Source of the DNA: Vitis vinifera
Taxonomy: Eukaryota > Streptophyta > Magnoliopsida > Vitales > Vitaceae
Direction: 5' to 3'
Assembly (NCBI RefSeq): GCF_030704535.1
Contig: NC_081822.1
Span: 7,234,501 to 7,298,500, forward strand
DNA: 64,000 nucleotides
The notes under the pieces were generated by a model, which ran no database searches, had not been told where the DNA came from, and saw nothing but the letters and a program-made list of their open reading frames with translations. Within the stretch, counting starts at the first letter, position 1. Each line of letters starts with the position of its first letter. The translations under genes were made by a program, and so were the position numbers. Of this stretch, positions 1 to 64,000 are shown piece by piece.

Positions 1-667
1 AAACGGCAACATCATTCAAAGTCACGGAAAAAGGTTTTTTTGAATAATTAAAGTTTCTTTGGTGCCTTTTTACTTTTCTTTTTTTACAGGAAATCCGGTA
101 AGATATGCAGTTTACAGTAAGTGCGGTTACTCCAAAAACCCAGTCATTGGAGTGGATCGCCAGCTTGGCCGAGTTAACCAGCGAGTTCATCAATAAAGAG
201 AATTTTTTTCTTTTGTCTTTGAAAGGGACCAATTAATAATTGTGAAATAAATAAATTTTTGAGAATTGCCAAGTTTTCCAAGACCGACCAAGTAGAATGT
301 CTTCATCTGCTATAATTCTGGGCTAAAGTGCTCCATGATCTGCTAATTAATATAGTACCATTAAACAAACTGGAGGTTGAGCTTCAGGTCAAACAAAACC
401 ACAGATTTGAATGCCCATATAGTGATGTGTATGTAGAACTGGCATAAAAAGCAAAAACTGGAAAGAAAAAAAAAAAAAAAAACTCGTTGCGATTTCATAT
501 CAATAACAGAGAATTCAAGCCAGTAAACATAGCTGTTTTTGGTTTTTTGCATCGCTTTTCGTCCTTGCAATGCCAATAAACCCAACAAACTTCACAGGTC
601 CAGAAACCCCAGAATATATTTATACGTAACTTACCAAAATGAACATCAGTTTTACTTAATCATCCAT

Positions 668-1003
668 TTACTCCTGATCAACAAGCCCTCCTCCTTTCTT
701 CCCTTTAGCCCTCCTCCTCCGGCTACCGGAGCCGCCATCGTGCCGGAGATTTCCATCGTTGAAGATCAAGGGCAAGTCGTTGGCATCATCACAGTCATCT
801 TCAGTGGCGATGCGGATACAAGAACACCGTTCAAGGGAGGCGAAAAAAGCAGCTGCAACACCATTGATGAACCACATAGCCACCCCATCGAGCTTTCCGC
901 ACCCGGGTGAGGCATGGGTGGATGAGGTTCGGGCCCTGGGCTCATCCGAAGCTGGCCGGAGATTGAATAAGCTAGTGCAGGTGGTGGAGGTAGTAGCAGC
1001 CAT
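668..1003 (-). CDS. Small conserved-looking plant protein, function unknown (111 aa)
   Basis: Single-exon reading frame of 111 codons plus a TAA stop. The frame stays open upstream to a TTG, but the first ATG, at 1003, gives a sensible start ([12 protein letters not shown]). The N-terminal half is Ser/Thr/Pro-rich. The central block [18 protein letters not shown] followed by [12 protein letters not shown] looks like a conserved motif, with two close cysteines and an acidic run. The C-terminus is a basic tail rich in Arg, Lys and Gly. No signal peptide is evident, and the only hydrophobic stretch ([17 protein letters not shown]) is short. I recall similar small uncharacterised proteins in dicots but cannot name a family. 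GC content and codon use are clearly higher than in the flanks, which supports coding. Overlapping open frames on both strands are shadows of this GC-rich block. About 270 bases downstream contain an A-run and may be 3' UTR. Confidence 0.6.
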
Positions 1004-1386
1004 GAATTGGAGATACAAGTTGCCTCCACACAAGAGAAGAGAGGTTTAGAGGCCTTGTCAAACTCTTAAACAACCTATAATAATAAGCTTGTTAACCAGT
1101 GGGGTCGGAATTCCAACAATGCCCTTGGAAATTCGTAGAGTTGCAAGCAATTGTTGATGAACGTGACAGAAGAAAAATGGATTCGCTTTCATGTCTGTTT
1201 GGGGCAGTGGGCCCTCTCTATCATGTTCACCTGCCCATTTCTCATAAACTTTGTTTCTTGTTCTGTCGCTTATATTAATTACCTTGTGGAGGTTTATGAA
1301 ATATCACTTTCACCTCCTTCCTTTACCACCTTCTATTTTTTTCAGCATCATATCCCACATTAATATTGATTAGGGAAAATAAATTA

Positions 1387-1387
<1 letters not shown>

Positions 1388-1420
<33 letters not shown>
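1388..1420. repeat. (TA)n microsatellite
   Basis: Uninterrupted alternating T/A run inside AT-rich intergenic DNA. Confidence 0.9.
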
Positions 1421-1424
<4 letters not shown>

Positions 1425-3750
1425 TTTTATTGTATGATAATATTGAACCTTTTATTATCAAATCCTTAAAGCTTTTTATGAGGATTTAATCCTCTGGGTG
1501 TTGATTACTCCATAATAATATAAATTTAAGAATTCAATTTATATTTATTAATATATTTATATATAAAACTTTTTAGTATGCGATAATGTAAATTGAAATT
1601 GTAACGGTTGTAAGTGATGTTTAAAAATAATGAGAAAAGAAGGTTGATAAAAGGCCAAACTTGTACAAAGAAAATAATGGGAAAAAAAGTCAACCTGGCT
1701 CGTGAATATGTAATAGACGTAGGTACAAACCAAATACATGTAAAAGAATGGAAATATGAAAAGAAAAACATAAAAATGGCCCAAAGACAATGATTAAACC
1801 CAAACGTGAAAGTGGGTATCATCATTATATCTGTTGTTATCCTAAGAAGATAGAGGGGGTGCTTTATGCATGCTACCTTTATTTGATCACAAATTTTACA
1901 AAAAAATAATTAAAAATACCAGAATTAGCCTCTTCAGCCGTTTGAATATTTTAAATTTATGAAAAAAACAATAGACAATATAACAAAGATTGAGCCATAT
2001 AACAGTAAGGGAAAGGTGACTCTTAAAAAACCTAAAAGAGAAAGCGTCATCATTTGGGAGGCAGGGCATGGTGGTAGACTCAGGGCCAGATACACCATGA
2101 ATTTCTTCAATCCTTTATTTTAATTCTTAGTCTATAGCAATTTGTTGTTCCTGAAATCATTAAAAGCTACATACTCGACAAGGGTAGGGATTCTACTTTT
2201 AGACTAACCAAGCAAAGTCTAGAGGGTCCACCATATTTATGGTGTCAAAGGCTAATCACATGGTCCAATTTTTTGAATAATCTGTTTCAAATTCAATATC
2301 TTTGCCCAAATCTGACCTGGGGTGGAGAGTTGAGACCAACCACCTAACCATTGATTTTCTGCCACTATTTCGTCTCTCTTTTTTCTCCTTACAAAAGTCC
2401 TCTCCATAACAGCTTTCGTAATAGAAGTTTAAACTTTAGACTTTCAAATTAGGTTCAATCACATTTCATACACCTTTACTATAAGGGCAATTTGTAAATA
2501 TATGATTTTGATATTTTATATTCAACTCAAATAAACACTATAGTGGATCGATTTTTCCATACCTATCCTAAATTCCTAGTTGAAAACATACTCATATAAA
2601 TTAATAGTTTCGTGTATAAGTAAATAGGTCTATTATGCCAAATCTTGTACTCTTTACCATTCTTTTTATGCCCATTTCGGAATATAATATTGTGTGGGTG
2701 TACAATTAGATTACAGCCTAGTGGTCCAAATGAATTGACCATTGAAAAGGATTCTGATACATTGAGAACCCATTCAGGAGTTTTAGTATCAATTCAAATG
2801 GCGGCATCTGAACATATGCTTCACATTTACCAAACACTTGTAAAAATCCCTAAATCCAAAAGGAAGGTTGGCAGATCCTCTTTCAAAGCATTCCCACGTG
2901 CGTAAATAAAATCTAGAATATTTGCCACTGACTTTATAGTTACAAAATAAACTAACACCAATAAGTTGTTCGTTTTAGTGCTCTTAAAAAGGAATGAATG
3001 TCTTTAACGTATACCAACCAATATGGACTGATGGATTCCTAAAAATGAACCAACACCAGAAAATGGATAGAATTCAAATTGAAGTATTAGTGGCTAAAGC
3101 GCTTAACCAAAACGAACCTCAACCTGCCCATCCTCGTTCTCTGAATCCTTGCCCAACAAGAGCAGCCCCCAACTTTAGTTACCATATTAAGCCCGCAAGA
3201 CGTGTCCGACAGCCAAGATTAATGCGATAAAAGCCCAATATTTCATGTTGGGCTCTTGATCTCTCACCAGTATAGTCATCCTATGTGACCAAAAGAAGGT
3301 TTTGTGCAGGCCTAATTCTTTCATCAAAATTCAGTGCCCTATACTGCAATAAGATGATATTTCTACTAAAATAATGTATGCTCTTCCAGCCATTTGGTTG
3401 AACTGCTTACCCAACCTATGGAATGCTACATCTTTGTGTCATACTACAGTATAATATGGTCCATGTCAAAGGTTTATTTGCTTTTGAACCAAAATCACAA
3501 AATAAATTGGTCGATCTAAGCAAAAAAATCCAACATTTAAGACGCTAAATTATGTTGCTTTTTAAAATGTGAAAATATCTTTGGAAGAAACTAATGACAA
3601 GTACTAAACTTACATCCTACACATCACTCCCAAAATGCAAAAACGCATGAAGCTTTGGATTGCCAACTACACCATCCTACAAATCTATGCAAATTATATA
3701 TATTTAGGGAGATGGGGCTAAGCTTGAAGTAGATATTATTGTTATTACCC

Positions 3751-3985
3751 ATGTTCATAAGAACATGGATAATGAATTATATTTTTATAAACGTAAAACC
3801 GTGTTCTTGTTAACATGAACTAAAATCATGTCCATGAAAACACAGACAAATTGTATTCTCATGAACACAAACTAAAATCGTATTCTTACGAATACGAATG
3901 AAACTGTATTTTAATGAACATAAATAATAATTCATATTTTTATGAACATAAACCATAGTACGTGTTCATAAGAACACAAATAGAA
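3751..3985. repeat. 26-bp tandem array with a palindromic core (about 9 units)
   Basis: Units start near 3751, 3777, 3803, 3829, 3854, 3880, 3907, 3933 and 3963, so the period is about 26 bp. The approximate consensus is GTGTTCTTATGAACAC followed by an A-rich spacer such as AAACTAAAATC. The 16-bp core is self-complementary, best preserved in GTGTTCATAAGAACAC near 3963 and GTATTCTTACGAATAC near 3880. No flanking inverted repeats or target duplication were found. The units are too short and too diverged to be a CRISPR array. Confidence 0.75.
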
Positions 3986-6817
3986 AACCATCTTTACGTG
4001 AATTCAATTATAAGGATTTAGAGAATATTTTCTATTATAAATTATTTCGATATGGAATATTGAGAAGATAACACGTGAATTCACGAGGGGAAGTAAAAAC
4101 TGAAGAATATTCTAGAAGAACTCAGATGAAAAATTAGTGTGACAACAAAGCCCATATCTAGCTCATTAAACTTTAGTCCACCATCCTTCAAATCTATCCG
4201 AGTTATAACCAACTCTCTTTATCCAAGAAACAAACACATGTACCAACTACCAATTTGAATTACATCAAGGCATCACATGGGCCCTTGGTTTCCGACTTTC
4301 AAGCCCAAGCGAATTGGGCCCAACTCAACGCACTCTTATTATCAGTAGGCCCAATCTTTCTATCTTTTCTACACCTTTTTCACCATATTTACTAGTTATT
4401 CAATGGAAAGAATAACTCATCATTAAAAGAAACAAGAAATAATGGTGATGCTATATAAAGTAGTAAGAAGTCATTATCAATTTAAGGTATGTATTTTTCA
4501 TTTGTATAAGATTTTTTTAATTTTATTTTAAGCCTTTAAAATGGAAAACAGAACATTTTTCCACAGACCAAAGAATACGTTATTTACCACAATCATAATC
4601 CATGTGGTTGCCTTCATTGAAACGCCTTCTTCAACGTAGCGACCGAACCAGTTTCCAGTCATAAACTAGAATTTCCTTGCAGTCATTGATGAAATTCCAA
4701 CCCTTCAAACCATCAACATGTATATGAATTTTAATCGGTCTGTTGCTGGAGCGGTGCTATTTGGAAAAAGCGCGTGACCTCAACTTCTTTTGTGGCCTAC
4801 TGAACATTTCCACGAGAGTATAGCGTTATTACATCATGGATGGTGATGTCAGAAGCAAAATGGAGTGGATGATAATTTTATATTTTTTTAGTTTTGGAGT
4901 GGTGAGTGGAAACTAATTTGACTTTTTGGTTCTTCCAAATTAGGAGTTCAAGTCACAGACGTGTCTGAGAACCCCAGGCAGGCAGGTTCAGCTACAGTGG
5001 GTTTTGTCCTCTCCTCGTTCTTGGCCCAAATCCCCCTCCTTGCTGGAAATGAAGCACCAAGTAAATATATTTGATGAATAATACAGATAAGAGAGCTCTC
5101 CCTGACAAGATGATTCATGATGACCTAATAATTACTTCAGGCTAAAAGGGAGATTTTAGAATCTAGGTCAAGGGTTTTGCTTTCAGATTCATTTTCATCG
5201 TTTTCTCACCCAATGTATGCTGCTTTCACTAGAGGGAATGTATGTACATGCCAAAGGGATGTTGACTCCTCAACGTCTTTGACTTAAAGACAAAAGAACA
5301 AGTTGAAGATGCCCAATCAATCCAGAAGCCGGAGAGATTTTTTCTTCCAATTTTGACAAATGTGCCCAAGTGATATGCGGGACCTCAGTTGAATTTGTTG
5401 CTGATGATGGTATGGGAATCCCATCACGCATTTTAAATTATAGTTAAAATTATCCCCTGAATTCATCGCAAATTTGCTAAATCTGATTACTGTGATGCCA
5501 TTATTATCAGGAACTGATGCGCGTGATGGGATTTGCATCGTGGTGAAATACGATGAATATTTAAAAAAGGCGGCACACAATACCTCACGTGACCTAATCC
5601 TCATAGTAAAGACGGGGCTGGGTGGGCGTTTGGGGCGAAACCATTAACAAAACGCGTAATACATTTGGCATTGATACCATGTAACCCCACCACCAATTGC
5701 GTTTGCCTACAATTTTCTTCCCGGAAATTTCCAAGATCATTCCCATTTCACACTTGGGAGTACAGATTACTCTGCTATTCAACAACGATATTAACAAGTT
5801 CTCACTTCAATTCCTCTTGCGATCGCGAAAGTCAAATCTCGACATAATTACAACAATTATCGGACTTCTATTTTATGCTATGACAATTCACAAATTCGTT
5901 GTAGATTGAAAGATAATTTTAATTTTTTAACAAAATATTGGCAAGAAATTAATTCAATATGTCTGCTATTATCTTATTATAAACATTACATGTGTAAATA
6001 AGCATCCTACTATAAGAATAGCATACTTTAATTGAACATTAAATTATATTAATGAAATTAATTTTATAATAAAGATGATTTTATAAATATATTTTCTTCC
6101 ATGTAAACATTGTCAACTTTGAATCCAATAAATCCTTATAATTTTACAATATATAGTTAAGATATATCATCCATTCTAAGCTTAATAAGCTCTTATGTCT
6201 TCAAAATATATCTATAAAATTAAAAATGACTTATACATATGTAATTTTATCATAAATATTTTTTCTAATCAATGTAGGATATCAAAATTACTACCTCTAT
6301 AAACATAATATTTTTATTGTGTTTTATAGAGTCGTTGAGTCAAATAAATATATATTTTTTGTGGGTCAAACATACTCCTATAGAATTAAGATTGACTTTG
6401 ATGTAATTTATAATGACTTACTCATTTCCATAAAAATATTATTTATTTTGGTCCAATAATTTTGATATTATCTTTAAGTGTACCTCTAATTAAGTTTCAT
6501 GTTTAAACTTTTAATATGGTGTCGACAAATATTTTCATTGTTTTTAATTTTTTGTTATGAGAAAAAAAGTTTTTGTTTTTTTTTTAAACCTATTGTAAGT
6601 AAGGCAGGTGCATCTCTACATATACATCAAACACATATATTGCTAACCGAGTAGTGGTTAGGTGTGGTCACGCAAGTGTGGTTCAATACGTGGCAATAGA
6701 TAATTGGGCAGAATGGAACCACGAAAATACAACAGAAAAACAAGATTGTGACAATTAACATGCAAGCATGACAAAAACACAGCTAAGGTATAGCTAATTC
6801 TTGTCACCCCTCCCCTC

Positions 6818-6825
6818 TATAAATT
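6818..6825 (+). promoter_or_regulatory. TATA box of the PSK precursor gene
   Basis: TATAAATT lies 92 bp upstream of the ATG at 6910, behind a pyrimidine-rich stretch. The tandem copy has TATAAATG at the matching place (11368), so the core promoter was duplicated with the gene. Confidence 0.7.
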
Positions 6826-6909
6826 AGCGTCCTCGGCGTCCTACTTGCTCACCACTTGAATACAATACCAACAGGCAACGAGAGAAATCCCCCCTGAATA
6901 ACAATAACA

Positions 6910-7257
6910 ATGTCTAAGCATACCTCCGTCTTCACCATACTACTCCTCCTGTTCTTCACACTATCCTCCGCCGCACGCCATGAGCCGACCTTCGTCACCG
7001 ACTCTGCTGTGAAATTTCAGTACGAGGTACCTCCATCAATTTCATTCTTCATCATCAACAGCGATCTCTTTCACAACAACAGTAACTGATTGATTATGTT
7101 TTTGGGGTTTTGGTTTGTGCAGGAAGTGGAAGCAGAGAAGAGCATGGAGGTCGTGGGCGGGAGTTGCGAAGGGGCAGCAGATAAGGATGAGTGCTTGATG
7201 AGAAGAACCCTGGCTGCTCATACCGATTACATCTATACTCAGAAGCAGAAGCCCTGA
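6910..7257 (+). CDS. PSK: Phytosulfokine (PSK) precursor, two exons, 83 aa
   Basis: Exon 1 is 6910-7026 (39 codons) and exon 2 is 7123-7257 (44 codons plus TGA). The 96-bp intron begins GTACCT, ends TGTGCAG and is in phase 0. The start is the ATG opening MSKHTSVFTILLLLFF, a typical signal peptide with a likely cleavage after SSA near residue 21. The mature region has the PSK-family layout: a variable acidic middle, the cysteine pair in SCEG...DECL (residues 54 and 63), then DYIYTQ with YIYTQ at residues 75-79 and a short basic tail. In this family both tyrosines are sulfated by TPST, helped by the Asp before the first Tyr. Subtilase processing then releases the secreted pentapeptide, which is sensed by the LRR receptor kinase PSKR and promotes cell growth and modulates immunity. 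Length and exon structure fit the family. The pentapeptide makes the call firm; the exact paralogue number is not assignable. Confidence 0.93.
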
Positions 7258-7299
7258 ATCTCTCTCTAGCTTCAGCTTTCATGTTTTTATTTATTTCTC

Positions 7300-9700
7300 A
7301 TCCTCTTTGTTATTAGATATTACGAATCACAAATAAATATTAAATAACCAATCAATTATTATATGTGGTTATAAAAAATAAAATAAAATTGTAAGATGCC
7401 CTTCTGAGTTGCAAGTTCCAACAACACCTTATGCACTTACCTTACTTCTTCCGTGAGTTCTCTGCACATTCACCGACCAACTTGGCCTTACGTTTTGTCC
7501 TGACTCATAAGCCACATGCCATACCAACCCAACCCGCTGGGGGTCAACATATTTTACTCAGTCAACAAAGAGGTCTCCCACAATATCATTATTATTAGTT
7601 TATTACGCACGTAGAGAGGTCTGCATCTAAGAAGAACCTGGACAAGCAGCTAAGGCTGCTTTGCTGTCATCGGGTTGACTCATGTTCACAGTCTTCCTAA
7701 TTAAAAAATCTAATTTGTAAAAATTAGTCGTCTTGAAATTCTTTTAATGATTACTATAAAAAATTACGTAAATCTGAGCACTCCAAGTTACAAACATAGG
7801 TTATTTAAATATCATTAGATTTGTTCAGCTTACAAGCAAATTATGAAAGAATCATTTGGTTGAGTTGAGCCACCCTATGCAATCAGCCCCTGTTTTCTAA
7901 TTAAAGATTCAAAAGTTAATTAAAAGATCTCATGTTTTCTGATTCTCAATATCCAGGATGGAAAAAAAAACATTGGAAAACAAATAATAATAATAATTTA
8001 AAAAAAGTAAGGTTATGTTGGTTTGGAGAAAATATTTAAAAAAATGGTTTTCTTATTGGATTTCACCATGAAAAATGTAAAAAAATGATTAAAAAAAGTA
8101 TATATATTTAAATTATTTAATTTTTATAAAATAAAGAAAAATAAGTAAAACAAATTTAAAAAAATTTATTGAGTTTGAATTAATTTTTTTATTTACTTTT
8201 CTTCTCCAATTTTTATCTTTTATATATTCGTTGAATTTTTTTGAAAATCAAACATAACTTAAAAGATTCAACAAAAGAAAATCCCTAGACACATTTGCAG
8301 TAACATTCATACACAATTTTTAAAATTAGAGTGTGAAATAATATTATAAGAATAATGACTAAGAAAATATATGATTAGAAGATGAACAACTATTTAATCA
8401 ATGATAAATGAAAATGACATAAACCTACCTGTCTTTTATCATCTAAATAATGTTAAAGCAGATACACAGAAAAGATGGATAATAAAGACAATTAGAAGAA
8501 AGAGTCATTGAAGGGGACGTTTATTTTTCTTTTTAAAAGTTTAAATCCAATCTTAGATTTTTAAACTTGGTTCAAATGGGTAATTAAAATATACACTAAA
8601 AAAATAAAAATTAAAAGAAAAGGTAAAGAAAAAGAAAAAGGAGAGGATTATAAGAGTGAAAAACTTATGGAATTTTAGAAATACTAAATTTAGTATTCAC
8701 GACTACAGTTTGTGGACAAAGTTGCTTTCGTGCTAACAACAATTTTGATGAATTTTCCATGAAAATCACATCAACATTGGAGGGACCATCTCTTCCAATG
8801 TCTCCCTCAATCCCTCATTTCTTTCTAAAAGTGAAGCAGAGTGTCAAACACGGCTATGACTATTTCATCCCCCGGGCCATACCCACACAGGTGTGTAGTT
8901 GAGGAATTTTTGATAAAGTATGTCAACGTCACAAAAAAAGTGAGTAGTGAAAGGAGAAGAAGGATAAAAGACTATCAGTGCTCAACTGTTCCATCATCAT
9001 CTGTGGTAACCTGACTCAGAATCAAACTTCACTAGTGGGAACGTGGGATTCTACTTGGACATTTTTTCCTGCCTACTATTCCACACACGTCTGCCATATG
9101 TGTTCAATTCAAACTTCTTCTCACTCAATTTTTGAATGATGAACAATTTGTAGGAACATTGTACATGTGCACTTTATCTATTAGGATAAATTTTGGGTGG
9201 TGAACAATTGGTAGGAACATTGTATATTTGCACTTCATCCATTAGGATTCAAAGCATTTGAAGAACAAAAGGAATGGACTTGGTGGGAGGTTGTAGGTTG
9301 TTTCTGACCTTCCTCCTAATGGAGCTGCACTAGAGACACTGCCCAAAAGAAGTCTTTTGACTACTGATTTTTTGGAAATATCGTAGTGAGAAAAATGTTA
9401 TTTTCATCACCACATATACAATTGTTTTATGACAGATTTGGGATTGATGATACACTATGCGTTCGATGGGGGGGAGTATGATCGGCAAAGGAAAGTATAG
9501 GATAAGGGAGAACTGAAGAAAAATAAATTGTTCCATCCAATTCTGAACTCCCTCCCAGTCATGTGTGCTGTTGAATACACAGAACATTAAACTGGGAGCC
9601 ATTGCCAATCAAATTAGGTCTTTTGAATTTGAACAGATATAATTTTTTTTTAGTAAAAGTAGACAAAAATGGGAATCTTTTTATATAACCCAATACCTTT
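7300..9700. other. AT-rich intergenic region between the PSK genes
   Basis: No gene seen. It contains A/T-rich low-complexity DNA and one two-copy tandem repeat (9131-9251). An open frame at 9330-9608 on the minus strand has no recognisable motif. Confidence 0.6.
9131..9251. repeat. Two-copy tandem duplication, period about 61 bp
   Basis: GAACAATTTGTAGGAACATT near 9141 recurs as GAACAATTGGTAGGAACATT near 9202, followed in both by GTA(C/T)AT(G/T)TGCACTT(T/C)ATC(T/C)ATTAGGAT. About 88% identical by eye. Confidence 0.8.
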
Positions 9701-9739
9701 TTTTTTTTTTGAGTTAATGAATAGATTATTGGGCTCGAA

Positions 9740-10170
9740 AAGTTGCGGGCTGTGGAGGGGGCTTTTTTAACTTCTACAGCTAGTGTAAAAAATAATTTTA
9801 AAAAAATGGTAGTTTGGAAAAAAATTCTTAAAATATGGTAGTTACAAAGTTATTGATAAATTTACGGTACTTTTTGCCACTTTGAAAGATGTTTCTTGAA
9901 AAGACACGTTCCATAGTATCTTTTCAATAGACATATTTCATAATTTTATAAAATTGAATTTATATTAAATGTGTCTCTTTAAAATATATTTTTTCATAAT
10001 TTCATAAAATTGAATTTATATTAAAGATATCTCTTCAAAAAATATTTTTCCATAATTTTTTTATTAATCATACATATTAAAAAAAAATTAAATTTATACT
10101 AAAGAAATATTATTTCCACAATACTATAAAATCAAATTTTACTAAATTTGTATCTTGAAAGTCATATCTA
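9740..10170. mobile_element. Diverged, one-armed relative of the palindrome-array element
   Basis: The left part (about 9785-9885) matches the left arm of the 14620-16399 element: GGTAGTTT, an A/T run, ATTCTTAAAATATGGTAGT, an A-rich stretch with TTATT, then TTTTTGCCACTTT. It is followed by TTTCTTGAAAAGACACGTTCC, the same theme as the CGTCTCTTGAAGAGACG palindrome there. Behind it come about three to four decayed units of roughly 58-75 bp built from TTTCATAATTTTATAAAATT, GAATTTATATTAAA and TGTCTCTT. I find no right arm, so the copy looks truncated. Confidence 0.5.
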
Positions 10171-11367
10171 GTATACATCATATATACTAGTGCACTCATT
10201 ATAGGAAACTGATCCCGATAATCAATACAAATCATCCATTTAATTAGGAGGTGATACATTATAGTTTTTACTAAATTGCCTAAATCCATGAAATAATTAT
10301 AGACAATTTATCTATTTATAAAGAACCTATAACTTGTATCTTCTATGTAACTCTCAATATACTTAAGCCATGTACAATGTAAAAAAAAAGAGTTAAATGT
10401 TCAAATCAATATCAATATATAAAAATAATAGCAAAGACCTAATAAAGTCTGACTTTATTACATCATGTTTTACTTTTAAGACTCAATTCCAATAATAATA
10501 AATTAAACCTAACCTACTATAATGTTGATTTCTTTGGAATCATAATGAAAAAAACTACGACTATTATTAGTTTTTGAAAGAAACAATTCATAAATATATT
10601 TTATTAGGCATATTGATCTTTTTTGATATCTTTGTAAATTCTTATAAAATTGTTATCTCATAAACTATTTTAGGAAGATTGAAATTGGCTATATTTGATA
10701 ACTATTCTGAAAAATAATTTTTTATTTTTTAAAACAAAAAGGCATGAAACCACGTTTGATTCTCAATTGTTTCCAAATAGGTTTTTAAAAATTGTTACAA
10801 GTGTTTTATGAGTGTTACATATAAAAGCATATTTTTAAGAATTATTCTATGTTAATTATTTTTAATTATTTTCACTTTTTTCTAAGAATAATCACAAATA
10901 AAAAACCACAGATAAATAGTTATCTTTAAGAAATGTTTGGAAACACCTAAAACATGTTAATAACATTCTAAATTCTTAAACAAATATTTGTTCTGACAAA
11001 TATCACAAAATTATTTTTAAAACGGTTCTTCCTTGAAAACTATTTTTGAAAGTACCCAAATATATGTCATATCTTTCCTTTGTTAATCTTATCACTTAAG
11101 TCGATAAAGGCAAGTGCATTCCTAAAGATATATCCTGTACTCACCTTTTCATTTGCCTAAAAGCTAATGTTATGTTTGGTGAGGGACAATTTTCTTTTCC
11201 TAGATTTTTGTACAATCGACCCTAGCCCAAATGATAACAGGTGTGCTCCTTCTAGAGAGTTTCAAATAAGCAGGCAATGGAAACATAAAAACAAGATTAC
11301 CTACCTTATTATAGAACATATAACAAAAATGTAACTGAGCTTGTTCTATTCTTATCATCTTCTCTTC

Positions 11368-11375
11368 TATAAATG
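11368..11375 (+). promoter_or_regulatory. TATA box of the second PSK-like copy
   Basis: TATAAATG, 65 bp upstream of the position equivalent to the ATG of the first copy. The preceding TCTTCTCTTC tract is like that of the first copy. Confidence 0.55.
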
Positions 11376-11432
11376 TACGTCCCCTCCATCTATTCTCCCT
11401 CAACCATCACCACTTAAATCCCAACCACAACA

Positions 11433-11784
11433 AAGTCTAAAGTTACTGGCCTTCTCACCATAGTCCTCCTCCTCTTCTTCACAGTAACCTATGCTTCACG
11501 TCCTGAGCCCACCCTCGCCAGTGACTCTGCTGGGAAACTTCAATCTGAGGTAACTCATTTTCATTCTTCTTCGTCAGATACAATTTTTTTTCACAAAAAG
11601 AAAGAAAAAATATGATCGCATGTGTTTATCTGGTTATGATTTTTGTTTTGTATAGGGTGCGGAAGCAGTGAAGAACGTAGAGATAGTGGGTGAAAGTTGC
11701 AAAGGAGTGGCAGACATGGATGGATGCTTGAAGAAGAGAACCATGGTTGCTGATATCGACTACATATATTCTGTGGACCCCTAA
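11433..11784 (+). pseudogene. PSK-precursor-like tandem copy without ATG and with YIYSV
   Basis: The frame aligns codon for codon with the first PSK gene. Exon 1 equivalent is 11433-11549 (39 codons, same length), the intron is 11550-11655 (GTAACT...TATAG), and exon 2 is 11656-11784 (42 codons plus TAA). The signal-peptide-like LLTIVLLLFFTVTYAS and the paired cysteines (SCKG...DGCL) are kept, with no stop inside. Two key changes are seen. The ATG of copy 1 is AAG here, in the same local context, and a TAA lies in frame just upstream, so no in-frame ATG precedes the signal peptide. The hormone segment reads DYIYSVDP, so Thr-Gln of YIYTQ has become Ser-Val. The frame is otherwise clean and the promoter is kept, so a recent pseudogene, a non-AUG start or an error in the assembly are all possible. 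I favour a decaying duplicate. Confidence 0.75.
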
Positions 11785-12950
11785 ATGTCTTTGTAACTCC
11801 ATATTTTATTAAGTTGTTACCAAAGAATGAATGTCACCACCCTTACCTAGTCATAATTTTGGTTATGAAATAAACATTGCCTGTCGTACGCTTCCATGCA
11901 TGCGCATTATGGATTTGGCTTCGCCTATTTTTACTTTTTGGTTGGGACTTTGGTGATCTTCAATAATTTCCTTACCGAGTTTAGTGAGTGATGAAGTAGA
12001 CAAGATGTAAATAACACTTTTTAAAAAATTTAAAATTGTAAATTACAATTTCGCTTTCAAAAAGAGCACAAGTACGTCCTTAAAAATGTGTATCAATGAT
12101 CATAAAAAATCTCCAAAATTCCTAAATTGTTGTTTGTAAAATTAACCTCCCATTAATTTGAAAAATGCTCTTATACTCAATCTAACTTTTTTTAGACAAT
12201 TTTTTCTACACCTTTTAAGCAAAAGTTCAAATAGGATACTACTAGATTTATTTTTAAAAATATTTTAAAGAATAATTTTAAAATTAGTTTTTGTTATAGA
12301 ATAAAAGAATTATGAAAAAATGAACTTAAAAGAAAAACTAGGGGCTCGACCATGTTTTTCTTATGTTTGTTTTTAAAAACTAATTTTTCCCTTATTTTAT
12401 AAAAATAAGGGATGTTTGACAAGTTGTTTTTAAAAATATTCTTCAAAAATAAAAAAAATAAAAAAAAAAATTTGGATAAATTGTTTTTAAAATAATTTTT
12501 TCATTTTGATTTTGTAAAAACATTGTAAATTCAATTTATATTGTATTAAGTATATTTAATTCAAGTCTTATTAAAATGAAAATAATTTTATAATTATTAA
12601 TAAATTTAAAAATAAATAATTTTTACTTTTAATAAAATATGAATAGTAATATTTTAATAAAATTATAAATGGTATTTCTTTATAAATATAAGATATTTTT
12701 ATCCCTCTTAATTATTTTTTTTATTATAAATTATATATAGTAAAAATTCAAATAAGATGATTCTGGATTCATTGAAAAAGTAATTTAAGAATGATTTAAA
12801 AATTTGTTCTCTAATACTCATTATGTCAATTCAAAGCCAGTCCCTTTTTTCTTTTTCTTTTTTTCTTTCCTTTTAAGTGTCAAATCTCTCATCTTTTAAC
12901 ACATGTAGCAAGAAGTATCCAATTGGACCAACTAAAAGAAGCCTATTGTT
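11785..12950. other. AT-rich intergenic region
   Basis: No gene. The part 12180-12800 is rich in AAAAATAATTTTTA-type palindromic stretches with GTTTGACAAGTTGTTTTTAA, which suggests decayed MITE material, but I could not fix any ends. Confidence 0.45.
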
Positions 12951-12959
12951 TGCCCCCTG

Positions 12960-14619
12960 ACTAGGACGACGCAGAGTCAAGGACCTCATGGGTAGAGACA
13001 CCTTGCACCCATGAGGGGCCCCGGAGAGACACGCAATGAGATAAAGAGTAGCATGTGCGCCTCAACATGTCGCAGTGCACCACTAGCACTCGACACTGCC
13101 TATGACTGCACACGATGTCATAGGTTATTACTCATGACACAACGACCGTAGCATGCGACTCAACAACATGGCAAATGGGTGGCACGTTCCAACTTGGTCC
13201 GAATTCAAGTATCGAATTTTTAGATTTTGGTATTTCTCCATTGAATATGAACCTTCAAAAGGGAGTTTCCAATTGGAATTGGATTTTTTCGAGTTTCCAT
13301 GAACTAATTAAAATTCATTATGTTCCCTTAAACATAGTTAATGTCTCTCCCAGAAACTTCTAAAATAACCTAAAATGCTCTTTAGGGTGGTGGGGATAAG
13401 TAACTCAAGGGAAGTAAGGTGGCTTAGGCAAAGCCACACATAAGGGCATCAATGCAAGGCTTTAGATGCGAGTAAGGCGCAAGAGCAAGCTTTGCTAGCA
13501 CTCGCACATGGGGCTTCACAACATGTGACAATGTGCAACCAATAGTCGTAATGGCATGGGGTGTAATGCAATCTCCCCCTCCTAATGATGGCACAATGGT
13601 GCAATGCCTTATGCAATGAGGTAGCCTGACAAGCCATGGGCGCAATGCCATGGCTTGTTGCCACACCAAGAGAGGGTTTAGACGTGGCTTGGTGCTGCTG
13701 CAGCAACGAAGTCATCTGAGGACATGATGACTGATGCCCAACACAAGGGAATAATGCCTTGGGCATGGAGATGAGAGGTCATGGGCACAATGCCATGACT
13801 CGTTGCACCAAGAGAGAGCTTGGATGTGGCTTAGTGCTATTGCAGCAACAAAAATGACTCGAACATGAGGACTAATGCGTGACAAGAGGGTCAGGCATGC
13901 CATTAATATGGCATGGCCGACTCTTAGGGCTTGTAAGATGGGGCAAAGCCTTGCAAAGGTTGACCCATGGGTGCCAAAGACATGAGCAACAACACTCTAA
14001 GGTGTCAGGGGCATAAGGAGACGACCTAATGATGTTGAGGCAACAACTAGGGGTCAAAACAAACATGCTAGTGCATGCCTGATGAGGCAAGAGGGCTGGA
14101 CATGACATAGGCGTGGCATGTTGCCTCCTCTTGTGGCTTTGTAAAGCATGGGAAGGACTTTGTAAGTGATGGTCTATGACAGGGACAACAACACCTAGTG
14201 TGCTGTGGGAACCCAGATATGGCATAAGGGTGGGCAGTAATGTGCGGGATGAGGCACATTGGTGCATAGGCAGATTGGACAAGTAGATATGGCTAAGGCA
14301 AAGCATTTATGTTGGTTGGTTAGCATGTGTGGGCTAGCACAAGGTGTTTGATGTGGGCCTGACCCACATGAACACACGGACCGAGGCCTGGATGTGGGCT
14401 GACTTGCAACAGTTCGTGTTGGACAAGGGCTCCAGGTTTGACATCATCAGAGGGTTGTTTGGCGAGTTGCAAGACAGGTTGCATGATACCTATTGAGAAG
14501 AGACACCAAGGGTGGCTGCAGTAAAATGCATTAGGATGCCCCAGAAGGCTGTAGATTGCATCAGATGGCCGCTGAAGGCATTAGAGGGCTTGGTGTTAGC
14601 TATGTGGCTTGAATAGACC
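12960..14619. mobile_element. GC-richer old repeat of uncertain class, left part of a nested block
   Basis: Base composition shifts abruptly to higher GC. There are no coding motifs: long open frames on the minus strand (13424-14377) are low-complexity and rich in His, Cys, Pro and Ser, and I do not believe them. It contains a 145-bp tandem duplication (13633-13900). It appears to continue after two younger insertions, at 16400-16532 and 19639-19860. The continuation has a TATA-like GTATAAATAGG near 16439 and an AATAAA near 19704, which would fit the regulatory part of a long terminal repeat. That is an inference; I found no ends, primer site or coding part. Old and broken. Confidence 0.35.
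13633..13900. repeat. Tandem duplication, period about 145 bp
   Basis: Copies begin GCCATGGGCGCAATGCCATG (13633) and GTCATGGGCACAATGCCATG (13778). Both continue with CACCAAGAGAG, a GA(C/T)GTGGCTT(G/A)GTGCT block, GCAGCAAC and a GAGGAC block. It lies inside the GC-richer repeat. Confidence 0.75.
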
Positions 14620-14859
14620 GGACTTTTCTCAATAGTACGGTAATTTAAAAAATTTATTCTTAAATTATTGTAGTAGAAGAAGTTATTACAAATATATGGT
14701 AGTTTTTGCCACTTAGGAAAGAGGGTGAATGGATAAATTTTTTTTTAAACCAAAATCGTCTTTTTATTTCCATTTTAAAAAAAATTCAAAAGGGAAATCG
14801 TCTCTTGAAGAGACGATTTCTCATTAAAAAAAATTAATATTTTTTTTAATATTTATTAC

Positions 14860-14890
<31 letters not shown>

Positions 14891-15166
14891 CCTCATGGGA
14901 AATCGTCTCTTCAAAAGACGATTTCCCATGAAAAAATCCCAAATCATATATAAAAAAATAAATAAATAAATCCTCAAGCGAACTCGTCTCTTCAAGAGAC
15001 GAGTTCCCATGAATTTTTTTTTTTTAAAAAAAAATCCCAAATTAATAATAATAATAAAAATCCTTAAAGGAACTCGTCTCTTAATTTTTTTTTTTTCAAA
15101 AAATCAATATTTTTTTAAAAAAAATCCTCAAGGGAATTTCGTCTATTTAAGAGACGAGTTCCCATG

Positions 15167-15214
<48 letters not shown>

Positions 15215-16399
15215 AAAAAAATCCTAAAGGGAACTCGTCTCTTTCCCTTGGGAAAAAATTAATATTTTTTTTAAAAAAAATCTCAAATTATAAATAAAGA
15301 AATAAATAAATAAATAAAATCCTCAAGGGAACTCGTTTATTGAAGAGACGAGTTCCCATGAAAAAAAATTAATATTTTTTTTTAAAAAAATCCCAAATTA
15401 TAAAATTAAAAAAAAAAAAAATCCTCAAGGGAACTTGTCTCTTCAAGACATGAGTTCTCATGAAAAAAAATTAATATTTTTTTAAAAAAAAATCCCAAAT
15501 TATAAAAAAAAAAAATCCTCAAAAAAAAAATCCCAAATTATAATTTTTTTTTTTAAAATTCCCAAATAAAAAAAAAAAAACCTCATGGGAACTCGTCTCT
15601 TAAAGAGACGAGTTCCCATGAAAAAAAAAATTCCCAAATTATAAAATTAAAAAAAAAAAATCCTCAAGGAAGAGACGAGTTCCCATGAAAAAAATTTCCC
15701 AAAAAAAAAAAAAAAAAAAAAAACCTCATAGGAACTTGTCTCTTGAAGTGACGAGTTCCCATGAAAAAAAATTCCTCAAAGAGACGAGTTCCCTTGAAAA
15801 ATATATATATATATTTTTAAAAAATTCCCAAATAAAAAAAAAAAACCACATGGGAACTCGTCTCTTAAAAAAAAATCCTCGTTTCCCATGAAATTTTTTT
15901 TTAAAAAAAAAAACTCCCAAATTAAAAAATAAAAAATAAAAAAAATCTTCAAAGGAACTTGTCTCTTCAAGAGATGAGTTCCCATGAAAAAAATTAATAT
16001 TTTTTTTTAAAAAAATCCTCAAGAAATTTCGTCTCTTCAAGAGACGAGTTCCCATGAAAAGAAAATATATATATATATATATATTTAAAAAAATCCCAAA
16101 TTAAAAAAAAAAAATCCTCGAGAAGAGACGAGTTCCCATGAAAAAAAATCCCAAATTATAAATAAATAAATAAAATCCTCAAGGGAACTCGTCTCTTGAA
16201 GAGACGAGTTCCCTTTTGAATTTTTTTTTTAAATGGAAATAAATTCGTCTTTTGAAAATATGATTTTGGTTTAAAAAAAAAATTATCCGTTCACCTTCTC
16301 TTCTAGGTGGCAAAAACTACCATATATTTGTAATAACTTCTTTTACTACAATAATTTAAGAATAATTTTTTTAAATTACCGTACTATTGAGAAAAGTCC
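14620..16399. mobile_element. Non-autonomous foldback element with long TIRs and a palindrome array
   Basis: The two ends are inverted repeats of about 150 bp. The left end starts GGACTTTTCTCAATAGTACG and the right end finishes with its exact reverse complement at 16399. Both arms contain TGGTAGTTTTTGCCAC and a CCAAAATC block. The flanks GAATAGACC (14611-14619) and TAGTAGACA (16400-16408) match at 6 of 9 positions including TAGAC in register, which may be an eroded 9-bp target duplication of Mutator type; this is weak. The core holds about 17 whole or half copies of a palindrome with arm GGGAACTCGTCTCTT, separated by A/T-rich spacers of about 50-60 bp (TTAATATTTTTTTTAAAAAA and CCCAAATTATAAAT). 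There is no credible protein. It sits inside the older repeat that starts near 12960. Confidence 0.75.
14790..16215. repeat. Array of about 17 copies of a 30-bp palindrome
   Basis: Cores lie near 14792, 14897, 14977, 15067 (half), 15133, 15228 (half), 15326, 15427, 15587, 15667 (half), 15729, 15778 (half), 15852 (half), 15954, 16023, 16119 (half) and 16183. The two leftmost have AAATCGTCTC arms; inner ones have AACTCGTCTC. The central base varies (CTCTTGAAGAG, CTCTTCAAGAG, CTCTTAAAGAG), so units occur in both orientations. The spacers include a (TA)n run at about 15171-15210. Confidence 0.85.
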
Positions 16400-16532
16400 T
16401 AGTAGACATCTATTGGGTAGGACCGTAGGAGCCTCTGGTATAAATAGGAAGAGGTCTCCCATGACTAAAAGGGTTGGAAAAAGGGGAAAATACGTAGGAG
16501 TGTAAAAGATTTGTAATCTCGGTTATGTGGAC
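16400..16532. mobile_element. Middle segment of the old split repeat
   Basis: Short segment between the palindrome-array element and the hAT element. It carries GTATAAATAGGAAGAGG (TATA-like) and runs directly into the hAT target site. After removing the hAT it continues at 19639 with GTGGACCTTAGAAAATTTC. Confidence 0.4.
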
Positions 16533-16891
16533 CAAGGGTCTCCAAAAAGCCCGTGGCCCACTTTAGGCCTGGCCCGACGGGCTAAAGCCCTTCAGGCCCA
16601 AGACCGTTTCTGGGCGGGCCGAGCCGCGGGCCTAATTTTAGGCCTGGCCCATAGGCCCGTAGGCTCGACCTTAGGCCCACCCCTTAAAAAAAAAACTACA
16701 AAAGTAAAAAGTATTAAAAAAAATATTCATTTCAAAATTTTATTCATTGAATGTATAATTACATTTGAAAATGTGGAAAAAGTTTACATCACTACAAAAT
16801 AAATACATCCCAACTAGGTTGACACCTATTTATTTGTCAATCATCTGTATTTTTCAACCACAAAAAATAAAAATAAAAATATAATATACAT

Positions 16892-18889
16892 TTAGTCATT
16901 ATTTTCTGGCGGTGATGGCGAACTATCATGCATCCATAAAGATCTTGATAATTTTAAAGATTCCATATTGGCAAGCATCTCTGTTTCTCGAATGGAATCG
17001 TACATCCTTTTATTTGCTATTTCCCAATCTTTCACACATATCCCTACTTCAATAACATCTGGCGCTAAGTTGCATCGTTTTTTAATAATTACTCTTCCAC
17101 CTATACTAAAAGCAATTTCTGATGCAACTGTACTCACAGGAACTGTTAGTACATCACGAGCAATTATAGAAAGCACAAGATGTTTGTGTTGATGTGATTT
17201 CCACCATATTAAAATATCAAAATCTTTTTGATCTTCAAATGAAATTATATCAGTATTAAAATATTTATCTAAATCAGATGTATTATTTGGAGAACTATTT
17301 GTTGTCTTTTTTCGACTTTTCAACATTTCTAGAGCTCCTTTATAAAAAGATGAGGAGTTTGTAGATGTAGGTGGTAATTTAATAGTATTAATATCATTAC
17401 CATATTTTTCTTGATAATAGTTATATAAATTATATAATAATGAATTTATTTCATTTTTAATTTCTTCAATTTTTATTTGGTCATTAAAATAAATAATTGT
17501 TAACCATTCATCCAAAGCTTCAAATTTCAATCTAGGGTCCACAATTAAAGCAATATAAAAAATTAAAGGTATTTCTTCCCAATATTTTCTAAATTTTTCT
17601 ATCATTGCAAATACTGTATCATTAAATATTTCAAAACTTAAATATTTTTGAAGTACAATAAAAATATTAGTTATTTGCATAATAACTCGATTTGAAGTTG
17701 GATAATATACACCACAAAAAATGTTTGTTGAAGTATCAAAAATTTCAAAAAGATCCGCAATATGCCAATCATAATCATTTAATGTATAAATATATGCTTC
17801 ACAATCATTGTTAATTAATTGTATTTCATATAATTCGACTACTTTTCTATATTTTGTAATATTTTGTAAAAGTTTATATGTGGAATTCCATCTAATGGCC
17901 ATATCCAAAGTTATATTTTTTCTTTTCATATTTAACATTTTGCAACAATAAAAAAATAATTCATGTTTTGCTTGAGAACTATTAATACTATATGCAATGC
18001 CTCTAATTTTTTCCAATGTACTATCAACATTTTTTAATCCATCCTTTACAATTAAATTTAAAATATGTGCACAACAACGCATATGAAATATTTTAGTATG
18101 ATCTTCTTTTACTTGCCAATATCGTTTTAATCTATGTATTGCTGCATCATTATTAGCAGCATTATCTAATGTTATTGACAATATTTTATCACGAATGCCT
18201 AAATCTATAATTTCATCATTTATTAAAGATGCTATATTTTTACCATTATGTGGAGCATTTATTAATTTAAATGAAATTATTCTTTTATTTAATTTCCATT
18301 CATTATCAATGTAGTGAGCAGTTATACATAAAAAACCAGTGTGAGTTAAAGATGTCCAAATATCAGATGTTAAACAAATATTTCCTTCAAAATTTGCAAA
18401 AAAAAAATTTTTAATTTCTTTTTGTGTATAAATTTTTTTCATAATATCTCTTTTAACTGTATTTCCAGACCAACCTTTAAATTGAGGATTAATACCTCGT
18501 TGAATTGTTCCTGCAAAATCATGAGTTCCCATCATGTTGAAAGGTTGTTCTGCTCTTATTATATAATCAATCATTTCTTCATGACAGTTAGATTCATCAT
18601 AAGAAAATGTGTTTAAATTTCCACTTTCATTTTTACCTAATTGCATATAATTTTTAATATCTACATTATTTTTAGTTTTACAATTTTCATGATGTCTTTT
18701 TAAATGACTTGTGCCTGCATTTGAGCCACCAGTAAGAAATTTATTACAAATTTTACATTTTGTTTTTATTTCTTTTTTATTATTTTCTAAAATTATTTAT
18801 ATTCTATAAAAAAAATTTCATATATTTGAAGTAAATTTTTTGTTTGATGATATTTCATCACATGGACTAGATGAAGAAACACTTGCCAT
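16892..18889 (-). CDS. hAT transposase (RICESLEEPER/DAYSLEEPER type), N-terminus interrupted
   Basis: A continuous 584-codon frame runs from an ATG at 18646 to 16892. The same frame extends upstream through a BED-type zinc finger (KCKICNKFLTGG...SHLKRHHENC) to a plausible true start at 18889 (MASVSSSSPCDEISS). Two stops, at about codons 24 (TGA where Trp is usual) and 31 (TAA), separate that start from the finger. The main frame shows the RNase H-like core (ICLTSDIWTS, then LNKRIISF and LSITLDNAANND) and the C-terminal hATC dimerisation domain (WWKSHQHKHLVLSIIARDVL, VPVSTVASEIAFSIGGRVI). The zinc finger binds the transposon ends, and the core cuts and pastes the DNA. With the two stops, a full protein would not be made unless translation starts internally at 18646, which drops the finger. 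It is therefore probably inactive, though most of it is well preserved. Confidence 0.85.
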
Positions 18890-19178
18890 ATTATAATTAT
18901 TAATAAAATATTATGCCAAAAATAATAAAGTAATAAATATAAAAAAAATGTAACAAAAAAATAAAGTAGTAGGGGTGAAGTATGTTACTCAATTAGAGAA
19001 CCGATGCAAAAATTCCTAGCAAATTTGAACTCTTGGAGCCACCAATGCTTGTTTTCCACCACCAACAATATTGTATAATTTGAGAGAAAAATAAAAGAAT
19101 TTGAAATATTGTAGAATGTGAGAGAAATAGAGAGAGAAATAGAGAGAATTTGATGAAAAAATGAAAAGGAAGAAAATG

Positions 19179-19189
19179 TATTTATAGGA
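19179..19189 (-). promoter_or_regulatory. TATA box of the hAT transposase
   Basis: On the minus strand it reads CCTATAAATAC, about 290 bp upstream of the ATG at 18889, and is followed by a GA/CT-rich leader (AGAGAGAAATAGAGAGAG on the plus strand, 19121-19147). Confidence 0.55.
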
Positions 19190-19221
19190 AGGTTAAAAAA
19201 AAAATTTTCAAAATTCAAAAT

Positions 19222-19307
19222 AATTGGTCATGTGACCGTTGGAGGCTTACCTCCAATGGTCACATGGGCTGGAGCTAGGCTCCAACGGTCACATAACCTT
19301 TGGAGCA
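19222..19307. repeat. Hairpin cluster in the hAT promoter region
   Basis: CATGTGACCGTTGGAGG, a 4-base CTTA loop and CCTCCAATGGTCACATG form a 17-bp stem with one mismatch. Directly after it CTGGAGC-TAG-GCTCCAAC forms a second stem, and GGTCACATAACCTTTGGAGC is a further copy. The motif GGTCACATG(N)CCGTTGGAG is thus repeated about four times in alternating orientation, just upstream of the TATA box. Confidence 0.75.
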
Positions 19308-19382
19308 TTTATTTTTTTTTAAAAAAAATAATATACTTTATATATATATATAACTCAATTAATAAATATAAAAAGAATGTAA

Positions 19383-19440
19383 TTTAGCTAGTTAGAAACT
19401 TAAAGTTTAAACATGAGGGGAGGGGTTCGAATCCCCCCTT
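19383..19440 (+). repeat. tRNA-like remnant inside the hAT element
   Basis: GGGGTTCGAATCCCC at about 19421-19436 is a perfect T-arm/box B. TTTAGCTAGTTAG about 30 bp upstream resembles box A at roughly tRNA spacing. There is no convincing acceptor or anticodon stem, so I read it as a decayed tRNA- or SINE-derived piece and not as a tRNA gene. Confidence 0.35.
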
Positions 19441-19638
19441 TCCCTTCCCTTGGCTTTCAATATAAAGCCATTTTGACTTAATTCAAAAAGCCCGCGGGCT
19501 CATAGATGGGGCCGCGGGCCTAGCATTTTAGCATGGCTCGGCCCGGCCCGTTGACCAATCAACGAGCCCATAGGCCCGGCTCGAACTGGGCTACGGGCCT
19601 CCTATTTAGGGGCCCGGCCCGGCTGTTGGAGACCCCTG

Positions 19639-19860
19639 TTGTGGACCTTAGAAAATTTCTAAGCATAGGTAAGCCAAATTTGTATCCCGTATTTATCCGA
19701 GAGAAATAAAACAAGTTGGGAAGATTTCTCGTATCCGATTGCCTTGTGTTGTTGCTTCTCATTTGATTTGTTTCCATTGTTGCATTAAGTCAGAGTAGAT
19801 AAATTAGAGACTAGTCGCTGCATACTCGAACAAAAAAAATTGTCGGCAGATTCGTTGGGT
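19639..19860. mobile_element. Right part of the old split repeat
   Basis: It begins with the second copy of the hAT target site and continues the segment that ends at 16532. It contains an AATAAA near 19704. The end could not be fixed; composition returns to AT-rich intergenic DNA after about 19880. Confidence 0.35.
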
Positions 19861-19879
19861 GTGACACCTCCATATTTTT

Positions 19880-21650
19880 GTTCATAAACAAAAACTTTTG
19901 TTATGTTTAGTTAACAGAAAATTTAAGAGAAAATATAAAGAAAAAAAAATAGATTAAAAGTTTGATAAATTATTTTTATTTATTATTTTAAATTCATTAT
20001 ACTTATTTTAACTCATCTATAGAAATATTAAATAATTTAAAATATATAAATTTATAATTAGTTTTAATTATATTTAATTTTTTTTATAAAATAATAAATA
20101 TAAGAAAATTATTTTCTTTTATATATATTTTTTTCTTAATATTTCTCGAAACCAATAGTAAACTTAAAATATCCACCTTCACTTTTTCTTGCCTTCTATT
20201 CATTCTCTTTTTTTTCTCTTTCCCTTTCCCTTTCCCTTCAATTAATAACTTTGGGATTCTCGTTTGAGCAGCGTGGAAGAATTCTAGAGTCCATTGTACC
20301 TATTATTGGATTTGACTGATGTTTAACCAAGATACAAGACAGTTTTCAAAGTATTGTAAAATGTCACTTAGTAATAAATGTCGTGTTTTTTAAAATCTCT
20401 TTAATATTACTTTCTTTTTTTTTTTTTTCTCATCTCTAATATATAAAAATATGAAAATCGATTTTCACATTTTTTTAGATTTGTATATATTACAAAATAT
20501 TTTAGAATATTTTCAACAAATTAATTATTATTTTTTAAAAAAAAATCCAAAATATTCTTTTTTATATTTTTTAAAAACAATATGTAAAATAATAGAAAGT
20601 CGAACCTGATCATTGTTTTCATTTTTTTCAAAATGAAAATATACTCCGTTAGTAGATGAATTATTTTTCACTTCTCTTGGCATTTTTTTGTGGAGCGTGA
20701 ATGCTTAAAGAGTTCATTTGTCATCGAGCAACTTTTACGCTCCAGGCAGTGCTCAAATAATCCCAAATTTTCAAGGTTAATCCACCGGCAAAAGTAGAAG
20801 CAGAGCCGATGATGAAAGACTCCTGCCAATTTATGCTCACCCGCACCCATTCTACAACATGTTGTTTTATCCATCTAAAAACATTTTTCACTGAACTTTG
20901 GATAAAAGAAAACTCATTGAAAGAAATCTGAAAGAAAGTAGAGCCTCTGATGAAATGATGCAAGGCTCCTGCCAATTTATTCTCAGCCATACTCATCTTT
21001 TATACTTTGTTGTTTTGTTGTTTTATCCATCTGCAAAGATAAAAAATAAAAAAATCTCATCGAAAGAGAGTATCATTTTTCTTAATCCAGCAATAGATAC
21101 TTAAAAAAATAGATACTTTAAAAAAAAAAAGGAATTGACAAAAAAGTCCTCCAAAGAAATGGAGAACTCCTGCCCTCTGAAGTCCCATGTAGCAAGAGAA
21201 GCTATGGAGATTTCAATTCTCTGCAATTTCAGTTTTATCTCAATTTTCAGTTTGTTTACCCCAATTAACCTCCACATAACTTGTGTTTTTAGTACATTAG
21301 GTAATCAGATGCTCCCAATTCTCACACCTCTTTGTGCAACAAGCTCTAAAAGGATGTGGTGATCAACTTTCCATGGCCAAGGGCAGAAAAGTTGAACTAG
21401 TTTACCATGGAATTACACAATTTGCTTCTAAAAAAATTGACTACTTAACCAAGGAATGTAATTTGAAGTCACCCAGCATAAAGAAGAAGAAACCAAGAAA
21501 AAGTATATAATCAAATCACAGGGTTTTCAATATTCTATTGATGAAGTTAAGAATTTGAGGATGCTACAACAATCTAAACTAAACAATGCCAGAAATTTTG
21601 TATTTCAAATAAGAAACACAAAGATATACATGGAGGCAGGTTGTGAGAGT
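19880..21650. other. Intergenic, downstream side of the PP2-A10-like gene
   Basis: No gene supported. It holds A/T-rich DNA to 20640 and a two-copy tandem repeat at 20801-21075. The last 100-200 bases before 21740 may be 3' UTR of the gene to the right. Confidence 0.5.
20801..21075. repeat. Tandem duplication, period about 139 bp
   Basis: The blocks CAGAGCC..TGATGAAA and CTCCTGCCAATTTATGCTCA (copy 1) and AGAGCCTCTGATGAAATGAT and CTCCTGCCAATTTATTCTCA (copy 2) are both followed by TGTTGTTTTATCCATCT. Diverged, with small indels. Confidence 0.65.
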
Positions 21651-21739
21651 TCCAAATAAAGATTTGCTAACTTTGAAATCATCTGCCTGCACGAGCTCGT
21701 AAGTCAACAAGTATGGAGTATTGTCTATGAATCATAAAT

Positions 21740-22996
21740 TCATGCATGCAACAAAACCCCAGTACCCCCCAAGATATGCAAATACAAAGCAAGGCATATG
21801 GTAACGATAACAGAAGACTTGGCACCAACATATCTGATAACTTCAAGTCCTCTATCCACAACCTCCTCATGTGCTACATTTAAACTTCTCTTCAAACCAT
21901 CTGCCAGCTTCCACAACAGAAACTCCACAACTGACTTGATGGTTTCAAATGTCACCCTCCCAGTCAAATCAAGCACAAACTTCCTGTTGCTGGGGACAGC
22001 CAATGCAGATGAAGCCTTGTCCACCCACCCACCATTCTGAATCCCATTGGGGGGGCTTCCCACTTTCAGTTTGGTTGAAGATGTTTCCTGCTTAGAAACC
22101 TCCTCATCAACAAAAGAACAAGGACTTGAACTCGAATTATTTGAAGTCGTCAACACTTGGTGAGATGTTTTCACAAGTGTTTCCACAGCACCATTACATA
22201 AAGAAACCAAAATGTCTCTCACTTTGATTTGGTGCTTAGGATTGGTCAACCCAGCAAATAATTCATCATAAGTGTTGATATCCATCGTTTTATCAAGATA
22301 CACTGCCACTGCTGTGCTCACAAACATCTGAATGCAATCAGCTATGAGTGGCTTACATTTATCACCACACACCACATTCACCCATTTGGGCGCAGTCGAT
22401 ACCTCTGCCCCATCTAGGGCCGCAGCATTCCGGTTATTTTCATTTGATCCATCATGGGAGGCACCTCTGGCGTAAAACCCCATAACCAAGTTCCGGGCAA
22501 AGCTACCAACGACCACCGAAGCAAAACCAGTCCCAGCGGAAGAAAATAGTCTCTCCATAATGCTATCAGAGAAACTCGAATCCCCTGACCTTGTTTGTGC
22601 ATCATTCTCAATCCTTGCATCCAACCGATACCCTCGCAAAATTCCCACAGTCAAAGCCTCCATGACCCCAATCATCGACCCAGAGAACTCCTCAGACTTC
22701 ACAATTTTCGAAATCTGCTTCAAACTATTGGGAATTTGGTCCGTATCTGACTGTAAAAATTCCTTCAAGTCCTTGGAGACGACTCCAACGGTTTCTGCGG
22801 AATCCGAAGCCATCTCGGCTATAGAAATTAGCGCTCCGAGCAGCTTAAACAACCTCTGCCTCTTCCTAACCACATAGGGCCAGTGATAAACCTTGTAAGC
22901 ACCAAAACTGGATACACCGAACACAGCAAGTAAAACAACCAGTTTCTTCCTTCTCCGCGCTAAATCCAAAGCCTTCTTCACCAGCTCAAGATCCAT
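21740..22996 (-). CDS. Protein PHLOEM PROTEIN 2-LIKE A10-type, 418 aa, membrane-associated
   Basis: Intronless frame of 418 codons plus TGA. The frame stays open to a TTG at 23008, but the ATG at 22996 ([19 protein letters not shown]) is the natural start. Directly behind a basic N-terminus lies a hydrophobic segment ([20 protein letters not shown], about residues 20-40), and a second lies near the C-terminus ([18 protein letters not shown]). In between are helical regions and a Ser-rich linker ([13 protein letters not shown]). The sequence resembles the plant proteins labelled PHLOEM PROTEIN 2-LIKE A10 (Arabidopsis At1g10150 type). Despite the name, I see no lectin-like PP2 domain. Function is unknown; the two end segments suggest an organelle or membrane protein. 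A possible 5' UTR intron runs from GTTCGT near 23211 to an acceptor TTTTGTAG near 23026 (inference from splice-like sequences only). Confidence 0.85.
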
Positions 22997-23429
22997 TCCC
23001 CAGAACAACCCTTGGAACTACAAAATCCAAAACCCTAGGGTTTCAATTAATCGACCAGAGTTGCGTATGCAGGGGTCTCGAGAATCAAAGATCCTAGGGT
23101 TTCGTTTCTTGTTGCAGATGTACAATCACGTCACAATAATTTTTGGGAATTGTATAGAGAATTGTGCAAATTTGGGGGAAATTAAATGCGGATAATGGTG
23201 AGAAGACGAACCTTTAGGAGAGAGGTTGTGCTGCAACTTGCAAACGTGAAGTTGTTTTCGTCCAGAAAAACGAAAAACATAAAAAAAAAAAAAAAAAAAA
23301 ACAAAACAATAAACAATAACTGGCCTAGAATGTTGGAGCACAGAAATTTCGCGCGACGACTTGTTATTCAAGCCCTACAGGGTGCGTTATGCGCACCTTC
23401 GATTCCAACAGGGTAGACATACTGCAACA

Positions 23430-25080
23430 TACGTATACGGTATACCAAGCCAAAACCTACCTCCCTCAAATTAGGCTTTCTGGTTTCTGGACATTTGTAC
23501 GTGGCTCCGCCTGACCCACTTTGCAGCCCAAAACATTTTTATCTAAAGAAGACAAAAGCTGTATGAAAATAAGTTTTTTAATATTAAAAAATTAAAATAG
23601 AAAATTTTGATTAAAGCGTCGTCTCATATATATATTTTTTCCCCCAAAAAAAATATAAATTTAAGATTAATTTAATTTTTTTTAATATTTTATTTTTATA
23701 GGGGTTTTCAAACTTTGTCAAACCTTTTTTGGTTAAGGTGTTAAGAGAGATTGGATGAGTTCAAAAGGAAAGTTTGTTAGCTTTGAGCTGATTGTGTGGG
23801 CCATACGCCTCTACTTGAAAGGTCAATGCGTGAATAATCAGAAATAAATATGATATGTACGATTCCGTGTGGGCGGGAATGGGTTTGGATGAGATCAAAG
23901 ACTCATATCTCCGGTTCGCACACCATCTGAAACGTGTGTTCAAAAAATTCGTGCGGGATCTCCAGTTCGCCTTTTTGGACACCATCTGAGATTCTGAAAC
24001 GCGTGTTCAAAATTCCTGCGGGATGGAGGTGCCAGGTGGACAGATGCCGCCTCTTGTTGAAAAGGAAAGAGACTGTATTGCCATTTTTCAAATTTTATTT
24101 TTTTATTATTTATTTTTTGAATATTGTAATTTTTTTATTAAGTATTATCTCAACTTAATCATTTAAAAAAAATTCTTTTTTTTTTCAATTTTTATTTTAA
24201 AATTTCATATATGAATTTGTCATTTATTTATTCAGAAAAGTTTTTAAGTCCTTCAAACATTATTATTTTACAGGTTCTTTTGATAATAAAATTAAAAATA
24301 ATAATTTATTATGTGTCTCGTAACAAATAAATAAAGTAAAATTATTATCATAAATAAATAAAATAAAAATATTTACAATTATAGCCATGACTATCAACAA
24401 AGATGGAATTAGCATCAATAGCGATGAGGATAAGAGAAGGAAGAAGGAAGAAGGAAGAAGGAAAAAGGCCAGAACCCATACTGACCTGTTAATATTAATC
24501 TTTATTTAAAATCATGTATATAAATTTATAAATTACATAAACCAATAAAAAATAAATTTTTAAGAATAAAAATTTCATAAATAAAATTTAATTGTCTTAT
24601 TTTTAAAATTCTATTATATTAATTATTAATAAATTTTTTAATATTTTCATAATAATTCAATAATAAAAGAGGCATAAAATAGTAAGTAAACTTAAAAACA
24701 ATTAAAAAGAACCTCATACATGTATCATTCATTTTATGTCCTTAAATACATACCAATTGGATAAATCATCAACAACAATTTTCCATACTTTTCTGATGGA
24801 TCAAAACCAAAAACAGAAGGCAAAACTAAGATAATGACCAAGATGAGATCTAGAAATTTTACATTGGAACTTCAAAATTGAAGATTAAGGCAAGCATATA
24901 AAGACAAGAAAAAACATTATTAAGGCAAGATGGTAGATGGTGATCACGATGAAAGTAGGAGTAGAAGCTTTCTTCAAGAAAAAACATTAAAAATACAAAG
25001 ACAAGATAGAAAAGAAAAAACCAAGATGGGGAGGAAAAAAAAACATGAGGATATCATATCACAAATATATAATCAAATCA

Positions 25081-25117
<37 letters not shown>

Positions 25118-25600
25118 TATCCAATCTTGATGGTGTCGGGCGAACTGTCTTCAATCTTGATGAATTCCAATTATAATAGTTGGCACAAATGTGAACCTCA
25201 TCTTTGGATATGCAATTATCTCAGGCTAAAGGAGTCTCAATTACAATTGGCTGATCCATCCTCAGATCTGCAAGCTGATTTTGCCATCAAAAGTCAAACC
25301 TTACTAATAATCAGCTATTGCATCCCAATTGGGAAGGCGAATCTATGAATTGAATCAAAGAAGCTTTCATGCTTTTAACAACATATATTGTCTCAATCAA
25401 GGATTTTTACAGGTAACCAGACGACAATCCTCACACAATCAATCAACACATAATTGCTCTATGAAAACTTGATTTGGCTTTCATCATGCAAGAGAATATG
25501 CTTCAACTTCAGTCATGGAAGCTCAGTAAGTGCTCTGACTCTTTAGTTCCCATGTCCATTTATCATACGACTGTACAGATCCATCCTTTGATGGGTCAGC
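23430..25600. other. Intergenic region, AT-rich, with a long A-tract
   Basis: No gene supported. A short block at about 23910-24030 carries CATCTGAGATTCTGAAACGC and a near copy (CACCATCTGAAACGTGTGTTC), a two-copy repeat. An A-run of about 31 bases stands at 25081-25111. Open frames at 24930-25130 owe their length to the A-tract. Confidence 0.5.
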
Positions 25601-25663
25601 AGAGCCTTTGCTTAGCTGAATTGAAGCATGGGTTTCTTGTAAAAGCATCACAACCCCTTGAGG

Positions 25664-28600
25664 CTACTTGGATTTTATAGGTATAATACAATCATCATCT
25701 TCAAGATCACTGAAAGATACATCTTCTTCATGTCCCACGGGGATGACAGTTCTACTGTAGGCACCTAATTCTAAGATTTCATCCTCCGGCCAATCATCCT
25801 CATCATCCTCGTAGTTCTGAATCAATACTTTAGAGGATGGACCAGGGAGAAAATCCTTGGTTCTGACCTCTGGCTTTTCTTCAATGACAGACTTATCACT
25901 GATTTGAGATTCGCTATTTGCAAGCGTGTACTTCTCAGTCTCCAAATCAGTTGTCACAGGGAAACTGACAGGTTCCAAAGCAAATGTCCTGAATGGCATG
26001 TTTTCAGAATGAGAATTATTGGTGGAGGCAGAATCCTCCTGATGTAAACTAGTGCTCTCTTTTGAATAGTAAGTGCTTCTTCCGGACCAGTCTGGTTCTG
26101 GCTTTGTTTTCTTTTGTAGTTCCTGCATCCACATTGCTCTAGCTGCCACAATCTATGAAGCAATAGATAATTTTAATCAGTCAGTGTGCATGAAAATAAG
26201 AGTTTGAAAAATAAAATAAAAAGTAACAATACCCCAGAAGAACCATGCTAACGTTTATAGATCCAGATAGTCTATAAACTAAAGAACTGACAAAGCATCT
26301 CTTCTACTAGGCAGATTAGAAACTTTACAAAATAATAAATGATAATGTATATCGTACCAAGTGCCACCAAATGATAGTTCATTTGGTGTACTACTGAAAG
26401 AAAAGAATCAATATTATCATCATGAGAAAAAAGAGACCTTCAGTCTTATTATAGTGCAAACAGCAATGTGATTCGCTACTAAGCATCAATCAAGCGTCAA
26501 AATTCTATATTATCAACAAAGCATGTCAACAACAGAGACTATGGATCTGTTTGGAAATTATTCTTAAAAATAGTTTTCTAACTTAGAAAACATTTTGACA
26601 AACTTTTTAACAGAAAATAGATTTTTTGAGAATTCATTTTGCAAATAGTTTACTTTTTAGAATAAAGTTGAGGTGTTTTTCATATGTGAGTTTTTCTAAT
26701 AAGAATTTTGTTTCTGAAAACAATTGCGAACTATTTTTAAGAATATTCTCAAAAATTGTTTTTTGAAAGTTGTTTTTGAAAACATTATCAAACAGGCCAT
26801 AAATGTTTCAAGGAATACTCCCTTCATCAAGTGATGCAAAACAGTAAAAACAAATTTTATCAATTCATTTTTAAAATTTAAACATCTAATAACTTGAGTG
26901 ATCATAGTTTAGACCAAGTTGAGAGCAAAAAATTGTACAACTTGATGTTTTGGTGTTGAACTTCAAATAGAAGGTGCATTGCGCATTCCATGTGCGCGAG
27001 GAAACATTTAATTAGGCCAAAAGATATTCGGTTCTAATGAGCTCCATTCAAAGTTGGAATATTGAAGTCTGCAAGGGGTTATAAATGGGCTGATAACTGT
27101 GACTAATTAGTAACTTTTAGTTTACAAATGTAACCATATGTAGGAGCTATGTTAATTTTTACAGACTGAAGTGAACTTTTAGGACTCAGAATTTGGGTTA
27201 CATGACAAATCCTACTTTGCTTTATTAAAAGCATAACAGTACATTTCCATAAATACCATAAACTGATTCCATTTGGAGGAAAATTTAAACCAAGCTTCAA
27301 ATCTAGAGCTTTGGCCTCAACAGAGAATAATGAGAACATTGTTTGAACCTATCAATCAGCAGTGGCTTAAAATATCACTAAGTAAACCCATTTCAAGAAA
27401 TTTTTGTGGAATAAGCAAAAATGACAAGGATGCTGTGTAAAAAAAAATGACTTACCTGAGGTGTTGACAAAAGCTCTGCATCTTGTCTATTAAGTCTTGA
27501 ATGCAGGAGAACAAAATAGATCTTCCAAAAATAGCCCTTGCTCATATGGCTAGGACACAGTTCAATACGGAGAGCAGCTAATCTAGGTGCAAGATGTTCA
27601 ATGGCCAAAGCATGATCTTCCTGAGCGTCGGACATGTCAAAATCTAAAACAAAGAAAAGAAAGGCACATGATTACAGTTCAATGCAAGGGTTCATGATAT
27701 CCATCCTGAGAGATACATGGTACACAATTTTACAATTGTTCAAGTAAAATTTCCTTATAAATTGTAACTTATGCAATTCATGCTCTTGTAAATGACTGAG
27801 GATACTTCACCTTTTTCAGTATAAAGACATAAAGGCTGCAATTATCAAACATCGTATATTTTCCTAATAGCTACTCCTAAATCACACATACATAAAAGAC
27901 TTTCCCCTATACTATACAATTAATGTTGTTGTTCACAATGATGCTATAAATCATGCTTCTAATAGGAACCCATTTCTCCTCGCAAAATAGGTAGATGAAT
28001 GTTAACTCCAAATATGCACTACACAAAATGCTTTTACCTTAACTTGTCTTGGCTAATTATACTGGAAACCACCGTTAAAGATTCAAAATGCCATTCTATA
28101 TGTTTCTTATATTTTTAAAATATGATATATACAGTGGACAGTTCTATATATGCTGAACATCCCAATGTGACTGTCACCTAGGCGCAGTCTAGGCTTCGCC
28201 AAATTCGCAGCTTGTATCCAAATGCCCGATCGCCTAAAATACCCCAACACAAAGAAACAAATTACCACTAGTTTGACAGGACGACATCTGAATATTAAAG
28301 ATCAATGGAGAAATCTACATTTGGGAGATTAGAAGTAACAAATTCATAGAAGTTCAGGTCCTACAATTTGCTATTAGAAAGAACAATATCTTTGTGGTTG
28401 AATGGTATAAAATCTTTAAAGGAATCAAACTAGACACCCTATAACTAGTCCAATGAACCAAACATATAATCAAACATTGCGTGTACAACACCCAAAATCT
28501 TATTTCAATTTCTATGGGTACTCAATTATCAACACCAACTTAGTATATCAAAAAGTGATAAAGCTTTTACCAACACCAAACATTTGGATTGCTTCAATCT

Positions 28601-29321
28601 TTACCAGCGTAAATAGGATGTCAATGTGTCCAATACAAGGGTTGCGAATTATAGAATCCATTAAACTAACAAAGCCAAAAAAAAACGTACCATCCAGGTC
28701 GTCTTCCTCCTCCAAAGGAAAATCCAACCAAGTCTCAGGATGATGCGCAATGTTCCTCGCGAAAGCCAAAACCTCCTCGGTGATCCCAGGGATGCCCTCG
28801 AAATCGTACTCCTCCACCGAATCCCGGCCGTCCGATCGAAACGGCAGAAAATTCGAATCCATCTCCGAAATCTCTGAAACCGCTCTATTATTCGATGGAT
28901 TCGAGATCTCTGGCCTGAATCGTCCCCCGATCCCTGCGATATCGTCGCGGATACCAACGGAATCGAACGTCTCCTCGTCGGAAATTTCACCGGAAACGGA
29001 CTGATCGGAGGGCTCGCATTGTTCAAGATCGGAGATTGATTCAACGTCGTGAGGATTAGATGGCGCGGAGGACTGTGCAGGAGGAGGAGGAGCAAGAAAC
29101 GAGGCGACGCCCCACAGCTGACGAGTTAGGGTTTGTTTGAATTCGGTGAGGTCTTCTTTGACGCCTCGGCCGTGTTGATCCAACTCTGGTTCCTCCGTAT
29201 TCTTTTCTTCTCTGGTCTCAGGGATGGTTGTGTCGTCACCATCATCCTCACCTTCACCGTCACGGTCATCGTCTAGACGGAGAGAGTTGGCCAGCGATCG
29301 AGCCAACCATGACATTTCCAT
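25664..29321 (-). CDS. BSD domain-containing protein, three exons, 435 aa
   Basis: Exon 1 is 29321-28691, exon 2 is 27643-27456 and exon 3 is 26152-25664. The donors are GTACGT and GTAAGT, the acceptors TTTTAG and TCATAG, and the joined length is 1308 bp in frame. The ATG at 29321 (MEMSWLARSLAN) was chosen; the codon before it is GTG. The N-terminal third is very acidic, then Ser/Pro-rich. The BSD domain spans about residues 185-270: FARNIAHHPETWLDFPL, then SDAQEDHALAIEHLAPRLAA and the diagnostic Phe-Trp pair in KGYFWKIYFVLLHSRL (249-250). The C-terminal tail is acidic (EDDEDDWPEDE). BSD domains occur in TFIIH p62, synapse-associated proteins and DOS2-like proteins and are thought to mediate protein or lipid contacts; the plant members are poorly characterised. 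The domain is split by both introns. Intron 2 (1303 bp) holds a MITE. Confidence 0.9.
26542..26799. mobile_element. MITE-like element in intron 2 of the BSD gene
   Basis: The ends TGGATCTGTTTGG and, at the right, TCAAACAGGCCA are imperfect inverted repeats (TGG(A/C)(T/C)TGTTTG(G/A)). They are flanked by TA on both sides (CTA / TAA). The interior is full of complementary A/T-rich pieces such as AATTATTCTTAAAAATAGTT and AACTATTTTTAAGAATATT. About 258 bp. Superfamily not certain. Confidence 0.6.
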
Positions 29322-30313
29322 CACGCGAAAGAAAAATGACTGACGGATCCCGAGGGTTAAGAAAAAAGGTTAATTAATTAATCAATTAATTAATCACGTA
29401 GGAGGTCCATGCAGCAGAAGCCCGGGAGGAGGGACATCGCCTTTTGGTTCCGCACAAATCCACTTCACATTCTCGTTTAGCAGAAATTTTTATACGTAGT
29501 CATTCAAATGGCGGCCTAACTAAATAAAATAATGCATTATTGATTTTTATTTAACAATTAATAATAATAATAATAATCTTGCTCTTCTGAAATGAATCTC
29601 GCACAATATAATCTAAATATAATTCTTAGTTTCAAGAATTATTTCAAATTTTATCATAAATTTTGACAGTGAGCGCACTAACTAGCGATTTCCATTTATA
29701 TATAGAGCTAGTGCTAAGATTCATACCATGTAGCAAAACCTAATCCAACAATCTCGTAAACATAGAACATTGTCTGAATTGGTTCGGGCTTAGATCTTTG
29801 GGCGGGCTGAGCCTGCAAAATGGGTAGGCCCAATCCATTTATTGAAAAACAAAAAAGTTGTTTTGTTTGGGCTGAGTAACCGTCATTTTGCCTAGTCATT
29901 TTTTATTGGGTCGGATTCAACATTACTTTTTTTGTTTTTAAAGCTTCCCCAATGAATTGATAATTTGGCAAAGTGGGTTATCCTTCATGGGCCATAGATT
30001 TATGCTATTCTTTTTCATTTGGTCAATCATATAAATTAAGACGAAGGAATAAAGAAAAGCGAACCACGTTTGATCCATTGAATGGTAATTTGTCTTGAGA
30101 CATTTGGACGGCATTATTATACATCAATCAATCAATCATACCAAAAAAGTTGATTCACAACTTTTAAGGCTTTATCAGGATGATCTTCTTTTCTGCGAAG
30201 ACTTTCCACCGTCATCCAAACCTGCTACTATTACAGTTTATTGTTTTCTCCTCATTTCAACCCCTGTTTTCCCGCTCATTCGCATGAGAAATCAAGGGAA
30301 AATAGATGGGAAA

Positions 30314-30826
30314 CTAAAGCACGGTGCCTTGCTCCAAGGCAAATAGAGTTCCAGGACTCAAAAATGGAAAAGAAGGCCAAGCAGAAGACGGGGACGAACA
30401 GATTTGAAGAGAAGTATTGGCCATTAATGAATCATCACAGAACATCCCAGGTAGCAAATGGCCATAGGTGGTGGTCGGCGTTGCGGCTCCTTTTGGACAA
30501 CCAGAGAGCAGAATCGGCTGGGTGATATTATCATCAGATTGTAGAAACGATGGCACCGGCAGCGGTAGGGGAGGGGGAGCCATGCTTTTGAGACGCTGAG
30601 ATTTGAGCTTCGGTGCGCCCGTGAGCCGCTGAACCACCTTCCGGAAGTTGGTGGAGTTCACCCTGTAGACTTTAGGTGGTGGCAGCTGCTGTAATATTCC
30701 AGTTCTTTTCCCTGGTTTTGGCCGAGGTTTACGGACTGAATGAAGGGACTGAACCGGCTTCACGGAAACAACTAGAGAATTAGAAGAGGATGATGACCAC
30801 GAGGAAGAATAAGTGTAAGAATCCAT
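30314..30826 (-). CDS. VQ-motif protein, 170 aa
   Basis: Single exon from the ATG at 30826 to a TAG at 30314. The defining VQ signature FxxxVQxLTG is FRKVVQRLTG at residues 61-70. It is preceded by a basic, Pro-rich region (VRKPRPKPGKRTGILQQLPP) that could act as a nuclear signal, and by a Ser-rich start. The C-terminal half is Pro/Leu/Ser-rich without a fold I recognise and includes PLPLPVPSFL. VQ proteins are plant cofactors that bind WRKY transcription factors and MAP kinase substrates in defence and development. Most lack introns and are 100-250 aa, as here. A TATATA stands 45-50 bp upstream on the minus strand (30871-30876), implying a short leader. Which VQ subgroup it belongs to I cannot say. 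Confidence 0.9.
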   Translation of the reverse strand: MDSYTYSSSWSSSSSNSLVVSVKPVQSLHSVRKPRPKPGKRTGILQQLPPPKVYRVNSTNFRKVVQRLTGAPKLKSQRLKSMAPPPLPLPVPSFLQSDDNITQPILLSGCPKGAATPTTTYGHLLPGMFCDDSLMANTSLQICSSPSSAWPSFPFLSPGTLFALEQGTVL

Positions 30827-32689
30827 ATCCGCTGGTGGGGTAGATTTGTTTGAACTGCGAGGCCATAGGATATATAGAAAATAACATAGAGTAGTGGCGC
30901 CAACGTCTAAATGGTTGAATATTCTTCGTATACCAGATAGAAACTGGATATTCTATGAATCAAAATAAAATGTTGTAAGCCGGCGGCGCATTTGGGTCAA
31001 ACTCGATGGAATTCGCTCATGACCAGAAAAATCTAGCCATATGAGCTCAGAAGTTTATGGAATTCTACTAACCCAATGCCGACACGTTGGCATGAGTCCC
31101 AATATATCTGATGCCGGCAATTTTTTGTAGTCTTCTAGATGGACAAGGGCATGATTGGCAAAATCGTGGTCAAAATGCTAGAGTTTGACCAAGGGTAAGA
31201 GTCATGTATCTTCAATGAATCTTTTCTTCATTTTGTTGACTTTATGTGCAGTTTCAGGTGTTAACCCAGGAACTGATAGAACGTACGACTTCAGATAGTT
31301 AGAATGTCGGCATCACGAAGGAGCTCTTCAACTGTTCAATTGATCTAGATTGGTAAAGCCTCTGGTCATAAATATCTAAGTATGCCAAAGAAGTTTGGAA
31401 ATACTTTCCGAAAGAACATGATCTAAAATTTTGGTATCTTTACCTCAAAGTTTGAAATTTCTTTTATTAGAATAGTTTATTTTAAAATTTATTGCTTTTT
31501 TTCTAAGATAATTTTTTGTCTTAATGGAAAAAATATTTTTTTCTTCTTTTTATTTTTAATTTTTAACTTTGTTATTACTTAAATCCAATTTTTTATCCAA
31601 ATCAAACCAGAATTATTTTTAGATATTTTAGATTACTATTGGTTTAAAAACAAATTAAACAACCTTAAATTTGTGCTATTTAAATAAAAATAAATTTATT
31701 ATAAATTATTTTAAAATAAATTAGAAATCATATGATATACCATAAAAAAATAAACATTAATTTAAAATTTTTCTAACGTTTTCTTAGTAACCAAACTTTT
31801 AAGTAAAATTCTATAATATTGAATGGAGGATTTTTTTTTTTTTGAGTAATTGGATGTGCAAGATTAGATCTTAACCATCTATTTTAAACTTGAACAAAAA
31901 AAAAAAAGATAATTTATTAAATGAATAATTAGTTCTTGATTTCCATTCTTTCTCTTCTTCTTTTACCTCTTCTCCCTCTGTTATTTGTCCTTAATTCTTT
32001 CATTCTATCTCTTTCTTCCATTCTCTCTCTTTAGATTCATCATACTAATGAAAGATATCTCTCAACCCAAATCCTCGTGTCTTCAATTGCTTTCATCATC
32101 ATCCAATCCTTCGAGTTGATTGAATAAGAAAATATTGTTATATATATATATAGTTTTGTTTTGTTTTTTTTATGATTGATTTTTTATTAATTTATTTTAC
32201 ATACTTTTAAAACCATTTAGAATAGAATACCATTTCTCAAAATTAGGCTATCAGAATTAGGTACCTCTCCTCAAGATGAGGCAACCAATGGTCCGAAGAC
32301 AAACTATTTTTGGTAAATGAAAAACATAAGCAAAGTATGGTAACATATGTCTTAGTAAAAAATAAACAATGTTACAAAAAGCAAATAATGTTCGAATTCA
32401 CACAATGAACAATAATCATGCACTTCATTTTTAGTTTGATTTCTTATCGATTCACACCCTGCACTTTTCTTGAATATTTTTCTTCATTATGTTTAAATTC
32501 ATACCCTCTTTAAAATTTTCATTTTTTTTATTTTTTAAAAATTATCAATATTTAATCGATCCACCTTTAAAAGGCATTTACTTGATTAAGAGGACGCCAT
32601 GAATTTTCTCCCTTATCCAATTGAGGAAATTACAAACATCTCTCATGCAGATACAACATTCTCATTGTGTTCCTTAGGATTGCCCTTTT

Positions 32690-32890
32690 ATGGGGTCAAA
32701 CAACCCCCGTATCGGGTCGAGGATCGACTTTGATATCAATTATAAAGACCCGCACCTAACCGTATACATATTGTTTATTCTAGACCCAAAGGAGTTTTTA
32801 TGACTTTAAAACATGTCTATTTGATTGAGAGGGTTTACATATATAGTATTAGAAATTTTATTCCCTATCCGATGACATCACATAATCAAA
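32690..32890 (-). mobile_element. TRIM-like LTR fossil
   Basis: The block AAAGACCCGCACCTAACCGT, followed by TTTAAAACATGTCTATTTGA, a GGTTTACA-like piece and TCCCTATCCGATG, is the familiar terminal repeat of small non-coding LTR elements of plants. The adjoining GACTTTGATATCA is the complement of a decayed Met-tRNA primer site, so the element reads on the minus strand. Only one terminal repeat and the start of the interior are seen. Old, no coding capacity. Confidence 0.55.
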
Positions 32891-34389
32891 TCATTTCCAT
32901 ATAAAATTGAAATTACAATAAAAGAAATTAATAATACTTTTAAAATTTTAAAATTTATAAAAGTATAAAAAATGTGAAGATGGTATAAAAAAATGTAAGT
33001 ATGATCACATTTTTCATACTCTCCTCACATTTTTTGTATTCTCTTCCCATTTTTCATAATGCCCCACCTTCTTTCATACACTTTTTTAAAATTTAAAAAT
33101 TATTAAAAAAATAATATCTATATGTTATCTAATCCTCTTCATATAAAAATTGAAATTACAATAAAAAATAATGATACTATTTTGAGTTAATAATAGATAG
33201 ATTCAATATTCTAATTTTTACCAATAATTACATGCTCTTTACATATCATAAAATAAACAACAATTATTCTTTTTAAAATTTTTATTATTGCTTAAATGGA
33301 ATAAATTTGGATAATCACTTAATATTTTCCCAATGCAATCACTTTAAAAATGATTTGTTCCAAAATCAATTTTTTTCTATATATATAATCATTATTTTCT
33401 ATGTATATAATTAATTATAAATAAAATAAATTCTCTACCTAATATGTTGTAAAAAAAATTATTCTAAAAAATAATATAAAAGGTAGAAGAGTTTTTTGCC
33501 CAAATATTTTTAAAATAACATAATTTATTTATTTTTTCAAATATTTATTGCACAAATTTTATATTTTCCATAATCAAATCTACAACTTTACAATGTCTTA
33601 ATCACAAAAAAAAAAAGTCTTCTATTATCTCCATTCACCTCCACATTCTCAAACCTTCCCCATTGAATTTTGCAATGTTTTAAATTTTCCGTACAATTTA
33701 TAATTTTAGTTTTGATTAAATTTTATTTTAATTTTTTTACCATATTTAGAAAATAAATTCTTAAATGCTTGTTGTATTTTTTTTATAGTATGATTAGATT
33801 GGTACATTAAATTAAATTTTTAACAAAAAGAAAAATCAATTGTAAAATAGTATTGGAACGTGTGATACATAAGATTCCATTCCTTTAAAATATAATTTAA
33901 TCTCTTGGTGAAGTGTGGAATAGGGTTTTTTTTTTTAATTTTTTTTTTTTTTTTTACTTCACCTTAAATTCTCATATTTCGTGATGTTCGAAAATAAATT
34001 AATATGCTATCTTTCCAAAATTAGAAAATTGGCTAATAGAACCTAATAGTCATTATCTATCATTTAATTGAAAATTTCAAATTTGTGAAGTAAATTCCAT
34101 TTAAAAAAAATAAGTTATTTATTTTTATTTGTTTTAAATAAGTGCATGAAAAAGACAGTTTTGGATACTTCGTTTTCTTTGAGAGAATGGGCCCACATAC
34201 AAATTATCATCCCAAAAAAGGGACCCACATGATAGGGCATAGAGTCAGTGCATTTAGGTCCCTTCCAAGTTGGTTACCTAATATATATTAAGCAAATCGT
34301 GATTTTGGTCAAAGTGTTTATGATGACAATTTGACTTGTTAGTTATTCAGGTATTTTTCATGTCAGGGTAATGAATTAGATTAAGAGAT

Positions 34390-34625
34390 TTTTCGTATTA
34401 TTTAAAATTAGATAAAATTCACATTTTTTTGAGTTGGATTGGGCTTCTCACCGCCAACATGGGGTTCACTCCAACCCATGAACCTTTGTTCTAATACCAC
34501 TTCTGATAGAGTTTTGAAATATCATTTGAAAATTAATTGGTTTTTTTTTTAAGGATAAGTTAAATCTTTTATAATATTCGACATCACATTTTATAGGTCT
34601 GTTCTAAGAATCATCATTTAGGTGA
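34390..34625 (-). mobile_element. Second TRIM-like LTR fossil
   Basis: CCAACCCATGAACCTTTG next to TTCTAATACCAC (complement of a Met-tRNA primer-site-like sequence) is followed by a decayed terminal repeat with ACATCACATTTTATAGGT. It reads on the minus strand. One repeat plus a scrap of the interior; old and non-coding. Confidence 0.4.
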
Positions 34626-37600
34626 CCTATTCTCGAACTTAAGAATGACATTATTTAATTGTTTGAGCTTAGAAAATTGAGAAAAGTAAAAATAAAATAA
34701 ATTTTCTTTTTTAAAATTGTGTTGGGAATTGTGAAAATAGTTTTAAAAAAAATTCAAAAACAAATAAGAAAATAAACTCACATTAAAGATGTTATGTGAT
34801 AACAATATAAATGGAATATGAATGATATATATATATATATATAAAGTTAATGTGAATAAAATATGATCTCGTGAATATTTGAAATTAATTATTATCTTAA
34901 AAATATTGCATTACATTTTTTAAATAAAAATGCATTGATATATTTTTATATTAAAAACTAATTTATTTTAATGGATTAATTATAAGTATATTATAATGTT
35001 TTATTATATTATTTTAAAATTCATAATATTAACATGATCATAAAAAAGTAATAATATTATCCTTTATAATAATATACTTCATAACATAACATTTGTAATA
35101 TTTAAAATTTTAATCATATTTGTTTCGCTTTCTAATTTAGGAAAAACTCGAGACCAAACTAGTTTTAACAAACTATAATTTAAAAATTGTTTTCGCTTTT
35201 CTCAATGAAATGCATATTTAAAAAGAATGAAATAAATGAATTTTTGCAATCTTGTTTCAAATTAATAAATTGCTTGATATTGGTACATGTTTCAACTCCT
35301 TCCTTTGTCTCTCATTTTATTGGGTCAGGTTGGGTCAGTCCACTTGAACATTCAAACCCAATTTCAATACGAATGATTAAGAAATTAAAATTTTTAAATT
35401 GTTTCTATTCTTTGCTAAATGTTTGATTTTACTTTTTACTTTCAAAATTTGGGGTCATGTTAACCTAGAAAATGAGAGCATGCTATTACATTTTATACGT
35501 TCACCACATTTGTATTTGAAATGCATTTTGTTTGCGGCTTTATGAAAGTTGGTTCAAGTGATAGTGAGATACCACTGAAAACATCCAGGGGATGAATCGG
35601 AAAGTAGAGTTGCTACTAATAAATATAATCGGCATTTATATCAGTGGAGTTGTTTGATAGTCCCTTTGTTTGGCCCTGTCAGGATTTTCGAGTGGGATGA
35701 AAAAGATAATATTGTTAATCAGATTTTATTAAAGTTTCAACTGAAGTGAACACGAAGCAACTATTCATCTTCATAGGATCTTGTCTCTAGTTTCAGAATA
35801 AATAAAAGTCCATTATCTTGACAGTCAAGGTACCCAAACAAACCCAGGCTAGCTGCCTATGCAGGTAAGCATTTAATATATACCAATGGATCAAAATCAG
35901 TAACACTCAACAAGAATAAAATAAGCTTCTTTGCGAGTGAAAAGTGGCTTTTACATCATGATACCAGCTTCCACTTTCGAGGCAGGTTGAGGGTTTTAAT
36001 CACTCTGTTGAAAAGGAGGAGGCTGGCTTGAAAAATCAGGCAAATTCAGTCTGAATGGTCAGTTTGTAAGGAAAAGCTTTTTCAAATTGAAGGTTTTGGA
36101 GAGGATTGGACTGATCTACCCAGCCTTAGGCACCAAAATCACAAGCCTTGTCCTCTAGCAGCAATTAGCGTATGTTTTGAAGGCTCGAGTAGGACCAGAG
36201 TGGGGGAATCATTTCCAATTGGGCACTTGCCAAGAGCTTGGAAAAGAATCAAAAGATTCAATTCACGTGGACCCATATGCCCATACAGTTGGATGGGAAA
36301 GGCATGCAAGTTCATTGAGGCAGGCAAATAACCCACCATATTTGGAGGCCAACTATGTCATTCAAACCCAAATTTTAGAAACTTTGAATGCTTCTTTTTT
36401 AAGCTGTCTAGCATCTTCATATGTTGGGGTCTCATTCAAAGATGCTGAATTGCTAGTCACCATAGACATTTTTTCCACCCCTCCTTTTTAGGTAGCCAAC
36501 ACTTCCCTTTCCTTTTTCCCTTCTTTCGTTTTCCACAATGCCCAAATGCGTGCGGGTTCATCATGAATTTTTCACAAGTAAAGTAAAACTAGAGGTGACA
36601 TTGAAACAGGGGAGCGCGGTGGTGGCTTCAACTAGAAGGAGACAGGGCTGCAATGCCCCTGCCCAGAACCAAAATCGACCCAAACCTGAATCTGATCTTT
36701 GTACCAGGGCTGCAGTGGCATGTCAACTAAAGGGATAGATTCAGATTAGGCGTCCAGTCCCATTGAAATATTTTAGTAGAGGTTTGTTGGCTTGAGCTCA
36801 GGCCCCAAACCAGTTAGGAGGATATTGTGGTAATTGTAAGATGGGAGTTTTATCATAAATTAACTTTTATGGAGATTGCAATGATGCAATGATCAATGAT
36901 AAGGATTGCTCTCCCATCGTGGTGCCACTAATTACCTAAGGACCAATCGAAGGGTTATATTCAGTGACAGCTCTCATTCAACTTTTCTCTCTTTTGTTCC
37001 TGTATCAAGAAACCAGAGAGAGGTGAAAAGGTTCCTGCCATCAATTCTATCCACAAAATAAAAGAAGCAGTACTGCATATCACTTTTGATATCAATGGTC
37101 ATCCTTTAAACAGAAAGGTCTGACCACTCTCTCTGAGTGTAAATAGACATCCATGACTGAAATCCGGGAAAAAAATGTCAGAATTTGGAGAGTGAAGACC
37201 AGAGGGAAAAAAATAGTTGGTACCATCACCAAGTAGAAAGAAAAGAAATATTCATTGTACACATTGGTTTCATGTTGAAATGACAGAAGCTCTACAATGG
37301 CAGGACTAAAAGTGTTAACACCACTTCCAACCCAAATGACAAAATCTAAACCCCACAAATCCCTTCAAAAGAACAAAGCAAAAATTAGGGATCAATGGGA
37401 CATGGCAACCAAATAAAACTAAATACAATTACAATTGAAGAAACAAGCCTACTAGAATTCCCTTCCTCCCCCTTCCCTCTTCATGTATTCTTACATCCCA
37501 AACCCCATCCAAACTCCACCCCAGTAGTATGGTTATGATGCTCTGTTGTGAAATGAATCAATCATGTAATCGACTGTATCCCTGTCGGCAAACAAGCTGA

Positions 37601-37797
37601 AAACTCCACATTATGATGCTTCTTCTTGTGAAATCAAATGACAAAATCAAAGTCCTCAAGTATACACAGGAGTACCTCATAAACCCCATTTCACATTGTT
37701 AAGAAATCTGTTTGAGTCCCACAAGCTCTTTGCACCTTTGTCCCCCACGGCCGGAGGGGAAATGAGAGTTTGTATGAACAAATTTCCCATGGTCTTT

Positions 37798-39156
37798 TCA
37801 TTGTATCGTTCTTGTAAGCTTACACTTGGATATGAAGATGGTGGCCGTGTAATTTAGACTACACAATTTTAAGAGCTCTGCAGCCCTTTGCTTCAATACA
37901 GGATTGCAACCACTCTGAATAACGAGGAGGAGCTTCGCAGCAAGGCCAGCTTCCACGGCAAGTGAAGCACATTCCTCTGGGGCAAGCTTGCAAACTGCTG
38001 ATAAGATGGCCAATGCCAACTGGGTACAGCTCTCGGAAACCCTCATCAATAATTTCACTACATTTGGTATCATGTTTGGGCAATCCTTCAAAGCCAATCT
38101 TCCCTGTGGAAGAGTTGACAGAACCTCCAGGATATAAAGGGCTAATTCCAGGCACGCGGGATTCAAATTGGGCAACAGCTCAACCAATTGAGGAACAGCC
38201 CCTATGCTCACTACTGAGTTCCGCACTGGCTCGTGTAAACAAATTGTCTTGAGCAGGGCGAGGCCAGCCAAGATCCCATTTTGGTGCCTCTTATCCTTTA
38301 CCAACCTCAACAATCCAACCAAAAGACTCAAGCTTGGCACAATCTCCGATTCAAAATCCCTCCCCTCCATCAAAATTTCGATCAATTTTGTACAATTGAT
38401 TTTGGTCTCGATTGATCCCTCATTCAACATGTCCACCATTAGTGATATCTTTGCTGGCTGCATCAAATTTGACTTTGATTCTGAATCGAGACTCAAGTTC
38501 ACAAGAATCCCAATTACTTCCGACCCTACTGCATGCGAAGTGAAGGGGCCTAATAGAGAGGAAATCAGACCGATACCACCATTGTCTGCCACCGTCTTCT
38601 TGGCAGAAGCATGAATTGAGACAACCTGTCGAAGTTCCTTGAGGGCTTGAATCCTAGCTTGACCCTTAACTTTCTTTAACGTCTCCAAGACTTCCAATGC
38701 TCTGCCTTGCACATCTTCTGATCTCTTCTTCATGACCAAGTACTTCTGCGAAAACCAACTATAAATTAGTTGGTAAAGAGTCTTGTTTGGCGTGATGGAA
38801 TCGTCCCAAAGCTCTTGCATTGTTGTGGGGCAAGTGAAGTGCCCCATAGAGAACCATTTCACGATGTTGGATCTCTCGTAGGTCTGGCCAGTGCAAATGG
38901 TCACAGGATCCTGCATTGGCTCTAACGAAATTGGGCATATGAACACAGACGGAACATCAATGGAGTCCAGGTCTTCAATCATCTTTTTCAGATCCAATTT
39001 CTCAGTGACTCCGCTGCCGCAAACAACCCCACCTCCGCCCCCCAAAATCCCATCTTTCACGGCGGTTTCGAGATCTAAGACATGCCCACCGTCGCCGCCC
39101 ACATCATACATGACACCCCCATCTCTTCTCCGGCCAGATGGCTGGTACATCGGCAT
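37798..39156 (-). CDS. PUB30: U-box/armadillo E3 ubiquitin ligase, PUB30/PUB31 type, 452 aa
   Basis: Intronless frame from the ATG at 39156 (MPMYQPSGRRRDGG) to 37798. The N-terminal 50 residues are Gly-rich. The U-box spans about residues 70-143: PSVFICPISLEPMQDPVTIC, then TGQTYERSNIVKWF and CPTTMQEL, which hold the hydrophobic and charged positions that replace the RING zinc ligands. From about 150 to the end, a series of armadillo-like helices follows (LKELRQVVSIHASAKKTV, GILVNLSLDSESKSNL, LVGLLRLVKDKRHQNG, LALLKTICLHEPVRN and others). The U-box recruits the E2 enzyme and the ARM repeats bind the substrate; members of this clade are linked to abiotic stress responses. The length fits the Arabidopsis PUB30/31 pair. 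The leader (39157-39850) is long and CT-rich on the minus strand, with A/T stretches. The 30-versus-31 choice is not resolved; the symbol stands for the clade. Confidence 0.9.
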   Translation of the reverse strand: MPMYQPSGRRRDGGVMYDVGGDGGHVLDLETAVKDGILGGGGGVVCGSGVTEKLDLKKMIEDLDSIDVPSVFICPISLEPMQDPVTICTGQTYERSNIVKWFSMGHFTCPTTMQELWDDSITPNKTLYQLIYSWFSQKYLVMKKRSEDVQGRALEVLETLKKVKGQARIQALKELRQVVSIHASAKKTVADNGGIGLISSLLGPFTSHAVGSEVIGILVNLSLDSESKSNLMQPAKISLMVDMLNEGSIETKINCTKLIEILMEGRDFESEIVPSLSLLVGLLRLVKDKRHQNGILAGLALLKTICLHEPVRNSVVSIGAVPQLVELLPNLNPACLELALYILEVLSTLPQGRLALKDCPNMIPNVVKLLMRVSESCTQLALAILSAVCKLAPEECASLAVEAGLAAKLLLVIQSGCNPVLKQRAAELLKLCSLNYTATIFISKCKLTRTIQ

Positions 39157-39914
39157 TTTTGAACCACTTTGCGGAAGAGCAAGAAAATTTAACAGAGAGA
39201 GCAGATAGAGAGAAACTGAGGTTGAGGAACAAGAACTACCCTTGAAGGCCTATCACATCTACTGGACATCAAGCGTGTGGGAAAGAAAAAGAGGAATAAA
39301 GAGAATGAAAGAGAATGAAGGGCTTCTCACACACTCTCTCTCATTGACAAATACAACTAACAACACCCATCAAAGGAGACATCTTTTCTTCTTGAATGTT
39401 TCTTTTTCGCTTTATCTGATCTCTTTCCCTGGTCAAAAGAGCCATATTGTTCTTCATCATCATCATCAAAGACATGATGAACTTGTAATCTTCTTCTCTA
39501 ATACCAAAGCTCGCTTCCTCTTCAAGCTCAAAAAAGGGTGAAATCATCAACACCCAGATCAGAATAAAAGCCACAAAAAGATAAACTCACTCAAAGATAA
39601 ACAGTGCCCACTAGTCTACCCCAAAAAAATTCAACAAATAGTTGTTGAAAATACCAACAACACTCGGAGAACATCAAAGACATGAAAGAATGGGAAAATT
39701 CAGGGCCATACCAAATTCTACAGAGAGAAAAAGAAAGCAGAAGAAAAGCTATCTTCTGCACAACCCCTCCTCTGCTGCTCTTTTGGGGCAGGTGCTGAAA
39801 ACCCTAGAAATTGTTTTTTATTTTTCTTTTTATTTTCTTTTTCCTTGGGAATAAAAGACAACCGAGGAGTAACCGGCTATAGAGTGTGAATCAACCCTCG
39901 GCAAGCGCGCACCA

Positions 39915-39920
39915 CACGTG
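39915..39920. promoter_or_regulatory. G-box (CACGTG) upstream of the U-box gene
   Basis: CACACGTGCAG about 760 bp upstream of the U-box ATG, in a locally GC-richer stretch. bZIP/bHLH-type site by sequence only. Confidence 0.35.
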
Positions 39921-40099
39921 CAGTCATATCTGCAGACACCATAATAGCCGGTTTTATTCAATTCGTTTAAATTTTAACAATACTTTACAACCTCCTTACG
40001 GGAGTGGGGCAACTATACTGATTCTGAAAGACGCAAGAGGTCAGATGGTCAAAAGGGAAAGTGATGTTGCCAAGGCGGAAATTACAGGATTTAAGGCAA

Positions 40100-42800
40100 A
40101 AAGAATGAATCCACATCCTTTACCTTGTCCCCACTCTTTGAACCACGTCGTCTAGAGGTTTCGCACGAAGCCCCCCTCAACGTTAAAGTCGAGGGAAGAG
40201 ATGGAGTACACGTTGGGTTGGGTCAGGGTCCCAGCGTACGAAAGCGACCCTTTTCGATTCGTATATCTTTTTTTATTTTATTTTTTCAAAATTTTTCGTT
40301 TTCTCAACCCAAAAAGCCCGAATAATTATTAATTTTAAAAAACAAAAGTTGCATTACTGGAAGGCCCGTGGGCTGGGACCCACAGAGAGCGTGCCTTTCA
40401 TAAAGTGCCAGCTCAGCTGTTTGACCATTATATGGAATTTGACTGTACGCCTCGGGGGGTGCTTTCCGGTCACCAGTTTGACTGCCTTCATGGTGCGTCC
40501 CCTCACCAATTGCTTGCTTTTAGCCATCAAACACTGACACGTGGCGGTGGGAACCGTGCGTCTCTCACTTTCGCTCTGGCCAAGTCTCTTTTTCGTTTGT
40601 AGTTTAGTTGTTAATTAGTTGATTTAATTAAGATTTAAGACCTCAGTCTGCTTGTGGGATTTGTTAAATGGGAGGGAGTGGGAGGAAGAGATTTGACTAA
40701 TATTCTGTCGTTGCAGAGTACAGGTGGTGTGACTCGAAAAGATGATGTCGTTTCTCTAAATTCTTTCTCACAATCCCATTTTCCCTACTTTTCAATCCTC
40801 AAATATTATTCAAATGTAGTGCCAAATCCCTTCTGAATTTAAGATATTTTTATTACATCAATTAAGACAACTTCCATTTAAATATTCAAATTATTTTTTC
40901 AAATGGTACCTTTCCCCCTTATTTTCGTTTAAAATATTTTTTCAATTTTCTTATTTTAAATTATTTTATTTTATTTTTAAAAAAACACAAGTATAAATAC
41001 CTTACAACTCACCTAAATGAAATTTGCATAGACCATCGTAATCATTCACTCTAATTTGTTCAAAGCTATGATCAAATTTTGTATTTTGATAAAAAATAAC
41101 TCATTTAAAAAAATATCCATAAATTAAACCCGATTATGAAATAATGCTCAATTTAGTGTGTCTCCATCATATAAATATTCATGTTATAAAATAGTAGTTG
41201 GTGACTACGAATTTAATTTTTTTTTTTTTAAGTGGTTAAAATTATAGTCACTACCTATGGTTTTAACTTTAAACTTAAAATTATATTACAATTTTGATCA
41301 TTTAAAAAAATAAAATAAAAACAGTAATTACCAACTATGGATGATTATGATTATTTTAAATGAAACAACATATTTTATATATATAAATTAGCATTAATTT
41401 TAAGCTTAAAACTATAATTGGTGATTATGATTTTGATTCATTTTTAAATAATCAAAGTTGTAGTCATCAACTCTGATTTTAATATTAACATTAAATGGTT
41501 TTGATCACTTAAAAAAAAAAAAACAAATTGTAGTTATCAACTACGATTTTATGATATAGATATCTACATGATGGATTTTATGATATGGATATATACGTGA
41601 TGGAGGTACACTAAATTAAGCATTATTTTGGAGTTGGGTTTAATTTGTAGATATTTTTTTAAAATTGGTTATCTTTTTTGTCAAAACTCCAAATTTCTAA
41701 CATCATTCATACATATTATGTCAATAAAAAAATACTTAGATTATCAAATATTTTTAATAAAAAATATACCTTTTGATATTTTTATTAAGAGTGGATTTGA
41801 TAGTGATTTTAAAAATTATTTTTCATCTTTTTAATATTTAAGTAAAAATTTTCAAGTATTAAAAAGATTAAATTTTTTTTCTAAAATTACTACTCTAAAT
41901 CTTTATTCATTTGAATTTTTATTTTTTTTAAATTAATGAACTCCCTTTGCTTTCAATTTTCAAATATAAGATAAATTTTAGAATATTCTAATATTTTTTT
42001 TATCTTTAATAAATTTTACTAATAAAAATAAAATTAAAGACAGATAAATTAATTGTCTTTAATTTTATTAGCAGTTAGCTGCATATTATAGAATAAGTAT
42101 AGAAGTTTTTTCTTACTAAAATCTATTTAAAAAAAAATAAAATTATAAAAGATTGGCTTAAGGCTAGGTTCAATAAGCCACGTGTGAACTACATCCTGCA
42201 ATATGACCTATAGTTCTATCATTGTTAATAAAGCTTGAAATATTATGAACTATCATTATACAATTTGGCAGTGCCACTATTTATAAGAGTGAGTATAGTT
42301 ATTAATTTGTAATAATTAAATTGAAATAGTGGCTATTTGAATGATTAAGATTTATGATCGATTTACCTGGGTAGTCATGATTGAACTCTGGAATCTGGTG
42401 TCAGCCATACCAAAGGCCATGAGACATTGAATCCAATACGGGAGAAGATAACATTATTTGCTTTTGAGATTAATACAGATTGAAGGGTACTGCAAAAGGT
42501 GAAAAGGTATTGGGAGGAAGCGAATGGCTTTATTCGTGGTTTCATATATTCTCTGGCGAAACTTCCTTTTGACATTCACAGCCACAGGAGGCAGCTGAGC
42601 TCTATGCTCTCAGTTTCCTTCTCATTATTATAAAAGTTAAAACACACACTTAAGGATCTCTAATTAATAATGGCAGTATGTGATCAGAAAGAGATCACCA
42701 CTTCACTGACAGCTTGTCCTTGAGCCCCATACCACTGCCTTGCCAATAACACTCTTTGAAAAAACAAAAACAATCTAAAATCATGCAGTCACACATTGTC
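40100..42800. other. Intergenic region between the U-box gene and the LCAT pair
   Basis: No gene supported. GACACGTGGCGG (40536-40547) is an ABRE/G-box-like site in a GC-richer block (40120-40600) that may be a distal promoter or old gene remnant. It also holds the second palindrome-array element (41070-41697) and a decayed inverted repeat at about 41789-41903. Confidence 0.45.
41070..41697. mobile_element. Second foldback element with TIRs and a palindrome array
   Basis: The left arm (about 41070-41195) and right arm (about 41555-41697) are inverted copies. TTTTGATAAAAAATAAC, AAATTAAACCC, AAATAATGCTCAATTTAGTG and CTCCATCA on the left match the reverse complement of the right arm in the same order. 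The core carries about six decayed copies of a palindrome near GTAGTTGGTGACTACGATTTT (41194, 41246, 41325, 41412, 41460 and 41531), each followed by a TTTTGAT(C/T)A(C/T)TT-plus-A-run spacer. The design is the same as in the 14620-16399 element, but the sequence is different. Ends and target duplication not fixed. Confidence 0.65.
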
Positions 42801-43156
42801 AGCATGCTCATCTTCACATGGCTTACCGCCTATTTAAAACTTCATTTAAGAAACGCTTCTCGGATTAGGTCATGACTCATACTAGGCCTTTGGCCTCATA
42901 TAGAGTGCTTAATTCCCACCAATGGAAGACTTATTTTGTCTATAACTTAAGTTAAGAAATTACCCCTTTGGATGAATTCCTGAACGAAAATAACCAGGTT
43001 AATAATGGCAGGAAAATTGGAGCTTTGCAAACGTATGTTGGTGGGTTTTCATTGAAATATGAGGGTTCCCTGAAGTTGGAACCAAATGTTACAGATTGAG
43101 AAATCATAACGGTTCCCAATTGCCAGGCAATTGATCACTGGTCAATTGGGTTGTTT

Positions 43157-45329
43157 TCATGATGAATAGGTATAAGAATTAATACCTGAAATTTCTTCTA
43201 CTATTCTATTAAGTGCATTTTCGTCTTTGATTATGGATGTATGAGATGCCCCTTCAATGGTAACCATCTTAAGGGACTGATTTTGTTGGTCGGCCCACTC
43301 CGATTCAAGTGCTAACAAGCTCACCATGTTCACTGTCCCATCTCCATCCCCGTAAACAATCTCTGGTTGTCTATCAAAGCCACTTTCATCATAGAACAGT
43401 GTCTCGGATGTTCTAACGCCACTCCCGATTATACAGGTGACGGGCACCTCAGGCGCTGGTAAGTGTTCCAACAAAGGCACAGTGCGAGATTGGTAAGGAT
43501 GGATCCCTTCCGGGAACCCAATGTCATTGAGGAACTGCACAATATCGTATGCTGTATAAGTAGCATTTAATGTAACCACGAGTGGTTGTTTGGCACCAAA
43601 GACTTTAGGAGAAGGCATGAGCCATAAGTTGCTCTCTGAGCTCCTCTGCTGCTCCCTCACCAGCAATGGATCAACTAGGGGTACTCCCAGAGTGTAGCCA
43701 GAAGCAAGGGTGTGCACTTCCTGCACTGCGCCACCCCAAGGAGCGGACAGTGCGACGAAGTGCTTGATGAATTTCTGACGCCAAGCTGGGGGGTTTCGGT
43801 TGAGAAGTTGGAGGACAAAGAGGCCTCCCAAGCTGTGGGAGACAAGTATTACTGGCTTTCCTCCATTGGAAGTGCTTGCTTTTTCTATCAAATCTTTGAG
43901 GTCCTCAAGGAACTTGGAACCAACACGTGATGGGTGACCATCTGCCGCTAGACCGTATCGAAAGTCATATGGAGCTCCGAATAATGTTTCGCCATCAACG
44001 TAACCCATTTGCTCCAGAGATTTCACCAGGGGCCCCATGTATGCTGTGATGCGCCTGCCAATGGGACCAATGTTAGATGTAAATGTGCCTGTTCCTCTTT
44101 TTGTTACTGCCAATACTAAACAGTAAATCCCTTCCTGCAATTAGTACAGTTGACTGCTAAATATCTTCTATAACTTCAGTTGTTAATTGGTTCCACCTTG
44201 GATGACTATGAATTAGGACAATCTTCAGTCTTCACTAGTTATCAAAATTTAGTATGGCTCTACACTTCATGCTTGAACTTCGATATAAAAATGCATACAT
44301 TTAACTTTTGAAAACAAGAATGGTTCTAAAAACTTAAATCCAAAGACCACTTTAAGCTTCTGTGTAAACAAAATCAAATGGGTTCAGCTGTTATCTCTCC
44401 ACTCGTTCAGTAAAACAAACTCACAATTTTAAATGGATGACAAAATGAACAAATAAACATCTCCAAATGACCAACGGCAGCCAAAATTCAACAGTCTCCC
44501 GCGGAAAGAAATGGTATTTGGATTCCAGCCCAGTCATTGGACCTTATTCCCATCACTGGTTGGGCTTAAGTGTTGTAGCCAGGCTGACACTGCTCTATAC
44601 AGTTTTCTCTGGGTCATCCATTCAAACTAATTTTTGTTGCTGGATTTGGTGAAGAGTTCCTATTCAGAGTTTCCATAATATTATGAAATATGCATACATA
44701 TAATTAAAATAATCATACCATCTATCCACTCAAAGAAATATATTCATCCCAGAGTAGAACACTCTTCCGTAGAGAGTATATGCCACTCTGCTAGAAGGAC
44801 TATTTCACTAGACTGACTAGATAATGGGACAGAGGCCCCAGGAGTCAGGAGTCAAAAACGGCCCAAATGTGTTGAAATTGTGGAGCACATGTTTAAGCTG
44901 AAAAGATTACCAAGAAAGAAAGAAACAGGGTAGAGCGGCGGCTTACTTGAGATGAGGATCTAAATGAAGAAGGGAGCGAGTAGAACCAAAGCTAGGGACC
45001 CTGGTTTCAACACCAGGGGTATTTACATAATCATCAAGTTGTGGGTCATAGTAAAGCATCATCCGCTGGGCAAAGCATTGAGTGAATGGACCAACGACTT
45101 GGGCGGGGTCGAACCACAGCCTGAACCACCCTTCTTTGTCCTTCAAAGGCGGATAGAGTCGGCTGCACAGCAAGCTCGACGGTTTGTACCCATCCGTAAG
45201 CCTTGCTTCTAGCTGATTTCCACCACTCCCCGGCACCAGGATCAGAGGGTGGAGGTTGCTGCTCGCCTGACATGTGTACCACATCACGGCCATCGAAACC
45301 ATCGCGAATATTAAGCCCAATCCCTTCAT
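43157..45329 (-). CDS. LCAT1: Lecithin:cholesterol acyltransferase-like lipase 1, copy A, 426 aa
   Basis: Two exons: 45329-44947 and 44054-43157. The 892-bp intron has donor GTAAGC and acceptor GGCAG, and the joined frame is 427 codons with the stop. The signal peptide MKGLGLIFAMVSMAVMWYTC ends near residue 22. PLILVPGSGGNQLEARL is the family's N-terminal oxyanion block. The nucleophile elbow is VSHSLGGLF, with Ser at about 202. The acid is probably in YGDGDGTVN and the His in EGASHTSI, completing an alpha/beta-hydrolase triad. By similarity to Arabidopsis LCAT-like 1 (At1g27480, 432 aa), it is a secreted or endomembrane phospholipid acyl hydrolase or acyltransferase; the true substrate of plant members of this branch is not settled. 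A TATTTAA on the minus strand at 45439-45445 is the likely TATA box. The gene is intact and has a tandem partner 4.7 kb away. Confidence 0.92.
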
Positions 45330-45438
45330 TTTTGGATTTTGGAGAGAGAATTGGAACCTTGGAGATTCAGACCCACTGTCTGCAATTCGGACGTCGCCAC
45401 ATACAACTGTGTGGTGGAGAACCTCCCGACGTGGCTGG

Positions 45439-45445
45439 TTAAATA
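45439..45445 (-). promoter_or_regulatory. TATA-like box, LCAT copy A
   Basis: TATTTAA on the minus strand, 110 bp upstream of the ATG. Copy B has ATTATTTAA at 50075-50083, 80 bp upstream of its ATG. Confidence 0.45.
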
Positions 45446-45805
45446 GGAGGGAATTGATTTCCCCTTCTCTTGTGGACTCGTTGACTAATTTTGCTAGAAG
45501 CTTAGAAAGAAAAAAAAAAGATAAAAACTTGACATGAAAGATAGAAAAATATTACTTATAATATAAGCTTTATTTGAAGCTATATAAAAAGTTTTTTGAA
45601 TTTAGCATACATAATACATAGTCAATCCTAACTATGATTTGCCAACTCCAAGAGAAGAACACTCATAAAATTTTTAAGTAATTTAAAATTCTCCTCATGT
45701 GAAATATGATGATTATTAATTAAAACTGTCAAAAGAAAATGAGTACAATATTTGATATTATTTTTCTTTCATTGAATGATGCATTCTTCTCTCTTATTTG
45801 TCAAA

Positions 45806-47566
45806 TACATCCATTATACAACCTTCATTTCAAGACCTTCAATATCACATCCACTATGGTAACATCTCTATAAAATAATAATTTTTAAATCTAAACGAAA
45901 TTATTCTATTTGTAAAATTATTAATTTATCGATAAATAAAATAAATTTACTAATTTATCGATAAGTAAATATTTATTAATTTAGATAAAATATTATGCTT
46001 TTACTATATATAATTTGCATATGTATGAATTATAAAATTATTAATTTAGTATATTGGTTCAAATTAAGATCATAAAATTTATTATTTATGTGGGATTATC
46101 AATTTATTGAATATTTATTTATTGAGGTTTTATTAAATTTACCCATGCGTCAAAATGGTTTAAAGACGTTAAAAAGCGATAAAAGATATTGGATTCTCCT
46201 CAAAGTTCTATCATTTTTTTAATAATAAAATATGAAGAAAATAAATAAATAAATGTGAAGTGATCGAGACTAATACGGTTTTAAGTGTATATTAAAAAAA
46301 AGAGTGAATTAGGTATCGGTCAAATCTTAATTTTTAAGATGTAATATAAATGATGATGCTAAATACAATAACAATGAAAAAAAATAAAAACAACGAAAAT
46401 AAATAAAGACATGAAGAAAGAAACGCAAACAATTATTATAATAATTACTTAATTAGGTTCACTTTTTCTGAGCTCTTTTCGACCTTGAGATTTTTTCCTC
46501 AACTCATGAGAACTACTTCAACTAAAGCCCCCTAGTCTTATTACATTTGGATTCTAGGTTCAAACAAATTTTTACAATGTTTGGAGTGATGGATCCTTTA
46601 CACTTAATCAAACATTTCTTTTATTTTTTATCGAAACGTAAGTCAGAATTTATATAAAAGATATATTCACTTAACTTTGGGGAAATGGTTTTTTCAAGTT
46701 TAGAAGTAAGTGCACTAAAAAAGAGTGTTCATTATGCTCTTTTGTAAATGACATTGTAATCTCATAAATAAATTTCGAAAGTTCTAAATATAAGTTCGAA
46801 ATTGGAACTTCCCGTTAGACATAAGCTACAGTTCAATCTGCCCATCAAACGACCAACTATTTAACTAGTCGAGGTTGCAACTAATCGTTGGATGGTTGGA
46901 CGTCAACTAAATGTTGCAAAATCGATTGGTACCTCGACTGAACATGGCTCGCCTAAACCCAAAGTTTATGAAATATTTTCATGTAGGAAGCAAAAATTTA
47001 AGGTCAACCTTTGTAGCTTTAAATGCTCGGAAACCCAAACTGCAAACAAAAATTTAAAGTCAACCTTTATTGCTTTAAATGCTCCTGTATCACCGAGTCA
47101 TGAAGGAGCCTCACGAACCTTATGATCATTCTAAGGCAACTGACCGGCAAATAATGGAAGCTAAAAGACAAAAACATCTGCTTGAGCTTTTCTTAAGAAA
47201 AGAAGAGTTACAGCAAATAGTATTTGGGAACATTTCCCCACCCAGAGTTACTCGAGAGATACAAAATCCCTTGGAGTAGAGAAAAACAAAAAGGTCCTTG
47301 TGAGTGAATGGGTTATCCTCATAATCCGTAGTAGAGACAAAATTCGACATTTGGAAACAAGGTAACGAACATCTTGCTGAGTCCTTAACTTTGTAGAAGT
47401 TAATCAAAGTCAGGATGAGATTCAACTAGAAAATGTCCTTGAACCTTGACAAATCGACCTAATCTCACCGGCAATGACAATGATATTTATCAACCTCAAT
47501 ATGGTGTGCTTGTCAGTTGTCATTGCTTCACCAATAGCCAAACTATATCAAGTGCTTTTGAGATAT
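45806..47566. other. Spacer between the two LCAT units, not duplicated
   Basis: About 1.76 kb that has no partner outside copies A and B. It contains a 56-bp two-copy repeat (46990-47100) and weak open frames (46892-47279) with no motif. It may be an insertion or the remains of the original intergenic DNA. Confidence 0.5.
46990..47100. repeat. Tandem duplication, period about 56 bp
   Basis: CAAAAATTTAAGGTCAACCT and CAAAAATTTAAAGTCAACCT, both followed by TT(T/A)(G/T)T(A/T)GCTTTAAATGCTC, in direct order. Confidence 0.75.
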
Positions 47567-50565
47567 GCTCAACTTCACACGGCTTACCACTATTTAGAAC
47601 TTCATTTTTGAAAATGTTTCTCAGATTAGATCATAACTAGGCCCTTGGCCTCATATAGAGTGCTTAATTCCCACCAATGAAAGACTTATTTTATCTGCAA
47701 CTCCATGGATCTCTCCGACGAGTTGATGCTGCAAGTGATGCATGGGTATCTCTCATACTTCAAATTACGCTAAGAAATGACCCTTTTGGATGAATTCCTG
47801 ACCAAAAATAACCAGGTGAACGGCAGCAAAATTGGAGCATTGCAAATGTATGAAAGATCCTGTATACTGGTGGAAGATTTTCATTGAAATTTGAGGGTTT
47901 CCCTGAAGTTGGAACCTAGTGTTACGGATTGAAATATAGTAAACGCTCCCAATTGCCAACCAATTGATCACTGATCAATTAGGCTCTTTACATGATGAAT
48001 ATCAGAATTAATACCTGAAATTTCTTTTACTATTCTATTAACTGCTTTTTCGTCTTGGAATATTGAAATATGAGAAGCCCCTTCGATTCTAATAGTCTTA
48101 AGGGGTTGATTTTGCTGATCAGCCCACTCCAATTGAAGAGCTTCCAAGCTTACCATGTTCACTGTCCCATCTCCATCCCCATAAACAATCTCCGGTTGCT
48201 TATCAAAACCACTTTCATCATAGAACAGTGTTTCTGCTGTTTTAACACCACTCCCGAATATACAGGTGACAGGCACCGCAGGCGCTGGTAACCGTTCCAA
48301 CAAAGGCACAATGCGAGATTGGTAAGGATGGATTCCTCCCGAAAACCCAATGTCATTGAGGAACTGCACAACATCATTTGCTGTATAAGTAGCATTTAAT
48401 GTGACCGCAAATGGTTGCGCACCAAACACTTTAGGAGAAGGAATGAGCCATAAGTTGCTCTCTGAGCTCCTCTGCTGCCCCCTCACCAGCAATGGATCAA
48501 CTAGGGGTGCTCCCAGTGTGTAGCCAGAAGCAAGGTTGTGCACTTCCTGCACTGCGCCGCCCCAAGGAGTGGCCAGTGCAACGAAGTGCTTGATAAATTT
48601 CTGGCGCCAAGATGGGGGGTTTCGGTTGAGAAGTTGGAGGACAAACAGGCCTCCCAAGCTGTGGGAGACGAGGATTACTGGTTTTCCTCCATTAGAAGTG
48701 CTTGCTTTTTCTATCAAATCTTTGAGGTCCTCAAGGAACTTGGAACCCACACGTGATGGGTGACCATCTGCTGCTAAACCGTATCGAAAATCATATGGAG
48801 CTCCGAATAATGTTTTGCCATCAACGTAACCCATATGCTCCAGAGCTTTCACCAGGGCCCCCATGTATGCTGTGACGCGCCTGCCAATGGAACCAATGTT
48901 AGATGTAAATGTGCTTGTTCCTCTTTTTGTCACTGCCAATACTAAATTCCTTCCTGCAATACAGTTGACTGCTAAATATCCTCTAGTACTTCAATGGTTG
49001 ACATATATATGCTTAATTGGTTCCATATTTGTTGACTTTTTGAATTAGGACAATCTTCACTAGATATGAAAACTTAGTATGGATCCTAATTTTCATACTT
49101 GAACTTTGATATAATAAATAAACGCATTTAAATTTTTTTTTTTAAATGGTTCTAAAAAAATGATTTTAAATTGACCACCGGACAGCTAAAATTCAAGTGG
49201 CTTGTGGATTCCAACCAAGTCCACTGGTTGGGTTTTAAATGTTGAGGCAAGCTGTCTACAGTTTTCTCTGGATCATCTATTCAAACTAATATTTTTTGTT
49301 CTCAGAGAAATGCCTTGTGCAACCATCAGCTTTGGTGAAGAGCTCCTCTCAGTTTCAACAATATGAAATGTGTATGCATATAATTAAAATAATCATACCA
49401 TGTAACTGCTATGTGTGGAACACTCTTTCTGTACAGTAGAGTATATGCTCCTGTGACAGGAGGACTATTTTACTAGTCTGACTAAATAATGGGCTTGAGT
49501 CCAGACGCCTCACGACTCAAAAGTGGCCCAATTGTGGAGCCCATGTTTAGGCTGAAAAGATCACCAAAAGAGAATAAAGAGGCCCGATATTAGAGCAATG
49601 GCTTACTTGAGATGAGGATCAAGATACAGGAGGGAGCGAGTAGAACCAAAGCTAGGGACCCTGGTTTCGACCCCAGGGGTATTTACATAATCATCAAGCT
49701 GTGGGTCATAGTAAAGCGTCATGCGGTCGGCAAAGCATTGGGTGAATGGAGAGACGAGCAGGGCGGGGCGGAACCACAGCCTGAACCACCCTTCCTTGTC
49801 CTTGAAAGGCGGATAGCTTCGGCTGCACAGCAAGCTGGACGGTTTGTATCCATCCGTAAGCCTTGCTTCTAGCTGATTTCCACCACTCCCTGGCACCAGG
49901 ATCAGAGGGTGGAGATTGCTGCTTGCCTGACATTCGTACCACATCACGGCCATCGAAACCATGCCCATTATTAATCCCAATCCCTTCATTTCCATTTTTT
50001 TTTCTTTTTTTCCTTTTTCGGAGATTCAGACACTCTGAGCTACTCGTGTAGCGGAGGATCTCCCACCTCGCTGCTTAAATAATAGCGAATTTATTTCCTC
50101 TCGTCTTCTAGAGTTTAGACTTGTTGACTAAATTTGTTAGCAAAGCTTGTTTGCAATCAGGGAAGAATAAAAAAACACAATCTTCACTGGAAAGCTGTAC
50201 AATACTTCTCGCATAAGATTTGTTTCAACTTATATAAGAAGGAGTTTTTTATTTAATAAAAAATTTAATAATATTAATATTATTTTTAAAAAATGGGCAT
50301 CACAAAATATGCTTATTCTAACGCTATATTTTGAATCAACAAATGCTTTTGAATTTAGCGTAGTCCAATTCCAATGATAATTTGCCGACCAAAAAAAAAG
50401 GGTATCCATAAATTTTGTAAGCAATTTTTAGGTCCCTTCCAATCTTCACATGAAAGATGATGATTAGTCAGAAAAATTGTCAAAAATAAAATGAGTAGAA
50501 TTTGAGAAAAGAAAGTATATTTTTCCTTTATTAAATGATGCATTCTTCACTTTTATTTGCCACTC
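47567..50565. repeat. Segmental tandem duplication, copy B (LCAT gene unit)
   Basis: Matches 42806-45805. Shared outer landmarks are GGCCTCATATAGAGTGCTTA (42892 and 47648) on one side and AATGATGCATTCTTC (45775 and 50535) on the other. Exons are much better conserved than intron and flanks, as expected under selection on both copies. Confidence 0.8.
47968..49995 (-). CDS. LCAT1: Lecithin:cholesterol acyltransferase-like lipase 1, copy B, 433 aa
   Basis: Two exons: 49995-49607 and 48880-47968. The 726-bp intron sits at the same codon as in copy A (donor GTAAGC, acceptor GGCAG), and the joined frame is 434 codons with the stop. It starts MEMKGLGLIMGMVSMAV, with an alternative Met two codons on matching the start of copy A. 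The signal peptide, PLILVPGSGGNQLEARL, the nucleophile elbow VSHSLGGLF, YGDGDGTVN and the His block EGASHISI are all kept, so the triad looks complete. Compared with copy A the C-terminus is longer (GINSDIHHVKSLIDQ), closer to Arabidopsis LCAT-like 1, and there are scattered replacements in the outer loops (for instance WFRPALLVSPF for WFDPAQVVGPF). No breaks. Both copies appear functional; expression divergence is plausible because intron and promoter have drifted. Confidence 0.92.
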
Positions 50566-51089
50566 AGTCGGGCTAAGAAAAACATGTCTTATACGATTTT
50601 CCTTCATTTCTTTTTTCCTTTTCAAGCAAGTGGTACAAAGAGTTTAAAAAATGAGTATTCAAAAAAACTTGTTTGATACCCAAGAAAAACTAAATTTTCA
50701 TTAGTATCATTTTGGAAAGTTTAGAGGAAAAAGGCAAGATCCATAAAACAAAAAATAAAAATAAATAAAAAATATTTTTTCTTTTATATTTCTTAAAATA
50801 AAAATTAAGTGAAACTATTCTAAATGTAATAAAAGGATATATAAATAAAAATAAAAAAATTAAGAATTTTTTAAGTCATAAAAAGGGAAGTAATATTATA
50901 AATTTTACACTTCTGAAATTGTGTAAATATAAAAAAATAAAAATAAACTTGAAAATAAATGAAATAGAAATAAAATATATTTTTATAAATAAATTAAATG
51001 TAAAAGAAAATTCGAATAAAACCAAAAAAAGGAAATTGGTAAATAATGACTTAAAGTTGAAGAAAAATAGATACTCTACTTTTATTGAT

Positions 51090-51195
51090 ATGGGACCATT
51101 AATGTTGCAATTCGATTGGACACGGGATTGTAGTTGCAATATGGAACCATCAATGTTGCAATTTGATGGGATATGGGATTGTAGTTTTAATATGG
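51090..51195. repeat. Tandem duplication, period about 51 bp
   Basis: TGGGACCATTAATGTTGCAA and TGGAACCATCAATGTTGCAA, each followed by TT(C/T)GAT(T/G)GGA(C/T)A(C/T)GGGATTGTAGTT. The second copy ends just before the first MITE. Confidence 0.8.
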
Positions 51196-51208
51196 GACAT
51201 TAGTATTA

Positions 51209-51648
51209 GGGGGTGTAAAGTAAAACTTAATATTTATTATTTAATAAATTAAGTTGATTTTAAGTTAAATTATACTTAAATTGTTAACTTAAACATGCTA
51301 CTTAATTTTTATTTTAAGTATTAAGGTTATTTGATAAAATTAATTTAAAAATTATTTTAAATTATTAAAATGATATATTTATCCTCACAAATTATAACTA
51401 AGGTAAAGGAAGTTGAGTAATAATGGAGATTGTGGAGTAGTAAAAGAGATCGTTGAGGTAATTAGGGCAAATGAGAATAAAAAGATAAAATGAAAATATG
51501 GACTTAATAATAAGTTAATTACTTTTACTTATTACTCAACTTTAAGTTATAATTAAATTATTTTATCAAATATACTTAATTTACTTAATGACTTAAATTA
51601 AGTTATTAAATAACTTTAAGTTATTAAATTAGTTTATCAAACACCCAC
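51209..51648. mobile_element. Tourist-like MITE 1 (440 bp)
   Basis: The left end GGGGGTGTAAAGTAAA and the right end (reverse complement GTGGGTGTTTGATAAA) are imperfect TIRs. TTA stands on both sides (51206-51208 and 51649-51651), the target duplication of PIF/Harbinger-type MITEs. The interior has long complementary A/T-rich arms built on TTAAGTTATTTAATAACTTA-type motifs. No coding capacity. Confidence 0.75.
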
Positions 51649-51651
51649 TTA

Positions 51652-51928
51652 GGTGGTGTTTGTTTTTTTACTTAATTTTAAATAGAATCTTAATGCTTAA
51701 TAGTGTTAAATATTAGGTTGTTTGTTTTTATAGTATTTTATTTTTATTAAATATTAAAAAGTAAAGAAAACCAATATGTTATTTTTTTTTATTTAAAAAA
51801 TCTATATATTTTAAATTTTTCTATTTAGTAAAAAGTTTATAATAAGTAATGAAAAAGTAGAAAAATAAACAACCTAAATTCTGAAAACAAATTACTTTCA
51901 GTAAAAAACCAAAAAAATAAACACCACC
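51652..51928. mobile_element. Tourist-like MITE 2 (277 bp), abutting MITE 1
   Basis: TIRs GGTGGTGTTTGTTTTTTTAC and, from the right end, GGTGGTGTTTATTTTTTTGG. It is flanked by TTA at 51649-51651 (shared with MITE 1) and 51929-51931. The interior is A/T-rich and partly self-complementary. Confidence 0.8.
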
Positions 51929-54275
51929 TTAGTTTGCAACTTAATGGATTACATTGATTAGGGTTTATTGTCAAGCTAAGTCTAATCCAAATAAGAAATT
52001 CTTTAACTAAGTCCATCCCAATTCAATCACCAACCTTAATTTGCAACTGAGGTCCAATCCGAGCTCATTTTCTAATTGGGTCATGAGGAAACTTTGGGGT
52101 CATCAAACTTTCTTGCAAATTGGAATAATATACAATATATTTATAATTTGACACTTTGGATAAATAGTTTTCTAATTTTTATGTCTAATCAAGTTTTAAT
52201 CTGTATTCAATTGATTGAGAAAACCAAGCCCAAATCCTATCAAAATACTCAAAATGGTTGTCCAGCCCATCTAAAAGTCAGATCATGTTGGAATTGAATC
52301 AGACCAACCCACTCTAATTTTTCCTTTAATTCTTGTAACATCTTTTACATATGGAAAATATGTTACAAAAATTCTAGGAAAAATCATTCATTAGAGTCAA
52401 AACTAATATTGAAATATAAATACATATTATTATTAACAAAATGCAAACAATCAAGCACCAACAAGTTCATACTTCTTTATTTATATTATTAACAAAAAAT
52501 CATGTCTTTCCTATCTTTTACTACTTATACCGATAATTATCTTAAAAATAATTTTATATGAAAATGGTAACTAAGGTCGGATATATTTTTTACTTTTTAT
52601 TTTTTAAATTTAGAAATTCTTATGCAAAATAAAAGAACCACCATACAAAATGCAAAAATTTATTTTGAGTTCTTAAAATCTTTTTTCAAATTTCTAAAAA
52701 TTAGAAGAATAATTATTATTTTTTACTTAAATTAAAAAAATGTTTTTTAAGCACATAACTATTAAGACAAGCTAGTTCAATCATAATTATACATCTAGGA
52801 GAGGAGGGGATACGAGGAATTAGACTTTAATCGCATTTTCAAAGCTTTGATTGATTTTCAAATAATATGAGAAATAAATGTAATGTAATAACAAAAATTA
52901 AAAATGTTAGAGAAAAGAAATTACAAGCAATATCTATAATACATATGTACATTCTTTTTGATTCAATCCAAGATTGAAGACAATCCACTAACTTCAAAGG
53001 TTTCAACAAAGACTTTTTTTTAGGACATCTAATGGATTTTTACTATGCTTTCAGCTTTCATAGTATCATTTAACCTTTTTGCTTTTATAATTAAGCAAAT
53101 ATAAGAACCATGTAATTGCTTCAAAGTGGTTTTAAATAGCCTAGCACTAAGAACAGAGATAAGAGTAAATGGCTGGGATTTCAAGGTGTGCTCAAAGAGG
53201 ATTGCAAGTTTGAAATTAACGTACACTTTCAAATGATTTTGACCTCTCACATTAAGTAATAATCAATGGTATGTTGAAGAAGAGTTATAAATATGGAATA
53301 AAAACCTTTTATATAGCATTTAGAAGCCAACTAATTGTTAGAGTCAGAAAATGGTTTGTTGCATAATCATTCGGTTGACCACCTAGCTAGTTAGTGAAGC
53401 ATTTAATTGCACTATATGTGACTTTTGCAAGTTACCCAGGTGAATTAGTTGACCGTCTGATTGAGTCGAAAGATCATTGTAATTTTTTTTTGGTGAAAAA
53501 TGAGCAAGAAATTACGTTCTTGAAACACATGGGCACTCTCCATCAATTGTCTGGTCCACCATGCTATCCTTCTACTCTCCGATTTTCAAATATTGCTTCC
53601 AAAATCATTTAGTATTTTGTTTTTAAATTTCTTTTTATTTTTGCATAAACTTCATTTTAAATTACTGGTCTTTAATATTTTATTTTGTTTTTATGGATAC
53701 ATTTGGTTGCTGGATTCTGGGAACTTTGACTAATAACAAGATATATTCAAACTTTTTGTATAAAAATTCCTATTTTTCATGTAAGACTTTATATTTTTAA
53801 AAAATAAAAATAAGAACTATATTCAAGCATTACTTCAATGGAATTTACAACAACAGATAAAAGAGGATTTATTATGTTAGAAAATTTAGTTTTATAAAAC
53901 CATTAATACTTTGAATTCTTTCGATTTCTTATAATTTGTTTGATGACATCACACTCATCACTAATGAATTGGAAATAAAATAAAAAAGTATTAAAATTCG
54001 AATTTATGAATATTTTGATGAAAAAAATCGAACAAGGCCATAGTATAAATATAGAGAAGAAGAGTCAACAGTTGCATGTGATCCTATGACAAAATAACAA
54101 AACAAAAGATATGTGAAAACAAATTGAAGATACATGGTCATACTTTTTTATTTAATTATTTGGGACGATCTCCTTTCCAATAAGCTATTCCCCTTCAAGA
54201 CAAAGAAGACAAATAAAAAATGCTATTAAGATAACGACTCGACTTAAATAAAAGAAAAAGAAAATAGTGTTAGGA

Positions 54276-54517
54276 TTGAGCCTTATGAGCCCACTATGGT
54301 TGACGTTTAGCATTTCATGTGACCCCTCAATCACACCAATTGTTTATTTGTTCCAAACAAGGAAGCTTCCCCAGGAATTGAGCCTAGGACCAAACCCTTA
54401 AAGTCTACCTAAATGTTAATCCTGGTATTATCAATAAACAATTGGTGTGATTGAGGGGCCTTTAACCTTTCCTTGGGAAGTGTTAAGCGCCAACCATGAT
54501 AGGCCCATAAGGGTCAA
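54276..54517. mobile_element. Foldback element with arms of about 75-85 bp
   Basis: The left arm 54276-54350 (TTGAGCCTTATGAGCCCACT ... CCTCAATCACACCAATTGTT) is complementary to the right arm 54432-54517. The innermost 30 bp, around CAATTGGTGTGATTGAGG, are almost perfect; the outer part has small indels. The loop is about 80 bp and has AAGCTTCC and CCAGGAATTGAGCC. No clear target duplication. Confidence 0.7.
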
Positions 54518-56282
54518 TTCCAATAAATATGTATAATTTACAGAAAAAGGAAACCTAGCAATGATGTAGAAATATTTTATTATTTTATAAAAATTGTAAT
54601 ACATGATACCAAAAGTATTTTGTTGCTTTAGAGAAAAAGAATAAATAGAAGGTATTCCAATTTTGGAACGCCACGAGTCCAAATATTGTGTAAGTGGGTC
54701 TGGGCTGAGCCGATCTTGGTTAGCCTTCATCACATATCATACAGTTCTCCCAGCACGTACCCCCGGTCGGCCCTATTGGAAGTCAATCCAGCCAGAGTTT
54801 CAACTTTCACTGTAGCTGAACAAAATTGTATTTTTATCCAAACATAAATTAGAATTGAATGTTCCAAAATGGTGAGCTTATCCTCAGCGTACCCGGTTTC
54901 CTTCTAGATTAAATGCGCCACGAGGAGGTCTAACACATGGAACCGAAAAGAGAAATAGAAGTTGGATTCATTCAGCAGGTACTTTAGCCTACAGGTTGAA
55001 GTTGAAGGCCTTCGTCGTTTGAAATGTCAACCAAAGTGGCGATGTACAGGGGGTCGTTATTAGACCATTTCAAGGAGACCAAGAACATTAATAATAGTAA
55101 TAAAGAAAGAAAACGCACATGTGAGCTGTGCTCAACACTTAAAATAATTCGAGAGGAGTTTCCAATTTTAAGGGCAAATACAAATAGTCCACGCGTACAA
55201 GTAGAAAAAGTACTGTATTGGTAGGTATTGAAAAATTGAAACGGTAAGATTAATAGAATGGTGTCATACGTAGACTTTGAGTATCTTTTTGTCTTATCCT
55301 ATTTATTTGTTTTATTATCCAATAATTTAGACTTGATCACATCTACCTATGATTTAAAAACTTAGATAAGGAGTTTGACAATGTCTCGACCCTTTTCAAT
55401 GAAGTAATGTGTTCCCATTAACCAAACCACTCCCACTAACTTGTAATGGAAATGCTTTCTAATGGATTTGAATGAGTTCTCCATTTTCCAATGGCGTGAT
55501 GCTTGGATTAGAAAAGGAAAGGAAATTGGATATATTTTTACTTATCTTATCTATAGCAGCACAGAATGCCACATCAGCACTGGGCTTTTGTTAGACTTGA
55601 AGCACCCACAGAATCATTTAGGTAATAAAACGCGGACAATGGGCGCCGCCCCCAAGTTATTTCCTTGCACGCCATGGGTGCCAAATTTTATCAAGCTAAG
55701 ATGTGGGTAAGCCGGAGGCTGACGTTTAAGGCATGCATTTCATACATTTATTTATTAATATATACGGTCGCCACTCGATTAGGCAAAGACCTCTGATTTG
55801 GAAGGTCAGTTTTAGGTATATGGTTTGAATAGAAGGTGGCGGGATGAACGAGCAGATGCGGTCTGGCAGGACGGAACAGTGAACAAATAGAAAAAGTCAA
55901 AAAGATGACTAATTCTTACCCAAAACAACATAAAAATAATAAAAAATTCAACTATGTATATGTTAAAAAGGCTGCCTTCAATTTCAATCTTGGCCACGCA
56001 GCTCGGTATTATCTTGGGTTTTCTATTTCTGTGTGCTTCAGAAATGTTCCAATACCACACCCACCTTTTTCTCCCACCCTTTTTCTAAGCTTTTGTTCAC
56101 AACTTCTCCTCTATAATATTGGTTGGGCTTGCTCGTGTCCACATCACACAACCCACCTCACCTACTTCATCACCTTGCCTCAATCGCCATTCAGAATCGC
56201 CACCCACCATCTCCATTAATCTATTCTCAACCTTTTCTTCTATCTTTTTGTAAGGGTGTGAGGGAGGCAGCCAAAGTGAAAA

Positions 56283-56732
56283 ATGAGAACGAAAGCGCAC
56301 AACCAAAACAGATTCATGCGGATCATTACATTACCCATTAGGGTTCTGGGCAAAGCAAAGGATTTATACGTGCGGGGCATGACAAACTGTGCCACCCGCG
56401 GCTACGGCAACAACATGGGCGGTCCGGCCGGTATGCCTAGAAGCTACAGCTATGCCTCTTCCAGGTCTAACGATAACGAGGATTTCAGAGAGCTGGTGAG
56501 AGCTGCCTCTGTTAACACTTTGGGCCATGGCGTTGACTTGAATGCGCTTCTTCAACAGTCGGCCGCGGAGAAATCCAAGGTGGTTCCCAGGAGTTGCAGT
56601 GTTGGGATGGCCAGAATCGATGAGGATGGGCCTTGTAATGATTTTGGAGAAGTTAACTTCAAGGCCAAGGCTGATTTGATGTACCCAAGGAGCCGGAGCT
56701 ATGCTGTCACAAAGAGAAGCGTTGGATTCTGA
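56283..56732 (+). CDS. Small Arg/Ser-rich plant protein, function unknown (149 aa)
   Basis: Single-exon frame from the ATG at 56283 (MRTKAHNQNRFMRIITLPIR) to a TGA at 56730-56732, with codon bias and GC well above the flanks. The N-terminus is basic with an amphipathic run (RIITLPIRVLGKAKDLYVRG) that could target a membrane or organelle. The rest has repeated Arg-Ser patches (MPRSYSYASSRS, VVPRSCSVGMARIDEDGPC, YPRSRSYAVTKRSVGF) which look like kinase or 14-3-3 sites, and an LNALLQQSAAEK helix. I recall plant proteins with this layout but no established function or name. The 5' leader (about 56000-56282) is CT-rich, as is common for expressed genes. Met12 is a possible later start. Directly downstream, the probable 3' UTR carries a 96-bp tandem duplication. 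Confidence 0.75.
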   Translation: MRTKAHNQNRFMRIITLPIRVLGKAKDLYVRGMTNCATRGYGNNMGGPAGMPRSYSYASSRSNDNEDFRELVRAASVNTLGHGVDLNALLQQSAAEKSKVVPRSCSVGMARIDEDGPCNDFGEVNFKAKADLMYPRSRSYAVTKRSVGF

Positions 56733-56884
56733 TCCGCAGATTATGGGAACTTTTCATTGGATTACCCTGAACGGTATGGATTAATTTATTTCAATTTTGT
56801 CTCCAGTTGATTCAAAGGAGATTTATTTTGCTTGTAAATACGCGTCTGAACTATGAAACGTTAATTTCATGACGAGGAAATCTA

Positions 56885-57076
56885 GTGTTTTGCAGTACCT
56901 TTAATTTATTTTCCCAATTGTTTATTCCTCTTGTTTGGAAACGATCTGAGGATAAATGGAATTCATGGACTGATGGACAAGTGTTTTGCAGTACCTTCAA
57001 TTTATTTTCTCAATTGCTTACTCCTCTTGTTTGGAAGCGATTTGAGGATAAATGGAATTCATGGATTGATGGACAA
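56885..57076 (+). repeat. 96-bp tandem duplication in the probable 3' UTR
   Basis: Two exact-length units (56885-56980 and 56981-57076), both beginning GTGTTTTGCAGTACCTT and ending ATTGATGGACAA or ACTGATGGACAA. They differ at seven sites, all of them transitions. The region stays open in one frame as two 32-residue repeats (VFCSTFNLFSQL...), but four of the seven changes alter the residue, so I do not read it as coding. Confidence 0.85.
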
Positions 57077-57209
57077 GGAATTCCATCGCCGGGACGAAGT
57101 CTTACAATCTCTTTTTTGCATTTTCAAAGATTAATAATTCCATCTCTGGGGTCTGGACGAAGTCTTCTAATCTCGTTTTTCACTTTCAATGTTAATTATT
57201 GATGATTAT

Positions 57210-60200
57210 GATCGCCTTGTAAATATGTTTTCCTCCATGGTATTTTGGTTGATTTCTCGGGTTCTCAGTCCTCAGTTTCCTTCTCCCCAGCCTGGTCTAT
57301 ATCCTTGAAAAAAAATCACAATCTATGACAAAACAAAAGGTGAAATAGATTTTCGCCAGTTCTACGACCCCGCCTGGCCCACCTTGTTGGCTGTCAAGGT
57401 ACTCAGGGCCAACTGCCAAAATATCTTCGGATGGATAGATGATTTAAGGCAGAGAAGAGTATGCACGGCCTGTTCCACGCTTCGCGTCATGGTCCCGCTC
57501 ACCATTGTCTGTGAGTTGAAGCTAAAACTTCATCTGTTAACCATGGTTGGTAATAGGCCAACCATGATCAAGACGATTAGAATCATAGCTGTACCCACCT
57601 CACTTCGATTATCAGCAAACTATATATAGATAGACAAATATACGTAGTGAGGTAGGTTACTTATCACAAAGTAGAAAGCCAAGGAAAATGACTTATGACA
57701 CTCTCCGGTTTTACACTTTGTTAATCACTTCCACCCTTTGTTAACCACGTCGGAGTTCATCTGTCAATACTTTTACAAAGAATACTTTACCCTAAAAAAA
57801 TATATATATTTAGTAAAATTTAAAAAACACTTAAAAAATTGAAACATCATTTAATGCTCACCACTTGATCTAGCAATATGACCATAGACTTCAATATGGA
57901 GGAATGCATGCAAGTTTTATAAGCATTCAATGGAGGTAGAAGGAGTTGAGCACACCACCAAGGCATTTGATTCAAGCTATAGATCAGTTTCAAAAGGAAA
58001 ATGAGTAACTTCCTCCTCTCTACTGATTGAACTAGTCTTACTCATTAATAGCTTGTTTGAGTAAACTTTTTTAATACTTGGAAATTTTTTTCATTCAATT
58101 GTAAGAAAGCTCGGAAAGGTTTCACACTCTTAAGTTTGTTTTATTCAAAAATATTTTTAGGGTGAGGTAATAATACAAGTCCCAAAGCAAATAACCCGGC
58201 ACCTAATTGTCAGGCAAATCTTGCGATGGCTCTTCCTTATGAAACTCCGGGTTCCTAGAAACTATGATGTTCCCTTGAATCTACCCCTTGTTATGTTCTA
58301 CATCCAGTGGGGAACTGAAGGGTATAATCAGCTAAAAAATACAAGGATCCTTTGGACGTTGAATGGATCTGGTAAATGAATAACATTTTTTCTAAGCCTA
58401 TATCAAAAGCAACCCCGTCTAAGTGATTCAAAAATGAAGCAACCCATCAATATTCTATAGACACTAAGGTGACAATGTGAGTGATGAGTTCCAGAACAAT
58501 AGAAAAACTCTCCAACCAAAGAAGGTTACAAGTTACAACAGCCTTGCCATGCTATTGAATGGCTCCCTGGTAAAATCCATCTTGTTCGAGCTAGAGTTTG
58601 AAGCATCGAGCAATTCATTCATATGATCTTTGAGTTTCCTTGCTACAATCTGACTCAAATACTTAGCCTTCCTACTGTAATTTTGGGTGGTGTGCCCTCC
58701 GCTCCAGACAGGGTCGGAAGACGATTGGGTGTTAGAACTGGGAACCTAGACAACAAAAATGCAAAAGTGGTGCAGAAAGAAGCATGGAAAGCAACACGAA
58801 AAGATCATGGGATCCCAACTAGTAATAGAAAACTGGGTTGAAACTCCTTAAACCTATATATTAGATTCCCTAGAAATTCCTAAGGAATCAACCAGAAACC
58901 AAGAAAGATAATCACAGCAAAAAGCAAGCAGAAAAGTTACGTACAAAAATCCTGAAATATAGCAAACACAAATGCGAGAACAAAGCAGAAAATGAAACTA
59001 AAATTGAAACCAGTACCATAGAAAGAAAGCAAGAGAAGAAAAGGTACCTCTTGAGGGGCGTAAGGTGTTATGAAATATAAATTGAAAATATAATAATAAT
59101 AAAAATAATGCAATAAATAAAATAATGGGTAAAAGTAATTATGTGACCAAACTCTCTTAATTAAACATGAAACCTTCATAGCACAAGAACGAGAAATATT
59201 CATTATATGAAGATAAAATTACAACATTTCTCTCGATTAAGAATAGATAATATAAAAGCTTATAAAGAAATAAAAGCCTTTTTGGGGTGAATATTATAAG
59301 GGGTAGAAGACTTTTTATAGGACAAGAAAACTCTTTCCTTTTCGTCTTCTTCAACCTTAACAAGAAATGATGTCAAAAGCTGTTGAACAAATGAAAATGT
59401 TGTGTTGATAACCCTTGATATACCCAAAATTCAACCAAAATATTCTTAGTAAGAAAACTTGTGTAGCAAGCACAAAGAGTATGCAACAAATGTGAAGGAA
59501 ATTAACAACTACCAAGGTGTTTATGGGTATTATTATAGGGACGATCAAAATCAAAATAGTGAAAAAAACAAACCCCAAAATAATTATAGATTTCACATAA
59601 ATTTTAAAAACAAAGTTCACAACTTCAAAGTAATATAATAGAAATGAATCAAAATTCATCAAAATATAAATAAAAAAAATTCTATATATATATAAAAGAC
59701 CTTACCTCCATATCAAAGAACTTGTAATCATAAGGAATTAATGAGGTATGAGTAAGCTTGAGTTATTCAATAATCGATATGACCAAGTCACCAAATCTCA
59801 TACTTATTATAAAACCCACAACTACAAAACAATGAAGGTAAATATTTTTTGTTCATGTACTAATCTTTCCATTCTTTATATTACTTCTTTCATAAAAATT
59901 TAATGGTTGACTTGATTGTCGAAGGAGGGTCGATCAATTGTCTTCCTCACTCTTAGTGATCTTGTCTATATCATAGGAAGGATGCAATCCCCATGAGCCC
60001 ATGACTTGTCATGATAGGAGAAAGGACGTGATAATAATCGACAACATTTTTTCAAAAAGCATAAAATAATTATAATGCAAAGTGCAAACTTGCACAAACG
60101 ATAAACAATGACAAGAGTTACAGATATTAAATACTAGTCATACCTTTCGCTTGTTTAGAGAAATGCATTACACCTTAGTACTATACTTTTTTACCTTAGT

Positions 60201-61000
60201 ACAAGTACAAGAATTTCTCAACCCCTTTGAAATAAATGGAGGTCTTACTTATTACTACCAACACCATCAAAATGCTTATGATTTTGATTGAAACAATTTA
60301 GCGACACGTTCACAAAGATGAAGAAATGCCTCAAAAGTGGGGGTAGTGATGGGTGAAACCTTGCTACCCCAAGTTGGCCTTTATTAAAGAGACCAAGGAA
60401 TTAACTTGACAGCAAAAGGAATGACAATCACAAGCCAAAGATGCTAAATTTAATTGACATAGTACCCCTTCATAAGGAAGAAGAAAGTGGTAGGAATGAA
60501 AAAAAAATGCAGAGGAGAAGAAAGCAAAGTAACAAAAGTAAGCAAAGTCTAGCCCTTTAGTTATCCATTAAAGAATAAAGAAAATAGGAAGGAGGTATAT
60601 AGACTCCTAATTTTGATCCCAAATGATATGATGTGGGCCATTTATTTATTTTTAATGCTCATTTTATATTTTATAATTTTGTCTTTATTTTATTTTATTT
60701 TCCCTATCTTTATCCATAAAAAAAATCACATTTCTCTCTCCTTTCTTATTTTTATTTTATTTTATTTTGTTTTCCCAATCCCTCCTCTCTTCCCCTCGTT
60801 TTTGTCACATGTCTCTCTTCCATTTCCTTTTGTTATTTAATCTTATCTCTCTTCTCCCACCCCACATTTGAAACTCATGCGGACGAGGGGTGCGGAGAAT
60901 TGAAAGCAAGGACGATACGAGTGACAAGGAGAAAATTGTCCAAAAGAAGGCAGATAGCATTGCATAGTGACAAAACAAAGTCGCACCCCCTTAAAAAGTG
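57210..61000. other. Gene-poor interval
   Basis: No supported gene. The block 58140-58800 has higher GC and a few short open stretches (58623-58841) that look like decayed gene or repeat DNA, but no motif is recognisable. The block 60600-60880 is T/C-rich. Minus-strand open frames at 58937-59662 are A/T-driven. Confidence 0.45.
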
Positions 61001-61029
61001 GACATTAATTAGAAGTTGAATGGCAGGTG

Positions 61030-61280
61030 AGAAAGCCTTATCCATAGGCGCTTGTGGACCAGAGAAGCAGGTTGAAAAACTTGAAAAGGATGTTCATGGT
61101 GCATGGTTTCCACCTTGGTTTGCAAGTCATTTAATTCATCGTTTGTTCTTTTATGGAGGTGCAGTGAACATGAACAACCTGCTCTGTTTATGGTGATTCA
61201 AATGACCTACAGAAAAGGCCCAAGCTCAAAAATGGGTTCATTAACACTAAATGGATTCCAAAGATAAAGGGTCAATGGTT
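61030..61280 (+). pseudogene. Fragment of an At2g24420/At4g31340-type coiled-coil protein gene
   Basis: Starting at about 61065, the plus strand reads EKLEKDVHGAWFPPWFASHL. That resembles the conserved block following the coiled coil of plant proteins annotated 'DNA repair ATPase-related' or 'myosin heavy chain-related' (At2g24420, At4g31340), where VHGAWLPPWLA is typical. Further on, separated by frame changes, come SEHEQPALFMVIQ, then EKAQAQKW and TKWIPKIKGQW, matching in order the family's EHGKPALDVAIQ, EKKAQAEKW and TKWIPAVKEQW. At least two frameshifts and no start or flanking exons are seen, so this is a dead fragment, about one exon or a retrocopy piece. Family recall is from memory and needs a search. 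Confidence 0.5.
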
Positions 61281-61289
61281 GGCATATAT

Positions 61290-61870
61290 TAATATATCAT
61301 TAGCTTCTCGCTTAACCATACATGCAATTATTACTCTCTAACACAAAGTTGTCAAGACATATATTTGATTGACTGATATAATTTACGATAAGATAAAATA
61401 AGTTATTTCATCACTTATCTTATATTCAATAAATATGACGATTAAAGAGATGTATTCTCTGCATTTTTCCACATATTTTCTATATGAGATTTGTTAATCT
61501 TAAGACATATTTCATATATTATATATTATTTTATTTTTTATATTACTTATTTTACAAAATAAAAAATTTTGATTAAAAATTAAATTTATGGTTAAAAAAC
61601 TAAAAAAAAATTCTAAATAATATTAATATTTTTATTATTTAATATATATATATATATATATTATTTTTATAAATTGAATAACATAACATAAAAAAAAATT
61701 ATTTATAAATATTACATATTTTAATTATGAATATTGTTAAGCATAAGCAAAAATTTATATTTTTAATAGAAAATATTGGAATGCCATATAATTTTTATTT
61801 AAAACAAATATTGGACATTGAAAAATAATATATATTCCTTAAAATTCTTCTAATTTGACTTAAATTAGAT
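61290..61870. other. AT-rich intergenic DNA
   Basis: No gene. Contains an AT microsatellite at about 61641-61660 and long A/T stretches. Confidence 0.6.
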
Positions 61871-61879
61871 TACTAATTT

Positions 61880-62720
61880 CAACAATTTCTTATAAGCAGA
61901 GTTTTAAAGTTGATTACACTAAGTATCATCTTCGACTTCTTGAACACATGTCTTTAGTGGCTTTGTAAAAATATTTGATTTACAAAACTCAAGCTCGGTC
62001 TCATCGTTTCCATGAGTTCTTTAATAATGAAACTTGATGCTTATGTCTTTGTTTCTACCATAAAACAATTAATTATTTGTTAATGCAATAGCAGATTGAT
62101 TATCACATAAAATCTTTTTAGAACCATTTATTCATGCTTCAACTTGGATTGTTTTATTTTTGCCTTAACTCATCAAGCATCTTGCGAAGTCAAACTATTT
62201 GACATGCTATGGAAGTCACTACCATGTATTTAGTTTTTACGGTTAATAATGCTACGACTTGTTGCTTTTTTATGACTATTAGAATGTTTTTGTTTCATGA
62301 TAAAAAAAAAAAACCCAATATCACTAGTTATAGTCTTCACATCACTTTCTTAGTCACTATTTGTAGAACCCACTAAATTAAAGTTGCTTAAGTAGAAAAT
62401 TTTACAATCATGAGTACCATTTACCTTATTTAAAATTCACTTTACTGTTAGCAAGTGTAAATGATATGGTTTTTTTTAGAATTGATTGATAATTCCCACT
62501 TGATAAACAATATTTGGTCTACTATAAGTCAAATAATGAAGACTTCCTATTATGCCCTTAAAATATGTGAGATTTATTAATCCTCCAATGTCTTTTTTTT
62601 TTTTTTTTATCTCTAATCATTTTGATATCATTTGTTGAAACTTACATAATTGGGCATTGATAATAATTTTCTAAAACAATATTTTGTCTTATTCTATTTT
62701 TTTTAACCTAATAACAAACC
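61880..62720 (-). mobile_element. Broken Ty1/Copia retrotransposon fossil
   Basis: The minus strand carries the end of the reverse transcriptase (a block like IGSLHYLTYSRPNI) and part of the RNase H (CDNQSAIALT) of a Copia polyprotein. The element is broken in many places, lacks the integrase and capsid parts, and no terminal repeats could be joined to it with confidence. Old. Confidence 0.75.
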
Positions 62721-62749
62721 TATAGTTATAATAAATTAAACATAGTTGC

Positions 62750-63600
62750 ACTTGATGGGATAAATACAAACAATGCACAATCAGGTTTTATCATCTCTTG
62801 TGAGAACCTAATAGGAATCAATCAAATAGAGCAACAAGAATTCACCCAATCAACAAGTATATGAACACCAATAATTTTAGCGTGGAAAACCTTTTCCAAT
62901 ATGAGAAGTAAAAACCACGGGACCTTTAAGTCACTAAAAACTCCACTAATATAATCAATGGGTTGCACAATTCTCTCTAGATAAAACTAGAGGCATACAT
63001 CAACCATATCTTAAGACAAATTAATCTTGGCAATTTCAACAACTTTGCATAAAAACAATGGAGAGATCTCACCAAACACACCACTGTTCTAGGACTGAAA
63101 TATAACTGTTTCAAACTCTAAATCCAATCTCCACCGTTCAGAATGAAGATCAATGAGTTTTGAACGTACACTCCAAAAATTGGCTCAATCGAACCACAGA
63201 TTAATCTCGATTGGAGTTCATGATCAAAACTGTTTGGATAGAAAATGCATCAAAATAGAGGCTCTGTTCTCGGACTGAAAAATGATCATCTAGATCTCCA
63301 AATCCGATCTTCACCGTTCACATTGAAGATCAATGAGTCACAAACCTCTCCTCCAAATTTCAGGTCGATTGGCCCACAGACAAAGCGGGATCGGACCTTT
63401 GATGAAATTTGGGCAGTGAAGAAAAACTGAGTTTTTCTCTCTAACTTCAAAAATAGTGGTTCTCCCATTCTTTCTCTTTTCTCCTTCTACTATCTTTTTC
63501 TTCTACCTTCGATGGTTGCAAAAAAAATTGGAAGAAAAAGAAGAAAAGTGATTCTTCTTCTAACCCTTTTATATAAAGGCATAAGAGGCCTTAAATTTTG
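62750..63600. repeat. Repeat-rich flank with a 180-bp tandem duplication
   Basis: GTGGAAAACCTTTTCCAA and AAAACCACGGGACC at about 62884-62920 are typical of interspersed plant repeats of LTR origin. Two tandem units follow, 63084-63263 and 63264-63430, each with CTGTTCT(A/C)GGACTGAAA, a CC(A/G)ATCT(C/T)CACCGTTCA block and GAAGATCAATGAGT. Possibly part of the same old element as the Copia fossil; this is not proven. Confidence 0.5.
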
Positions 63601-64000
63601 GACTCTTAATTTGGGTCTTCCACATGAGAAAAAATCCAACAACACTACCATTCTAATTCATAATTAGATTAAGAATCCTAATTAATATAAAAAACCTAAA
63701 TAAATAACAAATACTAATAATTTTCAAATTCTTAAAAATTCTTATAATTGGACTTTTAGGTTGATGACTAATTGCAACATAAGGTTGGTGACACAAATAC
63801 AATAACTCTTCATGTCATCAAAGTGGCAAAATCCATTTTAGTGAAGGACAAGGAAATAAAAATCAAATTGAGTGATTGGAGAAGAGTGTTTTCATTGAGC
63901 CAAAGAGCTTTGAAATTCCATAAATATTGTCGAAGGTACGTTGAAGGAACTAGAGAAGATTACAATGGAGACATTTCTACGGCAAACACCCTTAAGGCTT
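63600..64000. other. Window end, nothing recognised
   Basis: A/T-rich with short repeats; no reading frame of note. Confidence 0.5.

Follow-up and report, generated by a model that had tools for sequence, protein, structure and literature searches.

The window analyzed here is a 64,000-nucleotide stretch of Vitis vinifera DNA (contig NC_081822.1, positions 7,234,501 to 7,298,500 of the forward strand), and all coordinates refer to positions within it. The proteins recognized in the window include a hAT transposase, a plant U-box/ARM protein, and LCAT-like proteins. Two similar LCAT-like gene regions, 42804-45803 and 47565-50562, are 85% identical over their main block, with an LCAT domain identified by Pfam in the first. 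Repeated sequences in the window include a 350-bp repeat in two copies (6900-7239 and 11423-11772, 70% identical), a 96-bp tandem duplication at 56884-57077 (approximately 92% identical), and a self-inverted stretch of approximately 620 nt at 41074-41696 (67% by BLAST) that is perhaps a foldback or MITE-like element. A hAT element occupies 16533-19638, with ends CAAGGGTCTCC and GGAGACCCCTG, an 8-bp target duplication, ATGTGGAC and TTGTGGAC, matching at 7 of 8 positions, and a minus-strand 634-amino-acid frame with hAT dimerization and RNase-H-like domains. To its left, at 14620-16399, lies the element that is the subject of this report, a non-coding element bounded by terminal inverted repeats (TIRs) and filled with an array of palindromes. 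Its parts are as follows.

14620-14764, plus strand: left terminal inverted repeat of 145 nt, which starts GGACTTTTCTCAATAGTACGG and shows 93% complementarity to 16255-16399
16255-16399, minus strand: right terminal inverted repeat, partner of 14620-14764
14765-16254, plus strand: array of 17 palindrome units, head-to-tail, with 33-158 nt between centers (14 of 16 spacings are 65-105 nt)
14792-14822, no strand: palindrome unit 1, a AAATCGTC variant with both arms altered alike
14897-14927, no strand: palindrome unit 2, a AAATCGTC variant like unit 1
15587-15617, no strand: palindrome unit 9, with perfect 15-bp arms and A at the center
16183-16213, no strand: palindrome unit 17, with perfect arms and G at the center, overlapping the extended inverted repeat at its inner end
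16242-16272, no strand: degenerate palindrome lying at the inward end of the right inverted repeat, from the TIR alignment and the repeat-family listing

An earlier note on this DNA had described TIRs of about 150 bp enclosing no protein, and both observations hold. The aligned TIRs match at 135 of 145 sites, and seven of the 10 substitutions are transitions (K2P 0.073). None of the six reading frames of at least 70 amino acids that touch 14620-16399 matches Pfam at an E value of 0.01. A gapped inverted match extends farther inward, through the outermost palindrome on each side (14620-14820 against 16399-16185, 87%), and the outermost palindromes are therefore part of the inverted repeat. In the TIR alignment, the degenerate palindrome at 16242-16272 on the right is opposite a gap of 13 columns on the left. 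The GC content of the element is 0.23, and mononucleotide runs are numerous. By eye, the flanks at 14000-14619 and 16400-16532 resemble a retrotransposon LTR (TATAAATAGG lies beyond the right end of the element); no second copy of the flanking sequences (13000-14619 and 16400-18500) was detected in the window by BLAST. The left flank also contains a short direct duplication (13627-13710 and 13772-13852, 80% identical).

The palindrome units were located by scanning the element for arms matching GGGAACTCGTCTCTT with at most four mismatches, so that arms with more than four mismatches cannot enter the counts. The scan detected 14 left and 14 right arms, which pair into 17 units, in agreement with the approximately 17 copies described previously. 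Both arms are present in 11 units; three units have only a left arm (15068, 15229, and 15852) and three only a right arm (15670, 15779, and 16123). The center base, which had been reported as G, C, or A, is G, C, A, or T among the 11 complete units. Near-perfect palindromes, defined as having at least 12 of 15 paired positions and at least 8 G+C, number eight in the element and nine in the window, whereas 200 Markov resamplings of the element gave a mean of 0.04 and never more than 1. The 158-nt distance between the centers at 15444 and 15602 holds a spacer-like stretch that lacks a palindrome and consists of TCCTCA, then a run of A, then TCCCAAATTATAA; a search for TCCCAAATTATAA kept the best matches only and so gives no count.

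The orientation of the units does not bear out the suggestion that they were flipped or copied in both directions. Because the non-palindromic spacer motifs all point one way, with forward-to-reverse counts of 12:0 for CCTCA, 11:0 for TCCCAAAT, 5:0 for ATTAATATTTTTT, and 19:0 for AATCC, the array is arranged head-to-tail. The motif CCCATGA gives 11:2, and its two reverse matches (14893 and 15583) fall inside units 2 and 9, in both of which the palindrome is longer and takes in CATGGG...CCCATG. The center base of an odd-length palindrome, on which the suggestion had been based, is no certain guide to the direction of copying. A foldback arrangement, with subrepeats mirrored in both ends, was considered and rejected: the units run one way, and only the outermost palindromes are mirrored.

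It had also been proposed that the arms are far better conserved than the spacers, as a result of either recent amplification or selection on the hairpin. This contrast depends on which adjoining sequence is compared. Substitutions relative to the consensus affect 28 of 420 arm sites (6.7%; 9 of 210 in right arms and 19 of 210 in left arms), a count that omits the six unfound arms, three left and three right. The upstream anchor TCCTCAA is substituted at 17 of 91 sites (18.7%) and the downstream anchor ATGAAAA at only 4 of 91 (4.4%), each scored without gaps beside 13 of the 14 arms on its side, the outermost being omitted since TIR sequence follows it. The right arms are thus kept no better than the letters adjoining them downstream. 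The lower conservation of the upstream anchor is due partly to four units that carry a CCTCAT or CCACAT variant. Judged by eye, much of the apparent spacer divergence comes down to how long the A, T, and AT runs are, and the apparent conservation of the arms results in part from this mode of spacer change. Nevertheless, the arms are better conserved than TCCTCAA, which leaves room for some constraint on them.

Neither of the explanations offered for arm conservation is supported by the pattern of change within this copy. The TIRs differ by a K2P distance of 0.073, and one arm is lost or severely disrupted in 6 of 17 units. The 165 base pairs of the 11 complete units contain 23 one-sided changes and two paired changes, and both of the latter are the identical change found in units 1 and 2. 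With so few paired changes, selection on the hairpin is not demonstrated, and no constraint on pairing is seen in this copy. Of the 28 arms, 23 retain the CpG and five have TpG in its place, a change that we infer reflects methylated, decaying DNA. Some variants are common to distant units, namely TTG (15429, 15730, and 15953) and AATTTCG (15133 and 16023). They may have spread by copying within the array, or, in the case of TTG, may have arisen by repeated CpG decay.

The earlier note further predicted that a transcript would fold into a chain of hairpins nested inside one very large hairpin and would be an ideal source of small RNA. In the plus-strand minimum free energy (MFE) structure, the large hairpin is recovered, with 137 of 145 left-TIR bases paired to the right TIR. 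The chain is not: only 3 of the 11 complete units fold back on themselves locally, and in the other eight the left-arm positions examined pair with another unit or stay unpaired. Folded singly, the 31-base palindromes have predicted energies of -10.7 to -24.3 kcal/mol, and a chain of hairpins would be one among many possible pairings. It is plausible that the element could be a source of small RNAs. A stronger proposal is that either the element or its host retains the array because it supplies hairpins from which small RNAs are made. Consistent with this, the predicted fold is very stable (-651 kcal/mol for the plus strand and -680 for the minus strand, compared to a mean of -264 and a minimum of -297 in 10 Markov resamplings), and the long TIRs of Mutator-like elements are often sources of siRNA, according to PMC10398659. 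In addition, 13 arm bases occur in bra-miRn20-5p, described in PMC3936892 as a Brassica hairpin small RNA, and the match reaches 15 bases in three units that have two A residues after the left arm (15070, 15589, and 15854), though chance may explain it. However, every long inverted repeat folds well, so that the energy is no sign of selection. The scarcity of local hairpins in the plus-strand MFE structure, the absence of a compensatory pattern among the 11 complete units, and the lack of any Rfam match in the whole window at gathering thresholds all count against retention as a precursor, which we regard as very unlikely.

Array sequences of this kind had been suggested as a search target elsewhere, and one decayed relative lies within the same window, to the left of the element.

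9808-9889, plus strand: inner part of a related TIR, surviving as a relict with 78% identity across 87 columns
9890-10170, plus strand: degenerate array adjoining the relict TIR, with TCTCTTNAAGAGA four times at up to two mismatches (9892, 9919, 9974, and 10030); right limit set by eye

The relict gives BLAST scores of 62 with the left TIR and 65 with the right TIR, whereas the left TIR scores at most 36 in all 240 control window segments. The BLAST match does not include the outer 19 TIR bases, and BLAST did not find a second end of the relict. Within its array is a 56-bp direct repeat (9936-10047, 89%). At up to two mismatches, TCTCTTNAAGAGA occurs four times within 9760-10180 compared to five times elsewhere in the window once both elements are set aside, a contrast that is descriptive because the motif was picked after viewing the relict; matches with up to three mismatches are common throughout the window and were not counted as evidence. 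The search thus yielded a second array with the same order of parts, a TIR followed by an array of palindrome cores, albeit one that is decayed. Its palindromes are weak, as its predicted fold (-45.9) lies approximately 2.5 standard deviations under the mean of 200 resamplings (-31.2, standard deviation 5.8), the lowest of which reached -52.3. This weakness and the missing second end speak against the reading favored below, as does the retention of a similar core in both arrays despite TIRs that are only 78% alike. Because the relict has one, the palindrome core is probably older than the copy at 14620-16399, and the array is probably a family trait that predates this copy rather than a single-copy accident.

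These observations also bear on whether the sequence is a transposon at all. The low GC content and many mononucleotide runs could be taken to indicate that A/T-rich, low-complexity sequence has simply drifted, or that the stretch is what remains of a satellite, with an inverted repeat arising by chance. We find this barely credible given TIRs of 145 nt at 93%, eight near-perfect, GC-holding palindromes where 0.04 were expected, and a second related TIR in the window.

The sequence immediately outside the TIRs provides a lead to the class of transposon.

14611-14619, plus strand: candidate decayed 9-bp target duplication, left copy GAATAGACC, matching 16400-16408 at 6 of 9 positions
16400-16408, plus strand: candidate decayed 9-bp target duplication, right copy TAGTAGACA, pairing with 14611-14619

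The target duplication of Mutator-like elements is usually 9 bp. The 6 of 9 match has a probability of 0.02 if 9 bp alone is considered and 0.07 if any length from 3 to 11 bp is allowed. Together with the long TIRs, this weak duplication suggests that the element is perhaps Mutator-like, although the superfamily is a lead only. Of the features of a non-autonomous, MITE-like TIR transposon, the element has the terminal inverted repeats and lacks any frame with a Pfam match; as for dispersed copies, the window holds one decayed relative. Alternatively, the array could belong to a TIR transposon from outside Mutator, whether hAT, PIF/Harbinger, CACTA, or one not yet placed. The weakness of the 9-bp duplication leaves space for such an assignment, as does the fact that no transposase ties this TIR to Mutator. 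On the other hand, flank agreement is only 2 of 8 at 8 bp and 0 of 3 at 3 bp, and the end GGACTT is not the CACTA end. Long TIRs, moreover, suit Mutator-like elements (MULEs), as described in PMC3310237. Membership in another superfamily is therefore unlikely.

Comparison with known systems covered open-licence papers by title, start of abstract, and selected passages, among which no array of this kind was found. The nearest systems are MULE or foldback elements with internal repeats, short interrupted repeat cassettes (SIRCs), and the arrays of VANDAL elements, and as these sources describe them, the element looks like a striking variant of a familiar kind. Non-autonomous MULEs with long or multiple TIRs resemble it in their long TIRs and mostly lack transposase, and the modular repeats in or beside the TIR in tandem-TIR MULEs and in MuTAnT provide a further likeness (PMC3310237, PMC4486113). 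Tandem-TIR MULEs repeat the TIR, however, whereas this element repeats interior palindrome units (PMC3310237). MuTAnT of Medicago is a long-TIR foldback MULE, 90% of whose copies are 200-300 bp and which targets TA microsatellites; the interior of the element described here, by comparison, is one direct array of palindrome units (PMC4486113). Foldback-type MULEs such as Tm1 (PMC3169594) and FARE of Arabidopsis (as cited in PMC4486113) have composite TIRs with variable numbers of tandem repeats. In Tm1 of root-knot nematodes, 45 of 53 copies have 8-10 bp duplications, TIR identity averages 93.15%, and the TIRs consist for the most part of 13-15 bp repeats, whereas here the array lies between the TIRs, runs in one orientation, and is built of units that are themselves palindromes (PMC3169594).

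SIRCs of Arabidopsis likewise consist of direct short repeats with spacers and are enriched in MITEs. Palindromes with 3-bp arms are reported in the repeats of 1064 SIRCs and palindromes with 4-9 bp arms in those of 211, and their origin is left unexplained by the authors (PMC10342631). We rejected classification of the element as a SIRC: these have 2-8 repeats of 10-29 bp and diverse spacers, compared to 17 units with 15-bp arms and related spacers here (PMC10342631). In the available descriptions of MULEs, Tm1, MuTAnT, and SIRCs, we did not find 17 one-way palindrome units with 15-bp arms. The exact palindrome patterns also had no matches in bacterial, archaeal, and viral contigs, a result of little weight since these are non-plant collections.

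The VANC target arrays of VANDAL elements are similarly composed of a tandem short motif in non-coding transposon DNA and differ among relatives (PMC5735166, PMC10398659), and they suggest the best alternative to the reading that we prefer. The palindromes might be binding sites for a dimeric element-encoded protein, either transposase-like or a VANC-like anti-silencing protein, in which case the array would be a docking platform evolving by tandem repeat turnover. As described in the same two papers, VANC targets are short tandem-repeat motifs in non-coding VANDAL DNA whose arrays turn over quickly among related copies (PMC5735166, PMC10398659). Features of the grape sequence that would agree with binding are the location of a palindrome where the inverted repeat ends inward, the like alteration of both arms in units 1 and 2, and the recurrence in the relict of the core TCTCTTNAAGAGA between different outer arms, though this core was chosen with the relict in view. 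Against binding, 6 of 17 units have lost or broken an arm, and one-sided changes outnumber paired ones by 23 to two. In addition, VANDALs have degenerate TIRs (PMC10398659) and encode proteins, unlike this element, and the string "palindrom" is absent from the main text of PMC5735166. Overall, we consider a binding-site array unlikely. Still less likely is a more specific proposal, a fast-evolving docking platform that would be the palindromic counterpart of the VANDAL arrays, with site and protein changing together; such joint change is hinted at by the two relatives in this window, which have the core in common but differ in their outer arms. Nothing that we found shows that the palindromes do a job.

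We therefore return to the reading that we judge probable, namely that the element is an old non-autonomous TIR transposon, perhaps Mutator-like, in which a subterminal palindrome unit was tandemly amplified. A transposase encoded elsewhere would have mobilized it in trans. The inner end of its inverted repeat carried an AT-rich unit with an odd-length palindrome of approximately 31 bp, as shown by the inverted match that runs into the outermost palindromes, and this palindrome may originally have served as a subterminal site for protein binding. The unit would then have been amplified in tandem, always in the same direction, with replication slippage or unequal exchange as the presumed mechanism; the head-to-tail order, the variable spacing, and the variants common to non-adjacent units point to such processes. 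Single arms would have been lost later, probably by the same route, while CpG decayed to TpG.

The locus looks like a plant TIR transposon whose interior has turned into a palindrome minisatellite, a plan that is seemingly common to two relatives in one window. If the palindromes do bind an element-encoded protein, the case for sequence-specific anti-silencing arrays would extend beyond VANDALs. If they do not, the element would provide an example of palindrome units that amplify and then lose arms, and would show how easily an array of this sort could be taken for hairpins under selection.
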